Origin: Pedobacter sp. Bi126
GTDB lineage: Bacteria; Bacteroidota; Bacteroidia; Sphingobacteriales; Sphingobacteriaceae
NCBI RefSeq assembly: GCF_918698245.1
Contig: NZ_CAKKMS010000003.1
Span: 930,001 to 994,000, forward strand
Direction: 5' to 3'
Length of the DNA stretch: 64,000 nucleotides
Every line of letters begins with the position of its first letter. The stretch's first letter is position 1. The notes under the pieces are model-generated. The model saw only the letters and a list, made by a program, of their open reading frames with translations. It had not been told where the DNA came from and did no database searches. Position numbers and translations under genes: made by a program. Below, piece after piece: positions 1 to 64,000 of this stretch.

Positions 1-417
1 CCGGTAACCGAAGCTACCCCTCAGTTCAGAAACTTTTACATTAAAGATGTGGTAGCCAATGGCGCTGAGAAAGCCATATTTTTCAGGGGATTGCCAGAAA
101 TGAACATCAAAGATATCCACCTGGAAAACGTAACCATAAAAGCGAAAAAAGGCATTGAAATTATTGAAGCTTCTGGAATTTTTCTGAAAAACATAAACGT
201 AATTACCAAAGACACCAGTCCGGTTGTAATGATCCAGAACAGTTCGAACATCAATATCAGTAACTTAAAATACCCTGATAACAGCAAGGTTTTGTTTGAC
301 GTGTCGGGAGAAAAAACAAAAGGTGTAAAAATTAGCGGAACAGATGTTTCTAAAGCAAAAATGGCTTCACTTTTAGGTATAGAGGTAGATAAAAAAGCAC
401 TGGAAATTTCAAAATAA
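1..417 (+). CDS. GH28 polygalacturonase-like protein, C-terminal part (5' end outside window)
   Basis: The frame is open from the first base to a TAA, giving 138 codons, so the start lies upstream. The visible part looks like the last coils of a right-handed parallel beta-helix of the GH28 type: it has the segment FRGLPEM followed by short repeated strands such as IHLENVTI and GIFLKNINV, which is typical of Bacteroidota polygalacturonases. The catalytic Asp residues would lie upstream and cannot be checked. The gene ends five bases before the GH105 gene, so the two are probably co-transcribed. GH28 enzymes hydrolyse galacturonosyl linkages in pectin. The family call rests on motif resemblance only. 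Confidence 0.75.
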   Translation, partial: PVTEATPQFRNFYIKDVVANGAEKAIFFRGLPEMNIKDIHLENVTIKAKKGIEIIEASGIFLKNINVITKDTSPVVMIQNSSNINISNLKYPDNSKVLFDVSGEKTKGVKISGTDVSKAKMASLLGIEVDKKALEISK

Positions 418-422
418 CAAAC

Positions 423-2354
423 ATGAAGAGATCAATTCTATATACAGCAGCTGCGCTCATCGGTTTTTCTATTTTAACACAAAGTGGATTTGCCCAAAAG
501 AAATTGTCAGAACAGTTAACCCTAACAGCGATGGAAAAACTGTTTCAGGATACTACACTGTTAAAAGGTGCCAAAGGCCCTAAATGGACCTACGACATGG
601 GTGTGGTACTGGAAGGTGCTGCAGCGGTTTGGCGGAATACCGGCGATGGGAAATATTTCAAGTACATCCAAAGCTCAATGGATGCCTATTTGGATAAGGA
701 AGGAAATATCAATACGTATAAACCTGATGATTTTAATATCGACAACATTAAAAATGGACGTTCGTTATTATTGTTATACAAAGTTACCGGACAACAGAAA
801 TACCTGTTAGCGGCAACCAAATTATACGATCAGCTACAAAAACAGCCGCGTACCCAAGAAGGTGGCTTTTGGCACAAGAAAATTTATCCCAATCAAATGT
901 GGTTGGATGGTTTATACATGGGCGAACCGTTTTACGCGGAGTATGCCAAGCTGATGAAAAAAGATGCCGCTTTCGACGACATTGCAAAGCAGTTTATCCT
1001 GATGGAGAAAAATGCCCGAGATGCTAAAACAGGATTACTTTATCACGGATATGATGAGAGCAGAGCAGAGCAATGGGCCGATAAAAAAACAGGTCGCTCA
1101 GCAAATTTCTGGGGAAGGGCAATGGGTTGGTACATTATGGCATTGGTAGATGTGCTGGATAATTTTCCGGCCAATCATCCACAACGGAAAGAATTAATCG
1201 CCATTTTAAACCGTACAGCAACTGCTACCGTAAAATACCAGGATGCGAAATCGGGTGTTTGGTTCGATATTTTAGATATGCCAACCAGAAAAGGAAATTA
1301 CCTGGAAAGCTCGGCATCGAGCATGTTTGTATATGGCTTGGCCAAAGGGGTGCGCAAAGGTTGGTTGGCACCATCATTTATGGCTGCTGCAAATAAAGGT
1401 TACGCAGGCTTAAAGAAAGAATTTGTTGAACAAGCAGGAGCAGAAAGAATTAATCTGACCAAAACCGTTTCGGTATCGGGATTGGGCGGAAAACCAAAAT
1501 ACCGCGATGGAAGTTTCGACTATTACATTAGCGAAAAAGTAATCACCAACGATCCGAAAGGTGTAGGGGCGTTTATCTGCGCCGCTTCAGAAATGGAAAT
1601 TGCTGCACTCCCTAAAACAGGTAAAGGTTTAACCGTTACAGTTGATAGTTTTTTCAATAACGAGTATATGACCGGCCCAACCGGAGATAAAATCCCTTTC
1701 CATTACATATGGGAAGAAGATGATAATAACGGTTTTTCATTATTTGGTAAAGTATTTAATGATGCAGGCGTTAAAACCGCTACCCTTAAAACTGCACCAA
1801 CAACAGCAAACTTGAAAGGAAGTAACATTTACATTATTGTAGATCCTGATACGGAAAAAGAAACTGCAAACCCAAATTTTATGAATACCGCACATGCCAA
1901 GCAGGTTAGCGAATGGGTTAAAGCGGGTGGCGTATTGGTATTGCTATTAAACGATGCTGGCAATTGTGAAATTTCGAAATTTAACGTATTACCAGAAACA
2001 TTTGGTATTCATTTTAACGAGGATAGCCGCAACAAGGTTCAAGGTTCGAACTTTGAACAGGGCGCAGTGAAAATCCCCGACGGAAATTCAATTTTTAAAA
2101 CAGCTAAGAAAGTTTATATCAAAGAGATTTCCACTATTGTGGCAAAAAGCCCTGCCGTTTCGGCTTTAAAAGATAATGGTGATGTGCTTATTGCAACAGC
2201 AAAATATGGTAAGGGAACCGTTTTCGCGGTAGGTGATCCGTGGTTTTATAATGAATATATCGATGGCAGAAAATTGCCCGCAGATTTTGAAAACTTTAAG
2301 GCAACGAACGATCTAGTAAACTGGTTGATTAAACAGGTGCCGAGTAAAAAGTAG
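423..2354 (+). CDS. GH105 unsaturated rhamnogalacturonyl/galacturonyl hydrolase with C-terminal DUF4350-like domain
   Basis: A 643-residue secreted protein with a signal peptide ending near SGFAQ. Residues about 30-375 match GH105 (YteR/YesR): the WLDGLYMGEPF segment places the expected catalytic Asp at residue 162, and SANFWGRAMGWY is the other family signature. GH105 removes the 4,5-unsaturated uronic acid left at the non-reducing end of oligomers after lyase action, so it pairs with the PL10 lyase downstream. Residues about 400-640 form a second alpha/beta domain (KQVSEWVKAGGVLVLL, GKGTVFAVGDPWFYNEY) resembling DUF4350 or glutamine-amidotransferase-like folds. Plain GH105 proteins are about 350-400 residues, so this is a fusion. 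The function of the second domain is unknown. Confidence 0.88.
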   Translation: MKRSILYTAAALIGFSILTQSGFAQKKLSEQLTLTAMEKLFQDTTLLKGAKGPKWTYDMGVVLEGAAAVWRNTGDGKYFKYIQSSMDAYLDKEGNINTYKPDDFNIDNIKNGRSLLLLYKVTGQQKYLLAATKLYDQLQKQPRTQEGGFWHKKIYPNQMWLDGLYMGEPFYAEYAKLMKKDAAFDDIAKQFILMEKNARDAKTGLLYHGYDESRAEQWADKKTGRSANFWGRAMGWYIMALVDVLDNFPANHPQRKELIAILNRTATATVKYQDAKSGVWFDILDMPTRKGNYLESSASSMFVYGLAKGVRKGWLAPSFMAAANKGYAGLKKEFVEQAGAERINLTKTVSVSGLGGKPKYRDGSFDYYISEKVITNDPKGVGAFICAASEMEIAALPKTGKGLTVTVDSFFNNEYMTGPTGDKIPFHYIWEEDDNNGFSLFGKVFNDAGVKTATLKTAPTTANLKGSNIYIIVDPDTEKETANPNFMNTAHAKQVSEWVKAGGVLVLLLNDAGNCEISKFNVLPETFGIHFNEDSRNKVQGSNFEQGAVKIPDGNSIFKTAKKVYIKEISTIVAKSPAVSALKDNGDVLIATAKYGKGTVFAVGDPWFYNEYIDGRKLPADFENFKATNDLVNWLIKQVPSKK

Positions 2355-2394
2355 GCATACATAAATTAATGTTAGCCACAGCACGGAAAAGAAT

Positions 2395-2545
2395 TTAACC
2401 ACAGATAAGCAGGATTAGCACAGATAAATAATATTGGTCACAAAACACAGAGACACAGAAATAGCTAATGGTCTGTGGGGACACAGACCATGGATAAAAG
2501 AGAGAAAAATACTTCGTGTTAGTCCGTGCTTCCGTGGCAAAAAAT
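2395..2545. repeat. Intergenic repeat-derived sequence (CACAGATAA / CCGTGGCAAAAA family)
   Basis: The gap between the GH105 and PL10 genes is built of short repeated phrases: TTAACCACAGATAAGCAGG at the left and TCCGTGCTTCCGTGGCAAAA at the right. Reverse-complement or direct relatives lie at 13711-13800. No reading frame is supported here. This looks like relics of a dispersed repeat rather than a functional site. Confidence 0.45.
2468..2491 (+). repeat. Palindromic repeat: ATGGTCTGTG-GGGA-CACAGACCAT
   Basis: A perfect inverted repeat with 10-base arms (2468-2477 and 2482-2491) around a purine tetraloop GGGA. It belongs to a family with core GGTCTGTG-NNNN-CACAGACC that recurs at 6866, 6918, 45818 and 45861. 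It lies between the GH105 and PL10 genes. No T-run follows, so it is not a typical terminator. The loop is purine on the plus strand, which fixes the orientation given. Confidence 0.8.
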
Positions 2546-2587
2546 AAGATAATCAGTGTTTGCACTTGCAAAAAACTAACAAACAAA

Positions 2588-3601
2588 ATGATGAAAATAA
2601 AAATATTGTTAACCCTGATCTGTACAAGCTTAATACTATCGTGTTATGCGCAGCAGCCTACCGATTCTACCGCAGAAAAAATGCTTGTATATCAACTCGG
2701 CAATGGCGGTTGGCCTAAGCAGTTGGAAGATAAAAGTGTGGTTAACTATGGTGCAACCTTAACACCTGAGCTTTTGGCCAGGATAAAAGCCACAAAAGAT
2801 CTGCATGCTACATTCGATAATAGGGCCACCAGCAGAGAAGTGGTATACCTCGTTCAAGCCTATAAAAAAACGCAGAATAAGGCTTATTTAACTGCAGCTG
2901 AAAAAGGATTGGATTATATTTTAGCTGCCCAATATGCAAATGGCGGCTGGCCTCAGTATTATCCGGATAAAACTTTGTACCGTTCGGAAATTACGTATAA
3001 TGATGATGCAATGATCAATGTGTTAAATATCCTACAAGATATTGTTACACAGAAAAATGATTTTGAGGTCGTGAATCCAGCTTACATCAAAAAAGCCGAA
3101 AAAGCCATTATAAAAGGTATCGATTGCATTATTAAAACACAAGTAAAGCAGAACGGAGTGCTAACCATTTGGGCTGCGCAATACGATAAAGACTCGATGT
3201 TACCTGCAAAAGCAAGAGCATTTGAGCCGGCTTCGTTAAGCACAAGTGAATCGGCAGGCATTGTCCGTTTCCTGATGAGGCTTAAAAACCCTTCACCAGA
3301 AGTGAAAAATGCAGTTGCAGCAGCGGTGAAATGGTTCGATACCTATAAAATTGCCGGCTACCGTTTTGATCGGAACAAAAATATTTCGGCTTTGGTTGCC
3401 GATAACACCAGCATGGCTTGGGCCCGTTTTTACGATATAGAGAAAAACACCCCGATTTTCGGCGACCGCGACAATACGATTAAAACAAAATTGGAAGAGT
3501 TAAGTCCTGAGCGGCGAAACGGTTATGCCTGGTATGGCAACTGGGGGCAAAAATTAATTGAAAAGGAATACCCGAAGTGGTTAAGCACGAATGGGAAATA
3601 A
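2588..3601 (+). CDS. PL10 pectate lyase
   Basis: A 337-residue protein of the PL10 pectate lyase family, which cleaves de-esterified polygalacturonate by beta-elimination with calcium. Family landmarks are NGGWPKQLED near the N-terminus, TFDNRATSREVVYL, the internal repeat YANGGWPQYYPD, and ITIWAAQY-like and KARAFEPASLSTSES segments in the catalytic half. The ATG at 2588 (or 2591) is chosen because a hydrophobic leader follows directly; a longer reading frame upstream runs through repeat sequence. The leader contains LILSC, which could be a lipobox, but YAQ could equally be a signal peptidase I site. Its unsaturated products are substrates for the GH105 enzyme upstream. Confidence 0.88.
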   Translation: MMKIKILLTLICTSLILSCYAQQPTDSTAEKMLVYQLGNGGWPKQLEDKSVVNYGATLTPELLARIKATKDLHATFDNRATSREVVYLVQAYKKTQNKAYLTAAEKGLDYILAAQYANGGWPQYYPDKTLYRSEITYNDDAMINVLNILQDIVTQKNDFEVVNPAYIKKAEKAIIKGIDCIIKTQVKQNGVLTIWAAQYDKDSMLPAKARAFEPASLSTSESAGIVRFLMRLKNPSPEVKNAVAAAVKWFDTYKIAGYRFDRNKNISALVADNTSMAWARFYDIEKNTPIFGDRDNTIKTKLEELSPERRNGYAWYGNWGQKLIEKEYPKWLSTNGK

Positions 3602-3656
3602 ATAAAATATAAATCGTGATTGCTAGGAATAAAGCAATGACGGAAATCGCAAGGAT

Positions 3657-5168
3657 ATGATTTTAAACAAAGAAAATTTAGCAAACATTAACGGCGACAA
3701 GGTTACTAAACCAAGCGCCGAAATTTTGGCTTTACCGGAAAAAGTAATTCAGTTTGGAACAGGCGTTTTATTACGTGGTCTGCCTGATTATTTTATTGAT
3801 AAGGCCAACCAGAAAGGTATTTTTAACGGACGTATTTTAGTGGTTAAATCTACTTCAAAAGGCGGGGCAGATGCATTTTCGAAACAGGATAATTTATACA
3901 CGCTTTGTGTAAAGGGTATCGAAGATGGTGTTAATGTTGAAGAAAATTCAATCAACTCTTCTATTAGCCGAGTGCTGTCGGCTTCGCAAGATTGGGCCGA
4001 AATTTTAAAAGCGGCCCACCAGCCAGAAATGCAGGTTGTAATTTCGAATACAACTGAAGTTGGGATTGTTAAAAGCGAAGATAAAATAACTGATAATCCA
4101 CCACAATCTTATCCAGGAAAATTACTTGCATTCCTGCACGAGAGATACACTGCTTTTAATGGTTCGGCCGAAAGTGGAATGGTGATTGTTCCAACGGAAT
4201 TAATCAGTGATAATGCTGATAAATTGAAAGAAATTTTATTAGATCTGGCCATCCAGAATAAATTGGGATGGGATTTCGAAAACTGGTTAAAAACGGCCAA
4301 TCATTTCTGCAAAACTTTGGTTGATCGGATTGTTCCGGGAAAACTTCCTGAAGCCGAACAAAAAGCGATTGAACGTGAACTGGGTTATGAAGATGAACTC
4401 ATGATTATGGCCGAACCTTTCAGGCTTTGGGCCATCGAATCGTCAAGCGAAAAAGTGAAGGAAATTTTATCTTTTGAAAAGGCTGATAAGGGGGTTTTTA
4501 TTGTTCCATCGATCGATAAATTTAAAGAGCTAAAACTCCGTTTACTTAACGGTACGCACACCATTAGCTGTGGATTGGCCATTTTAGCTGGCTTTAATAC
4601 CGTAAAAGAGGCTATGGCGAATGAAGATTTTTCAGCCAATGTGTTAAAACTGATGAAAGATGAAATTGCCCCTGTTGTAGTAAATGAAGATATTACCTAT
4701 GACGAAGCGATTGCCTTTGCAGAAAGCGTAATCGACCGTTTTAGCAATCCGTCCTTAGAACACCAGTGGCAAGCCATAACGCTAAACTTCACCTCAAAAA
4801 TGCAGATGCGTAACATGCCGTTAATCAGAAGGTATTACGCTTTAAAAAATGAAGTACCTCAACTTACCGCTTTAGGTGTGGCAGCATATATCCTTTTTAT
4901 GAATGTGAATAAAGATGGTGATACTTACACGGCCAGCGCAAACGGAAAAACCTTTCCGATACAGGATGAATTTGCAGAAATTTTATACGAATACTGGAAA
5001 AACCCTGAAACGGTTGTAGATAATACCCTTGGCGACAGACGTCTTTGGGATAAAAACTTGAATAACTATCCTGGCTTTAACGCGGCCGTAAAATCTTACG
5101 TTGATTTATTACAGAACAAGGGTGCAAAAGAAACTTTAAGTAACTTGCATTCAGAAAGAACAATTTAA
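3657..5168 (+). CDS. uxaB: Tagaturonate reductase (altronate oxidoreductase)
   Basis: A 503-residue member of the polyol-specific long-chain (mannitol) dehydrogenase family. It has an N-terminal Rossmann domain beginning VIQFGTGVLLRGLPDYF and a C-terminal helical domain with LRLLNGTHTISCGLAILAG, which contains the family Lys/Asn/His-type catalytic region. UxaB reduces D-tagaturonate to D-altronate with NADH (EC 1.1.1.58), the second cytoplasmic step of galacturonate breakdown. One base separates its stop from uxaA, so the two are co-transcribed and perhaps translationally coupled. The closely related UxuB (fructuronate) is possible, but the uxaA neighbour favours UxaB. Confidence 0.92.
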   Translation: MILNKENLANINGDKVTKPSAEILALPEKVIQFGTGVLLRGLPDYFIDKANQKGIFNGRILVVKSTSKGGADAFSKQDNLYTLCVKGIEDGVNVEENSINSSISRVLSASQDWAEILKAAHQPEMQVVISNTTEVGIVKSEDKITDNPPQSYPGKLLAFLHERYTAFNGSAESGMVIVPTELISDNADKLKEILLDLAIQNKLGWDFENWLKTANHFCKTLVDRIVPGKLPEAEQKAIERELGYEDELMIMAEPFRLWAIESSSEKVKEILSFEKADKGVFIVPSIDKFKELKLRLLNGTHTISCGLAILAGFNTVKEAMANEDFSANVLKLMKDEIAPVVVNEDITYDEAIAFAESVIDRFSNPSLEHQWQAITLNFTSKMQMRNMPLIRRYYALKNEVPQLTALGVAAYILFMNVNKDGDTYTASANGKTFPIQDEFAEILYEYWKNPETVVDNTLGDRRLWDKNLNNYPGFNAAVKSYVDLLQNKGAKETLSNLHSERTI

Positions 5169-5169
5169 A

Positions 5170-6816
5170 ATGGTTACTAGAATTTTAAAAATCCATCCCA
5201 ACGATAACGTACTTGTTGCCCTGCAAAACCTGGCAAAAGGCGAAACCGTTATTTACGATGGACAGGAATATATTTTACAGGATGATATCCAGGCAAAGCA
5301 TAAGTTTTTTATGCAGGATATGAATGCAGGTGATCACATTATTATGTATGGCGTACTGGTGGGGAAAGCGCAGCATTTCATCCTAAAAGGCGGCTTAATG
5401 GATACTGAAAACACTAAACACGCATCAGATCCTTACGAGTTTCGCCCGTATCATTACGAATGGCATGCACCTGATGTTTCTAAATTTGAAGGCAGAACCT
5501 TTAATGGTTATATTCGTAGTGATGGCCGCGTGGGAACTGCAAATTATTGGTTGTTTATTCCGACCGTTTTCTGCGAAAACCGCAACCTGGATGTGATCCG
5601 TGAAGCCTTGCACAATGAATTGGGTTATGCCGTAACCGATAAATACAAATCTTATGCCCATGAACTGGTTGAGGCTTATAAAAACGGCGAAATCCTGGAA
5701 GAAGCTGATCCAAGTTCAATTGGAATTGCAAATCCATCAGCCAACCGTGTTTTTAAAAATGTTGATGGCATTAAATTCTTAAATCACCAGGGTGGTTGCG
5801 GTGGTACCCGTCAGGATGCTGCTGTATTAAGTAAATTATTGGCTGCTTATGCCGATCATCCTAACGTTGCGGGCGTTACCGTATTGAGCTTAGGGTGCCA
5901 GAACCTACAGGTTAAAGATTTTATGGACGATTTAAAACACCGTAGTCCAAATTTCGATAAACCTTTATTCATTTTTGAACAACAGCAATCGCAAAGCGAA
6001 GAACAACTGGTTAAAGAAGCCATTAGAAAAACTTTTATTGGTTTAACTGAAATTAATAAAATCGAACGTCAGCCAGCGCCTTTAAGCAAACTGGTTTTAG
6101 GTGTTAAATGTGGCGGTAGCGACGGTTTTAGCGGAATTAGCGCTAATCCGGCAGTAGGTTATACGTCTGATTTGCTGGTGGCTTTAGGTGGCACTGTACT
6201 TCTTGCCGAGTTCCCTGAACTTTGCGGCGCAGAACAACAGTTAATCGACCGTACAAAAGATGAAACCGCAGCACGTAAATTCATCCAATTGATGACTGCT
6301 TACAATCAATCTGCAGAAAATGTAGGCTCAGGATTTTTCATGAATCCATCGCCTGGAAATATAAAAGATGGTTTGATTACCGATGCGATTAAGAGTACCG
6401 GTGCAGCCAAAAAAGGCGGAACATCGCCAGTGGAAGATGTTTTAGATTATACTGAGCCTGCTACAAAACCAGGATTAAATTTAGTTTGTACTCCTGGAAA
6501 TGATGTGGAGGCTACTACTGGAAAAGCAGCATCTGGAGCAACATTAATCTTGTTTACTACAGGTTTGGGCACACCAACCGGAAACCCGGTTTGTCCAACC
6601 ATTAAGGTTTCAACCAATAATGCATTAACCAAACGTATGGGCGATATTATCGATATCAACTGCGGCCCGGTAATCGAAGGCGAAAAAACCATCGAACAAA
6701 TGGGAGAAGATATACTGGAGTATTGCATTAAAGCAGCCAGCGGCGAAGTAATTCCTAAAGCGGTATTGCTTAATCAGGATGATTTTATTCCATGGAAACG
6801 GGGAGTTAGTCTTTAG
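5170..6816 (+). CDS. uxaA: Altronate dehydratase
   Basis: A 548-residue altronate/galactarate dehydratase. An N-terminal SAF-like domain of about 100 residues is followed by the catalytic domain with HQGGCGGTRQDAA near residue 206 and VKCGGSDGFSGISANPA near residue 312; these Cys-rich loops hold the iron centre in the family. The enzyme dehydrates D-altronate to 2-keto-3-deoxygluconate (EC 4.2.1.7). It follows uxaB by one base. The product feeds kdgK about 1.7 kb downstream. It is somewhat longer than the E. coli enzyme, as is usual in Bacteroidota. Confidence 0.93.
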   Translation: MVTRILKIHPNDNVLVALQNLAKGETVIYDGQEYILQDDIQAKHKFFMQDMNAGDHIIMYGVLVGKAQHFILKGGLMDTENTKHASDPYEFRPYHYEWHAPDVSKFEGRTFNGYIRSDGRVGTANYWLFIPTVFCENRNLDVIREALHNELGYAVTDKYKSYAHELVEAYKNGEILEEADPSSIGIANPSANRVFKNVDGIKFLNHQGGCGGTRQDAAVLSKLLAAYADHPNVAGVTVLSLGCQNLQVKDFMDDLKHRSPNFDKPLFIFEQQQSQSEEQLVKEAIRKTFIGLTEINKIERQPAPLSKLVLGVKCGGSDGFSGISANPAVGYTSDLLVALGGTVLLAEFPELCGAEQQLIDRTKDETAARKFIQLMTAYNQSAENVGSGFFMNPSPGNIKDGLITDAIKSTGAAKKGGTSPVEDVLDYTEPATKPGLNLVCTPGNDVEATTGKAASGATLILFTTGLGTPTGNPVCPTIKVSTNNALTKRMGDIIDINCGPVIEGEKTIEQMGEDILEYCIKAASGEVIPKAVLLNQDDFIPWKRGVSL

Positions 6817-6865
6817 TGAGTCTGGAGTCATAAGTCCCAAGTCGTGAGTCTTGGAACCATATTCC

Positions 6866-6937
6866 GTGGTCTGTGTCCTCACAGACCACCAAGGGAATAA
6901 AACATAAATTGAGTTCTGATCTGTGAGGACACAGACC
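6866..6937. repeat. Pair of oppositely oriented GGTCTGTG/CACAGACC palindromes
   Basis: The first unit (6866-6889) is GTGGTCTGTG-TCCT-CACAGACCAC with perfect 10-base arms. The second (6918-6937) is GATCTGTG-AGGA-CACAGACC with one mismatch. The tetraloop is pyrimidine in the first and purine in the second, so the two units face opposite ways, 28 bases apart. The same arrangement is found at 45818-45888. The pair lies in the 190-base gap between uxaA and uxaC, inside the presumed operon. Confidence 0.8.
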
Positions 6938-7006
6938 GGGGATAAATAAAAAATGAATAGATAAGCGGTTTGATCATCTCAAATCTCTTATCTCAAATCA
7001 CATAGC

Positions 7007-8407
7007 ATGAAACCTTTTTTAGACGAAAATTTTCTTTTGCAAAGCAAAACTGCTGAAAAGCTTTATCACAATTTTGCAAAATCATTGCCGATTATCGACT
7101 ACCATAATCACCTTATTCCAGAGCAGATTGCCAATAACACTCAGTTTGCCAACATCAGTCAGGTTTGGCTTGCCGGCGATCATTACAAATGGAGAGCCAT
7201 GCGTGCCAACGGTGTTGATGAAAAATACATTACAGGTGTAGGATCAGATTATGAAAAATTTGAGAAATGGGCAGAAACCGTTCCCTATACTTTACGCAAT
7301 CCTTTATACCACTGGACACATCTGGAACTTCAACGCTATTTTGGTATAACTGATTTACTTTCTGGTAAAACGGCACAGAAAATTTTCGACGAATGTTCTG
7401 CAAAATTACAAACACCTGAATATTCTGTACGCGGTTTGCTGGCCAAAATGAATGTAGAAGCCGTTTGTACTACCGATGATCCTTTGGATAGTTTAAACTA
7501 CCACCAGCAATTGGCAAGAGAAGGCGCAAACCTTAAAATGTTGCCGGCCTTCCGCCCGGATAAAGCGATGAACAGCGACGATATTGAAGGTTTAAATGAA
7601 TATATTGACAAACTGGAAAGTGTTGTAGATAAAACAATCAGTAGCTTTCAGGATTATATCGATGCGTTGAAAAGCCGTCACGATTACTTTGCGGCAAATG
7701 GCTGTTCAGTTTCTGACCATGGTTTAGAGCAGATTTATGCTGAAGATTATACAGAAGCAGAAATTTCAGCAATCTTTGATAAAATCCGCAGTAAACAACA
7801 TATTTCTTACGAGGAGAACCTTAAATTTAAATCGGCCATGCTGATTTATTTTGCAGAATGGGATCACGAAAAAGGCTGGGTGCAACAATATCACCTGGGT
7901 GCATTGCGAAACAATAATGCCCGGATGTTAAGGCAATTAGGACCTGATACCGGCTGGGATTCTATTGGCGATTTTAGTCAGGCCCGAATGCTTTCTAAAT
8001 TCTTAAACCGTTTAGATAACCAGGATAAACTGGCAAAAACCATTATTTATAATCTTAATCCAGCTGATAATGAATTAATTGCAACGATGATCGGAAACTT
8101 TAACGATGGTTCGGTTGCGGGTAAAGTGCAATTTGGTTCGGCATGGTGGTTTTTGGATCAGAAAGATGGCATGATCAAACAATTAAATGCATTATCAAAC
8201 ATGGGTCTGCTAAGCCGTTTGGTGGGTATGCTTACCGATTCGCGCAGTTTCCTCTCTTTTCCCCGTCACGAATATTTCAGAAGGATCGTTTGTAACCTCT
8301 TTGGAGAAGACATTGAGAACGGCGAATTACCTAACGACTTGGAGTGGGTTGGCAAAATTGTTCAGGATATTTCGTACTTTAACGCAAAAAATTACTTTAA
8401 ATTTTAA
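7007..8407 (+). CDS. uxaC: Uronate isomerase (glucuronate/galacturonate isomerase)
   Basis: A 466-residue member of the amidohydrolase superfamily, full length for UxaC. The N-terminal metal-binding motif IIDYHNHL is present, as is the C-terminal family signature LVGMLTDSRSFLSFPRHEYFRR. UxaC converts D-galacturonate to D-tagaturonate and D-glucuronate to D-fructuronate (EC 5.3.1.12), the first cytoplasmic step of the pathway encoded here. Its position after uxaBA, with a palindrome-rich gap in between, fits a uronate operon. No fructuronate-specific genes (uxuA/uxuB) are seen in the window. Confidence 0.94.
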   Translation: MKPFLDENFLLQSKTAEKLYHNFAKSLPIIDYHNHLIPEQIANNTQFANISQVWLAGDHYKWRAMRANGVDEKYITGVGSDYEKFEKWAETVPYTLRNPLYHWTHLELQRYFGITDLLSGKTAQKIFDECSAKLQTPEYSVRGLLAKMNVEAVCTTDDPLDSLNYHQQLAREGANLKMLPAFRPDKAMNSDDIEGLNEYIDKLESVVDKTISSFQDYIDALKSRHDYFAANGCSVSDHGLEQIYAEDYTEAEISAIFDKIRSKQHISYEENLKFKSAMLIYFAEWDHEKGWVQQYHLGALRNNNARMLRQLGPDTGWDSIGDFSQARMLSKFLNRLDNQDKLAKTIIYNLNPADNELIATMIGNFNDGSVAGKVQFGSAWWFLDQKDGMIKQLNALSNMGLLSRLVGMLTDSRSFLSFPRHEYFRRIVCNLFGEDIENGELPNDLEWVGKIVQDISYFNAKNYFKF

Positions 8408-8521
8408 CCAAAATAGGGCTTTAAAGAGGTATTTCGTTGGAATCAAATCATTTCAATCGTTTTCCTTCCATTTTCATAGCGTTGCAGAAAACAGCATGAA
8501 ATACGCCGATTAGATACAAAA

Positions 8522-9577
8522 ATGAGCACCCAAATATTCGCTTCATCAAAAAAAGGAGAAAAAGTTTTAAGCTTTGGTGAAATACTTTTGCGCATCTGTC
8601 CCGATATGGACGGCCAGTGGTTAAAAGAAAATAAACTACCATTTTATGTGGGCGGTGCGGAGCTCAATGTAGCAACAGCGCTGGCACTTTGGAATGTTCC
8701 TTCAACTTACTTATCGGCTGTGCCTGATAATTCGGTAACCAGAGAGATTGTAGATTATCTGGATGCACGGAACATTGATACCACACCAATGGTTTACCAT
8801 GGCGAACGTTTGGGCTTATACTATCTTCCAAAAGGGAAAGACCTTAAAAATGCAGGTGTAATTTACGACAGGGCAAATTCTGCCTATGCAGATTTAAAAG
8901 TTGGCCAGATTAACTGGGATGAAGTTTTTGAAGGTGTGAGCTGGTTTCATTTCAGCGCAATATGTCCGGCGATAAATCAATCTATTGCTGATGTTTGCTT
9001 AGAAGCTTTAAAAGCGGCCAGTGGGAAAAATATTACCATTTCACTCGATTTAAACTATCGCGCCAAGCTTTGGAAGTATGGTAAAGATCCGATTGATGTG
9101 TTACCAGAACTGGCTCAATATTGCACCCTGATTATGGGCAATGTGTGGGCCGCCAATAAAATGTTGGGCACTGCACTTCACGAAGATTTAACACCAACAG
9201 AGGGTTATGCAAAGGAAACGTTACTGCAACAGGCAACAGATACTTCTAAAGAAATATTAAGTTTGTTTCCGGCTTGCAAGGCCGTTGCAAATACATTCAG
9301 GTTCGATCATGGTAAAGGCATCCGGTATTATACTTCCATTTATACCGCTGATGAATTAACGGTTTCTGAAGAATATGTTTCAGAAGAAATTTTAGATAAG
9401 GTGGGTAGTGGCGATTGTTTTATGGCGGGCCTGATTTATGGCTTTTACAACCAGTTGTCGGCCAAAGAAACCTTGAATTTTGCCACCGCAGCGGCATACG
9501 ATAAATTATACATTCCAAGCGATGCTACAACCAGTACTGTAGCCGATATAGAAAAAAGAATAATACGCAATGATTAG
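8522..9577 (+). CDS. kdgK: 2-keto-3-deoxygluconate kinase (PfkB family)
   Basis: A 351-residue PfkB-family sugar kinase. The N-terminal VLSFGEILLRICP and FYVGGAELNVATALA segments and the C-terminal signature DKVGSGDCFMAGLIYG, with the catalytic Asp, are clear. KdgK phosphorylates 2-keto-3-deoxygluconate to KDPG with ATP (EC 2.7.1.45). Its last eight bases overlap the start of the aldolase gene, so the two are a translationally coupled pair that carries out consecutive steps. The 114-base gap upstream shows no recognised element. Confidence 0.92.
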   Translation: MSTQIFASSKKGEKVLSFGEILLRICPDMDGQWLKENKLPFYVGGAELNVATALALWNVPSTYLSAVPDNSVTREIVDYLDARNIDTTPMVYHGERLGLYYLPKGKDLKNAGVIYDRANSAYADLKVGQINWDEVFEGVSWFHFSAICPAINQSIADVCLEALKAASGKNITISLDLNYRAKLWKYGKDPIDVLPELAQYCTLIMGNVWAANKMLGTALHEDLTPTEGYAKETLLQQATDTSKEILSLFPACKAVANTFRFDHGKGIRYYTSIYTADELTVSEEYVSEEILDKVGSGDCFMAGLIYGFYNQLSAKETLNFATAAAYDKLYIPSDATTSTVADIEKRIIRND

Positions 9578-10232
9578 CAACAAGCACAAAATTTTAGATG
9601 CCATTTTAGAGCAGGGCATGTTACCCCTTTTTTACCAGGATAGCGAATCGGGTAGCGTAGAAATATTACGCACTTTGTATAAAGCTGGCGTTCGTGTTTT
9701 CGAATATACCAACCGGGGTAAATCGGCCCTGCCGAACTTTAAAAAGTTAAAAGAAATCCGGGATGCCGAAATGCCTGATCTTTATTTGGGTATCGGAACC
9801 GTTAAAACGCCTGCAGATGCAAATGCATTTATCGAAGCCGGAACAGATTTTATTGTGGCACCAATCGTAAATCCGGCAGTTGCCGAAATTGCAAACAAAA
9901 TTGGTATGCTTTGGATCCCTGGATGTATGACGCCGACTGAAATCAGTGTCGCTCAAGAGCACAAAGCCATGCTGATCAAAATTTTCCCTGCCAATATTTT
10001 AGGCCCTGAATTTATTTCATCAATTAAAGATCTTTTCGCCGGACAGCTGTTTATGCCAACTGGTGGCGTAGAAATTAATGCCGACAACCTAAAAACCTGG
10101 TTTAAATCAGGCGTTTGTGCCGTAGGTATGGGCAGCAAATTAATCAGTAAAGATGTGATGAGCAAAGGTCTTTATGAGGAGTTATTCGACAATACAAAAT
10201 TAGCGCTTGACTTAATTCAGCAGAGTAAATAA
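9570..10232 (+). CDS. eda: KDPG aldolase
   Basis: A 220-residue class I aldolase of the KDPG/KHG type. The Schiff-base lysine is Lys137 in the motif MLIKIFPAN, and the phosphate-binding PTGGV and GMGSKLI segments follow. It splits 2-keto-3-deoxy-6-phosphogluconate into pyruvate and glyceraldehyde 3-phosphate (EC 4.1.2.14). It starts inside the end of kdgK and ends 20 bases before exuT. The product glyceraldehyde 3-phosphate is the expected substrate of the GapN-like enzyme downstream. Confidence 0.93.
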   Translation: MISNKHKILDAILEQGMLPLFYQDSESGSVEILRTLYKAGVRVFEYTNRGKSALPNFKKLKEIRDAEMPDLYLGIGTVKTPADANAFIEAGTDFIVAPIVNPAVAEIANKIGMLWIPGCMTPTEISVAQEHKAMLIKIFPANILGPEFISSIKDLFAGQLFMPTGGVEINADNLKTWFKSGVCAVGMGSKLISKDVMSKGLYEELFDNTKLALDLIQQSK

Positions 10233-10252
10233 ATTTAACACACCCTAACCAA

Positions 10253-11692
10253 ATGAACCAATCCAAAACAAGCAAATACAGATGGACCATATGTTTGCTG
10301 TTATTTCTAGCTACAACCATAAATTATTTAGACAGGCAGGTACTTTCGTTAACCTGGACAGATTTTATTAAACCAGAATTTCATTGGGATAATAATGATT
10401 ATGGAAATATAACTGCACTGTTCTCTATTTTCTATGCAATATCGATGCTTTTTGCAGGTCGTTTGGTTGATAAACTGGATACCAAAAAAGGCTTTTTATG
10501 GGCAATAGGCGTTTGGTCTGTTGGAGCCTGTCTACATGCCTTCTGTGGCATTGCAACTGCCGGGATCATCAATGGAAACTGGTTTGTAGGATTTGAGGGT
10601 GCTAAAGAAGTTATTGCACGTGTTAACGATACCGGATTAATTGTTTCGGTAAGTGTTACCCTGTTTATTTTTGCCCGTTTTGTATTGGCTGTTGGAGAGG
10701 CGGGAAATTTTCCTGCTGCGATTAAAGCTACTGCAGAGTACTTTCCTAAAAAAGACAGGGCGTTTGCTACCAGTATTTTTAATGCAGGAGCTACGGTAGG
10801 TGCGTTAGCTGCACCGATTACCATCCCTTTTATTGCAAAAGCTTACGGATGGGAAATGTCGTTCATTATTATCGGTGCACTTGGTTTTGTATGGATGGGG
10901 CTATGGGTGTTTGTATATAACAAACCAGAGTTGCATAAAAGAGTTAGTCCTGAAGAGTTGGCTTATATTCAGCAGGATGTGATCAATGATCGTAAAATGG
11001 CTGATTATGTAGAAGAGACTAAAGAAAAAGTTTCGTTTATCGACTGTTTTAAATATAAACAAACCTGGGCTTTTGCTTTTGGTAAATTTATGACAGATGG
11101 GGTGTGGTGGTTCTTTTTATTCTGGACACCTGCCTATTTAAAATCTGTTTATGGAATGGATTCTACGCAAAGTGCACTTCCTTTATTTGTACTTTATATG
11201 ATTACCTTACTGTCTATTATCGGCGGATGGTTACCAACCTATTTCGTTGATAAAAAAGGCATGAACCCGTATGAAGGTAGAATGAGGGCAATGCTGATTT
11301 TTGCATTTTTCCCGCTTTTAGCCTTAGCGGCACAACCTCTTGGGCACATTACCTATTGGATTCCGGTAATCATTATTGGCATTGCAGGTGCGGCTCACCA
11401 GGCATGGTCGGCAAATATATTTTCAACCGTAGGCGATATGTTTCCTAAAAAGGCAATTGCCACCATTACGGGTATTGGCGGTATGGCAGGCGGATTAGGC
11501 TCTTTCATTATCAATAAAGGCTCTGGTTTATTGTTTGATTATACAGGCAAAAATCAGATTGTTTTTATGGGTTTTAAAGGTGAGGAAGCAGGTTATTTTA
11601 TTATTTTCTCTATCTGTGCGGTATGTTATCTTATCGGTTGGACTGTAATGAAAACCTTAGTCCCAAAATATAAAGTAATCGAACTAAAATAA
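10253..11692 (+). CDS. exuT: MFS hexuronate transporter
   Basis: A 479-residue major facilitator superfamily protein with about 12 hydrophobic segments, of the anion:cation symporter group. NYLDRQVLSLTWTDF in the first segment and the AGRLVDKLDTKKGF loop match ExuT-type hexuronate permeases. It would bring galacturonate or glucuronate across the inner membrane by proton symport. It lies 20 bases after the aldolase and is followed by a strong hairpin terminator, so it probably ends the uronate operon. Confidence 0.88.
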   Translation: MNQSKTSKYRWTICLLLFLATTINYLDRQVLSLTWTDFIKPEFHWDNNDYGNITALFSIFYAISMLFAGRLVDKLDTKKGFLWAIGVWSVGACLHAFCGIATAGIINGNWFVGFEGAKEVIARVNDTGLIVSVSVTLFIFARFVLAVGEAGNFPAAIKATAEYFPKKDRAFATSIFNAGATVGALAAPITIPFIAKAYGWEMSFIIIGALGFVWMGLWVFVYNKPELHKRVSPEELAYIQQDVINDRKMADYVEETKEKVSFIDCFKYKQTWAFAFGKFMTDGVWWFFLFWTPAYLKSVYGMDSTQSALPLFVLYMITLLSIIGGWLPTYFVDKKGMNPYEGRMRAMLIFAFFPLLALAAQPLGHITYWIPVIIIGIAGAAHQAWSANIFSTVGDMFPKKAIATITGIGGMAGGLGSFIINKGSGLLFDYTGKNQIVFMGFKGEEAGYFIIFSICAVCYLIGWTVMKTLVPKYKVIELK

Positions 11693-11695
11693 TTT

Positions 11696-11744
11696 AAAGG
11701 CTGGGGCTTAAGGAGCATAAAGAATCCTGATACCCGGCCTTTTT
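11696..11744 (+). terminator. Intrinsic terminator after exuT
   Basis: AAAGGCTGGG (11696-11705) pairs with CCCGGCCTTT (11733-11742) with one G-U pair, and the 3' arm runs into a T-tract. The loop contains a second small stem (AGGA/TCCT). It starts four bases after the exuT stop, so the GapN-like gene downstream probably has its own promoter. Confidence 0.7.
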
Positions 11745-11808
11745 ACAACAATAAATCTATACTTAAACTATAGACTTAACATTAATTTAACCCTAACAAC
11801 AACCCAAA

Positions 11809-13434
11809 TTGAGTACATCGCTAAACCTCGAAAGTATTTTCGTTGAAGAGAGCCAGATTCCAGATGAATTTAGGCTCAAGGAAGAAATCAATCAAAAAGA
11901 GTTTCTTTCAAATGGAGAGATGAAACCATGGAATGGACCATTTAATGAAGTGTTTTCTCCGGTATGCGTAAAAACCCCCGAAGGCTTAAAACGAAAGCGT
12001 ATAGGTAGTTTTCCTGTTTGTACAGAAAAAGAGTCGACAGAAGCTTTAGATGCAGCTGTAGCCGCTTATGATAATGGCCGCGGACAATGGCCAACCATGA
12101 GCGTTGCTGATCGGATTAGCTGCGTAGAAAACTTCACTCATAAAATGATTGAGCAAAAAGAAATAGTTGCGAAATTGATTATGTGGGAGATCGGTAAATC
12201 CTACGCCGATTCGGTTAAAGAATTCGACCGCACGGTTGAGTACATCTATGCCACCATTGATGCACTGAAAGATATCGACAGGCAATCGTCACGTTTCGAA
12301 ATAGAGCAGGGAATTGTGGCACAGGTTCGTCGTTCTCCACTGGGTGTGGTGCTTTGTATGGGGCCGTTCAACTATCCGTTAAACGAGACTTTTACGACGC
12401 TTATTCCAGCTTTGATTATGGGCAATACGCTTTTATTCAAACCACCTAAGCATGGGACCTTATTGCACTATCCTTTATTAGAGGCTTTCCGTTCCAGCTT
12501 CCCTAAAGGTGTTGTAAATACCATTTATGGCCGTGGCAATACCATTGTGCCAGGACTAATGAAATCTGGAAAAATTAATGTACTTACCTTAATCGGATCG
12601 AGTAAAGTAGCCAACGAACTGAAAAAACTGCATCCTAAAGTAAACCGTTTAAGGGCAATTTTAGGTTTGGATGCTAAAAACGCTGCAATCATTACTAAAG
12701 ATGCCAATCTGGATTTAGCGGTTTCTGAAACGGTTCTGGGTTCGCTTTCTTTTAACGGACAGCGTTGTACCGCGATTAAAATCGTTTATGTTCACCGCAG
12801 TTTAGCACAGGAGTTTTTAAAACGTTTATCTGCAGAAGTAGAGAAACTGAAATTTGGTATGCCATGGGAGAAAGGCGTAAACCTCACACCGCTGCCCGAG
12901 CTGAACAAACCTGAATACTTAAAAGAATGTATTGATGATGCAGTTTCGCACGGCGCTAAAGTGATCAATAAAAATGGCGGACAAACTTTAGAAACTTTCG
13001 TTTATCCAGCTATTATGTATCCGGTAAACAGCAATATGAAACTATACCGCGAAGAGCAGTTTGGTCCGATCGTTCCAGTTGTTCCGTTTGATGATCTGGA
13101 AGAACCTATCGAATATTTAATTGGTTCGCCACATGGCCAGCAGGTGAGTATTTTTAGCAACAACGCTGCGGTAATTTCTTCGTTGATCGATCCTTTGGTT
13201 AACCAGGTAAGTCGTGTAAATATCAACTGCCAATGTCAACGCGGACCAGATGCTTTCCCTTTTACCGGTCGTAAAGACAGTGCTGAAGGAACGCTTTCTG
13301 TAGTGGATGCATTGCGTTCGTTCTCGATCCGTTCTTTGGTAGCAACCAAATTTACAGACGATAATAAAAAGTTGTTGAACGAAATTGTTAAAGGAGATGA
13401 TTCGAACTTTTTAAGTACGAAGTATATTTTTTAA
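11809..13434 (+). CDS. gapN: GapN-like NADP-dependent glyceraldehyde-3-phosphate dehydrogenase (ALDH superfamily), atypical active site
   Basis: A 541-residue aldehyde dehydrogenase nearest to the non-phosphorylating GAPDH group. The nucleophile is Cys320 in SFNGQRCTAIK and the oxyanion Asn is in MGPFNYPLNE. The segment that normally reads LELGGK reads LGLDAK here, so Gly286 stands exactly 34 residues before the Cys, where ALDHs keep the general-base Glu. The start is a TTG at 11809; the next in-frame ATG is 37 codons further in and would cut off N-terminal sequence typical of the group. Placed after the KDPG pathway, it would oxidise glyceraldehyde 3-phosphate to 3-phosphoglycerate and make NADPH. 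That role is inferred and is weakened by the missing Glu. Confidence 0.72.
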   Translation: MSTSLNLESIFVEESQIPDEFRLKEEINQKEFLSNGEMKPWNGPFNEVFSPVCVKTPEGLKRKRIGSFPVCTEKESTEALDAAVAAYDNGRGQWPTMSVADRISCVENFTHKMIEQKEIVAKLIMWEIGKSYADSVKEFDRTVEYIYATIDALKDIDRQSSRFEIEQGIVAQVRRSPLGVVLCMGPFNYPLNETFTTLIPALIMGNTLLFKPPKHGTLLHYPLLEAFRSSFPKGVVNTIYGRGNTIVPGLMKSGKINVLTLIGSSKVANELKKLHPKVNRLRAILGLDAKNAAIITKDANLDLAVSETVLGSLSFNGQRCTAIKIVYVHRSLAQEFLKRLSAEVEKLKFGMPWEKGVNLTPLPELNKPEYLKECIDDAVSHGAKVINKNGGQTLETFVYPAIMYPVNSNMKLYREEQFGPIVPVVPFDDLEEPIEYLIGSPHGQQVSIFSNNAAVISSLIDPLVNQVSRVNINCQCQRGPDAFPFTGRKDSAEGTLSVVDALRSFSIRSLVATKFTDDNKKLLNEIVKGDDSNFLSTKYIF

Positions 13435-13442
13435 AGGATAAT

Positions 13443-13564
13443 CGTCATTGCGAAGAGGAACGACTAAGCAATCTTAACACGAAGAATTAATTGTCGATTC
13501 TAGAAGATTGCTTCCCCGAAAGGTCTGGTCAGGCTCTCGGCTGAAAAGCCTTTTCGCAATGACA
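13443..13564. repeat. CGTCATTGCGA-type inverted-repeat element
   Basis: The ends are GTCATTGCGAA (13444-13454) and TTCGCAATGAC (13553-13563), a perfect 11-base inverted repeat. Inside it GCAATCTT (13468-13475) pairs with AAGATTGC (13504-13511). A relative with 13-base ends is at 51848-51995 and a left-half fragment is at 40373-40406. It has no coding capacity. It lies just after the GapN-like gene, in a convergent gap. Confidence 0.75.
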
Positions 13565-13583
13565 TTTTAAATAGTTTTATATA

Positions 13584-13693
13584 GTCCTCGTTTGTAACGA
13601 GGATTTGCGAGATCCGCATTTGTAATGCGGGTAATGCGCTATTTATCGGCGATACAATCGCCTTTCTCATGCATCCTCGTTACAAACGAGGAC
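13584..13693. repeat. Triple-hairpin repeat, copy 1
   Basis: A 110-base element bounded by a perfect 21-base inverted repeat (13584-13604 with 13673-13693). Each end is also a small hairpin, CCTCGT-TTGTA-ACGAGG. Inside are CCGCAT-TTGTA-ATGCGG (13614-13630) and GGCGAT-ACA-ATCGCC (13648-13662). A second copy at 31139-31245 keeps all stems, in one case by paired changes. It sits between convergent genes. Confidence 0.85.
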
Positions 13694-13710
13694 GATTTTT
13701 AAAACACCCA

Positions 13711-13800
13711 ATTCCGTGTGTTCTGTGTTTCCGTGGCAAAAAGCGTGTACAATAAAACATCTGTGTTTATCAGTGTGCATCTGTGGTAAAATTCATTTGA
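13711..13800. repeat. Intergenic repeat-derived sequence (CCGTGGCAAAAA / ATCTGTGGTAAAATTC family)
   Basis: The phrases TTCTGTGTTTCCGTGGCAAA and ATCAGTGTGCATCTGTGGTA are related to the sequence at 2395-2545, partly in reverse orientation. Together with the two elements upstream it fills the whole 376-base gap between the GapN-like gene and the CE12 gene. No gene is seen in the gap. Confidence 0.45.
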
Positions 13801-13810
13801 AAACGATTAT

Positions 13811-14551
13811 TTACTTCAAGCTCTTTACCAAACTTAGCTTTAACTCTTTAATCCCTTTCACCACTAAACCGGCAATTTGTTTAGCCCCCTCAGGACTTAA
13901 ATGTGTATTGTCTTTCTTGCCATTGGGGTAGTTCACATTGCCCGAATCAACATAGTTAAATAATTTAATGGATGGCTCTTCACCTAGGCGGTTTAGTAAA
14001 CTTTCGGTCTTAACCAGCATATCAATTAAAGGAACACCTAAAGAATCGGCAACCTGGCGGGTTATGCGAGGGTAATCTCCATGAGAATCTAGTAAAACCC
14101 CATTCTTGAAACTTCTGCGGGAGATTGGCGTCAATAAAACAGGGAAAGCTTTTTTACTTCTGGTTTCTTTTACATAATTAACCAGATTGATCTTGAAATC
14201 TGCTAAGGATACACCGACAGCTGGTTTATCAACTTTCTCATCGTTATGCCCGAATTCGATAAAAACATAATCGCCTGGGTTTAACTCGGCCAATATCGGG
14301 TCCCAGCGTTTCTCTGCCCTGAAAGATTTTGTACTCCTTCCGTTTAAAGCCCGGTTATCAACGGTAACATCAGCCTTAAAATAAGACTGTAATGCCATGC
14401 CCCAGCCTGTTTCCGGATACGCTTTTTCTTCTTTATTTGCTGCGGTAGAGTCGCCAATGATATAGAGTTTTGTTTTCTTTGGGATGAATGTAAAAGAAAA
14501 TAAAACGGCTATTGTTCCTGCCGCCAAAATTTTAAAGAAATTCTTGTTCAT
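13811..14551 (-). CDS. CE12 rhamnogalacturonan acetylesterase (SGNH hydrolase)
   Basis: A 246-residue secreted SGNH/GDSL esterase. The four blocks are visible: IIGDSTAAN (Ser), LNGRSTKSF (Gly), FGHNDE (Asn) and DNTHLSPEGA (Asp-His pair). This pattern is that of CE12 enzymes, which remove acetyl groups from rhamnogalacturonan. The ATG at 14551 is chosen because a clean signal peptide (MNKNFFKILAAG) follows; the longer frame would run into the CE8 gene. It starts 16 bases after the CE8 stop and is the last gene of the susC operon. De-acetylation opens the backbone to the lyase and hydrolases encoded nearby. Confidence 0.87.
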   Translation of the reverse strand: MNKNFFKILAAGTIAVLFSFTFIPKKTKLYIIGDSTAANKEEKAYPETGWGMALQSYFKADVTVDNRALNGRSTKSFRAEKRWDPILAELNPGDYVFIEFGHNDEKVDKPAVGVSLADFKINLVNYVKETRSKKAFPVLLTPISRRSFKNGVLLDSHGDYPRITRQVADSLGVPLIDMLVKTESLLNRLGEEPSIKLFNYVDSGNVNYPNGKKDNTHLSPEGAKQIAGLVVKGIKELKLSLVKSLK

Positions 14552-14567
14552 GTTTTTATCAGTTATT

Positions 14568-15587
14568 TTATTTAGCTGGATTCCACTGATCCGTTCCACC
14601 TAGTATATTTTTTAAAGTGTAGTTTTTTGCCTCTTTATCTGTTAACTGTTTTGTCCAGGCCAACCTCGTTTTAGGTGACGCACCATCGCCCTTACTTTTA
14701 TATTCTGCATAAAAAACGGTCAATTCCTTGTTAGGGAACATCAGATCACCTTTCCATGGATTCCAACCTTCGGGTAAAATATGTTTCCCCAGATCGCAGC
14801 TGATGAATACTGTTTTTGCATAAGGCCTCCATGGTCTGCCGAGATAAGCTTTCGTTACAGTATCATCTGCAATAAGCATACAATTTATAAAAACAAATCC
14901 AAACTTTTGCGTCGCTGAAGTTGAAGCTGCGGTAATATAAGAATCGCTTAGATTTTTGATTGTACAATTTTGAAAGACTGCCGTAGCCTTGCCGAAAATA
15001 AAATCGGTTGTGCCTTCAATATAACACTCCTGATAGTATTGCCGGCTATTTTCGATCGCGGCATACAGCGTATCCTGATTGCCCAAAAATCTGCAGTTTT
15101 TTGCTTTAAAACGATCGCCTTCTACATGTAAGGCTACCGCCTGTCCAACTCTTCCAGATGAATTGATAATGGTTAAATTTTCCAGCTGGGTATCATTTCC
15201 CTGAACCAGTACAGTGAATGAGGTATAAGTGCTGAATTTAGCATTGCCAAAAACATCCTTACCTGATGCATTGGATTTCCCTGAATAATCATCAAAGGTG
15301 ATGATGGTATTTTCAATATCCTCTCCAATTATAGAGATTTTGATCTTCCAGGACGGAATAATCAGCTTCTCCTTATAGGTTCCGTTTTTAACATGAATTT
15401 TAACTGCTTTCTCGCCTAAATCCCTCACCGAATTAACAGCCTCCTGAATGGTTTTGTAATTTCCACTGCCGTCCTGCGCAACAATTATTTCTGAAGGATA
15501 TTTGGGATCCTGGGCATGGAGATAAAGAAAGGGAGCGGTAATTAAAACAAGTATTGCAATAAATTTCTGATAGGCTATTCTTGTCAT
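14568..15587 (-). CDS. CE8 pectin methylesterase
   Basis: A 339-residue secreted pectinesterase with a signal peptide ending near LHAQ. The right-handed beta-helix signatures are all present: GNQDTLYA with the first catalytic Asp, GTTDFIFGKATAVF with the nucleophilic Asp, and YLGRPWRPYAKTVF with the Arg/Trp pair. It removes methyl esters from homogalacturonan (EC 3.1.1.11), a step needed before pectate lyase can act. It is the fourth gene of the minus-strand operon; a hairpin terminator lies between it and the gene upstream. Confidence 0.93.
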   Translation of the reverse strand: MTRIAYQKFIAILVLITAPFLYLHAQDPKYPSEIIVAQDGSGNYKTIQEAVNSVRDLGEKAVKIHVKNGTYKEKLIIPSWKIKISIIGEDIENTIITFDDYSGKSNASGKDVFGNAKFSTYTSFTVLVQGNDTQLENLTIINSSGRVGQAVALHVEGDRFKAKNCRFLGNQDTLYAAIENSRQYYQECYIEGTTDFIFGKATAVFQNCTIKNLSDSYITAASTSATQKFGFVFINCMLIADDTVTKAYLGRPWRPYAKTVFISCDLGKHILPEGWNPWKGDLMFPNKELTVFYAEYKSKGDGASPKTRLAWTKQLTDKEAKNYTLKNILGGTDQWNPAK

Positions 15588-15619
15588 TCTCTTCGATTAA
15601 ATCTACAGGATAAAGTTCA

Positions 15620-15650
15620 TTAAAAAAGGGCAGATTAAAACCTGCCCTAT
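15620..15650 (-). terminator. Intrinsic terminator within the pectin operon
   Basis: Read on the minus strand, AGGGCAG pairs with CTGCCCT over seven bases (plus coordinates 15642-15648 and 15627-15633), followed by a run of six T (plus A at 15622-15627). It lies between the beta-helix lipoprotein gene and the CE8 gene. It could end or attenuate transcription after susC-susD-lipoprotein, so the two esterase genes may be transcribed less or separately. Confidence 0.65.
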
Positions 15651-15658
15651 AATTTTTA

Positions 15659-17305
15659 TTAGTATGTCCACCTCGGATCGCCGATCGGACCTCCGTTGCT
15701 TCCAGCACTTCTTAAAGGCGAACCAACAGCTATAGTAAAATCAGTTGTTGTGGCTGTCCAGCCGGTATTGATAGATTGATTACTTGCTAAAGTTGCTGTT
15801 CCAAAGGTTAGTGATGTTCCGCCGGTTAGGGCGCTGAACAGGTTGAAGTAATTACTGTTCGAAATCTTCAATGTACTTCCTGCACCTGTGCCCCTAATGG
15901 CAGCAGCGTTAACCGTACCCGATTTTGGTGTATTTGCAAAAATGCTGTTCAAAATGGTAAAATTGATCGGGTTTGCATTTGCATCTAACAGGGCGTACTT
16001 GGCATTGCCACCAAAACCATTAAAGGTCGAATTGGTGATCGCAACTGTCGGGATAACATCCCCTGTATAAGTGGTGCTTGCTGTAACCAGGCCAGGGCCT
16101 GCATTGTAAAAAGTAGATTTAGATATCGTAAGGGTATTGAACTGCATTTTATTTAGGTGAAAAGTATAATATGCGGATGCACCATTTAAGCCCATGTCGT
16201 AAACAATCGAGTTATTAACCGTAATGCCTGTGATTTTAAAATCGCGGGCGGCCGTGCCTCTATCACCTCTTAAAAACGACGTTACAGAGCCATGTGCAAT
16301 ACAGTTATCTACCACTACATTGGTAAAAGTTGCTGCTGCGCCATTGGCTGCCTGTGTACCAATAAAATTAAGGAAATAAAGCGATGCACTTGCTGTTCCA
16401 TCAAATTCAATACCCGAAAGCGTTACACCTGCCCCAGTACCCTCTAAATCAATTTCCCTATAATTTATCTTTGTATCGGTTGGGTTGCCCGATGTTGATT
16501 TTATGGTAATGGTTTTTTGGGTGATGAAAGTGGTTGCCGACAAGGTATAAGTGCCTGGGTTTAAACCAATAATTGCACCATTTGTCGCACTGGCAATCGC
16601 AGCAGCCAGGTCATCACCAGGATTTAATTTTACCGTATATGTAGTTGGCGCAAGGGTAGTAAAAGTGGCAATTCCTTTGCTTTTCGTTCCTGCAAATAGT
16701 TCGGCGGTATATTTTGTCCCTGCTGTTAATCCTGTTATGGCTTTTAATCCTGCCGAGGCATCAGTGGTACTCAGGGTGATCGTGGTTGCCGTTCCGCTTT
16801 CAGGGGTTAAAACGATGGATGTTAAACCAACAGTTGGGGTATAACGCAGTGTAATGTTATTTTCTTTAATTTCATTATCTCTGATGGCTGCAAAAAGTTG
16901 AATCCCGGTTAACTGAAAAGCACTGCTACGTATATATTTCGATTCTGGCTGGCTTTCAGTTGCGTTGGCTTTAACCCTTGCATAATACTTGGTTCTTACC
17001 GCTAAATTCTCTTCAGTTACCGTTACACCGGCTGTATCAGCTGTCGTGGTGTAATTTACTGTAGCAAATAGCGAATCCGTAGAGAAATCGATACTGTATT
17101 TAAAGGTTTTTCCAGTCGACATTAAAGGAACTGTCCAGGTTAATTTAGCCGAGGTTTCGCCAGCGGTAATTTTTACATCGCTTGGCTTGAATATCCGTGC
17201 TGGGTCTGTCGGAACATCGTCTTCCTTTTTACAAGAAGAAATTGCCGCAACCATCAATAATAAAATGGCGAATTTAAACCGTAATTGATTTATAAATGTT
17301 TTCAT
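15659..17305 (-). CDS. Surface lipoprotein: fibronectin III-like domains plus pectate-lyase-like beta-helix (DUF4957/DUF5123 type)
   Basis: A 548-residue protein with a lipoprotein leader (AISSCKKEDD). Residues about 40-130 and 135-220 look like two fibronectin type III-like modules (KITAGETSAKLTWTVP, GLTAGTKYTAELFAGTKSKG). Residues about 225-548 are a beta-helix rich in short strands and Thr/Asn, with SINTGWTATTTDFTIAVGSPL at the end, as in DUF5123 proteins. Proteins of this design are regularly encoded next to SusCD pairs of pectin loci, where they are thought to bind or cleave pectin at the surface. No lyase catalytic residues can be named here. It follows susD by 13 bases. Confidence 0.72.
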   Translation of the reverse strand: MKTFINQLRFKFAILLLMVAAISSCKKEDDVPTDPARIFKPSDVKITAGETSAKLTWTVPLMSTGKTFKYSIDFSTDSLFATVNYTTTADTAGVTVTEENLAVRTKYYARVKANATESQPESKYIRSSAFQLTGIQLFAAIRDNEIKENNITLRYTPTVGLTSIVLTPESGTATTITLSTTDASAGLKAITGLTAGTKYTAELFAGTKSKGIATFTTLAPTTYTVKLNPGDDLAAAIASATNGAIIGLNPGTYTLSATTFITQKTITIKSTSGNPTDTKINYREIDLEGTGAGVTLSGIEFDGTASASLYFLNFIGTQAANGAAATFTNVVVDNCIAHGSVTSFLRGDRGTAARDFKITGITVNNSIVYDMGLNGASAYYTFHLNKMQFNTLTISKSTFYNAGPGLVTASTTYTGDVIPTVAITNSTFNGFGGNAKYALLDANANPINFTILNSIFANTPKSGTVNAAAIRGTGAGSTLKISNSNYFNLFSALTGGTSLTFGTATLASNQSINTGWTATTTDFTIAVGSPLRSAGSNGGPIGDPRWTY

Positions 17306-17318
17306 AATTAATATCTAA

Positions 17319-19163
17319 TTAATAACCAAAGTTTTGAGCCATACTCGGATTTTCGATCAATGTTGTTTTAGGATATGGGAAAAGTTCCTTTTTATTTGCT
17401 TCGAAGTAAAAAGCAATTCCCGTAGAAGTGCTGGTTATGGCGTTTTCTTCTGTAACAGCCTTTCTCCAGTTTTTAGTGGTATATCCGCTCGGGGCTGTTG
17501 AAGTGTTTAATCCTGGTGAGGCAAACACATTATTTGGTACACCACCATAGAGATCGAGTGTAGCTACTTCGTTTACGCTTGTTCCCAACAGGTAATTCCC
17601 CTCTTTGGCATAAACATAATTCGGTACACTGGTATAATCGCCTGTTCCTGCAATCAAAGCACGTATTTTAGTGCGTGTTTCATCAAATTTACTGCCTAAT
17701 AAATTCCAACGGATTAAATCATATTTACGGATGCCCTCCCCTCCAAATTCCAACAACCTTTCTTTCACGATAGCAGTAAAAAAGCCGTTTTTATCCATTG
17801 GTGTTACCGGGATCTGGCCTTCAAAACCAGCATAGGCACGTTTTTGTACTTCCTGCAAGGCATTAACTGCTGTGGCTGATGGTGCTCCGTTAATTTCATT
17901 ATCAGCCTCTGCATACATTAACAGTATATCGGCAAAACGTAACATTGGCCAGTTTACCCCGAAAGTTTGAGCAGCAGAAGAGTTGTTAAAAGTTGTCCAT
18001 GATTTGCGGAATTTTCCATCGGTCATGTTAGACAGGGTATTGATGATTTTTTTTGATGTTGCGGTAATTTCGAAAACGCCGATGGTTACATCCCTGCGGC
18101 AGTCTTTTGTTACATCAAATTCGTAAAAGTAAGTAGGGATAGCATTCATCCCGCCGCCGCCTGAACCAAAAGTAGATGCAGAGTTAAAGCGGATACCGTT
18201 ATAATAACCTAATTTGCTATCGGTAGAAGCATTGCCACCAAAAGCAGCCACTTCAAACATCAGCTCGTGGGCATCATCGTAGCGGGTTGTGGTATGCAAG
18301 GTCTTAAACACATTTTCATAAACAGGATTCAGGTTATGCTCCGAACGGTGGTTCATAATGTCCAAACACTCATCAAAAGCAATTTTATAATAAGTTAAAT
18401 AATCAGCACTGCGTTCCATAGTATGGTTGGCCGATCTTAAAGAATAACCACCTCTGGCTAAGGCGATACGGGCCCTTAAACCTTTAATTGCCCCTTTTGT
18501 ATAACGGAAACTGCCATATTCGGTAATTCCACTTCTCCATGGCACCAGGTCCTCAGCCATTTTTAAATCCGCGATGATCCGATCATAGGTTTTATTGCGG
18601 TCTACATTAGGACCGTACAATGTTTCGGCATCTGCAGAAGGCACGAAAGACGCAGGAACATCACCCCAGTTACGGATCAATTCATAAAGAAACTGTGCTC
18701 TTAATGTTAAAGCTTCACCATAATAGCGCTTCATAATCGTTTTGTCGGCCTCAGAACCATTGGTATAAAGACTAGAGGCCGGGATAAATTTGATGCAGAT
18801 GTTTGCCCGCTCTACGCCTGCATATAATTGTAAAAATGGGTTGATCAGATCGGTATTGTCTGAACTCGCACCATACATGCTAATCCCCCTGCGATCGGAA
18901 GAACTGTAACTTCCCGAGGTTTTAAAATCATCGGCGGTTAAACCGAATAGTGTAGATATGCGGCTTCCGTAACCATTATCACCGCAAAGGCGGTTGTAAA
19001 CCGCAATAATTGCCGCATTGGTGTTTGCTGTACTTTCAAAAACAACATCCGGACTGGAAGTAGATGGCGATTGTACATCTAAATATTTTTTACAGGAAGT
19101 AGTTATGCTCAATGCTCCAACAGCAATTACCATTAAAGCCGATTTTATAAATTTATTGTTCAT
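17319..19163 (-). CDS. susD: SusD/RagB family glycan-binding lipoprotein
   Basis: A 614-residue SusD-type lipoprotein. The leader ends TTSCKKYLDVQSPS, with the lipid-attached Cys and the usual KKYLD start of the mature protein. Mid-protein family landmarks are YYGEALTLRAQFLYELIRNWGDVP and MLRFADILLMYAEADNEING, and the C-terminal ERLLEFGGEGIRKYDLIRW is characteristic. SusD caps the SusC channel from the outside and binds the oligosaccharide. It lies 17 bases after susC. Pectin is inferred as the ligand from the enzymes in the same operon. Confidence 0.94.
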   Translation of the reverse strand: MNNKFIKSALMVIAVGALSITTSCKKYLDVQSPSTSSPDVVFESTANTNAAIIAVYNRLCGDNGYGSRISTLFGLTADDFKTSGSYSSSDRRGISMYGASSDNTDLINPFLQLYAGVERANICIKFIPASSLYTNGSEADKTIMKRYYGEALTLRAQFLYELIRNWGDVPASFVPSADAETLYGPNVDRNKTYDRIIADLKMAEDLVPWRSGITEYGSFRYTKGAIKGLRARIALARGGYSLRSANHTMERSADYLTYYKIAFDECLDIMNHRSEHNLNPVYENVFKTLHTTTRYDDAHELMFEVAAFGGNASTDSKLGYYNGIRFNSASTFGSGGGGMNAIPTYFYEFDVTKDCRRDVTIGVFEITATSKKIINTLSNMTDGKFRKSWTTFNNSSAAQTFGVNWPMLRFADILLMYAEADNEINGAPSATAVNALQEVQKRAYAGFEGQIPVTPMDKNGFFTAIVKERLLEFGGEGIRKYDLIRWNLLGSKFDETRTKIRALIAGTGDYTSVPNYVYAKEGNYLLGTSVNEVATLDLYGGVPNNVFASPGLNTSTAPSGYTTKNWRKAVTEENAITSTSTGIAFYFEANKKELFPYPKTTLIENPSMAQNFGY

Positions 19164-19180
19164 TTTCTTTAATGTTGAGG

Positions 19181-22100
19181 TTAAAATACCATGTTAATAC
19201 CAGCAAGGATATATCTGCTGCGCGGATAAGCAGCATAATCTATACCTGGCGTAAGTGGATTCGATCGGCGGGTGTTTGCTTCAGGATCATAACCAGTATA
19301 GCCCGTTATCGTATATAAGTTATTAACTGTTCCATATACCCTTAATTTTGAAATGAAACCTGTTTTTCTGATCAAAGCCTGTGGTAAGGAATAACCTAAT
19401 GTCAGGTTGCTGATTCTTAAAAATGAGCCACTTTCAATAGCGTAAGAGGTTAAGGCATAGTTCCCTCCTGTTGGTGTCCATAAGGAAGTATTGGCATTCA
19501 TGGCAGTCAATAATGCCGGATCTGTTAACTTTACACCATTGGCATCAAAATTCTGCCAGCGATCGTTCATCACCGCAAGTAAATTGTTGTCTTTTACGTT
19601 GTATTGCGAGGTAAACTCTATTTTGTTGGCGTTGTACACCTTGCTTCCGTAGCTAAAGTTTACAAATACGGTCAAATCGAAGTTTTTATAGGCAAACTGG
19701 TTGTTAAAACCACCGGTGAATTTCGGCTGCGCTGTACCTAAAACCGTTCTGTCGTCATCCCCGATCATCATACTTGATGAAGACGATAGCTTTTGAACCT
19801 TCATGTCGCCTGGCTGAGGATCACGGTTGCCCAATAATACCCTGCTATTTGCAACTGTTGGCTTAAGTGTATAGGTATAGGCACCAGTAGTTGCGTTTTG
19901 GACATAGGTGAAATCATCAACAGTATATCGCCCATCCGAAACGAAACCGTAAAACTGGCCAACCGGTTGGCCTACTTCAACTTTAAAATCGCCTAAGCTG
20001 TTTACCCAGCCTGATTGTGTGATGTATGAATTTACGCCATTTTGCAATTCGACAATTTTGTTCTTGTTGAATGAAATGTTGAAACTGGTATTGTAGCTGA
20101 AGTTTTTGGTTTTAACGGCCTGATAGTTTAATTGCAGTTCGAAACCTCTATTTTGCGTTTTACCCACGTTTTGCTGTTGTGTAGCATACCCCGTAGTTTG
20201 TGGCACATTTGCATTTAAAAGTAGGTTTTTTGTTCTATTATCGTAATAATCTAAATTAAGCGATAACTTGTTTTTAAATAAATCGATATCAATACCCAGG
20301 TTTTTAGAGATATTGGTTTCCCAGGTGATGTTAGGGTTAGATAAAATATTTCCTGTAGCAGTACCTGAAATTAAACCGGTTGATACTGAGCCATCTGTAT
20401 CGGCATAACCACCGGTGGTAGAACTTAGGTAAAACAATGTTCTAAATAAATCCTGACCGATGCGGTTGTTCCCTGCTGCACCATAACTAAACCTAACTTT
20501 AAAGTTATCTAACCAATCGAGGTTCAGATCTTTTACAAATTTCTCTTCCGTTACCCTCCAGGCTACTTGCGCAGATGGGAAATAACCCCATTGTTTCCCT
20601 TCCGCAAATAACGAAGAAGCATCTGTTCTAAAATTTACAGTGGCCAGGTATTTATTTTTAAAACCGTAAGAGGCCCTGCTAAACACCGAAAACTGCCTGG
20701 TGCCAGAAATTAGTGAAGTTGGCCTGTCCTGAATGGTATTTGCCGGAGCGCTGCTCACAAAAGCATCATCGGGAGAGATATTTACGGGTAAAAATTTAAG
20801 TACCGTTGTTCTCGAATCTATATCGACCATGTTGATTTCCTGGCCAACCAATAAATCTAAACTATGGTCTTTACCCAGATTTGGTTTATAGTTAATGGTG
20901 TTGGTATTGATAAAAGATTTTTGGGCTACCGTGTCCAGTTGGATGGCAGGTAAACCCGCATTGTTCCTGGCTACGTTACTTACCGGGCCATTAAAGGTAT
21001 TAACATGTCTGTTGGTTCGGTTGTAACCAACTGTACTCTTTATCGTTAAGTTTTTAAGAATCGAATATTGTACATAACCGCTCGAAATTAAATCGTTGCG
21101 ATAATCATATTTCAATTCCTGGTTGGCCAAAGTAATTGGATTGGTTAATCCGGTAGTTAAATAGTCTGCGTCGAATAAATCGCCAGAATCGCCACCACCC
21201 GAATAAGGCTGGTAACGTACAGAATTTCTTAAACGGTTCGTACCTTGCGAACCTGTAGAGGTTGTTCCAACCCCATCAATACGCTGACCGCTGTAACGGG
21301 CATTTAGGCCAACCCTGAATTTATCAGAAAATTTATGGTCTAAACGCATCGAAGCAAAAGTTCTTCTATAGCCAGAGTTAAGCATAATACCGTCTTCCTT
21401 GGTATTGTTTACCGAAACATTGTAAGTGGTTTTAGAAGTACCGCCTGACAGATTTAAAACTTCGGTATTGCTCCATGCCTGACGGCCGAAAACTTTGTCC
21501 TGCCAATCGATATTTGGAATATTTTTGTAAATGTCAAGATCTTCGAACGTGCCATACTTTTTGGTAAAAGTATCTTTTACCTCCTGGTTGGTGTTGTTGT
21601 TATAGAGTTCATATTGATATTTGATAAACTCATAAGGATTCATTACATCCAGCTCGTTTACAATCTGCCGCGCACCCGCATAAGCATCAAACGAGACAAT
21701 CGGCCTTCCTTTCTTTCCACTTTTTGTGGTAATGATCACTACTCCATTAGCGCCTCTACTACCATAAATTGATGTTGATGCCACATCTTTTAAAACATCG
21801 ATAGACTGGATTTCGTTCGGCGATAAAATGGATAATGCATTTTCAACCTGGATTCCATCTACAATGTACAATGGAGAATTATCACCCGTAAGTGAACTGC
21901 CACCACGTACTTTAATTACAATTTCGGCGCCCGGGCTTCCTTCTGTTGTGGTAACCGATACACCTGCCAGTTTACCCGCTAAAGCCTGGGCTGCGGTGCT
22001 TACCGGGAACTGATCAATATCTTTTCCGGTAATGGAAGATACTGAGCCCGTTAAGGCTTCTTTACGCACAGATCCGTAACCGATGTTTACGGTAACCTCT

Positions 22101-22411
22101 TGTAAAGTGTTGGCATCTTCTTCAAGTGTTACGTCTATCTTGTTTTGCTCGCCTACAGCAACACTTTTTGTTTTATAACCTACATAGGTAAAAATTAGGG
22201 TAGTGCCTTTGGCCGGAATGGAAATTTTGTAAACTCCATTCGCATCAGTACTGGCTCCAATTTTCGAATCCTTTATCGATACACTCACGCCTATTAGTGG
22301 CTGCCCATCAGATTTATCCTTTACAGTTCCTGTTAATTGTCTGTTTTGTGCTTGAGCGACAGATAATCCAAAAAAAGAGAGAAGTGCTAAAAAGAGTAAA
22401 ACTCTGCTCAT
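19181..22411 (-). CDS. susC: SusC/RagA family TonB-dependent outer-membrane transporter
   Basis: A 1076-residue outer-membrane protein with a signal peptide ending SVAQAQ. Residues about 25-110 are a carboxypeptidase-regulatory-like domain (LTGTVKDKSDGQPLIGVSV), followed by the plug domain (ALAGKLAGVSVTT, LYIVDGIQVE, TSIYGSRGANGVVIITTK) and a long beta-barrel ending in aromatic NMVF. It imports oligosaccharides with TonB energy together with SusD. It heads a five-gene minus-strand operon. A palindrome resembling a LacI-family operator lies 45-60 bases upstream of its start, and the LacI gene is divergent. Confidence 0.95.
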   Translation of the reverse strand: MSRVLLFLALLSFFGLSVAQAQNRQLTGTVKDKSDGQPLIGVSVSIKDSKIGASTDANGVYKISIPAKGTTLIFTYVGYKTKSVAVGEQNKIDVTLEEDANTLQEVTVNIGYGSVRKEALTGSVSSITGKDIDQFPVSTAAQALAGKLAGVSVTTTEGSPGAEIVIKVRGGSSLTGDNSPLYIVDGIQVENALSILSPNEIQSIDVLKDVASTSIYGSRGANGVVIITTKSGKKGRPIVSFDAYAGARQIVNELDVMNPYEFIKYQYELYNNNTNQEVKDTFTKKYGTFEDLDIYKNIPNIDWQDKVFGRQAWSNTEVLNLSGGTSKTTYNVSVNNTKEDGIMLNSGYRRTFASMRLDHKFSDKFRVGLNARYSGQRIDGVGTTSTGSQGTNRLRNSVRYQPYSGGGDSGDLFDADYLTTGLTNPITLANQELKYDYRNDLISSGYVQYSILKNLTIKSTVGYNRTNRHVNTFNGPVSNVARNNAGLPAIQLDTVAQKSFINTNTINYKPNLGKDHSLDLLVGQEINMVDIDSRTTVLKFLPVNISPDDAFVSSAPANTIQDRPTSLISGTRQFSVFSRASYGFKNKYLATVNFRTDASSLFAEGKQWGYFPSAQVAWRVTEEKFVKDLNLDWLDNFKVRFSYGAAGNNRIGQDLFRTLFYLSSTTGGYADTDGSVSTGLISGTATGNILSNPNITWETNISKNLGIDIDLFKNKLSLNLDYYDNRTKNLLLNANVPQTTGYATQQQNVGKTQNRGFELQLNYQAVKTKNFSYNTSFNISFNKNKIVELQNGVNSYITQSGWVNSLGDFKVEVGQPVGQFYGFVSDGRYTVDDFTYVQNATTGAYTYTLKPTVANSRVLLGNRDPQPGDMKVQKLSSSSSMMIGDDDRTVLGTAQPKFTGGFNNQFAYKNFDLTVFVNFSYGSKVYNANKIEFTSQYNVKDNNLLAVMNDRWQNFDANGVKLTDPALLTAMNANTSLWTPTGGNYALTSYAIESGSFLRISNLTLGYSLPQALIRKTGFISKLRVYGTVNNLYTITGYTGYDPEANTRRSNPLTPGIDYAAYPRSRYILAGINMVF

Positions 22412-22455
22412 AGTTATTTATTTATTTATTTGAAGTAATTTGGTTTTTTATGATG

Positions 22456-22471
22456 CTGCAATCGCTTGCAG
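22456..22471. promoter_or_regulatory. Putative LacI-family operator upstream of susC
   Basis: CTGCAA-TCGC-TTGCAG is a perfect palindrome with the TGCAA-NCGN-TTGCA layout and central CG usual for LacI-family proteins. It is 45 bases upstream of the susC start and in the gap shared with the divergent LacI gene. The xylB operator at 48827 has the same layout. Confidence 0.55.
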
Positions 22472-22488
22472 ATAGAATATAATTCTAT
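22472..22488. promoter_or_regulatory. Palindrome abutting the putative operator
   Basis: ATAGAAT-ATA-ATTCTAT is a perfect inverted repeat with seven-base arms that begins one base after the putative LacI operator. It is AT-rich and may be a second protein site or a hairpin in the susC leader. Its role is not known. Confidence 0.35.
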
Positions 22489-22581
22489 TTCGGGATGTTA
22501 TAGTTAGTTTATATTTGGTTACGTTGATGTAACAATTTTACAAACTAAAAAGCAATTGAAACCAGATTTAACTAAAAAACT

Positions 22582-22596
22582 GTGCAAACGTTCCCA
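22582..22596. promoter_or_regulatory. Possible second (degenerate) LacI-type site
   Basis: GTGCAAACGTTCCCA carries one good half site, TGCAA-ACGT, but its right half does not match. It lies 84 bases upstream of the LacI-family gene, where it could serve autoregulation. The evidence is weak. Confidence 0.3.
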
Positions 22597-22679
22597 AAAA
22601 CGTAGATATGACGTTTATTAATGTTGCTTATCCAATCCCCTTAAAGAGATATTTTTTGTAACTTGTACGCATTACGAAA

Positions 22680-23690
22680 ATGAGATTTGAAACATCTACC
22701 ATAAAGGATATTGCTAAAGCGTTGGGATTGTCAACTTCAACAGTCTCCAGGGCTTTAAGAGACCGTTACGAAATTAGTGAGGAAACTAAAAAACTGGTTT
22801 TGGCTTATGCTGAAAAGGTTAATTACCGCGCTAATCCTATCGCCAGAAGTTTAAAGGAGCGCCGTAGCTATTCTATCGGCATTATTGTGAGCGAAATTGC
22901 CAACAACTTTTTTTCTCAGGTGATAAATGGTATTGAATCCATCGCTTATGATAAAGATTATCACGTTATCATCTCTCAAAGTCACGAATCTTATAAGCAG
23001 GAGAAACTGAATGTTGAGCACCTTGCGTCACGTTCTATTGATGGCTTGTTGATCGCGCTATCCTCTGAAACGCAGGATATCGATTACCTGCGGAGTTTAT
23101 ATGCCAAGGGCTTACCAATTGTTTTTTTCGACCGTGTGCCTAAAGATTTTGAAACCCATAAGGTAATCGCGAATAATTTTAAAGGTTCTTTTGATGCCAC
23201 AGAACATCTTATTTTATCTGGAAAAAGAACCATTGCCCATTTAACCAATTCCGAAAACCTTTCGATAACTAAAGAAAGACTCGAAGGTTACAAGGCAGCC
23301 TTGGTTAAATACCATATCGAATTTAGACCTGAGCTGGTTAAATATTGCCAGCATGGCGGTATGCACAGTGCAGAGCTGGAACAGGCGGTTAAAGAACTTT
23401 TGCCGTTACAGCCAGATGGGATTTTTATTTCGAGCGACCGCTTAACTACCGGCTGCATTATGGCGCTGAAGAAAACCAATCCTGAAGTGGCACATAAAAT
23501 TGCGATTGCAGGTTTTACTAATTCTAACCTGGTCGAATTATTTTCACCATCTCTAACCTCGGTTAAACAGCCCGCATTCGAAATGGGGCAGGTAGCCACC
23601 GAACTGTTAATCTCGATGATCGAAGCCAAAAGGCCCGTAACTGAATTCGAAACAAAGGTTTTGGATACCGAATTGGTGAAGAAGCGGTGA
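22680..23690 (+). CDS. LacI-family transcriptional regulator
   Basis: A 336-residue regulator. Residues 7-55 are a LacI helix-turn-helix and hinge (TIKDIAKALGLSTSTVSRAL, with NPIARSLKERRS), and residues 60-336 are a periplasmic-binding-protein-like effector domain (YSIGIIVSEIANNFFSQVINGIE, PIVFFDRVP, DGIFISSDRLTTGCIMAL, TSVKQPAFEMGQVATELL). It is divergent from susC, with the two putative operators in the 268-base gap between them. It probably controls the pectin operon in response to a uronate or uronate intermediate. The effector cannot be read from the sequence. Confidence 0.9.
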   Translation: MRFETSTIKDIAKALGLSTSTVSRALRDRYEISEETKKLVLAYAEKVNYRANPIARSLKERRSYSIGIIVSEIANNFFSQVINGIESIAYDKDYHVIISQSHESYKQEKLNVEHLASRSIDGLLIALSSETQDIDYLRSLYAKGLPIVFFDRVPKDFETHKVIANNFKGSFDATEHLILSGKRTIAHLTNSENLSITKERLEGYKAALVKYHIEFRPELVKYCQHGGMHSAELEQAVKELLPLQPDGIFISSDRLTTGCIMALKKTNPEVAHKIAIAGFTNSNLVELFSPSLTSVKQPAFEMGQVATELLISMIEAKRPVTEFETKVLDTELVKKR

Positions 23691-23831
23691 GCGCCAGGCG
23701 GTTGGCGATTTGTGCAAGGTGTTTAGCGGTATACGGCTGATGCACGGCACGCTAAACTTCCAACCCTCAACTCCAAACTTATCATCCATCGTTAGCGCCA
23801 AACGCGCTACACCAAACTCCCTACAAATTAT

Positions 23832-23839
23832 TACCTTTG
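23832..23839 (+). promoter_or_regulatory. TAnnTTTG promoter -7 box for rlmI
   Basis: TACCTTTG matches the Bacteroidota -7 consensus TAnnTTTG and ends only four bases before the rlmI ATG. Transcription starting about five bases after the box would begin at the A of the start codon, so the mRNA would be leaderless. No clear -33 TTG was found. Confidence 0.45.
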
Positions 23840-23843
23840 CAGC

Positions 23844-25028
23844 ATGGTAGAAATCACATTAAAAAAGGGCAAAGAAAAAGCGGCATTACAAAGACATCCA
23901 TGGGTATTTTCCGGAGCATTGGAAAAAGTTAAGGGAAAACCTGAAGATGGTGATGTAGTAAAAGTTTTTGCTTTCGACAATGAATTTCTAGCTTATGGTT
24001 ATTACAACAGCAATTCGCGTGTTGCCGTTCGTCTTTTGGAATGGGATGAAACTCAAACCATTGATAACAGCTGGTACCAGAACCGCTTAAGGCAGGCTAT
24101 TGCTTCACGTCAGTTTATGTTAGGCGAACAGACCAATACCTGCCGACTGGTTTTTAGCGAAGCTGATTTCCTTCCAGGTTTAATTGTTGATCAATATGCT
24201 GATTTTCTTTCTCTTCAGATTTTAAGTTCTGGAATCGAAAAAGTGAAAGCAGAAATCGTAGAAATTTTAAAAACTGAACTAAATCCAAAAGGAATCTTTG
24301 ATAAAAGTGACGCTACTGCGCGTACCCACGAAGGTTTACCCATCGAAAACGGATTACTCTGGGGCGAAAACCCACCAGAATTTTTGGAGGTAAAAGAAAA
24401 TGGAATTATTTACCACATCAATATTGCAGAAGGACAAAAATCAGGATTTTACTGCGATCAGCGAGATAATAGACACATTTTAGCCAGTTATACAAAAGGT
24501 AAAAAAGTTTTAGACTGTTTTAGTTACAGCGGTGGATTTAGCTTAAATAGTTTAGCTAATGGTGCTGCAAGCATTACCAGTGTTGATAGTTCGGCTTTGG
24601 CTATAGAAACATTAAAACAAAACGTAGCCCTAAACCAATTCGATGCGGATAAAGTAACAGCCATACAATCGGATGTAAATAAACAACTGCGGGCTTTCAA
24701 AGAATCGGGCGAATTATTTGATGTAATTGTGCTCGATCCACCTAAATACGCGCCATCGCGTTCGGCATTAGACCGTGCGGCAAGAGCTTATAAAGATTTA
24801 AACCGTTTAGGCATGTTATTGCTAGAAAAAGCGGGCTTATTGGCTACTTTCTCTTGCTCGGGAGCGGTTGATATCGAAACCTTTAAACAGATTATTGCCT
24901 GGGCGGCACTTGATGCTGGCAAAGAAGTTCAGATTATTAAACAATTCTGCCAGCCAGAAGACCATCCGGTCCGGATTTCTTTTCCGGAAGGAGAATACTT
25001 AAAGGGATTGTTGTTAAGGGTGCTATAA
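23844..25028 (+). CDS. rlmI: 23S rRNA (cytosine-1962-C5)-methyltransferase
   Basis: A 394-residue class I SAM methyltransferase of the RlmI/YccW type. An N-terminal PUA-like domain (residues about 1-75, with RHPWVFSGALEKVKG) is followed by a middle domain and a Rossmann domain with VLDCFSYSGGFSLNSLANGA and the catalytic VLDPPKYA and TFSCSGAV segments. In E. coli this protein methylates C1962 of 23S rRNA. It stands alone on the plus strand after the LacI gene. The ATG is unusually close to the -7 box upstream. Confidence 0.9.
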   Translation: MVEITLKKGKEKAALQRHPWVFSGALEKVKGKPEDGDVVKVFAFDNEFLAYGYYNSNSRVAVRLLEWDETQTIDNSWYQNRLRQAIASRQFMLGEQTNTCRLVFSEADFLPGLIVDQYADFLSLQILSSGIEKVKAEIVEILKTELNPKGIFDKSDATARTHEGLPIENGLLWGENPPEFLEVKENGIIYHINIAEGQKSGFYCDQRDNRHILASYTKGKKVLDCFSYSGGFSLNSLANGAASITSVDSSALAIETLKQNVALNQFDADKVTAIQSDVNKQLRAFKESGELFDVIVLDPPKYAPSRSALDRAARAYKDLNRLGMLLLEKAGLLATFSCSGAVDIETFKQIIAWAALDAGKEVQIIKQFCQPEDHPVRISFPEGEYLKGLLLRVL

Positions 25029-25139
25029 ATTTATCCCTTACCGATCTACAATAAAGTACAAAGACACAAAGCACCAAGGTATTTTGAAAATTAACCAAGT
25101 GTTATTGTGTCCTTGTGCTAGGCTGAAATCAGCATCTGG

Positions 25140-25574
25140 TTAGCCAACCATTACTTTAGCTGTAATAGCCAGTCTGTTCCAGGCATTAATGGTAACTATA
25201 GCCATAATAATCTGTGCTAATTCCTGCTCATTAAAAAAGCTTGCAGCTTTCTGATAAGTTGCATCAGAAACATGGTGGCTAATTAACGTTACTTCTTCTG
25301 TTAAAGCCAAAACAGCTTCTTCTTGTGCCGTAAATAAGGTTGTTTCCCTCCAGGCATTTAATAAGTACAAACGTTGTTCGGTTTCTCCTATTTTGCGGGC
25401 ATCGGTTGAGTGCATATTTAAGCAAAATGCACAGCCGTTAATTTGCGATGCACGCATTTTAATCAGTTCTAAAAGAATTGGATCTAGTTTGCTGGTTGAT
25501 AAATATTTCTCTAAACCGTACATGGCTTGGTAAGCTGCGGGTTCTACTTTTGGGATATCAATTCTACTTTCCAT
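25140..25574 (-). CDS. AhpD-like carboxymuconolactone decarboxylase family protein
   Basis: A 144-residue protein with the AhpD-type redox motif CAFCLNMHS inside KMRASQINGCAFCLNMHSTDARK, followed by helices typical of the CMD fold. Family members are alkylhydroperoxidase-like and often of unknown substrate. It is downstream of, and on the same strand as, a Crp-type regulator gene, an arrangement that is common in Bacteroidota. A 342-base gap filled with repeat sequence separates the two. Confidence 0.82.
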   Translation of the reverse strand: MESRIDIPKVEPAAYQAMYGLEKYLSTSKLDPILLELIKMRASQINGCAFCLNMHSTDARKIGETEQRLYLLNAWRETTLFTAQEEAVLALTEEVTLISHHVSDATYQKAASFFNEQELAQIIMAIVTINAWNRLAITAKVMVG

Positions 25575-25655
25575 TTTATTTGTTTTTTGATTACGATGTA
25601 AAGTTCTGCAACTTATCGAGCAAAAAACTTAATGTAGTTTAAGAAATGAATTTTC

Positions 25656-25908
25656 TAACCGCAAAGGGCACAAAGGCTTTTGCAAAGTGCGCTAAGTAGC
25701 GTTAAAGTCCTGTTAGTTCGCCATTTAATATTACTCGATAAATGTATGCGATTCGTCATTTCGACCGCAGTGTTCCAAAGGAACTCCTTCGGAGGAGAAA
25801 TCTATGGGTAATTTATTTCATAACAGAACTTACAGATTTCTCCTTTCCGCTTCGCTCCAGTCGAAATGACGAAATTCAATAAGCCCAACTCTGCGTGCTT
25901 TGCGGTTA
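25656..25908. repeat. Nested inverted repeats between the ahpD-like and crp-like genes
   Basis: The outer arms TAACCGCAAAG (25656-25666) and CTTTGCGGTTA (25898-25908) match perfectly. Inside them TTCGTCATTTCGA (25752-25764) and TCGAAATGACGAA (25861-25873) match perfectly over 13 bases, and further in GGAGAAATCT (25794-25803) pairs with AGATTTCTCC (25834-25843). Together they fill the 342-base gap, and no gene is seen there. It looks like one repeat element inserted inside another. Confidence 0.7.
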
Positions 25909-25916
25909 ACAAACGA

Positions 25917-26486
25917 TTATTTCTTAGCCCTGATTTTACTCAGAAATTCTGGAGTAAAGCCGAGGTAAGAAGCCAGCATATACTGTGGTACACGCTGTAC
26001 AAATTCGGGGAATAATTGATTGAAATGACGGTATCTTTCCTCTGCTGTTTGGCTGTACAGGAATTTTATCCTCCGTTGTGAAGCCTGATGGTTTTTTTGC
26101 AAGATCAATCTGAAGTACCTTTCCAGCTTGGGGAGTTTATGGAACATTTCATCATAATGGTGATGTTCGATGGCTATCACCTCGGTGGTTTCTGCTGCCT
26201 GGATATAAAATTCAGATTGCTCATGAAATAGAAAGCTGGTTAGATCGGTAATCCACCAGTTTTCGATGGCAAACTGTGTGGTTTGCTCAGCACCCTTTAT
26301 ATCAATGAAATAGAGCCTCAGGCAGCCTTTTACTACAAAATAATTCGCCCTGCAGGTTTGCCCTTCTTCTAATAAAAAAGCTTTCTTTTTAACGGAAAAA
26401 GATTTGAGTAGCGATGCAAGGGTTTCCTGCTCATCGCTACTCAAATCTATAAATCTATTAATGTGGTTATAAAGTGCACTATACAT
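25917..26486 (-). CDS. Crp/Fnr-family transcriptional regulator
   Basis: A 189-residue protein with a cyclic-nucleotide-binding-like beta-roll (residues about 15-125, FLLEEGQTCRANYFVVKGCLRLYF) and a short C-terminal DNA-binding part ending QRVPQYMLASYLGFTPEFLSKIR. That ending and length are usual for the Bacteroidota Crp/Fnr subgroup. No Cys cluster for an iron-sulfur centre is seen, and the nucleotide-contact residues of E. coli Crp are not obvious. The downstream AhpD-like gene is a likely target. Confidence 0.85.
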   Translation of the reverse strand: MYSALYNHINRFIDLSSDEQETLASLLKSFSVKKKAFLLEEGQTCRANYFVVKGCLRLYFIDIKGAEQTTQFAIENWWITDLTSFLFHEQSEFYIQAAETTEVIAIEHHHYDEMFHKLPKLERYFRLILQKNHQASQRRIKFLYSQTAEERYRHFNQLFPEFVQRVPQYMLASYLGFTPEFLSKIRAKK

Positions 26487-26541
26487 AGCTATACTAATGA
26501 TTAGCTAAAATAGGTATAATTATAAAAATGAAATCAATAGC

Positions 26542-27324
26542 TTAAAGCGAAAAGGCTTTTAGTTCTGACAGCGCTTCAGTACCGTAGTTTTTTAGTGCTG
26601 AAGTTATTTTATCCGTTAATCCTTTATTATCGGTTGGTTTTCCTTTGGTTGGTGGGGTTAAGTCTTTTTCAGGAACGTTTACTTCTGTTACTTTAGTGGC
26701 AAACCAGGTTATATTTTCGTGGGGTAGGGCTAAACCTAAAATCATTCCAGGCAATCCTGTAAAAGATTCCGGGCCACCCGAAACGGCAATCTGGTTTGAA
26801 TAATAAGCCACTACGTAAATCGAATCCATAATGATGGCGTTGGCTCTACGGCATTCGTAACCCGCAATTTCCCTTGTTTCGTCGGTAATTTTCCAATTGA
26901 TCTTACGCAGCGTATCCTTAACAAGATAAGTATCTTCGTAAACCGACTTCTGAGAAATACTTGCCTGGCTATTATAATCAGTAGCTATCGTATTTTTTAG
27001 ATCAACAAGGGCATCCCTTGCGGCCCAGTTTGAATTTGCCGTTTCTTCTACCGCTGGCCATTTATATAAGCTTTTATCCTTAGTAAAGCTTAAGGTACTT
27101 TTAGCAACCTTAAATTGAGGATTGTTCTTTTTATACTGTTCAAAAGCAGGAGTCATATAGCTTTCATTATCCTTATTGATTTTCTTTTTAATCAAAGCAT
27201 ACATATTAGATCTTTTCTCAAATTCGATCATGCCATTTTGTACGAAGTGTATGTTCTGGGCAAAAAGACCATTGCTGATGAAAATAACAGCAAATAGGAT
27301 GATATATTGTAGTTGAGTTTTCAT
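26542..27324 (-). CDS. GLPGLI family protein
   Basis: A 260-residue secreted protein with a signal peptide (IFISNGLFAQ) and the name-giving motif FTGLPGMILGLALPHE near residues 193-208. The family is confined mainly to Bacteroidota and its function is not established; members are thought to sit in the periplasm. It starts five bases after the stop of the outer-membrane barrel gene, so the two are one transcription unit and probably work together. Confidence 0.9.
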   Translation of the reverse strand: MKTQLQYIILFAVIFISNGLFAQNIHFVQNGMIEFEKRSNMYALIKKKINKDNESYMTPAFEQYKKNNPQFKVAKSTLSFTKDKSLYKWPAVEETANSNWAARDALVDLKNTIATDYNSQASISQKSVYEDTYLVKDTLRKINWKITDETREIAGYECRRANAIIMDSIYVVAYYSNQIAVSGGPESFTGLPGMILGLALPHENITWFATKVTEVNVPEKDLTPPTKGKPTDNKGLTDKITSALKNYGTEALSELKAFSL

Positions 27325-27329
27325 GATTA

Positions 27330-30134
27330 TTATTTTTGTGTTTTAATACCGCCGCCCATTTTATTGAAATCCCACGATACAGAGAACATTAAATATCTTC
27401 TAATGGTTGTATAACTGCTCTGGCTAATCGTGGTATTAGATGCCGAACGATTAAAACCTATATTCTGATTTAGAATATCATTTACAGTTGCTGAGAATCT
27501 TAAGTTTTCTGCTTTAAAGAATTTTTTGCTTACCGATGCATTCCAGATCAGACGTTCAAAGCTTTCGGTTAACACCTGGGTTTTTCCATTATACTGGTAT
27601 TCTGCATCAGTTGATATTTCAAATTTTCCTGGTAATTGCACATTGCCAGATGCATAACCAGTCCATCCCCACCCATCACTATTCCTGCCAATACTTGCCC
27701 TTGCCATATTATAGGAGGGACCAAATCGGGTATAAAAACTATAACTTTTATCCTTGTATTTCGAGATATTAATACCACCGCCGTAGCTATAGTTTTTAGT
27801 ATTATTTAAGGTCCTGCCTAAATCAGTGGTAATAAAATTATAAGAAGAATTTCCATCTGCGTCTACATTTAAACCTACGTTTATTTCGCCAAGAGCATTT
27901 ATTTTTCTGCTTATCTGCCCGTATAAATAAAAATTGGTCTGCATTTTATCATTGTAATTAATGTAGCGGTAGGTGCTTTTACCAACACTATTGGTGGTTA
28001 CATCACTAATAATTGGATTTGCCGTAAAGCTGTAGGAACCACTTAACCAAACCGATTGGTTGGTTAAAACTTTGTAAGAATTATAACTAGCGCTGACATT
28101 GCTCCTAAACGACGGTCTTAAATCTTGATTTCCCTCCACAACATTAAATGGATCATTATTTATCCTAACTGGCTGGAGTTGATCGAGTGAGGGCTGGTTG
28201 GTATTACCATTATAGTTGATCCGTAATGATTTTTGCTGAGAAAAACGATATTGATAAGATGCTTGTGGCATGTAATTAATAAAGTTTCTTACATAGGTTT
28301 TATTGTGATAAATATCATCCTGCTTAAAATTTACACCACTAAACTTCGATCCAAAATTGATAACGGTTTTACCTTTTTTATAGTTGAAAATTGCACCAGC
28401 CTGATTAATGGTCTGGTTCAGTTCAAAGTTGTTACTGTAAAGGGTATCCAAAATATCATATCTGCCACTTCCGGATTGATTAAAGGATAACCGATCCGAT
28501 TTTCCATTCATTAAAGTCAGTCCATAGTTAATAATTACGGTCAATGTTTTTGAAAGAGGCTCGGTATATGCGGCATTTAACTTAAAGGCACTATTAGTAA
28601 TATTGTTGGTCTTTAATTGGTTGGTAAGACTATCTATTGTTCCTGTTCCAGCCTCATTTGACCGCTTGTTAAGCGAGTTTAAGTACCCTTCACTATTGCT
28701 TTTGTTGATCGATTGATTTAAGTTTAATGATAATGTACGACCTTTCTTTTTTAATTTTTTAGTGAATAAAACGTTCATGTTAAAACTTTGATCATCAACC
28801 TCGTTAGTTAACAATCTGTCGGATGAATTTAGGAATTTATCATTTTCACCATAAGTTGAGGTAATAAAATGGTTTGAGGTATTGCTTTTTTTCAATGCCC
28901 CATCAACATTAACTTTCATGGTCAGGGTGGTGTCGATTTTAAGCTCATACATGGCATCCAGTTTTTGTCTGAACATGTCATTATCGAAAGATTCATCAGA
29001 GGTGTTATTCTGTACTCCCGATTCTAAATTGTTTTGATTTATTGAATTTTTATCACCCTGAACCCTGATTGATCCAATTTTATAATTTGTGTTTAACGAT
29101 TCTTTATCTTTATTCCATTTGTTATCGAAATGCAAACCGCCAGTTCTCGCTACGGGTAAACCCTGGCCATTATATCGCCCGTCATAACTATCAAAATCAT
29201 CGCCCCCACTACTAAAATACATTCCACCGTCATCAGTCATCGTCAGCCCACCTGAAGCGCCGTATTTATCCCGGTCATCCCAGCCTAAACCTACCGTTCC
29301 GTTGTTGCCTAAAATGCCATAGGCAGAAAATTTCTTTTTGCCCCAGAATTTATTAAACATTCCCTGCCCCTGATAAAAATCTTTTGTTCCATAACCACCC
29401 TGCACTTTGCCAAAGTAGCCGTTCTTTTTATCTTCTTTAAGTTTAATGTTAAGTGTTTTGGTTTTTTCGCCATCATCAATACCTGTAAAGCTAGCCTGAT
29501 CGCTGGCTTTATCATAAAGTTGAACAGACTCTACCATATCTGCCCTCAGGTTTTTGGTTACCAGTGTTGGGTCGTCGCCAAAAAATTCTTCACCATCTAC
29601 CAACACCTTCGGTACTGTTTTGCCCTGGGCCGTAATTTTTCCATCTTTATCTACCTGAAAGCCAGGAAACTGTTTTATGAGGTCCTCAACCTTTGAATTC
29701 GGTTCGATATTATATGCTTTGGGATCAAACTCTGTAGTATCACCTTTAATTTTTATGGCTGTTCTGTTTCCTTTAATAATTACATCGGCAAGAATTTTGG
29801 CCATCCCTGTAAGATTAATTTTTCCATAATCCTTAACCTGAGTGGTAGAATCGAGCGTAAAATGATCTACAAAATCTGCATACTTAGGGTAAGAAACCAA
29901 TAAGATAAACTTCCCGTTTTTAATTCCGCTAAGCTCGAATGAGCCATTTTCTGCTGCCCTTGTATATTTTACCAATGTAGAATCTTTTGCATTTAAAACT
30001 GCGATGGAGGTTCCAGATAAAAGCGTTGTCGATGCAGTATCAATCGTTCGGCCTTTAATGGTATGGAGGCTTTGTGCTTTCGAATAAGTGGAGATAAAAA
30101 CGAAAAGGCACAACGAGAGTAATAGGCGTTTCAT
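27330..30134 (-). CDS. Outer-membrane beta-barrel protein with carboxypeptidase-regulatory domain (TonB-dependent receptor-like)
   Basis: A 934-residue protein with a signal peptide ending STYSKAQ. Residues about 25-105 are a carboxypeptidase-regulatory-like domain (IKGRTIDTASTTLLSGTSIAV). A plug-like part follows (VEDLIKQFPGFQVDKDGKIT, KVLVDGEEFFGDDPTLVTKNL) and then a barrel rich in aromatic beta-strands ending LMFSVSWDFNKMGG. This matches the OMP beta-barrel family that is regularly paired with GLPGLI proteins. It lacks a SusD partner, so glycan import is unlikely. The substrate is unknown. Confidence 0.87.
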   Translation of the reverse strand: MKRLLLSLCLFVFISTYSKAQSLHTIKGRTIDTASTTLLSGTSIAVLNAKDSTLVKYTRAAENGSFELSGIKNGKFILLVSYPKYADFVDHFTLDSTTQVKDYGKINLTGMAKILADVIIKGNRTAIKIKGDTTEFDPKAYNIEPNSKVEDLIKQFPGFQVDKDGKITAQGKTVPKVLVDGEEFFGDDPTLVTKNLRADMVESVQLYDKASDQASFTGIDDGEKTKTLNIKLKEDKKNGYFGKVQGGYGTKDFYQGQGMFNKFWGKKKFSAYGILGNNGTVGLGWDDRDKYGASGGLTMTDDGGMYFSSGGDDFDSYDGRYNGQGLPVARTGGLHFDNKWNKDKESLNTNYKIGSIRVQGDKNSINQNNLESGVQNNTSDESFDNDMFRQKLDAMYELKIDTTLTMKVNVDGALKKSNTSNHFITSTYGENDKFLNSSDRLLTNEVDDQSFNMNVLFTKKLKKKGRTLSLNLNQSINKSNSEGYLNSLNKRSNEAGTGTIDSLTNQLKTNNITNSAFKLNAAYTEPLSKTLTVIINYGLTLMNGKSDRLSFNQSGSGRYDILDTLYSNNFELNQTINQAGAIFNYKKGKTVINFGSKFSGVNFKQDDIYHNKTYVRNFINYMPQASYQYRFSQQKSLRINYNGNTNQPSLDQLQPVRINNDPFNVVEGNQDLRPSFRSNVSASYNSYKVLTNQSVWLSGSYSFTANPIISDVTTNSVGKSTYRYINYNDKMQTNFYLYGQISRKINALGEINVGLNVDADGNSSYNFITTDLGRTLNNTKNYSYGGGINISKYKDKSYSFYTRFGPSYNMARASIGRNSDGWGWTGYASGNVQLPGKFEISTDAEYQYNGKTQVLTESFERLIWNASVSKKFFKAENLRFSATVNDILNQNIGFNRSASNTTISQSSYTTIRRYLMFSVSWDFNKMGGGIKTQK

Positions 30135-30428
30135 AGATAAGATTTGGTTTTGTTTGCCGAATATAAACTAATATGTTAGTTGTGCATAATGCTTTAACCT
30201 TTTTTAACATTATTGCCTAATATTCAATTCATTTTAATCTTTCAGGTTTTACAACAAATCGTTTTTCATATAGGTTAATTAGCCGTTCGTCTATAAATAC
30301 AAGCTCATGGTATAATAGCCGGTAACTCGCTGAAACGTTTTTGATAAACCGCAGTCTTAATTACAAAACCACCTGATAGTTAGGTGTTTAAAACAAAGTA
30401 TTTATCACAACATAAAAATATTAAAGTC

Positions 30429-31070
30429 ATGAGAACTTTTATTAAAAATTTATTCGCAGCTGCATTAGTAACGGTTACTTTTAGTAGCGCAACAGTAGTA
30501 GCAAACGCTACAGAAAACAACGCAAATTATACCGCTATAACTCAGGTTAAAAATATCGGTAAAATTGTAGTATCCGGAAATGTTAAATTGATCCTTGTTC
30601 AGGATGCCAAAGAAAGCGTTGAAGTTTATGATCAATATTATACCAAAAATGCTTTGGTACAACAGCAGGGAGATGAACTTAGAATCACCTCTTTTGATAA
30701 AAAGACCTTAATTGTAATTGCCCACGTAAATAATTTAACTGTTATTGAAGCATCGAACACAGCAACGGTAAATACAGCAGGGAACTTTTACCTGATAAAC
30801 TTAAATGTTGTTTTAAACGACAAAGCATCAGCAGATATAACAGCCAATATTGTTAACCTATCTACTACGGTTAAAGATACTGCATCATTAAAGTTAACAG
30901 GTTCTTCTGAAATACATTCAGCATTAATTGGATCGGGTTCTGAAATTAAAATGGACGATTTTACTGCCCAGGAAAGCACAATTAAAGTAGCAGATAAACC
31001 AATTTTAGCAAACAACAATAAATCACGCTATGATGATCTTCAGGTAGATTTATTAGAAAGGCTATTCTAA
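30429..31070 (+). CDS. Secreted DUF2807 (head GIN-type) domain protein
   Basis: A 213-residue protein with a signal peptide (FAAALVTVTFSSATVVANA). The rest is a repetitive beta-structure of the putative auto-transporter adhesin head GIN type, with KIVVSGNVKLILVQDAKESVEVYD at the start and later alternating short strands (LTVIEASNTATVNTAGNF). These proteins are common and uncharacterised in Bacteroidota. The ATG at 30429 is chosen over an upstream GTG because the signal peptide begins there. A strong terminator follows. Confidence 0.75.
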   Translation: MRTFIKNLFAAALVTVTFSSATVVANATENNANYTAITQVKNIGKIVVSGNVKLILVQDAKESVEVYDQYYTKNALVQQQGDELRITSFDKKTLIVIAHVNNLTVIEASNTATVNTAGNFYLINLNVVLNDKASADITANIVNLSTTVKDTASLKLTGSSEIHSALIGSGSEIKMDDFTAQESTIKVADKPILANNNKSRYDDLQVDLLERLF

Positions 31071-31090
31071 TCCCCATCATATATTTTACC

Positions 31091-31127
31091 AAAAAGGCGC
31101 TGAATTTAAGTTCAGCGCCTTTTTTAT
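31091..31127 (+). terminator. Intrinsic terminator after the DUF2807 gene
   Basis: GGCGCTGAA (31096-31104) pairs perfectly with TTCAGCGCC (31111-31119) around a six-base loop. An A-run precedes it and TTTTTTATTTT follows. It could act in both directions but lies 20 bases after the DUF2807 stop. Confidence 0.9.
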
Positions 31128-31138
31128 TTTAAAAGATG

Positions 31139-31245
31139 GTCCTCGTTTGTAACGAGGATCTACGAGGTCTGCATTTGTAATGCAGGTAAGAAATCTGATT
31201 GCGATAAAATCGCTTTTCTCCTGCATCCTCGTTACAAACGGGGAC
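31139..31245. repeat. Triple-hairpin repeat, copy 2
   Basis: A 107-base relative of the element at 13584-13693. The 21-base outer inverted repeat (31139-31159 with 31225-31245) has one mismatch. Internal stems are CTGCAT-TTGTA-ATGCAG (31169-31185) and GCGAT-AAA-ATCGC (31201-31213). Compared with copy 1, the first internal stem differs at both partners of one base pair, so pairing is kept. It also lies in a convergent gap, ending four bases before the ALDH stop. Confidence 0.85.
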
Positions 31246-31249
31246 AATT

Positions 31250-32791
31250 TTACAAATCAAATTTTATCCCCTGTGCTAAAGGCAGCGTGTTCGAATAATT
31301 GATGGTATTGGTTTGTCTGCGCATATAAGCCCTCCAGGCATCAGACCCGCTTTCCCTGCCACCGCCTGTTTCTTTTTCACCGCCAAAAGCACCGCCAATT
31401 TCTGCGCCTGAAGTACCAATATTTACATTGGCTATGCCACAGTCAGAGCCTTTAGCCGATAAGAATTGCTCTGCCTCTCTTAAATTCAAAGTCATAATGG
31501 CCGATGATAATCCTTGAGGAACGGCGTTTTGCAAAGCAATGGCCTCGTCTAATGTTTTATACTTAATCAGGTATAAAATCGGCGCAAATGTTTCGTGCTG
31601 AACAATCTTAAAATCATTCTGAACTTCGGCAATACATGGTTTTACGTAACACCCGCTTGTATAGGCATCGCCCGATAAAACGCCGCCATCTACCACAAAA
31701 TTGCCGCCCTCTTCCTTGCATTTTGCAATCGAATCTAAGTATGCTGCAACCGCTTCGGTATCAATCAGTGGTCCCACATGGTTATTTTGATCTAAGGGAT
31801 CTCCAATACGCAACTGTCCGTAAGCTTTAACCAGTTTAGCGGTAAAAGCATCATATACACTTTCGTGGATAATTAGCCTCCTGGTAGAGGTACAACGCTG
31901 CCCCGCGGTACCAACAGCACCGAATACCGCACCGATTAAACTCATATCTAAATCAGCATGTTCTGAAATGATAATGGCATTATTACCACCAAGTTCAAGT
32001 AAGCTTTTTCCTAACCTTGCGCCTACTGCAGCACCGACTGCCTTACCCATGCGCGTCGATCCGGTAGCAGAAATTAAAGGAATGCGGCCATCATTTGTCA
32101 TGAGTTCGCCAACTTCCCTATCGCCTAAAACCAAGTTGCAAACCCCTTCAGCGATATTGTTATCTTTAAAAACCTTTGCAATAATTTGTTGACAGGCGAT
32201 TGCGGTTAGCGGTGTTTTTTCTGATGGTTTCCAGATGCAAACATTACCACAAACCAATGCCAAAGCGGTATTCCAGCTCCAAACCGCTACAGGAAAATTA
32301 AATGCAGAAATAATACCTACAATCCCTAACGGATGCCATTGTTCGTACATGCGGTGGCTTGGGCGTTCGCTGTGCATGGTTAAACCGTAAAGCTGCCTGG
32401 ATAAACCTACTGCAAAATCGCAGATATCGATCATTTCCTGCACTTCACCAAAACCCTCCTGCAAACTTTTCCCCATCTCGTAAGAAACCAGGGTGCCTAA
32501 CGCATCTTTGTTTTCACGTAAGGCATCACCAAACTGGCGCACAATTTCTCCTCTTTTTGGAGCCGGAACCGTACGCCATGCTGTAAATGCTTCCTGCGCT
32601 TGATGTACAACAGCATCATAATCAGCAGCACTTGCAACTTTTGCCGAAGCAATCAGTTTGCCATCAACGGGAGAAAAACTTTCTAATGTATTTGTATTAA
32701 GTTCACCGCCCCAATTGCTGCCCGTACTATAAGCGGCATTACTTGCATTAATGCCCAGTTTATTTAAAATGGATTGAATATCTGTAGTCAT
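31250..32791 (-). CDS. amaB: ALDH7-type aldehyde dehydrogenase (probable alpha-aminoadipic semialdehyde / piperideine-6-carboxylate dehydrogenase)
   Basis: A 513-residue aldehyde dehydrogenase with the general-base Glu in LLELGGNNAIII and the nucleophilic Cys in GTAGQRCTSTRRL, 34 residues apart. The segments SHRMYEQWHPLGIVGIISAFNFPVAVWSWN and GAEIGGAFGGEKETGGGRESGSDAWRAYMRRQT are those of the ALDH7 (antiquitin) group, which oxidises alpha-aminoadipic semialdehyde in lysine breakdown. No other lysine-catabolic gene is in the window, so the exact substrate is inferred from family only. It serves as a useful internal comparison for the GapN-like protein. Confidence 0.8.
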   Translation of the reverse strand: MTTDIQSILNKLGINASNAAYSTGSNWGGELNTNTLESFSPVDGKLIASAKVASAADYDAVVHQAQEAFTAWRTVPAPKRGEIVRQFGDALRENKDALGTLVSYEMGKSLQEGFGEVQEMIDICDFAVGLSRQLYGLTMHSERPSHRMYEQWHPLGIVGIISAFNFPVAVWSWNTALALVCGNVCIWKPSEKTPLTAIACQQIIAKVFKDNNIAEGVCNLVLGDREVGELMTNDGRIPLISATGSTRMGKAVGAAVGARLGKSLLELGGNNAIIISEHADLDMSLIGAVFGAVGTAGQRCTSTRRLIIHESVYDAFTAKLVKAYGQLRIGDPLDQNNHVGPLIDTEAVAAYLDSIAKCKEEGGNFVVDGGVLSGDAYTSGCYVKPCIAEVQNDFKIVQHETFAPILYLIKYKTLDEAIALQNAVPQGLSSAIMTLNLREAEQFLSAKGSDCGIANVNIGTSGAEIGGAFGGEKETGGGRESGSDAWRAYMRRQTNTINYSNTLPLAQGIKFDL

Positions 32792-33003
32792 ATATCTAAC
32801 GATTTACACAAAAAAACAAAAAATTAACAGAACGGAGGTCAAATTCTGGTCTTTAAATTATTTCCATAATCAATATCTCCCTTTAAGCATAATCAGGTGT
32901 AAATAAGGCTATAAATTGTGCTTTTTGCTTTGCAATATAAATAGCGTAGTTTGCCAAAAGAATAATGATATCAAATTAGACTTCAGTCGTTATAAATAGA
33001 AAA

Positions 33004-33882
33004 ATGAAAATAAAATTATTGCTCATTGCTTTTTTAGGGTTCAGTATTTCCCTTTCGGCACAAACAAAAAAGGCAACTAACTCGCTGTTGTGGGAAATTT
33101 CTGGTAATGGATTAAAAAAGCCTTCCTATCTATTTGGCACCCATCATTTAATAGGGGCTAAATTTGTAGATACGATGAAGGTTCTGCAGGAAAAGTTTAA
33201 ATCTACCGATGCAGTAGTGGGCGAGATTGTAATGGACAGTACTACGCAAACTAAAATGGCCCCGTTTTTAGTAATGAAAAATAATACGCTGGATAGTTTA
33301 TTAACAAAATCAGAATACAAGGAAGTAAAAGATTATTTTAAAAGCAAACAACCAGGTTTTGAATTAAAGCAACTGAACAATTTCAAGCCCGCAATGGTAG
33401 CAATAATGATGATGCTTTTTGAAAGCCCAGATATGTTAAAAGATATAGGTGAAGGTATGGATGATAGCTTTCAGAAGTATGCCAAAAAAAATGGAAAATC
33501 ATTATATGGTTTGGAAACAGCCGAATATCAGGGTGCACTTTTATTTGACAGTGATCTGCAAAAACAAAAGAATGCATTGCTAAAATCGATCCGGGAAGTG
33601 GATAAAAGCAAACAAAAAATGGAAGAACTGAAAACTTATTACATCACTCAGGATATGGATAAATTAACTGAACTCTTTAAAAATCAGGACGAAGAATCAA
33701 AAGAATTTATGACTGAGCTCTTAAAAAACCGAAATAAAAGATGGTTAGATCAGCTGCCGGCTCTAATGCAGAAGCAATCGTTATTTATTGCGGTTGGAGC
33801 GGGGCATTTACTGGGTGCCGAAGGCTTGATAAAAGGGTTGCAGGTAAAAGGATACATTTTAAAGCCCGTAGCAACTAATTAA
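33004..33882 (+). CDS. TraB/GumN family protein
   Basis: A 292-residue secreted protein with a signal peptide ending SLSAQ. LLWEISGNGLKKPSYLFGTHHLIG near the N-terminus and FIAVGAGHLLGAEGLIKGLQVKGY at the C-terminus are the two conserved blocks of the TraB/GumN (PF01963) family; the GTHH and GAGHL motifs carry the invariant His residues. The family is related to TIKI-type metalloproteases, but bacterial members are mostly uncharacterised. It lies upstream of the M1 peptidase gene, which has its own promoter. Confidence 0.85.
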   Translation: MKIKLLLIAFLGFSISLSAQTKKATNSLLWEISGNGLKKPSYLFGTHHLIGAKFVDTMKVLQEKFKSTDAVVGEIVMDSTTQTKMAPFLVMKNNTLDSLLTKSEYKEVKDYFKSKQPGFELKQLNNFKPAMVAIMMMLFESPDMLKDIGEGMDDSFQKYAKKNGKSLYGLETAEYQGALLFDSDLQKQKNALLKSIREVDKSKQKMEELKTYYITQDMDKLTELFKNQDEESKEFMTELLKNRNKRWLDQLPALMQKQSLFIAVGAGHLLGAEGLIKGLQVKGYILKPVATN

Positions 33883-33895
33883 TATTTCAATGTGT

Positions 33896-33928
33896 TTGTG
33901 AAAAACAAAAGAAAGGGAGCTACATTTG
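33896..33928 (+). promoter_or_regulatory. Bacteroidota-type promoter for the M1 peptidase gene
   Basis: TTG at 33896-33898 and TACATTTG at 33921-33928 are separated by 22 bases. This matches the TTG / TAnnTTTG promoter pattern of Bacteroidota. The ATG of the peptidase gene is 61 bases beyond the -7 box. Confidence 0.6.
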
Positions 33929-33989
33929 CGTTTTTACTTTAGCACTAATAGCTGTGTTTAAAGTAAAACTAATTTGTAAAAACATAAAA

Positions 33990-36500
33990 ATGAATAAAAA
34001 AATTATTGCCTGTGGTGTGATGCTGGTTTCTGCTTTTTTGGCTAATCCACTTTTTGCACAGGAACAGCCTGTAGAAAAATCGAACAACTTAAATGTTTAC
34101 CGTGTAACTGCAACTAAAGTTAACGATCTGGTGCATACCAAACTTGATGTATCTTTTGATTATGCAAAGCGATACCTATACGGTAAAGAATGGGTTACTT
34201 TAAAGCCTCATTTTTATCCTACCGATTCTTTAACCCTTGATGCGCAGGGAATGGATATTAAAACCATTGCATTGGTTGGCGCAAAAGGAAATACCCCGCT
34301 TAAATATGTTTATAAAGATAATAAGCTTTATATCACCCTGAATAAAAAGTACACCAATAGCGAAAAGTACACGGTGTATATTGCTTACACCGCTAAACCC
34401 GATGAATTGAAAGTAAAGGGAAGTGCGGCCATAACCGATGCTAAAGGTTTATATTTTATTAACCCAGATGGTGCCGATAAAAATAAACCAACACAGATCT
34501 GGACCCAGGGTGAAACAGAATCGTCTTCGGCATGGTTTCCAACTATCGATAAACCTGATCAGAAAACTACCGAAGAGATTTCGATGACGGTAAAATCGAA
34601 ATACACAACACTTTCTAACGGAAAATTGATGAGCCAGAAAGCCAATGCAGATGGAACAAGGACCGATACCTGGAAGATGGATCTGCCACATTCGCCATAT
34701 TTATTTATGATGGCGGTGGGCGAATTCAAAATCACAAAAGATACCTATAAAGGGAAGGAAGTAAGTTATTACCTCGAACCGAAATTTGCGCCCTATGCCA
34801 AGCAGATTTTTGGTAAAACACCTAATATGATCCAGTTTTACAGCAATTTGTTAGGGGTAGATTATCCATGGAACAAATATGCGCAGGTGGTAGCCAGAGA
34901 TTACGTTTCGGGCGCAATGGAAAATACTACGGCTACTTTACATGGCGAGCAGGTACAAAAAACAGATCGCGAGTTATTGGATGAAAATGAAGAAGGAACC
35001 ATTGCACATGAACTTTTTCACCAATGGTTTGGCGATTATGTGACCGCAGAGTCGTGGTCTAACTTAACCATGAACGAATCTTTTGCCACCTTTGGCGAAG
35101 TGATCTGGCATGGACATGATGCCGGGCAAGATGCAGAAGACAAATCACGTTACGATAAATTACAATCTTACTTAGGATCGACCAAAAAAGGAGAAAGCCC
35201 TGTTTTGGCCCGCTTTTATTATGGCGACAAGGAAGATATGTTCGATAACATCAGCTATGCTAAAGGATCGATTATTTTATATGCCCTAAAAAATCAAATG
35301 GGCGATGCCGCTTTTTACAAATCACTTAACCGCTACCTCACCACCAATGCCTTTAAAAATGGCGAAACACATCAATTGCGTTTGGCTATGGAAGAGATTA
35401 CCGGAAAAGACTGGAGCCCTTATTTTAATCAGTGGTATTACAATGGTGGCCATCCGGTTTTAAGTATCGATTATGGTTACGAAAACGGCAAGGCAACAAT
35501 TAAAGTTAAACAAACACAAGATGCAAGCGTGCAGACCTTTACATTGCCGATCAAGATTGACATTTATGCAGGAGGTAAAAAAATCAGAAAAGAAATCCTG
35601 ATCAATAGCCGTGAGCAGAACTTTAGTTTCGACGTAAGTACTAAACCCGATTTAATCGATTTTGATGTAGATAAAATTTTAGTTGGAGAAACCAACGACA
35701 ATAAAACCGCTGAAAACTATTATTTCCAATACAAAAATGCGCCTAGTTATGCCAATAGAATCGAAGCCCTGCAATTTATTATGCAGAGCAAAGCCAAAAG
35801 CGGCCAGCTGGTGTTGCTAGAAGGTTTAAAGGATAAATCTGCAGATTTACGCGCTTTAAGCATTGATGGGATTAACTTAGAAGATGCTCAGATTAAAGCA
35901 GCAGTTTTACCGGTTTTACTTCAGATTGCCAAAACAGATAAAAATACCGAAGCAAGATCAGCTGCAATTGTGAAATTAGCTGAAACTGGCGATCAGGCTT
36001 ATAAAACTTTAGTGTTAGAAAGCTTAAAGGATAGGTCGTACAAGGTAATTGCTGCCGGTATTGATGGTTTGGCCAAACTGGCTCCACAAGAAAGTATCAC
36101 AGCTTTAGCATCGTTAGATGAAGATACGAAAGCACATATAGCACCTTCTATTGCAACATTATATATCAATGAACCAAAAGATGAGTATCAGGCATTTTAT
36201 GATAACATTATGCTTACAGGCGACAGGAATAGTGTTTTTGCAGTAGTTGGCCAGTATTTTCAGTACCTGAGGGCCAACAATAATCCTGTAGTTACCGAAA
36301 AAGGTATTGCGAACATTGGTGGCGCCATTGAAAGATTAAAATTACAGACCTATTTAAACAAGCAACTTGCGGGTGCTTATACTGCAGCTGCGCAGGCTAA
36401 AACACAACAGGCTGCCGCAATAAGCGGAGAGGCTAAAACAAAGCTGAGCAAACAGGCCGAATTATTTAAAAAAGGCGCAGCTGATCTGGAAAAAGAATAA
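33990..36500 (+). CDS. M1 family zinc aminopeptidase with HEAT-like C-terminal region
   Basis: An 836-residue secreted peptidase with a signal peptide ending NPLFAQ. The gluzincin motif HELFHQWF begins near residue 340 and the third zinc ligand follows in NLTMNESFA, 18 residues after the second His. The substrate-binding GAMENTTA motif lies near residue 308, so all catalytic parts are present. The C-terminal 280 residues are helical and HEAT-like, then Ala/Lys/Gln-rich. The ATG at 33990 is preferred because the signal peptide starts there; an in-frame GTG upstream lies just after the promoter. It probably trims peptides in the periplasm or outside. Confidence 0.92.
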   Translation: MNKKIIACGVMLVSAFLANPLFAQEQPVEKSNNLNVYRVTATKVNDLVHTKLDVSFDYAKRYLYGKEWVTLKPHFYPTDSLTLDAQGMDIKTIALVGAKGNTPLKYVYKDNKLYITLNKKYTNSEKYTVYIAYTAKPDELKVKGSAAITDAKGLYFINPDGADKNKPTQIWTQGETESSSAWFPTIDKPDQKTTEEISMTVKSKYTTLSNGKLMSQKANADGTRTDTWKMDLPHSPYLFMMAVGEFKITKDTYKGKEVSYYLEPKFAPYAKQIFGKTPNMIQFYSNLLGVDYPWNKYAQVVARDYVSGAMENTTATLHGEQVQKTDRELLDENEEGTIAHELFHQWFGDYVTAESWSNLTMNESFATFGEVIWHGHDAGQDAEDKSRYDKLQSYLGSTKKGESPVLARFYYGDKEDMFDNISYAKGSIILYALKNQMGDAAFYKSLNRYLTTNAFKNGETHQLRLAMEEITGKDWSPYFNQWYYNGGHPVLSIDYGYENGKATIKVKQTQDASVQTFTLPIKIDIYAGGKKIRKEILINSREQNFSFDVSTKPDLIDFDVDKILVGETNDNKTAENYYFQYKNAPSYANRIEALQFIMQSKAKSGQLVLLEGLKDKSADLRALSIDGINLEDAQIKAAVLPVLLQIAKTDKNTEARSAAIVKLAETGDQAYKTLVLESLKDRSYKVIAAGIDGLAKLAPQESITALASLDEDTKAHIAPSIATLYINEPKDEYQAFYDNIMLTGDRNSVFAVVGQYFQYLRANNNPVVTEKGIANIGGAIERLKLQTYLNKQLAGAYTAAAQAKTQQAAAISGEAKTKLSKQAELFKKGAADLEKE

Positions 36501-36525
36501 TAATTAACATAGTTAGGTGTCGATG

Positions 36526-36554
36526 CGTCATTCCCAATCAAGTTGGGAATGACG
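36526..36554. repeat. CGTCATTCCCAA hairpin
   Basis: CGTCATTCCCAA (36526-36537) and TTGGGAATGACG (36543-36554) form a perfect 12-base stem with a five-base loop, between convergent genes. The outer CGTCATT resembles the ends of the other CGTCATT elements in the window. There is no real T-run, so terminator function is uncertain. Confidence 0.7.
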
Positions 36555-36595
36555 ATCGTTCTTTTCACAATCTGCCAAAGCTGGCTATTTGTCCT

Positions 36596-37054
36596 TTAAG
36601 GATTACATCCCTCTTTTCTCCTTGTATCGATAATATAAACAATTTGCCAGCCCTTATCTCCTTTTACCAACTGAAAGGAATTAACCCCACAATGACTAAA
36701 TTTTTCGCCCAGGTAAAATTTATAGTCTGTCCAAACAGAAGCCAAAGGACCATCGATTAATATTTTGGTAAACACAATACGCTCATCATATTTTTCCTGG
36801 TGTGGAGTGCCGATAAATTTGATAAAGTCGTTAACAGATTCTGTACGTATACCCGTTTTACCTTCTTTGTTCGTAATGGTTTGCATAATTGCTGCTGGTG
36901 CAAACGCAGTTCGGGTTAAAGTGCTGTCTCCAGTCTTCATACCGGTAAAAAGGTTATTTATAGTTTTTTTGATATCACTTTCTTCATCGCTTTGCGCAAA
37001 GGTATTTGTAGCAAAACCTAGTAAAAACAGGGCAAAAATGACTAATCCTTTCAT
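36596..37054 (-). CDS. Secreted NTF2-like (SnoaL/lumazine-binding-like) protein
   Basis: A 152-residue protein with a signal peptide (FALFLLGFATNTFAQ). The pattern DIKKTINNLFTGMKTGDSTLTRTAF followed by ASVWTDYKFYLGEKFSHCGVNSFQLVKGDKGWQIVYIIDTR is that of the NTF2-like fold, near the putative lumazine-binding family. No catalytic residues can be assigned. It is convergent with the M1 peptidase gene and stands alone. Confidence 0.68.
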   Translation of the reverse strand: MKGLVIFALFLLGFATNTFAQSDEESDIKKTINNLFTGMKTGDSTLTRTAFAPAAIMQTITNKEGKTGIRTESVNDFIKFIGTPHQEKYDERIVFTKILIDGPLASVWTDYKFYLGEKFSHCGVNSFQLVKGDKGWQIVYIIDTRRKEGCNP

Positions 37055-37304
37055 GACTTCTTAATTACGTATATGCCATAAATTTATAGTATTTTTGTCA
37101 AAGAAGGGAAAAGGAACCGCGATGTTGCAAAGAATCTATAGATTATCCACACATCTTAATCACAGTCAATACGCTTTGTAGTCAGCTATTTACGCTGTTT
37201 TAACCGATTGATGTTAATAATTATTTTAAAAACGGATAATTAAAACTTGTAAACTTATAATGTGTTTTTCTGCTAATTGGCACGGTTCTTTAATAGTATA
37301 ATAT

Positions 37305-38708
37305 ATGGAAGAAGAATTCTTTTTTGAATCCAACGAAGATGCACAACGCTCGGTAGAACGTTACGAAGAAATGCTCCGCAACCAGGATCAGTATTTCTTC
37401 GATGCAGGGGCATTCGAATACATTGTAGATTTCTACATTGAGAAAAATGATCCGGTCAAAGCTTTGCAGGTTGTTGATTTTGCAATCAGTCAGCACCCTT
37501 ATGCAACAGTGTTTTTAATCAAACAAGCCCATCTTTACATTTTAACCAACAACAACGAAAAGGCTTTTATTGCCTTGCAAAAAGCCGAGCTTTTAGAACC
37601 GTCAGAACCAGATATTTATTTGCTCCGCGGTAATATTTTTCAAAATACCGAACGTTTTGACGAGGCTTTGGAAAATTATGAAAAAGCTTTAGGGTTGGCC
37701 GAGAGTACTGATGAGATTTTATTACAAATGGCTTATGTTTATCAGAGCATGAGTGATTATGAAAGCGCCATTACCTATATTAAGCTTAGTTTAGAGCAGA
37801 ATATGGAGAACCAGGATGGTTTATATGAGCTGGCTTTCTGTTACGATGTGTTAGATAAACAAGAAGAAAGTATCAAGTTTTATCAACAATACATCGATAC
37901 CGATCCGTATTCTTATGCGGCATGGTATAATTTGGGCAACAGTTTCCATAAGTTGAATCTTTTCGAAAAAGCGATCGATGCTTACGATTACGCGATCCTG
38001 ATCAAAGAAGATTTTAGCTCTGCCTATTTCAATAAAGGTAATGCGCTGGTTCAGCTCGATAAATATGACGAGGCGATAGATGTTTATAAACAGACTTTCG
38101 AATACGAGCAGCCTAATGCCGATACTTATTGTGCCATTGGCGAATGTTACGAGAAACTGGAGAAAATGGACGAAGCCCGTTCTTACTACAAAAAATCGGT
38201 AAAAATGGATCCCAAAATGGCAGATGCCTGGTTCGGGATCGGTGTTACGCTGAATTTTGAAGAACGTTATTTCGAATCGCTTCACTTTTACAAAAAAGCA
38301 ATCGATTTAGAGGCCGAAAACCCTGATTTCTGGTTTGCCATGGCCGATGCTTATTATAAATTAGGCCAGATTGACGAATCAATCGAAGCTTACGAAAAGG
38401 TATTGGAGTTTAATCCTTTGGATATCGAAGCTTGGTTAGATTTTAGTACTGTGCTTTACGAGCAGGGGAAATTGCTGGAAGCATCGGAAACGATGGCAGA
38501 GGCGATTAAAAATAATCCGGAAGCAGCAGAACTGTATTACCGGATGGTAGCCTATCTTTTTGCCCAGGGGAATTATAGCGATGCACTGGGATATTTGGAA
38601 ACGGCTTTAACAACTGACCCCGATAAACACTATATTTTATTTGAATATTTGCCACAATTGCAGGATAATAGTGCCATTTTGAACGTTATAAACAGATATA
38701 TTAGGTAA
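37305..38708 (+). CDS. Tetratricopeptide-repeat protein
   Basis: A 467-residue soluble protein without a signal peptide, made of about ten to eleven TPR units; clear examples are AAWYNLGNSFHKLNLFEKAIDAYDYAI, AYFNKGNALVQLDKYDEAIDVYKQTF and DFWFAMADAYYKLGQIDESIEAYEKVL. The N-terminus is acidic (MEEEFFFESNEDAQRS). TPR arrays are scaffolds for protein contacts, and no partner can be named. Similar long TPR proteins are conserved in Bacteroidota. It is followed at 60 bases by the comA-like gene. Confidence 0.88.
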   Translation: MEEEFFFESNEDAQRSVERYEEMLRNQDQYFFDAGAFEYIVDFYIEKNDPVKALQVVDFAISQHPYATVFLIKQAHLYILTNNNEKAFIALQKAELLEPSEPDIYLLRGNIFQNTERFDEALENYEKALGLAESTDEILLQMAYVYQSMSDYESAITYIKLSLEQNMENQDGLYELAFCYDVLDKQEESIKFYQQYIDTDPYSYAAWYNLGNSFHKLNLFEKAIDAYDYAILIKEDFSSAYFNKGNALVQLDKYDEAIDVYKQTFEYEQPNADTYCAIGECYEKLEKMDEARSYYKKSVKMDPKMADAWFGIGVTLNFEERYFESLHFYKKAIDLEAENPDFWFAMADAYYKLGQIDESIEAYEKVLEFNPLDIEAWLDFSTVLYEQGKLLEASETMAEAIKNNPEAAELYYRMVAYLFAQGNYSDALGYLETALTTDPDKHYILFEYLPQLQDNSAILNVINRYIR

Positions 38709-38768
38709 CGACCTTGTGAGAAAAATTTAACAAATAAATCTCAAAATTTTTTTCACTTTTGTACGCAT

Positions 38769-39536
38769 ATGAATTATCCATTATTAAACGTTCCCGAACG
38801 TCCAGCTAAACCACGCCAAAAAGGCTTAACAATGGTTATGGATAAGGGATTGAGCCTACGCCAGGTTGAAGATTTTATTGAAGTTGCCGGCGTACATACA
38901 GATATCGTAAAATTAGGTTGGGCAACATCACACGTAACACCAAACCTTAAAGAAAAATTAGCTTTATATAAAAGTGCAGGCATTCCTACCTATTTCGGAG
39001 GAACGTTATTTGAGGCCTTTATCATCCGCGACCAGTTTTCAGATTATCAACGTGTTCTAGATCAGTACGGGATGGAATTTGCAGAAGTTTCTGATGGTTC
39101 TATTGAAATTGAGCACGATAAAAAATGTGAGTTTATCCGCGAACTTTCTAAACAGGTAACCGTAATTTCGGAGGTTGGAAGTAAAGATGCCGCTAAAATA
39201 TTTGCCCCATATAAGTGGATTAAATTAATGCAAGCCGAAATCGAGGCGGGATCGTGGAAGGTAATTGCCGAAGCCCGCGAAGGTGGTAATGTAGGTATTT
39301 ACCGTGGAAGCGGTGAAGTACGCGAAGGATTGGTTGATGAAATTTTAACCCAGATTCCTGAAGAAACCATTATTTGGGAAGCACCTCAAAAAGAACAGCA
39401 AGTTTGGTTTATTAAATTAATTGGTAGCAATGTAAACCTTGGTAATATTGCCCCGGCAGAAGTTATTCCTTTAGAAACCATTCGTTTAGGTTTACGTGGA
39501 GATACTTTTGATTATTTCCTGAACCAAACTAAATAA
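38769..39536 (+). CDS. comA: Phosphosulfolactate synthase-like protein (ComA family)
   Basis: A 255-residue TIM-barrel protein of the ComA family (PF02679): KPRQKGLTMVMDKGLSLRQVEDFI, VKLGWATSHVTPNLKEKLALYKSAGIPTYFGGTLFE, EVSDGSIEI and VISEVGSKD are the family blocks. ComA adds sulfite to phosphoenolpyruvate to give phosphosulfolactate (EC 4.4.1.19), the first step of coenzyme M synthesis in methanogens. Bacteroidota do not make coenzyme M in this way as far as is known, so the product here may feed another sulfonate. ComB or ComC homologues are not in the window. The leader is short: CACTTTTG at 38754 lies seven bases before the ATG. Confidence 0.85.
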   Translation: MNYPLLNVPERPAKPRQKGLTMVMDKGLSLRQVEDFIEVAGVHTDIVKLGWATSHVTPNLKEKLALYKSAGIPTYFGGTLFEAFIIRDQFSDYQRVLDQYGMEFAEVSDGSIEIEHDKKCEFIRELSKQVTVISEVGSKDAAKIFAPYKWIKLMQAEIEAGSWKVIAEAREGGNVGIYRGSGEVREGLVDEILTQIPEETIIWEAPQKEQQVWFIKLIGSNVNLGNIAPAEVIPLETIRLGLRGDTFDYFLNQTK

Positions 39537-39569
39537 CTCAACCCGCTGTTGCGGAGTGCATAGTTAAAT

Positions 39570-39610
39570 AAACCTTGCAGGTTTCAAAAACCTGTAAGGT
39601 TTGCTTTTTT
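39570..39610 (+). terminator. Hairpin terminator between comA and aroE
   Basis: AAACCTTGCAGGTT (39570-39583) pairs with AACCTGTAAGGTTT (39589-39602) with one G-U pair, followed by GCTTTTTT. It ends just before the aroE start, so aroE would need its own promoter or read-through. Confidence 0.75.
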
Positions 39611-39619
39611 ATATAAATA

Positions 39620-40363
39620 ATGAAAACATACGGCTTAATCGGATACCCACTTTCTCATTCTTTCTCGAAAAAATATTTCACAGAAAAATTTCAAAATGAG
39701 GGCATAGCCGATCATCAATATGAGCTTTTTCCTATTGCCGATATTAAATCACTGCCCGATCTGCTGACTGAAAATCCATCACTTTGTGGGCTTAATGTTA
39801 CGATTCCGCATAAAGTTAACGTGCTTTGCTATTTAAACGAAGTAGATGAAGCTGCGGAAAAAATTGGGGCCGTAAATTGTATTTCGATCAAAAGTTTTGA
39901 AGGTGCGACCTATTTAAAAGGCTATAACACCGATGCATATGGCTTTGAAGAATCGCTAAAACCCTTGTTGGGGCCGCAACATACCAAAGCACTGGTTTTT
40001 GGCGATGGTGGGGCGGCGAAAGCGGTAAAGTACGTGTTAGAGAAATTAAATATCCAATATCAGGTTGTGGTGCGAACGGCTGTTCCCGGTGCTGTTCTAT
40101 ATTCGGAAGTTACGCCAGAGATTTTAGCCTCACACCAGTTATTGATCAATACTACACCCCTAGGGATGTCGCCAAATGTGGATACCTTTCCTGAAATTGA
40201 TTACAGTTTAGTTGGGCCAGGGTATTTAGCTTACGATTTAGTATACAATCCGCTGGAGACAGCATTTTTGGCTAAAGCTGCAGCGCGCGGTGCAGCGATT
40301 AAAAACGGTTTGGAAATGCTGTACAAACAAGCCGAAAAAGCTTGGGCAATTTGGAATAAATAA
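39620..40363 (+). CDS. aroE: Shikimate dehydrogenase
   Basis: A 247-residue protein with all AroE signatures: GYPLSHSFSKKYF for shikimate binding, NVTIPHK with the catalytic Lys, GAVNCI, YNTDAYGF with the catalytic Asp, and the nucleotide loop FGDGGAAKAV followed by INTTPLGM. It reduces 3-dehydroshikimate with NADPH (EC 1.1.1.25) in aromatic amino-acid synthesis. At 247 residues it is slightly shorter than the E. coli enzyme, as usual in the phylum. A gldD-type gene follows at 54 bases. Confidence 0.94.
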   Translation: MKTYGLIGYPLSHSFSKKYFTEKFQNEGIADHQYELFPIADIKSLPDLLTENPSLCGLNVTIPHKVNVLCYLNEVDEAAEKIGAVNCISIKSFEGATYLKGYNTDAYGFEESLKPLLGPQHTKALVFGDGGAAKAVKYVLEKLNIQYQVVVRTAVPGAVLYSEVTPEILASHQLLINTTPLGMSPNVDTFPEIDYSLVGPGYLAYDLVYNPLETAFLAKAAARGAAIKNGLEMLYKQAEKAWAIWNK

Positions 40364-40372
40364 TTAATTTAT

Positions 40373-40406
40373 CGTCATAGCAAGGAGGAACGACGACGCA
40401 ATCTTT
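40373..40406 (+). repeat. Left-half fragment of the CGTCATTGCGA-type element
   Basis: CGTCATAGCAAGGAGGAACG continues into ACGACGCAATCTT and closely follows the left arm of the element at 13443 (CGTCATTGCGAAGAGGAACG, then AAGCAATCTT). The right arm is missing. The fragment stops about 12 bases before the gldD ATG, so it forms most of the gldD leader. Confidence 0.65.
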
Positions 40407-40417
40407 GATAAAATGTT

Positions 40418-41005
40418 ATGAAACTAAAACAACTGATCTGCCTTCCCTTTGTACTGCTTTTGTTTCTAACAGCTTGTCAGAACCACGATTATAGCCCAAA
40501 GCCGAAAGCTTACTATAGGATCGTATTCCCTAAAAAAGATTATACTGTATTTACCAAGCCTGTACCTTTTACTTTTAAATACCCAACTTATGCTGCGGTA
40601 GAACAAGATCAAAGCCGCGATGCCCAAAAAAACTGGTACAATTTACACTTTAAGCAGTTTAACGGCTTTTTGCATTTAACGTATTACGATATTTCGGGTA
40701 AAGGCGAGTATGATGAAATGGTAGAAGATGCCCGAAAACTGGCTTTTAAACATACCATAAAAGCCAGTGCGATTGATCAAAAACTCATCAATTATCCCGA
40801 TCATAAAGTTTACGGTATTTATTACGCCATAGAGGGAAATACCGCATCATCAGTTCAGTTTTTTTTAACCGATAGTGCCAAACATTATTTCAGAGGAGCT
40901 TTATATTTTAATGAACGCCCACAATACGACTCTATTGAACCCGTTGTTAAATTTATTAAAAAGGATATCGATACCTTGATTTCTACCTTTAGGTGGAAAA
41001 ATTGA
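40418..41005 (+). CDS. gldD: Gliding motility lipoprotein GldD homologue
   Basis: A 195-residue lipoprotein (leader LLLFLTACQNHD). The mature part has the GldD pattern: YSPKPKAYYRIVFPKKDY at the start, NWYNLHFKQFNGFLHLTYYDI in the middle and PVVKFIKKDIDTLISTFRW at the end. In Flavobacterium johnsoniae GldD is needed for gliding and type IX secretion, but its molecular role is unclear and homologues occur in non-gliding relatives. No other gld gene is in the window. Confidence 0.85.
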   Translation: MKLKQLICLPFVLLLFLTACQNHDYSPKPKAYYRIVFPKKDYTVFTKPVPFTFKYPTYAAVEQDQSRDAQKNWYNLHFKQFNGFLHLTYYDISGKGEYDEMVEDARKLAFKHTIKASAIDQKLINYPDHKVYGIYYAIEGNTASSVQFFLTDSAKHYFRGALYFNERPQYDSIEPVVKFIKKDIDTLISTFRWKN

Positions 41006-41056
41006 TTTATTATTTTGTCATCCTGCTTTTGGAAACAGGATTTTTTTAAAATTTTT

Positions 41057-41695
41057 ATGATTACAATAAAAACCTTCGCATTTAATGCCTACAGCGAAAA
41101 TACCTATGTACTTTTTGATGAAACCAAAGAATGTGTCATTATCGATCCGGGCATGTACGAAGGTTTTGAGCAAAATGAATTGGCGGCTTTCATTAAAAAT
41201 GAAGGGTTAAAACCGGTCTTATTACTCAATACACATTGTCATCTCGATCATGTTTTCGGCAATAAATTTGTGTTCGAAACCTACGGCTTAAAACCGCAGT
41301 TTCATGCAGGCGAACTGCCAATTTTAAATGCAGTTCCTAGTTATGCACCATCAATGGGTTTTACCCGTTATGATGTATCTCCTCTGCCCGATACCTTTTT
41401 GCCCGAAACAGGGACTATTTCTTTTGGTAACAGTACACTGACCTTAATTTTTGCTCCGGGGCATTCGCCGGCACACCTGTGTTTTTACAGTGCACCCGAT
41501 CATATTTTAATAGGTGGTGATGTACTTTTTTATGGGAGTATTGGCCGTACCGACCTGCCTGGAGGTAATCATCAGCAATTAATCCAAAACATTTCCGATA
41601 AACTTTTTGTCTTACCTGATGAAACCAAAGTTTATCCTGGTCATGGACCAGCCACAAACATTGGTTTTGAAAAACAACATAACCCATTTTTTTAG
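41057..41695 (+). CDS. MBL-fold metallo-hydrolase (glyoxalase II-like)
   Basis: A 212-residue metallo-beta-lactamase-fold hydrolase with the full metal-ligand set: THCHLDHVFG, GHSPAHLCFY, GGDVLFYGSIGRTDLPGG and YPGHGPATN. The pattern IGRTDLPGG is that of glyoxalase II-like and persulfide dioxygenase-like proteins of unknown substrate in Bacteroidota. The ATG at 41057 is preferred over an upstream TTG because the fold starts with MITIKTFAFNAYSENTYVLF. A LolE-like permease gene follows. Confidence 0.87.
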   Translation: MITIKTFAFNAYSENTYVLFDETKECVIIDPGMYEGFEQNELAAFIKNEGLKPVLLLNTHCHLDHVFGNKFVFETYGLKPQFHAGELPILNAVPSYAPSMGFTRYDVSPLPDTFLPETGTISFGNSTLTLIFAPGHSPAHLCFYSAPDHILIGGDVLFYGSIGRTDLPGGNHQQLIQNISDKLFVLPDETKVYPGHGPATNIGFEKQHNPFF

Positions 41696-41770
41696 CAGGA
41701 TTAAAGGTTCATAATTGTTAAAGGCTTTATAACCTGAAGCCTTTTACCTTAAAACCCTCAACCTTTTATT

Positions 41771-41778
41771 TATCTTTG
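41771..41778 (+). promoter_or_regulatory. TAnnTTTG -7 box for the LolE-like permease gene
   Basis: TATCTTTG is a perfect match to the Bacteroidota -7 consensus and ends five bases before a GTG start codon. The expected transcription start would fall at or one base before the start codon, so the mRNA would be leaderless or nearly so. Confidence 0.45.
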
Positions 41779-41783
41779 CCGCT

Positions 41784-43019
41784 GTGAATACATCGTTTTA
41801 TATTGCCAAAAGGTATCTTTTTGCTAAAAAATCTACCAATGCCATTAACCTGATATCTGGTATATCGATGGTTGGTGTAATGGTGGGTAGCGCTGCATTG
41901 ATTATTATCCTTTCGGTATTTAACGGTTTAGAAACAGTAGTATTGAATATGTTCGATACCATTACCCCACAAATTGCCATTACACCGGCTAAGGGGAAAA
42001 CTTTTGATCCGAACACAGGCTATTTCAATCAGCTCAGAAAAAATAAAGATGTTGCCGCTTTTACCGAGGTGCTACAAGAAAATGCTTTATTAAAATACAA
42101 CAACAAACAAGCTGTTGGAATGGTTAAAGGTGTAAGTTTAGATTATTTGAAGAACACTAAATTAGATAGTACCATAAAAGAAGGCCATTTTATACTGCAC
42201 AACAGAAGCGGTGATAATGCGGTAATTGGTTCTGCCCTGCAGAGTTATTTGGCCGTAAATACTGTCGATCCCTTTACAGAGCTGGAAATCTATTCGCCAA
42301 AGAAAGATATCGCTGCAAATAGCTTAAACCCTGCCGACGATTTTGTGGTAAAGAACATTCGGGTAAGTGGTGTTTTTGAAGTACAACAAGATTTCGACAA
42401 TGGCATTATTGTACCATTAAATTTTGCCCGCGAACTTTTAGGCGAAGAGAAAAATGTGTCTGCAATAGAGATCAATCTCCAGCCCGGTGTTGATGTAGAC
42501 GATTTTCAAAAAGAGGTAATCGAAAAAGCTGGGAAGGATTATGAAGTCAGAAATCAGGCCGAGCAAAATAAATCACTCTACCACATTTTAAATACCGAAA
42601 AATGGGCGGTATATATTATTCTTACTTTTATCCTGATTATTGCTATATTTAATATCATAGGGTCGTTAACCATGTTAGTAATCGATAAAGTGAAGGATGT
42701 AGCCATTCTGAGCAGTTTAGGCGCAGGCAAGAAATTAATCAAACGTATATTTTTATTTGAAGGAATGATGATCACCATGTCTGGCTGTGTGCTGGGTTTA
42801 ATTATCGGCCTCATATTTTATTATTTTCAGCACACTTATGGTTTTATCAAAATGGGTGATGAAGTAAATAAAACGCTGGTAAGTTCTTATCCAATCGGAT
42901 TAAAATGGAAGGATTTTGTTTTAGTTTTTGTTACAGTAGGCATCTTCTCATTTTTGGCATCTGCTTTGTCATCCAATTTAAGTGTTAAAAAGATAGATCA
43001 AATTAATCAAACTATATAA
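41784..43019 (+). CDS. ABC transporter permease (LolC/LolE-FtsX type)
   Basis: A 411-residue inner-membrane protein with an N-terminal segment SFYIAKRYLFAKKSTNAINLISGISMVGVMVGSAALIIILSVFNGL, shown here in parts: YIAKRYLFAKKS, then a hydrophobic helix. A periplasmic domain of about 220 residues follows, then three helices (VYIILTFILIIAIFNIIGSL and two more). This is the MacB/FtsX layout of LolC/LolE, which release lipoproteins from the inner membrane. No ATPase gene is adjacent. The start is a GTG at 41784; the protein begins at the expected point with MNTSFYIAKRY. The lipoprotein gene follows one base after the stop. Confidence 0.82.
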   Translation: MNTSFYIAKRYLFAKKSTNAINLISGISMVGVMVGSAALIIILSVFNGLETVVLNMFDTITPQIAITPAKGKTFDPNTGYFNQLRKNKDVAAFTEVLQENALLKYNNKQAVGMVKGVSLDYLKNTKLDSTIKEGHFILHNRSGDNAVIGSALQSYLAVNTVDPFTELEIYSPKKDIAANSLNPADDFVVKNIRVSGVFEVQQDFDNGIIVPLNFARELLGEEKNVSAIEINLQPGVDVDDFQKEVIEKAGKDYEVRNQAEQNKSLYHILNTEKWAVYIILTFILIIAIFNIIGSLTMLVIDKVKDVAILSSLGAGKKLIKRIFLFEGMMITMSGCVLGLIIGLIFYYFQHTYGFIKMGDEVNKTLVSSYPIGLKWKDFVLVFVTVGIFSFLASALSSNLSVKKIDQINQTI

Positions 43020-43020
43020 A

Positions 43021-43401
43021 ATGAAGTTATTTAAACAAGCAATTGTATTTGTTGTGCTCCTTGGCGTAGCCGCTACAGCTTGTAGAAACGATAAAGCCGA
43101 GGGAGAAAAAAGTAACCTGAAAACGGTTAAAGGTTTGTATAGTTTTGGCCCTGAAATGAAGTCTTTTACCTTATGTGAGGATGGGCGTGAGTATTGGGTT
43201 AAAGACAGTGTAAAAAATTTAGAGCTCTCTTACAGTAACCTGGGGTTCGAAAAGCCTTACGAGCCAGTATATGTAGAATTAGAAGGTTATTTCGCGAAGT
43301 CTGATACCGCTACGGTTTCACCTGATTTCGATTCTACCCTGGTGGTGATGAAAGTGCTTAAAATCAGTAAAGAAATCCCTGACGGGCCTTGTTCACAGTA
43401 A
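43021..43401 (+). CDS. Small lipoprotein, possibly NlpE-like OB-fold
   Basis: A 126-residue lipoprotein (leader LGVAATACRNDK). The body KGLYSFGPEMKSFTLCEDGREYWVKDS with later VYVELEGYF resembles the short OB-like domain found in NlpE-type copper-homeostasis lipoproteins, but the match is by eye and weak. Two further Cys residues (in TLCEDG and PDGPCSQ) could form a disulfide. It starts one base after the LolE-like gene ends, so the pair is co-transcribed. The function is not known. Confidence 0.6.
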   Translation: MKLFKQAIVFVVLLGVAATACRNDKAEGEKSNLKTVKGLYSFGPEMKSFTLCEDGREYWVKDSVKNLELSYSNLGFEKPYEPVYVELEGYFAKSDTATVSPDFDSTLVVMKVLKISKEIPDGPCSQ

Positions 43402-43458
43402 TTCATCGAAAACCAACAGAGATCGTCATGCTGATCCGGATCTTCGGGATCAAACGCC

Positions 43459-43482
43459 TTGGTTCGTGTCTCCACGAACTAA
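43459..43482 (-). repeat. Palindrome TTGGTTCGTG-TCTC-CACGAACTAA
   Basis: Ten-base arms with one mismatch surround a pyrimidine tetraloop TCTC. It has the same size and loop type as the GGTCTGTG/CACAGACC family but a different stem sequence, so it may be a distant member. It lies downstream of the small lipoprotein gene. Confidence 0.6.
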
Positions 43483-43557
43483 ACCAATGGTATAGATAAA
43501 TAGCTTAGACAATTGTTAGATTGAAAGCCTAGCGTTTTAAGATAGTTTTTTTCTTGA

Positions 43558-43660
43558 AGCGCAATTGCAATGCTAATCGGTTACGGCATTCCTGCTTTCC
43601 GTTACAAGTCCTCACCCGATGAAGGATCGGGTTCCGGGCTTTACACTTCAATCAGGGCTA
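43558..43660 (-). repeat. Dispersed repeat 'TAGCCCTGATTG...GGACTTGTAACG', copy 1
   Basis: Read on the minus strand it runs from TAGCCCTGATTGAAGTG through an ACCCGAT-CCTTC-ATCGGGT hairpin to GAGGACTTGTAACGGAAAGC and ATTAGCATTGCAATTGCGCT. The plus-strand copy at 49425-49521 shares both flanks but has different sequence where the hairpin lies. There is no coding capacity. Confidence 0.75.
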
Positions 43661-43893
43661 ATTTTAAGCGCTTTTGCGGCTATTAATGGTTTAGTAGGAT
43701 AGGCGCAATTCGCTACGCCCTGCAACCGTAAATAGTTGCACCTTTTCTGTCACCTAAACCTGATCGAAGTGGTTCCGGTTTTTCTCCGGAAGTAACGGAG
43801 AGCAGGACTGTCATTAATTGATGCTGCTGCACCTGCTTTCCAGAAAGCTAACAATTTTCCATTTTATGCACACGCTAACCAAACTTGCCTAAA

Positions 43894-43926
43894 CAAAAAA
43901 GCTTTCCTGTTTCCAGAAAAGCTTTA
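43894..43926 (-). terminator. Terminator of the xylose operon
   Basis: On the minus strand AAAGCTTTTCTG pairs with CAGGAAAGCTTT (one mismatch; plus coordinates 43914-43925 and 43898-43909), followed by a T-run (plus A at 43894-43900). It starts about 25 bases after the symporter stop. Confidence 0.7.
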
Positions 43927-43950
43927 GAAATTATAATAAAAGAATATCTC

Positions 43951-45627
43951 CTACCAGTAGATACTGTAAAGGGCTACCAATAAACCGATAATAATTAGTG
44001 AACCAACAGCGAAACCTGTTGTGGTTTTGAACATTTTCGAATCAATTTCCAGTCCTTTTGGATTAACACCGTTTTTGTTCTCAAACAAGCTGATAATTAC
44101 CATACCGATAATACAGAATACGAATACAATACCCATTCTATCTAAGAAAGGGATTTCATAAATACCTGTTGCATTTTTAACCGAGAAGCCTACTCCCGAT
44201 AACCAGGAAAGATCGGTCCATGTAGGAAGAACCTTTAACAATAACGATAATCCGAAACCACCAATCGTTGCAAAAAGTGCTGCATTTGAAGTGGCTCTTT
44301 TCCAGAAGAAACCGAGAATGAACATGGCAAATATACCTGGAGAAACAAAGCCTGTATACTCCTGGATATATTGGAATCCACCTTTTTTATCGATACCCAA
44401 GTGTGGTGCAATAATAACGCCCAATGCCATGGCTACAACTACCGCAATTTTGCCTGTAAAAACAAGGTTTTTTTCAGAAGCATCGGTTTTTAATACTTTT
44501 TTGTAAATATCTAATGTGAAAATGGTTGCAATACTGTTTGCTTTACCTGCTAATGAGGCTACAACGGCTGCAGTTAATGCTGCAAACGATAAACCTTTTA
44601 ATCCCGCAGGTAATAAGTTTAACAATACCGGATAAGCACGGTCTGGATTAACAGTTCCGTCCTGCAGCATTTCCGATTGAAAAGCCCCGTCTTTATACAG
44701 TACGTAAGCCGCAATACCTGGCAATACCACAATAATTGGCATTAATAACTTTAAGAATGCAGCAAATAAAATACCTCCACGCGCAGTTTTTAAATCTGCA
44801 CCTAAAGCACGTTGTGTGATGTATTGATTACAGCCCCAATAGTTAAGGTTTACAATCCACATACCACCTACCAATACGCTTAATCCCGGTAAATCAATGT
44901 AATTCTCATTGTCAGGTTTTAAGATCATGTGGAAGTGTTCTGATGCTTTTGAGGTCATAAGGCTATAACCTTCAAAAATGCCTGAGGTTCCGTAATGGGT
45001 AGAAACCAGGTTTAATGCCAGGTATGTTGTGGCCAAACCACCCAGAATTAAGAAAAATACCTGGATAACATCGGTATAACCGATTACTTTCATTCCGCCA
45101 AGTGTAATTACGATGGCAAAAGCCGCAATGGCGTACATACAGAAAGTTAAATCGAATCCAGAGATACTGCTAACAGCTAAAGCACCTAAATAAAGAATTG
45201 ATGTTAAGTTTACCACTACGTACAACAATAACCAGAACACAGCCATAATCATGGCAACGGTTCCGTTGTAGCGTTGGTGTAAAAACTGCGGCATTGTGGC
45301 GATCTTGTTTTTCAGGTAAACCGGAATAAAAAAAACAGCAACAATAACCAGGGTAAGGGCAGCCATCCACTCGTAAGTTGCAATTGCCAATCCCATCTTA
45401 AAGCCCGATCCGCTCATGCCGATAAATTGTTCCGCAGAAATATTCGATGCAATTAATGATGCACCGATTGCCCACCATGTAAGTGAACCTTCAGCTAAGA
45501 AATAATCTTTTGAGCCTGTGGATGCGGATTTTTTCTTATTGTAGATGTACAGACCGTAAGCAGCCACAATAACGAAGTACACCGCAAATACAATGTAATC
45601 CTTCGTGTCCAATAAATTGTTTTTCAT
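43951..45627 (-). CDS. Sodium/sugar symporter (SSS family), probably xylose importer
   Basis: A 558-residue solute:sodium symporter with about 14 hydrophobic segments. The N-terminal ISAEQFIGMSGSGFKMGLAIATYEW and FLHQRYNGTVAM, and the central NLNYWGCNQYITQRALGA, are those of the vSGLT-like sugar branch. It is the third gene of the xylB-xylA transcription unit, 285 bases after xylA, and is followed by a terminator. Xylose is inferred as the substrate from this context; vSGLT relatives can also carry glucose or galactose. Confidence 0.85.
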   Translation of the reverse strand: MKNNLLDTKDYIVFAVYFVIVAAYGLYIYNKKKSASTGSKDYFLAEGSLTWWAIGASLIASNISAEQFIGMSGSGFKMGLAIATYEWMAALTLVIVAVFFIPVYLKNKIATMPQFLHQRYNGTVAMIMAVFWLLLYVVVNLTSILYLGALAVSSISGFDLTFCMYAIAAFAIVITLGGMKVIGYTDVIQVFFLILGGLATTYLALNLVSTHYGTSGIFEGYSLMTSKASEHFHMILKPDNENYIDLPGLSVLVGGMWIVNLNYWGCNQYITQRALGADLKTARGGILFAAFLKLLMPIIVVLPGIAAYVLYKDGAFQSEMLQDGTVNPDRAYPVLLNLLPAGLKGLSFAALTAAVVASLAGKANSIATIFTLDIYKKVLKTDASEKNLVFTGKIAVVVAMALGVIIAPHLGIDKKGGFQYIQEYTGFVSPGIFAMFILGFFWKRATSNAALFATIGGFGLSLLLKVLPTWTDLSWLSGVGFSVKNATGIYEIPFLDRMGIVFVFCIIGMVIISLFENKNGVNPKGLEIDSKMFKTTTGFAVGSLIIIGLLVALYSIYW

Positions 45628-45817
45628 TAATATAATAGTGGTTATTTGGTTTAGAAATCTAAATGTAGTAAAATCATAAATTAATCTCTGCTTTTTTTTG
45701 AATTAAAAAATGTTAAAGTAACGTTTATTAATTTGGGCTGCTAAAAATCAACAGCTATTCTACTTTCCACACGCTACTGGGATGGGTAAATTAATGGAGG
45801 TCGTCCCGCTTCTCATC

Positions 45818-45888
45818 CATGGTCTGTGTCTCCGTAGACCATGCTAATTAAATCAAATGCCCGTGGTCTGTGAAGACACAGACCACGG
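45818..45888. repeat. Pair of oppositely oriented GGTCTGTG/CACAGACC palindromes
   Basis: The first unit (45818-45843) is CATGGTCTGTG-TCTC-CGTAGACCATG, imperfect next to the loop. The second (45861-45888) is CCGTGGTCTGTG-AAGA-CACAGACCACGG with perfect 12-base arms. The loops are pyrimidine then purine, so the units face opposite ways with 17 bases between them, as at 6866-6937. The pair lies between xylA and the symporter gene, inside the operon. Confidence 0.8.
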
Positions 45889-45912
45889 AGATTATATTTT
45901 ATATAAAATAAA

Positions 45913-47244
45913 TTAAATATACCTGTTGATTAAGTTTTCCAGGTATTCTTGCTTTCCGCTGCGTACCTCTGGTTCGCCGTTTTCTGCAGCATAATTTCTC
46001 AAATCTTCTAAACTTAGCTTACCTTGTTCAAATTCGGCACCCTTTCCACTATCAAATGAAGCGTAGCGGTCGGTTCTTATTTTTTTGTAATCAGATTTTT
46101 GAAGAATGGCATCTGCAGTGATTAATGCCCTTGCAAAGATATCCATGCCACCAACGTGTGCATAGAACAGGTCTTTTGGATCTGTAGAGTTACGGCGGAT
46201 TTTCGCATCGAAGTTTACACCTCCACCCTGCAAGCCACCACCTTCTAAGATGATCAACATGGTTTCCGTTAGTTCATTAATATCGTTCGGGAACTGATCG
46301 GTATCCCAGCCATTTTGATAATCTCCACGGTTTGCATCGATAGAACCTAATAAGCCATTATCTACTGCAACTTGTAATTCGTGCTGGAAAGTATGGCCGG
46401 CCAAGGTAGCGTGGTTAACTTCTAAATTTAATTTGAAATCGGCCAATAGATCGTATTGTTGTAAAAAGCCTTTTACTGTAGCCGCATCGTAATCATATTG
46501 ATGTTTAGAAGGCTCACATGGTTTCGGTTCGATGAAGAATGTTCCTTTAAAACCCTGTTTGCGTGCATAATCTTTAGCGGTATGTAAGAATTTTGCCAAG
46601 TGTTCCTGCTCACGTTTCATGTTGGTATTCAATAAACTCATATAGCCTTCTCTTCCTCCCCAGAACACATAATTTTCGCCACCAAGCGCAATGGTAGCAT
46701 CTAAAGCTGCTTTAACCTGTGCAGCTCCGTGTGCCAGCACATGGAAATCGGGATTGGTAGATGCGCCATTCATGTAGCGCTTATGGCTGAATAAATTCGC
46801 TGTTCCCCAAAGTAATTTTACCCCGCTATCTGCTTGTTTTTGCTTGGCATACTCAACAAGGGCCTGTAATCTGCGCTCGTTTTCGGCAACATCGTCGCTA
46901 TAATCTACCACATCCACATCATGGAAACAGTAATAAGGAATCTGCATTTTAGTGATAAATTCAAATGCCGCATCCATTTTATCTTTTGCCCTTTCTACTG
47001 CATCTTTTTTTTCATCCCAGGGGAAAATGTGCGTTGCGCCACCAAACGGATCTGCACCATTGCCGTTAAATGAATGCCAATAGGCGCAGGCAAATTTAAA
47101 ATGCTCGTTCATGGTTTTGCCCGCTACAACTTTGTTGGCATCATACCATCTAAATGCTAATGGATTGTCACTGCCCAGGCCTTCAAACTTGATCTGCTCA
47201 ATGCCCTTAAAAAATTCTTTTGCTCCTGTTACTACTTTTGTCAT
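45913..47244 (-). CDS. xylA: Xylose isomerase
   Basis: A 443-residue group II xylose isomerase. The catalytic His is in YYCFHDVDV, and the metal ligands are in [35 protein letters not shown] and [20 protein letters not shown]. It converts D-xylose to D-xylulose (EC 5.3.1.5). It follows xylB by 71 bases. Bacteroidota enzymes of this group are of interest in yeast engineering literature because they fold in eukaryotes, but nothing unusual is seen here. Confidence 0.97.
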
Positions 47245-47315
47245 GTTATTTTGTTTTTTGGTTGTGGTCTGTTGGTCAATAGTTCATAGTCGGTCTCGCT
47301 ATGGACTGTCAATCA

Positions 47316-48800
47316 TTAACCAATTGCTAATTGTTTCTCTAATATTTTTTTCCAATCCTGATAAATGGGTTCGTATGTTGCCGAATGTTGTGGGATTAAA
47401 GTTTTAATTACTTCGTGGTTGTTAAAAGCTTCTTCTGCGCTTTTAAAAATCCCCGCACCTATCCCGGCACCTAAGGCTGCGCCAACACTACCGTCGTTTT
47501 CGTAAAGTTCTACCGGAATGCCTGTAACGTCAACAAAAGTTTGTGCAAATACGTCACTTAAAAAGAGGTTGGCCCTCCCGGCACGGATTACTTTAGGTTT
47601 CATGCCGTTTTCTCTCATAATATCCAGTCCATAGCGGAAAGAAAAGGCAATTCCTTCTTGTACTGCCCTAAAAATATCCGATTGATTGTGGAGATTTAAG
47701 TCGATACCTAACAGCTGGGCGCCAGTATATTTGTTGTTTAACATCCGCTCGGCACCGTTTCCAAAGGGAAGTACTTTTAAGCCATTGCTACCTATTGGTG
47801 CTTTTAACGCCAGGTTATTCAGTTCAGCATATGTAGACTGTGGTGCGAAATTGTATTTTGCCCAACGGTACATGCTGCCAGTGCCATTGATACAAAGTAA
47901 AACGCCGGTGTGTTTTTTCTCCTCCGAATAGGTTACGTGGGCAAAGGTATTTACCCTCGATTGTTTATCGTAGGTAAGATCGTTGCTTACCCCGTAAATT
48001 ACACCTGATGTTCCTGCTGTTGCAGCAACTTCTCCAGGCTTCAATACATTTAAAGAAAGCGCGTTGTTAGGCTGATCGCCGGATTTATAAGCTACAGGGA
48101 TACCGGCTGACAGGCCTAAAGACGCTGCAACATCAGCTTTTAAATAACCGTGTTCGGAAAATAAAGCTTTCACCTGCGGAATAACGTTGCCTGGGATTCC
48201 ATAATAATCCATTACATCTTTGGAAATTTCATGATTTTCAAAATCCCAGAAAATGCCTTCAGATAATGCAGAAATACTTGTTGTAATTTCTCCTGTTAAT
48301 TTCATTGAGATGAAATCGCCCGGCAGCATTATTTTATCGATGTGGTTATAGATCTCTGGCTCATTTGCTTTTACCCAGGCCAGCTTTGAAGCTGTAAAGT
48401 TTCCCGGAGAGTTTAGGAGGTGTTTTAACGACTTTTCCTCTCCAATGGCCTCAAAAGCACCATTGCCTAACTCAACTGCCCTGCTGTCGCACCAAATAAT
48501 ACTATCACGCAGTACGTTTTGGTCTTTATCTACTACAACCAGACCATGCATTTGGTACGCAATGCCAATTGCTTTAATTTCTTTAGGATTAAATAAGCCT
48601 GTCGAATTTAATTTGAGAATTGCTTGCTGAACATTTTGCCACCAATCATTAGGCGATTGCTCTGCCCAGCCCGATTGCAAAGATTTAATTGCTGTTTCCT
48701 CTTCCGGGTATTGTGCTGTCGCAATGTTTTTCTGTGAAGCTACATCAACAACTGCAACTTTTATAGATGAGGTTCCTAAATCAATCCCTAATAAATACAT
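47316..48800 (-). CDS. xylB: Xylulokinase
   Basis: A 494-residue FGGY-family kinase. The N-terminal phosphate loop LLGIDLGTSSIKVAVVD, MHGLVVVD, and the catalytic Asp in KSGDQPNNA with AATAGTSGVIYG are present, and RAGRANLFLSDVFAQTFVDVTGIPVEL is the C-terminal FGGY signature. It phosphorylates D-xylulose (EC 2.7.1.17). It is the first gene of the xylB-xylA-symporter operon. A promoter and a LacI-type operator overlapping the expected transcription start lie directly upstream. Confidence 0.95.
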   Translation of the reverse strand: MYLLGIDLGTSSIKVAVVDVASQKNIATAQYPEEETAIKSLQSGWAEQSPNDWWQNVQQAILKLNSTGLFNPKEIKAIGIAYQMHGLVVVDKDQNVLRDSIIWCDSRAVELGNGAFEAIGEEKSLKHLLNSPGNFTASKLAWVKANEPEIYNHIDKIMLPGDFISMKLTGEITTSISALSEGIFWDFENHEISKDVMDYYGIPGNVIPQVKALFSEHGYLKADVAASLGLSAGIPVAYKSGDQPNNALSLNVLKPGEVAATAGTSGVIYGVSNDLTYDKQSRVNTFAHVTYSEEKKHTGVLLCINGTGSMYRWAKYNFAPQSTYAELNNLALKAPIGSNGLKVLPFGNGAERMLNNKYTGAQLLGIDLNLHNQSDIFRAVQEGIAFSFRYGLDIMRENGMKPKVIRAGRANLFLSDVFAQTFVDVTGIPVELYENDGSVGAALGAGIGAGIFKSAEEAFNNHEVIKTLIPQHSATYEPIYQDWKKILEKQLAIG

Positions 48801-48826
48801 GGTTTTAAATTATTTTAATATTTGGC

Positions 48827-48844
48827 TATGCAAACGGTTGCATA
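48827..48844. promoter_or_regulatory. LacI-type operator of the xylose operon
   Basis: TATGCAA-ACGG-TTGCATA is a perfect palindrome with seven-base arms and a central CG. It starts 27 bases upstream of xylB and touches the -7 box, so a bound repressor would block transcription start. The regulator is not encoded next to the operon. Confidence 0.72.
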
Positions 48845-48872
48845 AAGATAGTGCTTAAAATATAAAACGCAA
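48843..48872 (-). promoter_or_regulatory. Promoter of the xylB operon
   Basis: On the minus strand TTG (plus 48870-48872) is followed after 19 bases by TATCTTTA (plus 48843-48850), one base off the TAnnTTTG consensus. The operator lies immediately downstream. Confidence 0.5.
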
Positions 48873-48898
48873 ATTTTTGTAACATTTATTCCATTTTG

Positions 48899-48912
48899 TG
48901 CAATCGGTTGAA
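48899..48912. promoter_or_regulatory. Second LacI-type site upstream of xylB
   Basis: TGCAATCGGTTGAA differs from TGCAA-NCGN-TTGCA at a single position. It lies about 55 bases upstream of the main xylB operator centre-to-edge and could allow looping or cooperative binding. It is also within reach of the divergent csaA promoter. Confidence 0.4.
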
Positions 48913-48962
48913 TTGAACATTCTTCCTAATTTAAACTGCAATCGAATTATTTTAATAATTTA

Positions 48963-48970
48963 TATTTTTG
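48963..48970 (+). promoter_or_regulatory. TAnnTTTG -7 box for csaA
   Basis: TATTTTTG matches the -7 consensus 22 bases before the csaA ATG. No convincing -33 TTG is at the usual distance. Confidence 0.4.
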
Positions 48971-48991
48971 CCGTTACATTAAAATTAAGTT

Positions 48992-49327
48992 ATGGAAGAG
49001 ATTACCTGGAATGATTTCGAAAAAGTAGAACTGAGGGTAGGCACCATTTTAGAGGCTTTCGAATTTCCTGAAGCCCGGCGGCCTGCCTATAAAGTTAAGG
49101 TAGACTTTGGCGAATTCGGCATTAAAATGAGTAGTGCGCAGATTACCAAACATTATTCTTTAGACGAATTACCAGGGAAACAGATTGTAGGGGTAATCAA
49201 CTTCCCTAAAAAACAGATCGGAAAATTTATGTCCGAATTTTTGGTAACCGGTTTTGCCGACGAAAACGGTGATATCGTATTGACTGCAGTACAAAGTAAA
49301 GTTCCTAATGGGAGTAAACTGGTGTAA
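48992..49327 (+). CDS. csaA: CsaA-type tRNA-binding domain protein
   Basis: A 111-residue protein consisting of one tRNA-binding OB-fold (EMAP II-like). FEKVELRVGTILEAFEFPEARRPAYKVKVDFG, MSSAQITKHYS, and FMSEFLVTGFADENGDIVLTAV are the CsaA signatures. In Bacillus CsaA acts as a secretion-related chaperone, and the fold also resembles the dimerisation domain of methionyl-tRNA synthetase. It is divergent from xylB and transcribed alone. Confidence 0.9.
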   Translation: MEEITWNDFEKVELRVGTILEAFEFPEARRPAYKVKVDFGEFGIKMSSAQITKHYSLDELPGKQIVGVINFPKKQIGKFMSEFLVTGFADENGDIVLTAVQSKVPNGSKLV

Positions 49328-49334
49328 CGCTTGT

Positions 49335-49384
49335 AGACTTCCGAAGTTTTTCTGGCCCTCTGCCCTTGGGAACTTCTGAAGTCT
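49335..49384. repeat. AGACTTCC hairpin, left copy
   Basis: AGACTTCCGAAGTT (49335-49348) and AACTTCTGAAGTCT (49371-49384) form a stem with one mismatch. The unit is exactly 50 bases long, the same as its partner at 49553-49602, but the loops differ. The two copies bracket the dispersed repeat at 49425. Confidence 0.7.
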
Positions 49385-49424
49385 GCACTTTATTTGCTTA
49401 CTATTAGCACAGGCTTTTGTTCAA

Positions 49425-49521
49425 TAGCCCTGATTGGAGTGAAAAGACCGGAGTGAGGTACGAATGAGGACTTGTAACGAAAAGCAGGACTGAGGTAACG
49501 GATTAGCACTGTAACTGCGCT
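49425..49521 (+). repeat. Dispersed repeat 'TAGCCCTGATTG...GGACTTGTAACG', copy 2
   Basis: It runs from TAGCCCTGATTGGAGTG to TGAGGACTTGTAACGAAAAG and ATTAGCACTGTAACTGCGCT. The reverse-orientation copy at 43558-43660 is closely similar at both flanks. The middle, which forms a hairpin in copy 1, is different here. It is centred between two AGACTTCC hairpins. Confidence 0.75.
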
Positions 49522-49552
49522 CCAAAAACCTAATCAGAAAAAGTTTACCTAT

Positions 49553-49602
49553 AGACTTCCAAAGTTTCGCCTGACTGTTACCTTTGGAAACTTAGGAAGT
49601 CT
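49553..49602. repeat. AGACTTCC hairpin, right copy
   Basis: AGACTTCCAAAGTTT (49553-49567) and AAACTTAGGAAGTCT (49588-49602) form a stem with one mismatch over 50 bases. It ends six bases before the tadA -7 box. Confidence 0.7.
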
Positions 49603-49607
49603 TACCC

Positions 49608-49615
49608 TATATTTG
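49608..49615 (+). promoter_or_regulatory. TAnnTTTG -7 box for tadA
   Basis: TATATTTG is a perfect -7 match and ends four bases before the tadA ATG, the same spacing as at rlmI. A start about five bases after the box would fall on the A of ATG, giving a leaderless mRNA. Confidence 0.45.
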
Positions 49616-49619
49616 TCAC

Positions 49620-50087
49620 ATGAGTTTTTACAACTTCGAAAATACCGACCCTGAAAAAGAGGATATCCATTACATGAAATTGGCTTTGGAAGAAGCAAAA
49701 AAAGCTTTAGCTGAAGATGAAATTCCAATCGGCGCAATAGTGGTTAGTAAAAACAGGATTATTGGCCGTGGCTACAATTTAACCGAACGCTTTAATGATG
49801 TTACTGCACATGCAGAAATGCAGGCGTTTACCTCTGCAGCGCAAACGATAGGCGGGAAATATTTAAGGGATTGTACCCTATATGTAACCATCGAGCCTTG
49901 TGTAATGTGTGCCGGTGCAAGTTATTGGACACAGATTGGCCGCATTGTATATGGTGCCAGAGAAGAAAAAAGAGGCTTTATCTCCAAAAACGCGAATCTG
50001 CTCCATCCAAAAACGGTGTTAAAAGGAGGGATAATGGCAGAGGAATGTGCAATATTGATGAGGGACTTTTTTGCAAAGAAAAGATGA
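49620..50087 (+). CDS. tadA: tRNA-specific adenosine-34 deaminase (TadA/CumB type)
   Basis: A 155-residue cytidine/deoxycytidylate deaminase-fold protein. The zinc motifs HAEMQAF (His and catalytic Glu) and PCVMCAGAS (two Cys) are intact, and DEIPIGAIVVSKNRIIGRGYN is the family N-terminus. TadA makes inosine at the wobble position of tRNA-Arg(ACG). Guanine deaminases share these motifs but are usually distinguishable by the C-terminus; TadA is more likely as no other copy is seen here. The start is within a few bases of the promoter box. Confidence 0.88.
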   Translation: MSFYNFENTDPEKEDIHYMKLALEEAKKALAEDEIPIGAIVVSKNRIIGRGYNLTERFNDVTAHAEMQAFTSAAQTIGGKYLRDCTLYVTIEPCVMCAGASYWTQIGRIVYGAREEKRGFISKNANLLHPKTVLKGGIMAEECAILMRDFFAKKR

Positions 50088-50291
50088 GTTAATGGCTCAT
50101 GGTTTGTAGTTCATAGGGAAACGGGCTATTTTGCTATCGACCATCAACTATCGACTAAAAAGTTAATTTTTCATTAAAACTGTTGGCTATTGTCCTGAAG
50201 CTTACAGCTTTTAAACCTTTCCAACTTTACAACAACAGCGCAGAAAACGATTTGATGATAATAACATGAACAAATCTTAACGTTCTAATGT

Positions 50292-50299
50292 TATATTTG
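50292..50299 (+). promoter_or_regulatory. TAnnTTTG -7 box for the superoxide dismutase gene
   Basis: TATATTTG lies 40 bases upstream of the superoxide dismutase ATG and is a perfect -7 match. No TTG at the usual -33 distance is seen, so activation by a regulator is possible. Confidence 0.4.
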
Positions 50300-50338
50300 C
50301 TACAAGAAACATTTTTAAATCTTTAAACATAAAACATT

Positions 50339-50947
50339 ATGGCTTTTGAATTACCTGCGTTACATTACGCAACCGATGCATTAGAACCGCATATTGATAA
50401 AACTACCATGGAAATCCACCATGATAAACACCATCAGGCTTACGTTACCAACCTAAACAAAGCTTTAGAAGGTAAGCCAGAAGCGACTTCTAGTATCGAG
50501 GAAATTGTAAAAAACATTTCAAAATTCCCAGCTGCTGTGAGAAACAACGGTGGAGGTCACTATAATCACTCTTTGTTCTGGAACATTTTAGGTCCAAATA
50601 AAGGTGGTGAGCCAGCTGGCGATTTAGCTAAAGCAATTAACGAAACTTTTGGTTCGTTTGCTGATCTTAAAACTAAATTACAAGAAGCTGGTGCTACCCG
50701 CTTTGGTTCTGGCTGGGCTTGGTTATCAGTTGGTGCTGATAAAAAACTTCAGGTTTCTTCTACGCCAAACCAGGATAACCCTTTAATGGATGTTGCTGAA
50801 GTTAAAGGAGCACCAATTTTAGGTATCGATGTTTGGGAGCATGCATACTATTTAAAATACCAGAACAAACGCCCTGATTATTTAGCGGCAATTTGGAATG
50901 TAATTAACTGGGATGCAGTTGCTGAGCTTTACAAAAAAGCTTTATAA
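50339..50947 (+). CDS. sodA: Superoxide dismutase (Mn or cambialistic Mn/Fe)
   Basis: A 202-residue iron/manganese superoxide dismutase. Metal ligands are in [24 protein letters not shown] and [11 protein letters not shown]. The Gln in PNQDNPL sits where manganese enzymes carry Gln, which favours Mn or cambialistic use, but metal choice cannot be settled by eye. It converts superoxide to hydrogen peroxide in the cytoplasm. It is transcribed alone and ends in a strong terminator. The OxyR gene lies about 1.1 kb away. Confidence 0.93.
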
Positions 50948-50965
50948 GCTAAACATTCAATAAAA

Positions 50966-51005
50966 TTTAAGAAAGTCCCGATGCAAATCGGGACTTTCTT
51001 GTTTT
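50966..51005 (+). terminator. Intrinsic terminator after the superoxide dismutase gene
   Basis: GAAAGTCCCGAT (50971-50982) pairs perfectly over 12 bases with ATCGGGACTTTC (50987-50998) around GCAA, followed by TTGTTTT. Confidence 0.9.
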
Positions 51006-51044
51006 AAGATAATTAAGTAACTTCGCAGATATAAAATGTTCGAA

Positions 51045-51506
51045 ATGAAAAGGCTTGTAATTTTATTTTTAGTTATTGTTGGTGTAAATGGATTGGTGCG
51101 TGCACAGCAAAATAAAGTACCTACTCCAGGGGAAATTGCACAGAAGAATGTGGAGGATCTGGATAAGCGATTAAAATTAAATGGAACCCAAAAAAGCGTA
51201 ATTTACAGCTTTACCTATAACCAAGCGAAAGAACAGGCAGATTTAATCAAAAGGCAACAGGCAGGCAACTCACGTGAAGAGGATGTAGATAAATTTTATA
51301 AGCTACAGAACGAAACCTCAAAAAATATCCGCAATGTTTTAAGGCCAGAGCAACAAACGGAATATGATAAAATTATCGAAGAGCGTTTAAGCGGTAAAGG
51401 GCTTAAAGCAAAAAACAAGAAAAAGAAAAAAGGCGAAGAGGAAGAAGTGGAGAGCGATATTAAAGGATTGTTATCTGCACCTCCGGCACAAAAACAAGAT
51501 CTTTAA
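51045..51506 (+). CDS. Secreted hypothetical protein, charged helical
   Basis: A 153-residue protein with a signal peptide (LVILFLVIVGVNGLVRAQ). The mature part is helical and charged (VEDLDKRLKLNGTQKSVIYSFTYNQAKEQADLIKRQ) and resembles Spy/LTXXQ-like small periplasmic proteins; the tail is Lys/Glu-rich (KNKKKKKGEEEEVESD). The ATG at 51045 is preferred over one three codons upstream because basic residues then lead straight into the hydrophobic core. No function can be assigned. Confidence 0.6.
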   Translation: MKRLVILFLVIVGVNGLVRAQQNKVPTPGEIAQKNVEDLDKRLKLNGTQKSVIYSFTYNQAKEQADLIKRQQAGNSREEDVDKFYKLQNETSKNIRNVLRPEQQTEYDKIIEERLSGKGLKAKNKKKKKGEEEEVESDIKGLLSAPPAQKQDL

Positions 51507-51545
51507 GCAAGCTAGCACTTTTGCAATCGATTAATTCAATAACAA

Positions 51546-51785
51546 ATGCCAGAGATAATCGTAGGCACTATTGTACTCGGACTACTATTGTCGCCACAGT
51601 TACTTGCAGGTTTTTTGGCTAAGCGCACAGGCCGGAATTTCTGGTTCTGGTTTTTTATTTCCTTTTTAATTCCTATCGTTTCATTAATTGTTTTGATCTT
51701 TTTGGAGGATAAAAACCCCGCTACATCAGGCTATAAGTTGGCCGATCATGTAGATAAAGACCGTGAGCTAATTCACGAAGTTTAA
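51546..51785 (+). CDS. Small membrane protein, 79 residues
   Basis: Two hydrophobic segments (IIVGTIVLGLLLSPQLLAGF and FWFWFFISFLIPIVSLIVLIF) separated by a short basic loop AKRTGRN, then an acidic tail. It follows the previous secreted protein gene by 39 bases and may share its transcript. No family is recognised. Confidence 0.6.
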   Translation: MPEIIVGTIVLGLLLSPQLLAGFLAKRTGRNFWFWFFISFLIPIVSLIVLIFLEDKNPATSGYKLADHVDKDRELIHEV

Positions 51786-51847
51786 ATGATTCTTCTTTTA
51801 TTGATTTAGGGCTCTTAATGATTATCATTAAAATACAGCTCTAAAGC

Positions 51848-51995
51848 CGTCATTGCGAGATACGAAGATAACCGAACGATTGAGTTCATGAATACCTTTA
51901 AAAACAGCTGCAAAAATGAATAATCTTAGTGCACACGCTACTAGCGATCGTTGTAAGATTGCTTCGTCGGCTGAAAAAGCCTTCTCGCAATGACG
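51848..51995. repeat. CGTCATTGCGA-type inverted-repeat element
   Basis: CGTCATTGCGAGA (51848-51860) and TCTCGCAATGACG (51983-51995) are a perfect 13-base inverted repeat. The right half (AAGATTGCTTCGTCGGCTGAAAAAGCC in two parts) is closely related to the right half of the element at 13443. It lies in a convergent gap before oxyR. Confidence 0.78.
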
Positions 51996-52058
51996 ATCAC
52001 ATTTAAAAGCTTTCGAAGCTTTTCCATCGCTTCGCCCTTTTAAACTTCGCAAGAAGAA

Positions 52059-52991
52059 CTAAATCCCAACAATATCTTTTTTCTTCTTTTGCTTCATGGC
52101 TTTTGGGATAATTTCTAAAATCTCATCTTTTAAAGCATTAAGCATCCGTTTTTTAATAAAGTTTTTATGGGTTACCAGGCTGATCTCCCGCACAGGTTCG
52201 GGCGATTTAAAATGACGGATTTTACTAGTCTGTTTTGCATTTAATTCTGCTATGGCCAGCTCGGGCAATAATGTTGCGCCACCGTTTAAATCGACCATTC
52301 TAACCAGCGTTTCTACGCTGCCTGTATTGTATTCCAGTCCCTGTAATCTATTGTTTTTTGTAGAGCGACAAATGTTCAATACCTGATTGCGCATACAATG
52401 ACCTTCGTTTAAAAGCCAGATGTTTTCATCATTCAAATCTTCGGCATCAACGGCCTTCTTTTTATAAAGCTTGCTATTTTTGCTGATATAGCTCACAAAG
52501 TTTTCGTAGTATAACGGGATTTCGGTAATGTTTGGATCGGTAAGTGGCGTGGCTAAAATACCACAATCCAGTACACCTGTTTTGAGGTGGTGAATAATAT
52601 CTTCGGTGGTATATTCCCAGATTAAAAGTTTTAATTCAGGATATTTATCCAGCATGGCAGAAATTACTTCGGGAAGCAGGTACGGTGCAACAGTTGGGAT
52701 AACACCTATTCTTAATTCCCCTAGAACATCCTGCTGCTGACTGCTGATCAGTTCTTTTATTTTTCCGCTTTCCTGTAAAATAATCCTGGCCTGGGCAATA
52801 ATCTGGGCACCAATTTCGGTCGGACTTACTGGTTGTTTGCTCCTGTCGAAAATTTTAACGCTGATCAGTTCCTCCAGCTTTTGTACCTGCATACTTAAGG
52901 TAGGCTGCGTTACAAAACATTTATCCGCTGCAGTAACAAAACTTCTGTAAGTATCTACAGCAACAATATATTCTAGCTGAACTAAAGTCAT
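52059..52991 (-). CDS. oxyR: Peroxide-responsive LysR-family regulator OxyR
   Basis: A 310-residue LysR-type regulator with the N-terminal winged helix (LEYIVAVDTYRSFVTAADK, TQPTLSMQVQKLEE). The effector domain contains NEGHCMRNQVLNIC, whose two Cys are residues 199 and 208, exactly as in E. coli OxyR, where they form the peroxide-sensing disulfide. It is therefore very likely a true OxyR. On the minus strand a TATATTTG box (plus 53016-53023) lies 25 bases upstream of the ATG. Superoxide dismutase is encoded about 1.1 kb away; direct control is not shown. Confidence 0.92.
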   Translation of the reverse strand: MTLVQLEYIVAVDTYRSFVTAADKCFVTQPTLSMQVQKLEELISVKIFDRSKQPVSPTEIGAQIIAQARIILQESGKIKELISSQQQDVLGELRIGVIPTVAPYLLPEVISAMLDKYPELKLLIWEYTTEDIIHHLKTGVLDCGILATPLTDPNITEIPLYYENFVSYISKNSKLYKKKAVDAEDLNDENIWLLNEGHCMRNQVLNICRSTKNNRLQGLEYNTGSVETLVRMVDLNGGATLLPELAIAELNAKQTSKIRHFKSPEPVREISLVTHKNFIKKRMLNALKDEILEIIPKAMKQKKKKDIVGI

Positions 52992-53015
52992 ATAGTTAAA
53001 ATTTATTTATAATTC

Positions 53016-53023
53016 CAAATATA
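53016..53023 (-). promoter_or_regulatory. TAnnTTTG -7 box for oxyR
   Basis: Minus-strand TATATTTG, 25 bases upstream of the oxyR start codon, matches the -7 consensus exactly. No -33 TTG at usual spacing is apparent. Confidence 0.4.
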
Positions 53024-53223
53024 TCAATTTTGACTATAATAAAAAATATTTGAGGCACTGATGGATGGGTAATTGAGTTGTGAATGATTTGGATGAATAA
53101 GATTCTCCGTTAAAATGAGACATTTAAACAAAAGGTTGAATAAAATATTTATGTAGGATTGATTTAATTAGCGATAATCCAAATCATCACCGGTTTTCGA
53201 GATTAATTAGGTATTTTAGTTTT

Positions 53224-54351
53224 ATGAACAGAATTGCTTTACGCTTTGTCCTTCTTGTTATTTCTCTTCCGCTGGCCTTTGCGGCAAATGCCCAAAACCA
53301 ATTTTCCGATTGGGCGTTAGGGCCATTTATACGCCCGGAAAATGTTAATCCCATTATTTCGCCAAAAGCTGAAAGTGTTTTCTTCGACCCGATGAGTAAA
53401 CAAAAAATAGCGTGGGAAGCGGGCGATGTATTTAATCCTGCTGCTACTGTATACAAAAATAAGGTATATCTGCTCTATCGCGGAGAAGATAGGTCAGGTA
53501 ATGGAATTGGCATGCGTACTTCCAGAATAGGTATTGCTGAAAGTACCAATGGCATTACAATGAAGCGCAATCCAGCGCCTGTGCTCTACCCTGATGAAGA
53601 TAATCAAAAAGCGTACGAATGGCCGGGTGGCTGCGAAGATCCGCGAATTGCGGTTACCGCAGAGGGTATGTACGTAATGCTGTATACCCAATGGAACAGA
53701 AATATATTCCGTCTGGCTGTAGCCACTTCCAAAGATTTAAAACACTGGACCAAACACGGCCCTGCGTTTAGTAGGGCCTACAATGGAAAATTTCAAAATC
53801 TCAAATGCAAATCTGGTTCGATTGTAACCAAGGTGGAAAATGGAAAACAAGTGATCGCCAAAATAAATGGCAAATATACGATGTACTGGGGTGAACGTTT
53901 CATGAATATTGCTACCTCAGTCGATCTTATCAATTGGGAGCCAGCTTTAAATGCAAAAGGAGATTTAGATTTAATTGTGAAACCCAGGAAAAAATATTTC
54001 GATAGTGACCTGACCGAGTGCGGTCCGCCGGCAATTGTAACCGATAAGGGTATTTTAGTTTTATATAATGGTAAAAACAGGAGCGATACAGAAAGAGATA
54101 CCAATTATGTAGCCAATACCTATTCGGCCGGGCAGGTGTTGTTCGACCTGAAGCATCCTTCAAAAGTGATCGCGCGGCTTGATCAACCTTTTTTCGTACC
54201 TACTGCGCCTTTCGAAAAAAGCGGGCAATACCCGTCAGGTACAGTTTTTATCGAGGGGCTGGTTTATTTCAAAGAGAAATGGTTTTTATATTATGGCTGT
54301 GCCGACAGCCGGGTAGCAGTAGCCATTTATGATCCTGCCGCTAAAAAATAA
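53224..54351 (+). CDS. Secreted GH130-like glycosidase/phosphorylase
   Basis: A 375-residue protein with a signal peptide (VISLPLAFAANAQ) and a five-bladed beta-propeller pattern of GH130: GDVFNPAATVYKNKVYLLYRGED, RIGIAESTNGI, WPGGCEDPRIAV with the expected catalytic Asp, LAVATSKDLKHW, and YYGCADSRVAVAIYD at the end. Cytoplasmic GH130 enzymes phosphorolyse beta-mannosides; secreted relatives more often hydrolyse beta-1,2-mannosides, since phosphate use outside the cytoplasm is less likely. No other mannan genes are nearby. Convergent with the GDP-fucose synthase gene. Confidence 0.82.
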   Translation: MNRIALRFVLLVISLPLAFAANAQNQFSDWALGPFIRPENVNPIISPKAESVFFDPMSKQKIAWEAGDVFNPAATVYKNKVYLLYRGEDRSGNGIGMRTSRIGIAESTNGITMKRNPAPVLYPDEDNQKAYEWPGGCEDPRIAVTAEGMYVMLYTQWNRNIFRLAVATSKDLKHWTKHGPAFSRAYNGKFQNLKCKSGSIVTKVENGKQVIAKINGKYTMYWGERFMNIATSVDLINWEPALNAKGDLDLIVKPRKKYFDSDLTECGPPAIVTDKGILVLYNGKNRSDTERDTNYVANTYSAGQVLFDLKHPSKVIARLDQPFFVPTAPFEKSGQYPSGTVFIEGLVYFKEKWFLYYGCADSRVAVAIYDPAAKK

Positions 54352-54404
54352 GCCATAAATAAAATTGCGCAGAATAACATCCTGCGCACCCTTGTAAAAC
54401 TCAT

Positions 54405-55331
54405 TTAGTAACGGCTTTCAAAATCCTGATAAGCCAGCGCAATACCTTCGCGAAGTTCTATTTGATGTTTCCAGCCTAAATTATGAAGTTTGCTTACGTC
54501 CATCAATTTACGCGGTGTTCCATCGGGTTTGCTTGCATCGAATACCAATTCGCCTTCAAAGCCCAATACGTCTTTGATTAATAAAGCCAGGTCTTTGATG
54601 GTTAAGTCGTGCCCGGTACCAACATTGATCAAATGCGGTTCGTTGTAGTTTTGCATCAGGAAATAACAGGCGTCTGCCAGATCATCTGCAAACAAAAATT
54701 CGCGCATCGGCGAACCGGATCCCCAAACCACAATCTCTTTTTCGTTATTTGCTTTTGCCTCGTGTACCTTACGGATCAAAGCAGGTAGAACATGTGAATT
54801 TTGAGGGTGATAGTTGTCATTAAAGCCATATAAATTTGTTGGCATTACAGAGATGAAATTACAGCCATATTGATCGCGGTAGGCATCGCACATTTTAATC
54901 CCTGCAATTTTTGCAATTGCATAAGGCTCATTGGTGTGCTCTAAAGTTCCGGTTAAAAGGTAATCTTCTTTTAAAGGCTGTGGGGCCATTTTAGGGTAGA
55001 TACAGCTCGACCCCAAAAACATGAGTTTCTTAACGCCATTTACATAAGCATTATGGATCACATTATTTTGTATGGCTAAATTCTCATAGAGAAAATCGGC
55101 CCTGTATGTATTGTTAGCTACAATGCCACCTACCTTTGCTGCGGCAAGAAATACGTAATCTGGTTTTTCTGCTGCAAAGAAATCGGTAACCGCCTGTTGG
55201 TTGCGTAAATCTAGCTCGCTCGAAGTTTTGGTTATAATATTCTCGTAACCCTCTTTTTGCAGTTTGCGGTAAATGGCCGAACCCACCATACCACGATGAC
55301 CTGCAACATATATTTTAGCGTTTTTTTCCAC
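54405..55331 (-). CDS. fcl: GDP-L-fucose synthase
   Basis: A 308-residue short-chain dehydrogenase/reductase. [16 protein letters not shown] is the NADP-binding loop, FLGSSCIYP and [10 protein letters not shown] hold the Ser and Tyr-x3-Lys catalytic residues, and [13 protein letters not shown] is the family signature. It converts GDP-4-keto-6-deoxymannose to GDP-L-fucose (EC 1.1.1.271) for surface glycans. The usual partner, GDP-mannose dehydratase, is not in the window. The start is a GTG at 55331; it is divergent from trmB, with a minus-strand TATTTTTG box 18 bases upstream. Confidence 0.93.
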
Positions 55332-55349
55332 GGTATTTTTTATAGGTTA

Positions 55350-55357
55350 CAAAAATA
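55350..55357 (-). promoter_or_regulatory. TAnnTTTG -7 box for fcl
   Basis: Minus-strand TATTTTTG, 18 bases upstream of the GTG start of fcl, is a perfect -7 match in the divergent fcl/trmB gap. Confidence 0.45.
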
Positions 55358-55422
55358 CGATTCCTAAATAAGAATGACATTAATCTTTCTGGCAAAAGAA
55401 ACTTCGATTATTGATTTAATTG

Positions 55423-55430
55423 TATTTTTG
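55423..55430 (+). promoter_or_regulatory. TAnnTTTG -7 box for trmB
   Basis: TATTTTTG lies 15 bases upstream of the TTG at 55446 and inside a longer possible frame that would begin at an ATG at 55374. Its position favours the TTG as the true start of trmB. Confidence 0.45.
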
Positions 55431-55445
55431 CAGAAAAAAAAACTT

Positions 55446-56096
55446 TTGGGTAAAGATAAACTTAGGCGTTTTGCAGAAATTGAAACATTTGCAAACGTAT
55501 ATCAATTAGAACAAGGAAAAACTTTAAAGGGAAACTGGGCTTCAGCACATTTTAAAAATACGAATCCCATTGTGCTCGAACTGGCATGTGGAAAAGGCGA
55601 ATATTCGGTAAACTTAGCCAGGTTGTTTCCTGAAAAAAACTTTATAGGTGTTGATTATAAGGGTAACCGCATTTGGAGAGGCGCAAAAACAGCTATTGAA
55701 GATGGAATTAACAACGTTGCTTTTTTAAGAATCCAGATTGAAAATTTATTGGATTATTTCAACGAAGGAGAAATTGACGAGATCTGGATCACCTTTCCCG
55801 ATCCGCAACTACAAGATAGCCGTGAAAAAAAACGTTTGACTTTCCCCGCATTCCTGAACCGCTATAAACTTGTTTTAAAACCAGGTGGCAATGTTAATTT
55901 GAAAACGGATAACGACCAATTGTATGCTTATACGTGCGAAAAGGTTGCAGAATTAGGATTGCCTGTACATAAAAATACCGATCATCTGTATACTTCTGAA
56001 CTGGTTGATGAAGTATTGTCGATCAAAACCTATTACGAGAAAAAATACTTGTTACACGATAAAAATATTAATTATATTCAATTTTCTTTTGAATAA
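55446..56096 (+). CDS. trmB: tRNA (guanine-46-N7)-methyltransferase
   Basis: A 216-residue class I methyltransferase with the SAM loop VLELACGKGEYSVNLA and the family signatures NFIGVDYKGNRIWRGAKTA, ITFPDPQLQDSREKKRLTFPAFL and LKTDNDQLYAYT. It makes m7G46 in tRNA (EC 2.1.1.33). The TTG at 55446 (GKDKLRRFAE follows) is chosen: the length is then normal for the family and a promoter box lies just upstream; the ATG at 55374 would put that box inside the gene. The stop overlaps the start of the alkyltransferase-like gene in TAATG. Confidence 0.88.
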   Translation: MGKDKLRRFAEIETFANVYQLEQGKTLKGNWASAHFKNTNPIVLELACGKGEYSVNLARLFPEKNFIGVDYKGNRIWRGAKTAIEDGINNVAFLRIQIENLLDYFNEGEIDEIWITFPDPQLQDSREKKRLTFPAFLNRYKLVLKPGGNVNLKTDNDQLYAYTCEKVAELGLPVHKNTDHLYTSELVDEVLSIKTYYEKKYLLHDKNINYIQFSFE

Positions 56097-56428
56097 TGGA
56101 TACTAACTTTTACGAACAGGTTTATGAGATTGCCCGGTTAATTCCGAAAGGGAGGGTTACATCTTATGGAGCTATCGCGAAAAGTTTAGGTGCAGCAAAA
56201 TCATCAAGAATGGTTGGACATGCCATGCTTTATGCCGGAACAGCCCATCCTGTTGTGCCTGCCCATAGGGTGGTAAACAGTAGTGGTTTGCTAACCGGAA
56301 AGTTTCATTTCAAACCGCCCGAACTAATGGAGGAACTGTTAAAGAAAGAAGGCGTTGAAGTGAAGGACGATAAGGTGGTAAACTTTAAAAAAGTATTCTG
56401 GAATCCGCTCGAAGAAATTACAGTATAA
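56096..56428 (+). CDS. Alkyltransferase-like (ATL) DNA-repair protein
   Basis: A 110-residue protein of the O6-alkylguanine-DNA alkyltransferase C-terminal fold: EIARLIPKGRVTSYGAIAKSLG is the helix-turn-helix and the active-site motif reads VPAHRVVNS. The usual PCHRV Cys is replaced by Ala56, so it cannot accept an alkyl group. ATL proteins with Trp or Ala here bind alkylguanine and flag it for nucleotide excision repair. It overlaps the stop of trmB by one base, and a 3-methyladenine glycosylase gene lies 1.3 kb downstream. Confidence 0.88.
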   Translation: MDTNFYEQVYEIARLIPKGRVTSYGAIAKSLGAAKSSRMVGHAMLYAGTAHPVVPAHRVVNSSGLLTGKFHFKPPELMEELLKKEGVEVKDDKVVNFKKVFWNPLEEITV

Positions 56429-56783
56429 CAGGCAAACTTCGTTTATAATCGGTAAGGGTAAAAATAATCAGAATCAATAAACCTAAGCAGGCATAGAAGA
56501 TTTCGTCGGTTAAATTTCCTTTAAAAAGCGTAAATGCTAAAATTACTAGAACAATACTAACGAAAAACTCGATAAGGCCGTGGAGTTTAAGATTAATGAT
56601 TTTAAAAATACCCCCGCTGAAATTGGTGGTTATCGTTAATAAAAAATGAATGACGCCCAATGTGTAAGCCAGTGTTGAAGCGGTTTTAGAAAGGCCAAAA
56701 ATATCTGGCGAAGCCAACAAAAGCATTACCAATAGGTAATCTAAAACGGCATGAAATTTTGGAGATATCATTTTCATAATCAA
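56418..56783 (-). CDS. Small integral membrane protein, 121 residues
   Basis: Four hydrophobic segments (HAVLDYLLVMLLLASPDIFGL, LAYTLGVIHFLLTI, GLIEFFVSIVLVILAFTLF and FYACLGLLILIIFTL). The opening SPKFHAVLDY and SPDIFG recall SPW-repeat-like membrane proteins, but the match is weak. Its last eleven bases overlap the end of the ATL gene on the other strand. The start could be any of three near-adjacent ATG codons. Function unknown. Confidence 0.65.
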   Translation of the reverse strand: MIMKMISPKFHAVLDYLLVMLLLASPDIFGLSKTASTLAYTLGVIHFLLTITTNFSGGIFKIINLKLHGLIEFFVSIVLVILAFTLFKGNLTDEIFYACLGLLILIIFTLTDYKRSLPVIL

Positions 56784-56828
56784 ATGTTTATATCCCTAAC
56801 AAATAACAGTTAAAAAAGATTTTAAAAT

Positions 56829-57182
56829 ATGGGAAAGCTTGTAGAAGAATTTAATGGCTATCGTGAAAAAATGAACGATAGAATTATGGAGACGGCGAAT
56901 ACAAATATTAAACGATTTTTTGCACTCGATACCACCTCCTATGCTGATGGAGCCTTAGATGTTAAAACGAAAGAGATGTTAGGCCTTGTAGCCTCAATGG
57001 TTTTGCGTTGTGATGATTGCATTAAATACCATTTGGGCAAGTGTTTCGATGCTGGTGTAAACCATGATGAGATGAACGAAATTTTCATGATCGCCAATCT
57101 TGTGGGTGGCAGTATTGTAATTCCACATTACAGGAGAGCGGTGGAGTATTGGGATGAGCTAAGTTTGGAGTCAGGAGTTTAG
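56829..57182 (+). CDS. Carboxymuconolactone decarboxylase family protein
   Basis: A 117-residue protein of the CMD/AhpD fold with KEMLGLVASMVLRCDDCIKYHLGKCFDAGV, where the Cys-x2-Cys and His of the redox centre are present, and MIANLVGGSIVIPHYRRAVEYW at the end. The substrate is unknown. The last six codons (SLESGV) are part of a repeat phrase found in inverted form at 57715, so the original C-terminus may have been altered by repeat insertion. Confidence 0.83.
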   Translation: MGKLVEEFNGYREKMNDRIMETANTNIKRFFALDTTSYADGALDVKTKEMLGLVASMVLRCDDCIKYHLGKCFDAGVNHDEMNEIFMIANLVGGSIVIPHYRRAVEYWDELSLESGV

Positions 57183-57194
57183 AGTTGGGAGTTT
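57162..57194 (+). repeat. AGTTTGGAGT...AGTTGGGAGTT repeat, left copy
   Basis: The sequence AGTTTGGAGTCAGGAGTTTA followed by GAGTTGGGAGTT forms the last codons and 3' flank of the CMD gene. An inverted relative is at 57715-57739, on the other side of the four-helix-bundle gene. Similar phrases are at 6827-6851 and 23757-23779. Confidence 0.55.
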
Positions 57195-57287
57195 CCTTGC
57201 ATGTCCCAGACTGGGGCTGTTAGATTTTAGAGTAGAGTTCTTAAAAATGCACTAAATAATGCCATTGAATATTTTTATATTTAGTTT

Positions 57288-57662
57288 ATGGGAACAATTA
57301 AGGATTTATTGGCTTATCAAAAAGGATTTAAACTTTCAATGGAAATATTCCATATCTCTAAACGGTTTCCATCAGAAGAAAAATATAGTCTAACAGATCA
57401 GATCAGAAGATGCTCAAGAAGTGTTTGCGCGAACTTGGCAGAGGCTTATAGAAAAAGAAAATACCCAAACCATTTTGTTAGTAAGCTTTCTGATGCTGAT
57501 ACTGAAAACGGTGAAACTCAAACCTGGCTGGAATTCGCTCTGGCCTGTAGCTACATTTTTGAGGATGAGTTTAATATGTTAAATAATCAAGCAGAAGAAG
57601 TTGCAAAGTTATTGGTATACATGATGAAAAACCCGGAAAAGTTCTTAATCAAATTGTTTTAA
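57288..57662 (+). CDS. Four-helix bundle protein (23S rRNA intervening-sequence protein family)
   Basis: A 124-residue helical protein of the S23/four-helix-bundle family: IKDLLAYQKGFKLSMEIFHISKRFPSEEKYSLTDQIRRCSRSVCANLAEAYRKR, cited here by its start YQKGFKLSMEIF and the SVCANLAEAYR motif. The family was first seen inside intervening sequences of 23S rRNA genes but is often free-standing, as here. Its role is unknown. Inverted copies of a short repeat lie on both sides, which suggests the gene arrived as a unit. A near-consensus TATATTTA lies just upstream of the ATG. Confidence 0.85.
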   Translation: MGTIKDLLAYQKGFKLSMEIFHISKRFPSEEKYSLTDQIRRCSRSVCANLAEAYRKRKYPNHFVSKLSDADTENGETQTWLEFALACSYIFEDEFNMLNNQAEEVAKLLVYMMKNPEKFLIKLF

Positions 57663-57702
57663 TACGTTGCTTTGGATGACTCCAAGCTCCAATCTTAGCC
57701 CT

Positions 57703-58293
57703 ATGCCGACTCAAAACTCCCAACCCCAAACTCCAAACTCAATAACCCGCTGTGCCTGGGCAGGCTCCGATCCACTCTATATCAAATATCACGATGAAGA
57801 ATGGGGAAAGCCTGTTTATGATGATAAAATTTTATTCGAATTCCTGATCCTCGAAGGTGCGCAGGCTGGCTTAAGCTGGATTACTATTCTCAGAAGACGG
57901 GAGAACTACCGTAAAGCTTTCGCCGATTTTGAGGTGAACAAAGTAGCGGCTTTTACTGAAAAAGATGTAGAGCGGCTGATGAACGATGAAGGTATTATCC
58001 GCAATCGTTTAAAAGTTAAAGGAGCCATTACCAACGCTAAATTGTTCATCGAAATCCAGAAGGAATTTGGAAGCTTTTCTAAGTACATGTGGAGTTTTGT
58101 TCCTGATGGTAAACCGATCCAAAATCAGATCGAAAAAATGAGTGATGTTCCGCCAAGAACCGAACTTTCCGATCAGATTAGTAAAGACATGAAAAAACGT
58201 GGCTTCAAATTTTTCGGCACCAACATCTGTTATGCACATATGCAGGCAACCGGCATGGTTAATGACCATTTATTAAACTGTTGTGCAAGATAA
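57703..58293 (+). CDS. tag: DNA-3-methyladenine glycosylase I
   Basis: A glycosylase of the Tag family, 196 residues from the ATG at 57703. TRCAWAGSDPLYIKYHDEEWGKPVYDD is the N-terminus with the zinc Cys and His, LILEGAQAGLSWITILRRRENYRKAF is the base-binding helix-hairpin, and FFGTNICYAHMQATGMVNDH brings the remaining His/Cys ligands. It removes 3-methyladenine from DNA. The frame stays open further upstream to a TTG at 57667, but that part, and the first ten codons after 57703, are repeat sequence, so the true start may be later still, near SITRCAW. Confidence 0.88.
   Translation: MPTQNSQPQTPNSITRCAWAGSDPLYIKYHDEEWGKPVYDDKILFEFLILEGAQAGLSWITILRRRENYRKAFADFEVNKVAAFTEKDVERLMNDEGIIRNRLKVKGAITNAKLFIEIQKEFGSFSKYMWSFVPDGKPIQNQIEKMSDVPPRTELSDQISKDMKKRGFKFFGTNICYAHMQATGMVNDHLLNCCAR
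57715..57739 (-). repeat. AGTTTGGAGT...GGTTGGGAGTT repeat, right inverted copy
   Basis: On the minus strand this reads AGTTTGGAGTTTGGGGTTGG then GAGTT, a shorter relative of 57162-57194. It falls within the possible N-terminal codons of tag. Confidence 0.55.
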
Positions 58294-58386
58294 TGTTTAC
58301 TTTTTTGCAGCGACCAGGAGCCAGTTTGTTTAAATATTTTATGCAAGAGGATCTTGCAATCCTATAATCAACCCGGAATCCTAGCG

Positions 58387-59067
58387 CTACTTCTTTGTGG
58401 CGTTATATTCCTTAACCCATTCAATTACATCTCTGCTATTAAAATCTGTCCCAGCTTCAACTTTAGCTTTTAAAGTAGGTTGGTCGCCTATTTTTTGCAA
58501 TAAAATATTTTTAATTTCAGTTTTTTTAGTGTCTTCGGTTATCGCCTTCATAGGTACTTCCTGTAAAGGACCAGCACCTGGTTTTTCAATAAAGTAACGA
58601 ACAACAGGCGCACATGCTGGTCTCTCTGGTGCAGCATTACGGCCACTGCCGATGCTAATGCCTCCACCCATACCCATGCCACCATAACCACCGGTTCCTG
58701 TTCCAATACCAATTGACGGTCTGAATTTTACTTTTTTCTCTTTTACTGCGGGAACTAAGGTACCTCCGCCAAAAGAATAAAGATTAACTGTACCCATTTC
58801 GATTATCTTAACAAAACGGTATTCGAAATTGCGCCCATTTGCAAAACCCTTGCTCAAAAAGCTATCACCGTTCCAAAAGAAGTTCTTAACATCCTTTGCA
58901 GGCAAAATCACATCGGCTTCATCATTGGCGCTAATAAAAACCGAAAAATAATCAGTGCCCTTTATCGTTCCACGGATGACATCATCGTTGTTTTTAACAA
59001 TAAAATCCTGGGCTGAAAGTTGATTTAGCGTAAGTAAGAAAAGAAAAACAGATAATAGAAATTTCAT
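58387..59067 (-). CDS. Secreted hypothetical protein with Gly-rich linker
   Basis: A 226-residue protein with a signal peptide (LFLLTLNQLSAQ). The first part, FIVKNNDDVIRGTIKGTDYFSVFIS, followed by ILPAKDVKNFFWNGDSF, is a short beta-domain common in Bacteroidota secreted proteins. A Gly/Met-rich stretch (GTGTGGYGGMGMGGGISIGSG) links it to a charged C-terminal domain. No enzyme motif is seen. The function is unknown. Confidence 0.65.
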   Translation of the reverse strand: MKFLLSVFLFLLTLNQLSAQDFIVKNNDDVIRGTIKGTDYFSVFISANDEADVILPAKDVKNFFWNGDSFLSKGFANGRNFEYRFVKIIEMGTVNLYSFGGGTLVPAVKEKKVKFRPSIGIGTGTGGYGGMGMGGGISIGSGRNAAPERPACAPVVRYFIEKPGAGPLQEVPMKAITEDTKKTEIKNILLQKIGDQPTLKAKVEAGTDFNSRDVIEWVKEYNATKK

Positions 59068-59114
59068 ATGCTTAATTGCTTTTCACAAATAACGGAACTT
59101 AATTCCAAAACATA

Positions 59115-59791
59115 CTAATTCAGATTAATTTTGATATTTCCAGTCGCTACATCAGGATGTTCTTTTTGAAAATTAATAAATGATTCTTTAGCTCTGGATC
59201 AGCTTGAGTATCAGTCATCACTTTACGCAGACTTTCCCGATCAATAAAATTAACCAGTCCGATATTAATGGCAATATAGTTGGCAATCTTATTAATGTTT
59301 TCCTATTCATTGGCAAAAACATCTTTAGCGGCGTTAATATCCTCGATTGATTTTAGCTGTACGGCAATTTCTTTTGCCAAAACTTCTTTGTTAACAACAA
59401 CCATTCCCTTTGGAATATAAAATGTAGAATCGGTTTTATAGGGATCAACAAAGAGAAATAGCGTATCTTTTGTAGTTGGATTTATCAAAGTATAACGATC
59501 TACAATACCTGTATTTGAATGTTGACTATTTCTTTTAGTAAAGTCGATTTTTGATCCATCAGGCCAGCGGTAAGAATTTTCGAGTTTGGCCATTCTTACT
59601 CTTAAATTATCCCGATCGGATATGTTTTTAAAGGCACCACTGCCTATTGGCCGATCGATTGACGCGCCATAACCATCATCGGGTCCTTTTAGGTTTTCGA
59701 AAGTGATATAGGTAATCAAGGTATCGGATGGGAACTGAGCCTTGGTTAAGCAGGCCGTCATGCAAAAAATTAAGGTAAAGAAAGTTTTCAT
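59115..59791 (-). pseudogene. Decayed secreted-protein gene (in-frame TAG plus one-base frameshift)
   Basis: The first 162 codons (59791 to a TAG at 59305) encode a signal peptide (MKTFFTLIFCMTACLTKAQ) and a mature part ending DINAAKDVFANE. The same frame continues past the TAG with protein-like sequence (ENINKIANYIAINIGLVNF, IDRESLRKVMTDTQADPELK). There it shifts by one base into ESFINFQKEHPDVATGNIKI and ends NLN at a stop at 59115. An intact ancestor would be about 225 residues. The parent family is not recognised. A shortened 162-residue product could still be made, or the two lesions could be sequence errors. Confidence 0.75.
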
Positions 59792-59852
59792 AAAAGCGTT
59801 TTTTTATAAATGATGCTTAAAGTAAGAGATTTCAATAAATAATTTATTTTTT

Positions 59853-59889
59853 TTGTTGATAAAGCATTTTAGTGATATGACTAACTTTG
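59853..59889 (+). promoter_or_regulatory. Promoter of polA
   Basis: TAACTTTG at 59882-59889 matches the -7 consensus exactly. TTG occurs at 59853-59855 and 59856-59858; the second gives a 23-base spacing. The polA ATG is 61 bases beyond the box. Confidence 0.55.
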
Positions 59890-59949
59890 GTTACTTTTAT
59901 CATCCGATAAATCTGTTTGTCGGTATAATCATAAAATAGGTGTAATCAC

Positions 59950-62757
59950 ATGAATAAAAAACTCTTTCTCCTAGATGGTATGGCGCTGATGTACAGGGCG
60001 CATTTTGCATTAAGTAAAAACCCTCGTTTCACCTCAACAGGCATTAATACATCGGCAGTAATGGGCTTTACCAATACTTTGTTAGATGTTTTGAAGAAAG
60101 AAAAACCAACACACATTGCAGTTGTTTTCGATACCGAGGCGCCGACTGAAAGGCATACTTCTTTCGAAGCGTATAAAGCACATCGTCAGGCTATGCCGGA
60201 AGATCTGGCTGCGGCAATGCCTTATGTGATCAAATTAATTACGGGTTTTAATATTCCAGTAATCACCTCTGATGGTTACGAGGCCGATGATATTATTGGT
60301 ACACTGGCTAAAAAGGCAGAACAAAAAGGCTATCAGGTTTACTGCATGACGCCAGATAAGGATTTTGCACAATTGGTTTCTGAAAATATTTTTATTTACA
60401 AACCTTCCCGTATGGGTAACGATATGGAAATATTGGGCGTAAAGGAAGTATTGGCCAAATGGGAGATCGAAAATGTATTACAGGTAATCGATATTTTAGG
60501 TTTATGGGGCGATGCGGTAGATAATATCCCGGGCATCCCAGGCATAGGCGAGAAAACAGCGAAAGCTTTGATCAAACAATATGGCTCTATGGAGAACATT
60601 ATTGCAAATTCGCACGAACTAAAAGGTAAACAGCGCGAAAACGTAGAAAATTTTGCAGAGCAAGGTTTAATCTCAAAAAAACTGGCTACTATTTTATTGG
60701 ATGTTCCTGTTGAATTGGATGAAGCAAGTTTGGAACTCTGCGATCCGAGCCGCGATTTATTAGAACCGCTATTTACCGAATTAGAGTTCAGAACTTTAGG
60801 TCGCAGGGTATTTGGCGATGAATTTTCCGTTACGACAGCACGCTTTCAGGAAGGTACGCAGACAGATTTATTTGGAAACCAAGCAGGTGAAGCCATTCAA
60901 TATACCAATACACTTGAAGAGGAACCAGTAGAAAAGCTTCCGGCTAAAACCATAGAAAATACAGAACACGATTACCAGTTGGTTGACACTGCTGAGCAAC
61001 GTGCAGATCTAATTAAGTCATTGCTTGCCGAAAAACGCATCTCATTTGATACGGAAACTACCGGTACCGATGCAAACATGGCCGATTTAGTTGGTTTATC
61101 TTTCTCCATAAAACCAGGCACAGGTTATTACATTCCGGTTCCGGCAGTGAGAGAAGAAGCTCAGGTTATCGTCGACGAATTTAGAGTCGTATTGGAAAAT
61201 GAAGAAATTGAAAAAATTGGTCAGAATACCAAATACGATATTTTAGTGTTGAAATGGTATGGTGTTCAGGTGAAAGGTAAACTTTTTGATACCATGCTTG
61301 CCCACTATTTAATCGACCCTGATACCCGCCATGGTATGGATGTATTATCAGAAAACTACCTTGGTTATTCACCAATTTCTATTACCAAATTGATTGGTGC
61401 AAAAGGCAAAAACCAAGGCACCATGCGTGATGTGCCAGTAATAGATGTGGTAGATTACGCTGCCGAAGATGCCGATGTGACCTTACAATTAGCGCACATC
61501 TTCGAACCAAAATTAAAAGAACTAAATGCGGCCAAACTAGCCGAAGAAATTGAGAACCCTTTAGTTTATGTTCTGGCAGACATAGAGAAAGAAGGTGTTC
61601 GCATTGATATCGAAACCTTAAAAGCTTATTCCAAAGAGCTCGAAACTGAAATTATCAAGTTCGAACAGAATGTTTACGATAAAGCAGGAATTAAATTTAA
61701 TCTTGCTTCGCCAAAGCAATTGGGAGAGGTTTTATTTGATAAACTTCAGTTAGATCCGAAAGCTAAAAAAACGAAAACCGGTCAGTACCAAACCGGAGAA
61801 GACGTTTTAATGGCCTTAGCCAGCAAAAGTGATATTGTACAGGATATTTTAGACTTCCGCCAGTTACAGAAACTTAAATCTACCTATGTTGATGCACTGC
61901 CTTTAATGGTTAACCCTAAAACAGGTAGAGTGCATACATCCTACAATCAGGCTGTTGCGGCAACAGGAAGATTAAGCTCCAATAACCCGAATTTACAGAA
62001 TATTCCGATCCGTACCGAGCGTGGCAGAGAGGTGCGCAAAGCCTTTATTGCAAGGGATGAAAACCACATTTTGTTATCGGCCGATTATTCGCAGATAGAA
62101 TTGCGCATTATAGCCGAAATCAGCAAGGAAGAGAATATGCTCGATGCGTTTAACAAGGGGATCGATATCCACACGGCAACAGCAGCTAAAGTGTATGGCG
62201 TAAGCATCGAAGAAGTAGATGGAACACAGCGCAGAAATGCCAAAGCCGTTAACTTCGGAATTATTTATGGTCAGTCTGCTTTTGGTTTATCACAAAATTT
62301 AGGTATTCCACGCAAAGAAGCAGCAGAAATTATAGAACAATATTTTGCGCAATACCCAGGTATTAAACGTTACATGAGCGATACCATGAACTTTGCACGC
62401 GAGAACGGATTTGTAGAAACGATAATGGGCAGAAGACGTTATTTAAGAGATATTAACTCTGCCAACCAAACCGTAAGAGGTTTTGCAGAACGAAATGCCA
62501 TTAATGCACCCATTCAAGGTTCTGCAGCCGATATGATTAAGATTGCCATGATCAATATCCATAAAGAAATGAAAGCACAGAATTTACAGTCAACCATGAC
62601 CATGCAGGTACATGATGAGTTGGTGTTTGATGTACTGAGATCAGAAAAAGAAACGATGAAAGCAATTATTCAGGATAAAATGGCCAATGCCATTAAACTC
62701 ACGGTACCCATTGTGGTAGAAATTGGTGAGGGAGATAATTGGCTGGCTGCGCATTAA
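59950..62757 (+). CDS. polA: DNA polymerase I
   Basis: A 935-residue family A polymerase with all three domains. Residues about 1-290 are the 5'-3' exonuclease (LLDGMALMYRAHFAL, DGYEADDIIGTLA, IPGIPGIGEKTAKALI). From about 345 to 540 is a 3'-5' exonuclease whose acidic residues are kept (FDTETTGTDA near 364, and DYAAEDADVTLQL). The polymerase domain has motif A DYSQIELRIIAEIS near residue 710, NFGIIYGQSAFGLS, and motif C QVHDELVF near residue 887. A low-complexity linker (about 300-345) separates the exonucleases. It replaces RNA primers and fills repair gaps. Confidence 0.97.
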   Translation: MNKKLFLLDGMALMYRAHFALSKNPRFTSTGINTSAVMGFTNTLLDVLKKEKPTHIAVVFDTEAPTERHTSFEAYKAHRQAMPEDLAAAMPYVIKLITGFNIPVITSDGYEADDIIGTLAKKAEQKGYQVYCMTPDKDFAQLVSENIFIYKPSRMGNDMEILGVKEVLAKWEIENVLQVIDILGLWGDAVDNIPGIPGIGEKTAKALIKQYGSMENIIANSHELKGKQRENVENFAEQGLISKKLATILLDVPVELDEASLELCDPSRDLLEPLFTELEFRTLGRRVFGDEFSVTTARFQEGTQTDLFGNQAGEAIQYTNTLEEEPVEKLPAKTIENTEHDYQLVDTAEQRADLIKSLLAEKRISFDTETTGTDANMADLVGLSFSIKPGTGYYIPVPAVREEAQVIVDEFRVVLENEEIEKIGQNTKYDILVLKWYGVQVKGKLFDTMLAHYLIDPDTRHGMDVLSENYLGYSPISITKLIGAKGKNQGTMRDVPVIDVVDYAAEDADVTLQLAHIFEPKLKELNAAKLAEEIENPLVYVLADIEKEGVRIDIETLKAYSKELETEIIKFEQNVYDKAGIKFNLASPKQLGEVLFDKLQLDPKAKKTKTGQYQTGEDVLMALASKSDIVQDILDFRQLQKLKSTYVDALPLMVNPKTGRVHTSYNQAVAATGRLSSNNPNLQNIPIRTERGREVRKAFIARDENHILLSADYSQIELRIIAEISKEENMLDAFNKGIDIHTATAAKVYGVSIEEVDGTQRRNAKAVNFGIIYGQSAFGLSQNLGIPRKEAAEIIEQYFAQYPGIKRYMSDTMNFARENGFVETIMGRRRYLRDINSANQTVRGFAERNAINAPIQGSAADMIKIAMINIHKEMKAQNLQSTMTMQVHDELVFDVLRSEKETMKAIIQDKMANAIKLTVPIVVEIGEGDNWLAAH

Positions 62758-62777
62758 GGGATAATGAAATACATGTG

Positions 62778-63647
62778 ATGAAAAGAACCTTAATCATCGT
62801 TTTCAGTTTTATTTCGCTTAATGTATTTGCACAGAAAAGCGACACCTTAATAACCTATAGCTTTGGTGATTATGCTAAAACGGTAGCCAAAACAGGTGAA
62901 ACTTATAAAGTTTACAGAAAGGATAGTGTTTGGATCAAAACAACCTTTAATGCCAAACACACTATTGTTAAAACGGAAACTTTCACCGATAAAAAACTTA
63001 AAACGCTAAACGGCGAATATGAAGAGTACAACAATGAAAAAGTTTCATTGAAGGGTTTTTATCTCGACAATAAAAAAACAGGTTTGTGGACGAGCTTTGA
63101 CCTTGATGGTAAGCCAAAAGAATCGAAAGTATATCAAGAAGATAAGCTCAATGGAGCATATACCACCTATTGGAAAAATGGTGCTACAAAAATAAGCGGC
63201 AATTATAGCAATGGAAAGAAATTGGGCGAATGGAAGATTCTTTACGAGAACGGCAACCTGGCACTTAAAGAAGCGTACGATAGTAAAAATAAAGTAACCG
63301 ATAGTGCATATCTAGCTATCGACGGTAAACCTGTAGCCAAAGCCGATGTTAGCACGGAGCCGTTTTTTCCGGGAGGCATGAAGCAATTTTATGTATATCT
63401 GAGCAGAAATATCAGGTATCCTGTAGAAGATCATCGGGTTAAAACCCAAGGGAAAGTTTATTTATCATTCACAGTAAATAAAACTGGCACAATAGAAGAT
63501 ATTAAAATTATTTCGTCACCTAGTGCAAGTTTAAGTGAAGAGGCAATCAGGGTTACGCAGCAATCACCAAATTGGATTCCAGGTACATTATTTGGTAATC
63601 CCATAGCTGTATCGTACAACATCAATATTAATTTTACTTTAAGGTAG
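62778..63647 (+). CDS. Secreted TonB C-terminal domain protein with MORN-like repeats
   Basis: A 289-residue protein with a signal peptide (LIIVFSFISLNVFAQ). Residues about 75-180 are MORN-variant repeats (LNGEYEEYNNEKVSLKGFY, KNGATKISGNYSNGKKLGEW, YENGNLALKEAYD). Residues about 205-289 are a TonB C-terminal domain (MKQFYVYLSRNIRYPVEDHR, GKVYLSFTVNKTGTIEDIKI). It has no N-terminal membrane anchor, so it is not a classical TonB; such proteins are numerous and uncharacterised in Bacteroidota. The ATG at 62778 is preferred over a frame that begins inside polA, since the signal peptide starts there. Confidence 0.85.
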   Translation: MKRTLIIVFSFISLNVFAQKSDTLITYSFGDYAKTVAKTGETYKVYRKDSVWIKTTFNAKHTIVKTETFTDKKLKTLNGEYEEYNNEKVSLKGFYLDNKKTGLWTSFDLDGKPKESKVYQEDKLNGAYTTYWKNGATKISGNYSNGKKLGEWKILYENGNLALKEAYDSKNKVTDSAYLAIDGKPVAKADVSTEPFFPGGMKQFYVYLSRNIRYPVEDHRVKTQGKVYLSFTVNKTGTIEDIKIISSPSASLSEEAIRVTQQSPNWIPGTLFGNPIAVSYNININFTLR

Positions 63648-63751
63648 TTGTATTACAAAAAATAAAAATATTCGTTATCTTCATTAAAACTTCATCCCGA
63701 TTAATCAATTTTATATCAACAAATAAACGAGTAAAACAAAAATCGAAAATT

Positions 63752-64000
63752 ATGAAAAAGTTATTGAGTTTAATCGCAATCGCAGCATTTGGTTTAACAA
63801 CAGCATTTGCTCAAACGCCGGCTACGGCTCCTGCAGCTAAAGCTAAAACAGTTGCTAAAAAAGAAGTAAAAACAACGACAGCACCTGTTAAAGCAGGCGT
63901 AAAACAAGAGGCTAAAAAAGTAGAAACTAAAACAACTACTACAGCTGCTAAAGTAAAAGCAGATGGTACGCCAGACATGCGTTTTAAAGAAAATAAAGCA
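63752..64000 (+). CDS. Secreted Lys/Ala/Thr-rich protein, N-terminal part (3' end outside window)
   Basis: An open frame of 83 codons runs off the window end. It begins MKKLLSLIAIAAFGLTTAFA, a clear signal peptide cut near FAQ. The mature part is low-complexity (TPATAPAAKAKTVAKKEVK, KAGVKQEAKKVETKTTTT) and reaches ADGTPDMRFKENK, a phrase that tends to recur as a repeat in Sphingobacteriaceae secreted proteins. It is rich in Lys and Ala and is likely basic and disordered. Its function is unknown. Confidence 0.75.
   Translation, partial: MKKLLSLIAIAAFGLTTAFAQTPATAPAAKAKTVAKKEVKTTTAPVKAGVKQEAKKVETKTTTTAAKVKADGTPDMRFKENKA

Follow-up and report, generated by a model that had tools for sequence, protein, structure and literature searches.

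The open reading frame at 11809-13434 of the window, a 64,000-nucleotide stretch of Pedobacter sp. Bi126 DNA, encodes a member of a coherent and widespread sister clade of non-phosphorylating glyceraldehyde-3-phosphate dehydrogenase (GapN), in which the catalytic acid has probably been moved, not lost. Judged from the aligned sequences, a hydrolytic, NADP-type relative of GapN with a rebuilt active site is a fairly probable reading, the base being Asp or Glu at residue 288, with Glu193 as a helper or an alternative. Table 1 gives the positions of the gene, its key codons, and its neighbours.

Table 1. Genes and active-site codons of the window
Feature	Position	Strand	Details
GapN-sister aldehyde dehydrogenase	11809..13434	+	541 aa, TTG start
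Arg141 codon	12229..12231	+	aligned with S. mutans GapN R103; 126/126 family, 24/169 others
Asn188 codon	12370..12372	+	oxyanion-hole Asn; 126/126 family, 169/169 others
Glu193 codon	12385..12387	+	invariant, 5 residues past oxyanion Asn; S. mutans GapN L159
Gly286 codon GGT	12664..12666	+	general-base Glu position (S. mutans GapN E250); Gly 118, Ser 8 of 126
Asp288 codon GAT	12670..12672	+	S. mutans GapN G252 position; Asp 108, Glu 18 of 126
Arg319 codon	12763..12765	+	aligned with S. mutans GapN R283; 126/126 family, 58/169 others
Cys320 codon TGT	12766..12768	+	catalytic nucleophile; 125/126, exception L126
Arg478 codon	13240..13242	+	aligned with S. mutans GapN R437; 126/126 family, 16/169 others
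Glu493	13285..13287		covaries with residue 288
uxaB, tagaturonate reductase	3657..5168	+	NCBIfam above cut-off
uxaA-type altronate/galactarate dehydratase	5170..6816	+	below galactarate equivalog cut-off; Pfam
uxaC, uronate isomerase	7007..8407	+	NCBIfam above cut-off
kdgK-like sugar kinase	8522..9577	+	below NCBIfam cut-offs; Pfam
KDPG aldolase	9570..10232	+	below NCBIfam cut-off; Pfam
MFS transporter, hexuronate type by context	10253..11692	+	NCBIfam, Pfam
ALDH7-type protein	31250..32791	-	NCBIfam L-piperidine-6-carboxylate dehydrogenase, 844.8 vs 730 bits cut-off

PF00171 is the sole domain found in the protein by a Pfam search (320.7 bits), with the classical GAPDH domains PF00044 and PF02800 absent. 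No NCBIfam family exceeds its cut-off among the matches listed (25 of 39), and the ALDH6 model TIGR01722 gives 170.3 bits, below its cut-off of 448.5. The best PDB matches are GapN structures (3prl, 2esd, and 1euh; E about 1e-66), GapN chains are also top-ranked in a Foldseek search with the predicted model, and identity to GapN in the structure alignments is 27-29%. The AlphaFold2 model, which took 60 close relatives as input, has a mean pLDDT of 78.5 and is weak at the active site, with values below 50 at residues 157-176, 279-284, and 478-509. Within the genome of the window, this protein is the only match of S. mutans GapN (E<=1e-60). Its chain of 541 residues exceeds the 475 of S. mutans GapN, and the position of the TTG start is common to the Pedobacter loci L035-L061, L054 excepted. 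The viral contigs searched contained no relative of the protein, and a scan of viral contigs with the ALDH7-type protein of the window returned zero matches.

A gap-free HMM alignment places Gly286 on Glu250 of S. mutans GapN and Asp288 on Gly252, the latter being near the base position and off it, as the first-pass annotation had described. Its observation that Gly286 lies exactly 34 residues upstream of Cys320, with no alignment slip, is borne out by the same alignment and by the recurrence of this spacing in 126/126 relatives; the Glu-Cys distance is likewise 34 in 149 of the 161 other aldehyde dehydrogenases (ALDHs) that have the Glu. A hand count agrees that the ALDH7-type protein carries its Glu 34 residues before the Cys, in a motif reading LELGGNN.

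For the site survey, all ALDH-like open reading frames of the collected loci, mostly Bacteroidota, were aligned to one HMM, and rows with more than 330 aligned residues were kept and identical ones removed, leaving 295 unique sequences of 326. In the family of 126 distinct members, which was selected by the 286/288 residue pair itself, site 286 is always Gly or Ser and residue 288 always Asp or Glu, changing the motif from LELGGK to L[GS]L[DE]AK; all sequences read with more than 50% identity to the query carry this pair. Among the 169 other ALDHs, which include two GapN reference segments, Glu is kept at site 286 by 161. An acid at 288 occurs in 126/126 family members versus 1/169 others; of the earlier suggestions, use of the Asp by the enzyme agrees best with this distribution. 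The combinations of residues 286, 288, and 320 across the 295 rows are E-G-C (158), G-D-C (100), G-E-C (18), S-D-C (7), and L-G-C (7), with E-S-C (2), Q-G-C (1), S-D-G (1), and E-E-C (1) as rarer types. The acid at 288 accompanies loss of the Glu in every row but one, a divergent ALDH beside a Hymenobacter paralogue of the family, and eight ALDH6-like rows have also lost the Glu at 286 while keeping Gly at 288. Since Gly or Ser occupies site 286 in each relative examined, a sequence error at this site is excluded; a pseudogene reading is likewise ruled out, the trait being common to all relatives read.

Individual members show further variation. The paralogue at 7989-9608 of locus L126, on the Hymenobacter volaticus plasmid NZ_CP095065.1, has its catalytic Cys replaced by Gly (GQRG) and is likely a pseudoenzyme; about 0.7 kb upstream of it lies the ALDH with the motif LEMEGVN, the only row of the 295 with Glu at both 286 and 288. 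A gene copy of Sphingobacterium multivorum NCTC11343 (L097, 10001-11620) has two in-frame stop codons within the matched region; either the gene is disrupted or the stops are sequencing errors. The 18 of 126 members with Glu288 come from one group of genomes (family code f4). Glu493 is present in 108/108 Asp288 members and 0/18 Glu288 members, a covariation that amounts to one event and no proof of contact, because the Glu288 rows form one clade.

Most of the remaining catalytic apparatus is retained. Asn188, Lys211, and Glu416 are invariant (126/126), and Tyr189 is kept in 125/126 members. Arg141, Arg319, and Arg478 are the aligned counterparts of three GapN arginines presumed to bind the phosphate of the substrate. 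The family thereby shares with S. mutans GapN (1EUH) and B. halodurans GapN (3PRL) the fold, the Cys, the Asn, the cofactor Lys, the three Arg, and the Tyr after the Asn. It differs from the S. mutans enzyme in having Gly or Ser for Glu250, Asp or Glu for Gly252, Glu for Leu159, and mostly Thr or Leu for Lys163 (residue 197). Position 214, which we take to be a cofactor-related site distinguishing NADP from NAD, is Lys in 114, Arg in 6, and Gln in 6 of the 126 members, never an acid, and Glu in 87/169 others; this absence of an acid is consistent with NADP use.

The residues around the catalytic centre are changed as well. Residue 196 is mostly Thr (97/126), as is residue 197 (105/126), the S. 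mutans counterparts being Ser and Lys, and residue 496 is Leu in 126/126 members, Glu in 106/169 others, and Gln in S. mutans GapN. In hSSADH, the catalytic Glu belongs to a network that also includes Lys214 and Glu515 (PMC11681614). By our own mapping, these two residues correspond to positions 197 and 496, where the Lys and Glu are mostly replaced, and the usual relay therefore appears to be missing in the family. With both relay positions changed, the active site may work quite differently.

Comparison with the Pyrobaculum enzyme AlDHPyr1147 would place the new acids in the active site. Its catalytic Glu253 (PMC5121451) lies 3.1-3.8 A from the Cys sulfur and hydrogen-bonds the backbone nitrogen of Gly255, two residues along; the substrate is ringed by Ile160, Lys163, Lys164, and other residues, and ND2 of Asn155 holds a Cys-bound water. 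Matching by hand count, with Asn155 taken as the oxyanion Asn, puts Gly255 at the position of Asp288 and the substrate-contacting Ile160 at that of Glu193, so that both acids would occupy first-shell positions. Glu193 is found in 126/126 members and is family-specific. It is a serious alternative to Asp288 as the hydrolytic base, with residue 288 serving a structural or cofactor role and the reaction proceeding as in GapN. Besides the invariance of this Glu at a site that is Leu in S. mutans GapN, and the contact of its AlDHPyr1147 equivalent with bound substrate (PMC5121451), the Asp/Glu exchange tolerated at 288 is unusual for a base of fixed reach. Nevertheless, we consider this arrangement rather unlikely: Glu193 should face the substrate and not, as the ordinary base does, the cofactor, and residue 288, two residues from that base, is equally invariant as an acid. 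What favours Asp288 as the base is its location on the cofactor side, two residues away from the ordinary one, together with the space that Gly or Ser at 286 leaves for it.

The genomic setting points to triose phosphate metabolism. In the window, uxaB, uxaA, uxaC, a kdgK-like kinase, KDPG aldolase, and an MFS transporter precede the gene in this order, in agreement with the first-pass view that it ends a uronate pathway; the KDPG aldolase presumably splits its substrate into glyceraldehyde 3-phosphate and pyruvate. Flanks of up to 10 kb contain at least two of uxaA, uxaB, uxaC, kdgK, and kdgA in 64 of 80 Bacteroidota loci, the best 80 of at least 576 and, as nearest relatives, biased to Pedobacter and Sphingobacterium; the other 16 of these 80 have fewer than two. 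Gene order varies among loci, which argues for a functional link between the gene and the uronate genes.

On Pseudomonadota plasmids, 10 of 14 loci have a glycolytic, Entner-Doudoroff, zwf, or glycerol gene as a neighbour (L122, L123, L124, L127, L128, L129, L137, L139, L140, and L141), and four have none (L125, L133, L138, and L142). Locus L123 reads tpiA-gpmA-pyk-GapNL-ppc-eno, where GapNL marks the family gene, L124 reads glpK-glpD-pyk-eno-tpiA-GapNL-gpmI, L140 has a similar gene set, and L122 and L128 contain edd-eda. For the set of L124 to connect glycerol with pyruvate, the GapNL product must convert glyceraldehyde 3-phosphate to 3-phosphoglycerate. A homology search confined to the 115 loci found no pgk or gap homologues in them; on control loci, each query recovered its own locus. 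These neighbourhoods fit the conversion of glyceraldehyde 3-phosphate to 3-phosphoglycerate. The Cupriavidus plasmid loci L123, L137, and L140 carry partial glycolysis sets, with ppc, pyk, and eno adjoining the gene, and L137 additionally carries otnK and otnC.

Other settings occur in f4, which we guess to be Flavobacteriaceae. In L184 (G226) and L186 (G103), the neighbours of the gene belong to the biosynthesis of branched-chain amino acids and of arginine, not to uronate metabolism; partial Pfam typing identifies argininosuccinate synthase and genes for branched-chain amino acids in both, along with a semialdehyde dehydrogenase and a threonine dehydratase in L184. An IlvD/Edd-like gene is present in 6 of 20 loci of one set, and NADPH supply is a guess at the role in the f4 neighbourhoods. 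At the genome level, the genome of the window contains two classical GAPDH genes (PF02800, elsewhere in the genome) and one PGK. Genome-wide replacement of PGK in Bacteroidota is ruled out by its presence in 42/42 carrier genomes, and NADPH supply in place of zwf leaves no signal, zwf occurring in 19/42 carriers, an intersection tallied by hand from listings, versus 135/296 genomes.

The family is broadly distributed. At E<=1e-60, 42 of 296 genomes of the phylum match the protein, with 54-95% identity outside the window's own genome, and 29 relatives from phylum genomes and the window all read L/M-[GS]-L-[DE]-A-K-N followed by GQRC. A scan of further genomes confirmed at least 576 relatives, the best 80 of which were kept; genera among the matches listed include Pedobacter, Sphingobacterium, Pontibacter, Segetibacter, Arcticibacter, Mucilaginibacter, and Rufibacter. 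A plasmid protein search extended the family to Burkholderia, Cupriavidus, Acinetobacter, Variovorax, Paraburkholderia, Pseudomonas, and Microvirga at 58-64% identity, with LGLDAKN in 8/8 Pseudomonadota family loci read. The set of 126 spans Bacteroidota together with Burkholderia, Cupriavidus, Acinetobacter, Pseudomonas, and Microvirga, and the combination of Gly or Ser at 286 and an acid at 288 belongs to the whole clade, across two phyla. In the literature searched, outside which most subscription journals lie, neither the strings LGLDAK, LGLEAK, and LSLDAK nor a characterised family member was found.

A quick tree of 63 rows, with both motif positions masked, recovers the family as monophyletic (support 100) on a long stem of 1.94 changes per site, with S. 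mutans and B. halodurans GapN as its sister (SH-aLRT 98). The grouping persists in a reduced tree of 46 rows, from which four long rows were dropped and in which 10 of 23 family representatives were retained (SH-aLRT 98.5). The GapN side of both trees consists of these two references, plant ALDH11 being left out. Together with the PDB matches, the trees uphold the original GapN-like label, and the protein is best filed as a GapN sister clade, not as GapN proper, because the general-base Glu was tested and is absent. The long stem, the low identity in structure alignments, and the ilv and arg genes around certain members would suit an enzyme whose true substrate is some other aldehyde, phosphorylated or charged, with the GapN label reflecting mere kinship. 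This is highly improbable, as the three Arg and the Tyr of GapN are retained and adjoining genes produce or consume triose phosphates in two phyla.

Loss of the Glu could instead mean acyl transfer, as the first-pass annotation had also suggested. With CoA as the acceptor, as in ALDH6, the product would be 3-phosphoglyceroyl-CoA, and with phosphate it would be 1,3-bisphosphoglycerate. ALDH6A1 with Asn in place of the Glu yields CoA esters (PMC10650815), and GapN Glu268Ala forms a thioacyl adduct (PMC10599462); the Glu is also missing from the eight ALDH6-like rows. ALDH6/IolA, the CoA-acylating methylmalonate-semialdehyde dehydrogenase, resembles the family in lacking the general-base Glu and in the following Ala-Lys-Asn, but it has Gly and no acid at 288, belongs to another tree branch, and makes a CoA ester. 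Similarly, the laboratory mutant of S. mutans GapN with Ala for Glu (2ESD) has no Glu at the base position and its Cys chemistry survives, but it has no compensating acid and forms the thioacyl adduct. A grouping of the family with CoA-acylating ALDH6 is rejected on the 46-row set (p-AU 0.007), the ALDH6 model score is far below its cut-off, the tpiA-gpm-eno-pyk neighbourhoods without pgk require free 3-phosphoglycerate, and the neighbourhoods offer no support for the CoA or phosphate partners needed. Acyl transfer is accordingly disfavoured and, on this evidence, improbable.

Hydrolysis with a moved base is the simplest reading of the invariant new acids, and the enzyme may still work like GapN. 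With the rest of the catalytic set kept, the clade should possess another route of deacylation. Glyceraldehyde 3-phosphate from the neighbouring KDPG aldolase would be oxidised directly to 3-phosphoglycerate, producing NADPH. Following attack of Cys320 on the aldehyde, the oxyanion would be held by Asn188 together with the backbone NH of the Cys, and hydride would pass to NADP+. Hydrolysis of the thioester by water would come next, with no Glu at its usual place: residue 288 (an Asp, in f4 a Glu), two positions farther along the chain, would provide the carboxylate, for which Gly or Ser at 286 would give space. The invariant Glu193, on the substrate side, would act as a helper or an alternative base. 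The reaction, the cofactor, and the identity of the base acid are in this scheme what we infer from the residues and neighbourhoods described above.

Hydrolytic ALDHs are regarded as having the general-base Glu almost without exception. Its replacement by Ala strongly lowers the rate of ALDH deacylation (PMC5121451) and, as E268A in 2-aminomuconate semialdehyde dehydrogenase, hinders hydride transfer too (PMC4286809), while its role in Cys activation is described as still debated (PMC5121451). The finding also bears on annotation: most annotated Pseudomonadota plasmid records examined name the family proteins NADP-dependent glyceraldehyde-3-phosphate dehydrogenase, although these lack the residue credited with driving hydrolysis. 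We assign about even chances to the proposition that the general base has been relocated in an entire clade of hydrolytic ALDHs, with an extra Glu gained in the substrate pocket and the relay lost, giving a second acid-base machinery of independent origin, unlike ALDH6, whose loss of this Glu went with a turn to CoA. A clade that lacks the Glu and has two invariant acids elsewhere in the first shell constitutes a natural experiment on the function of this Glu.
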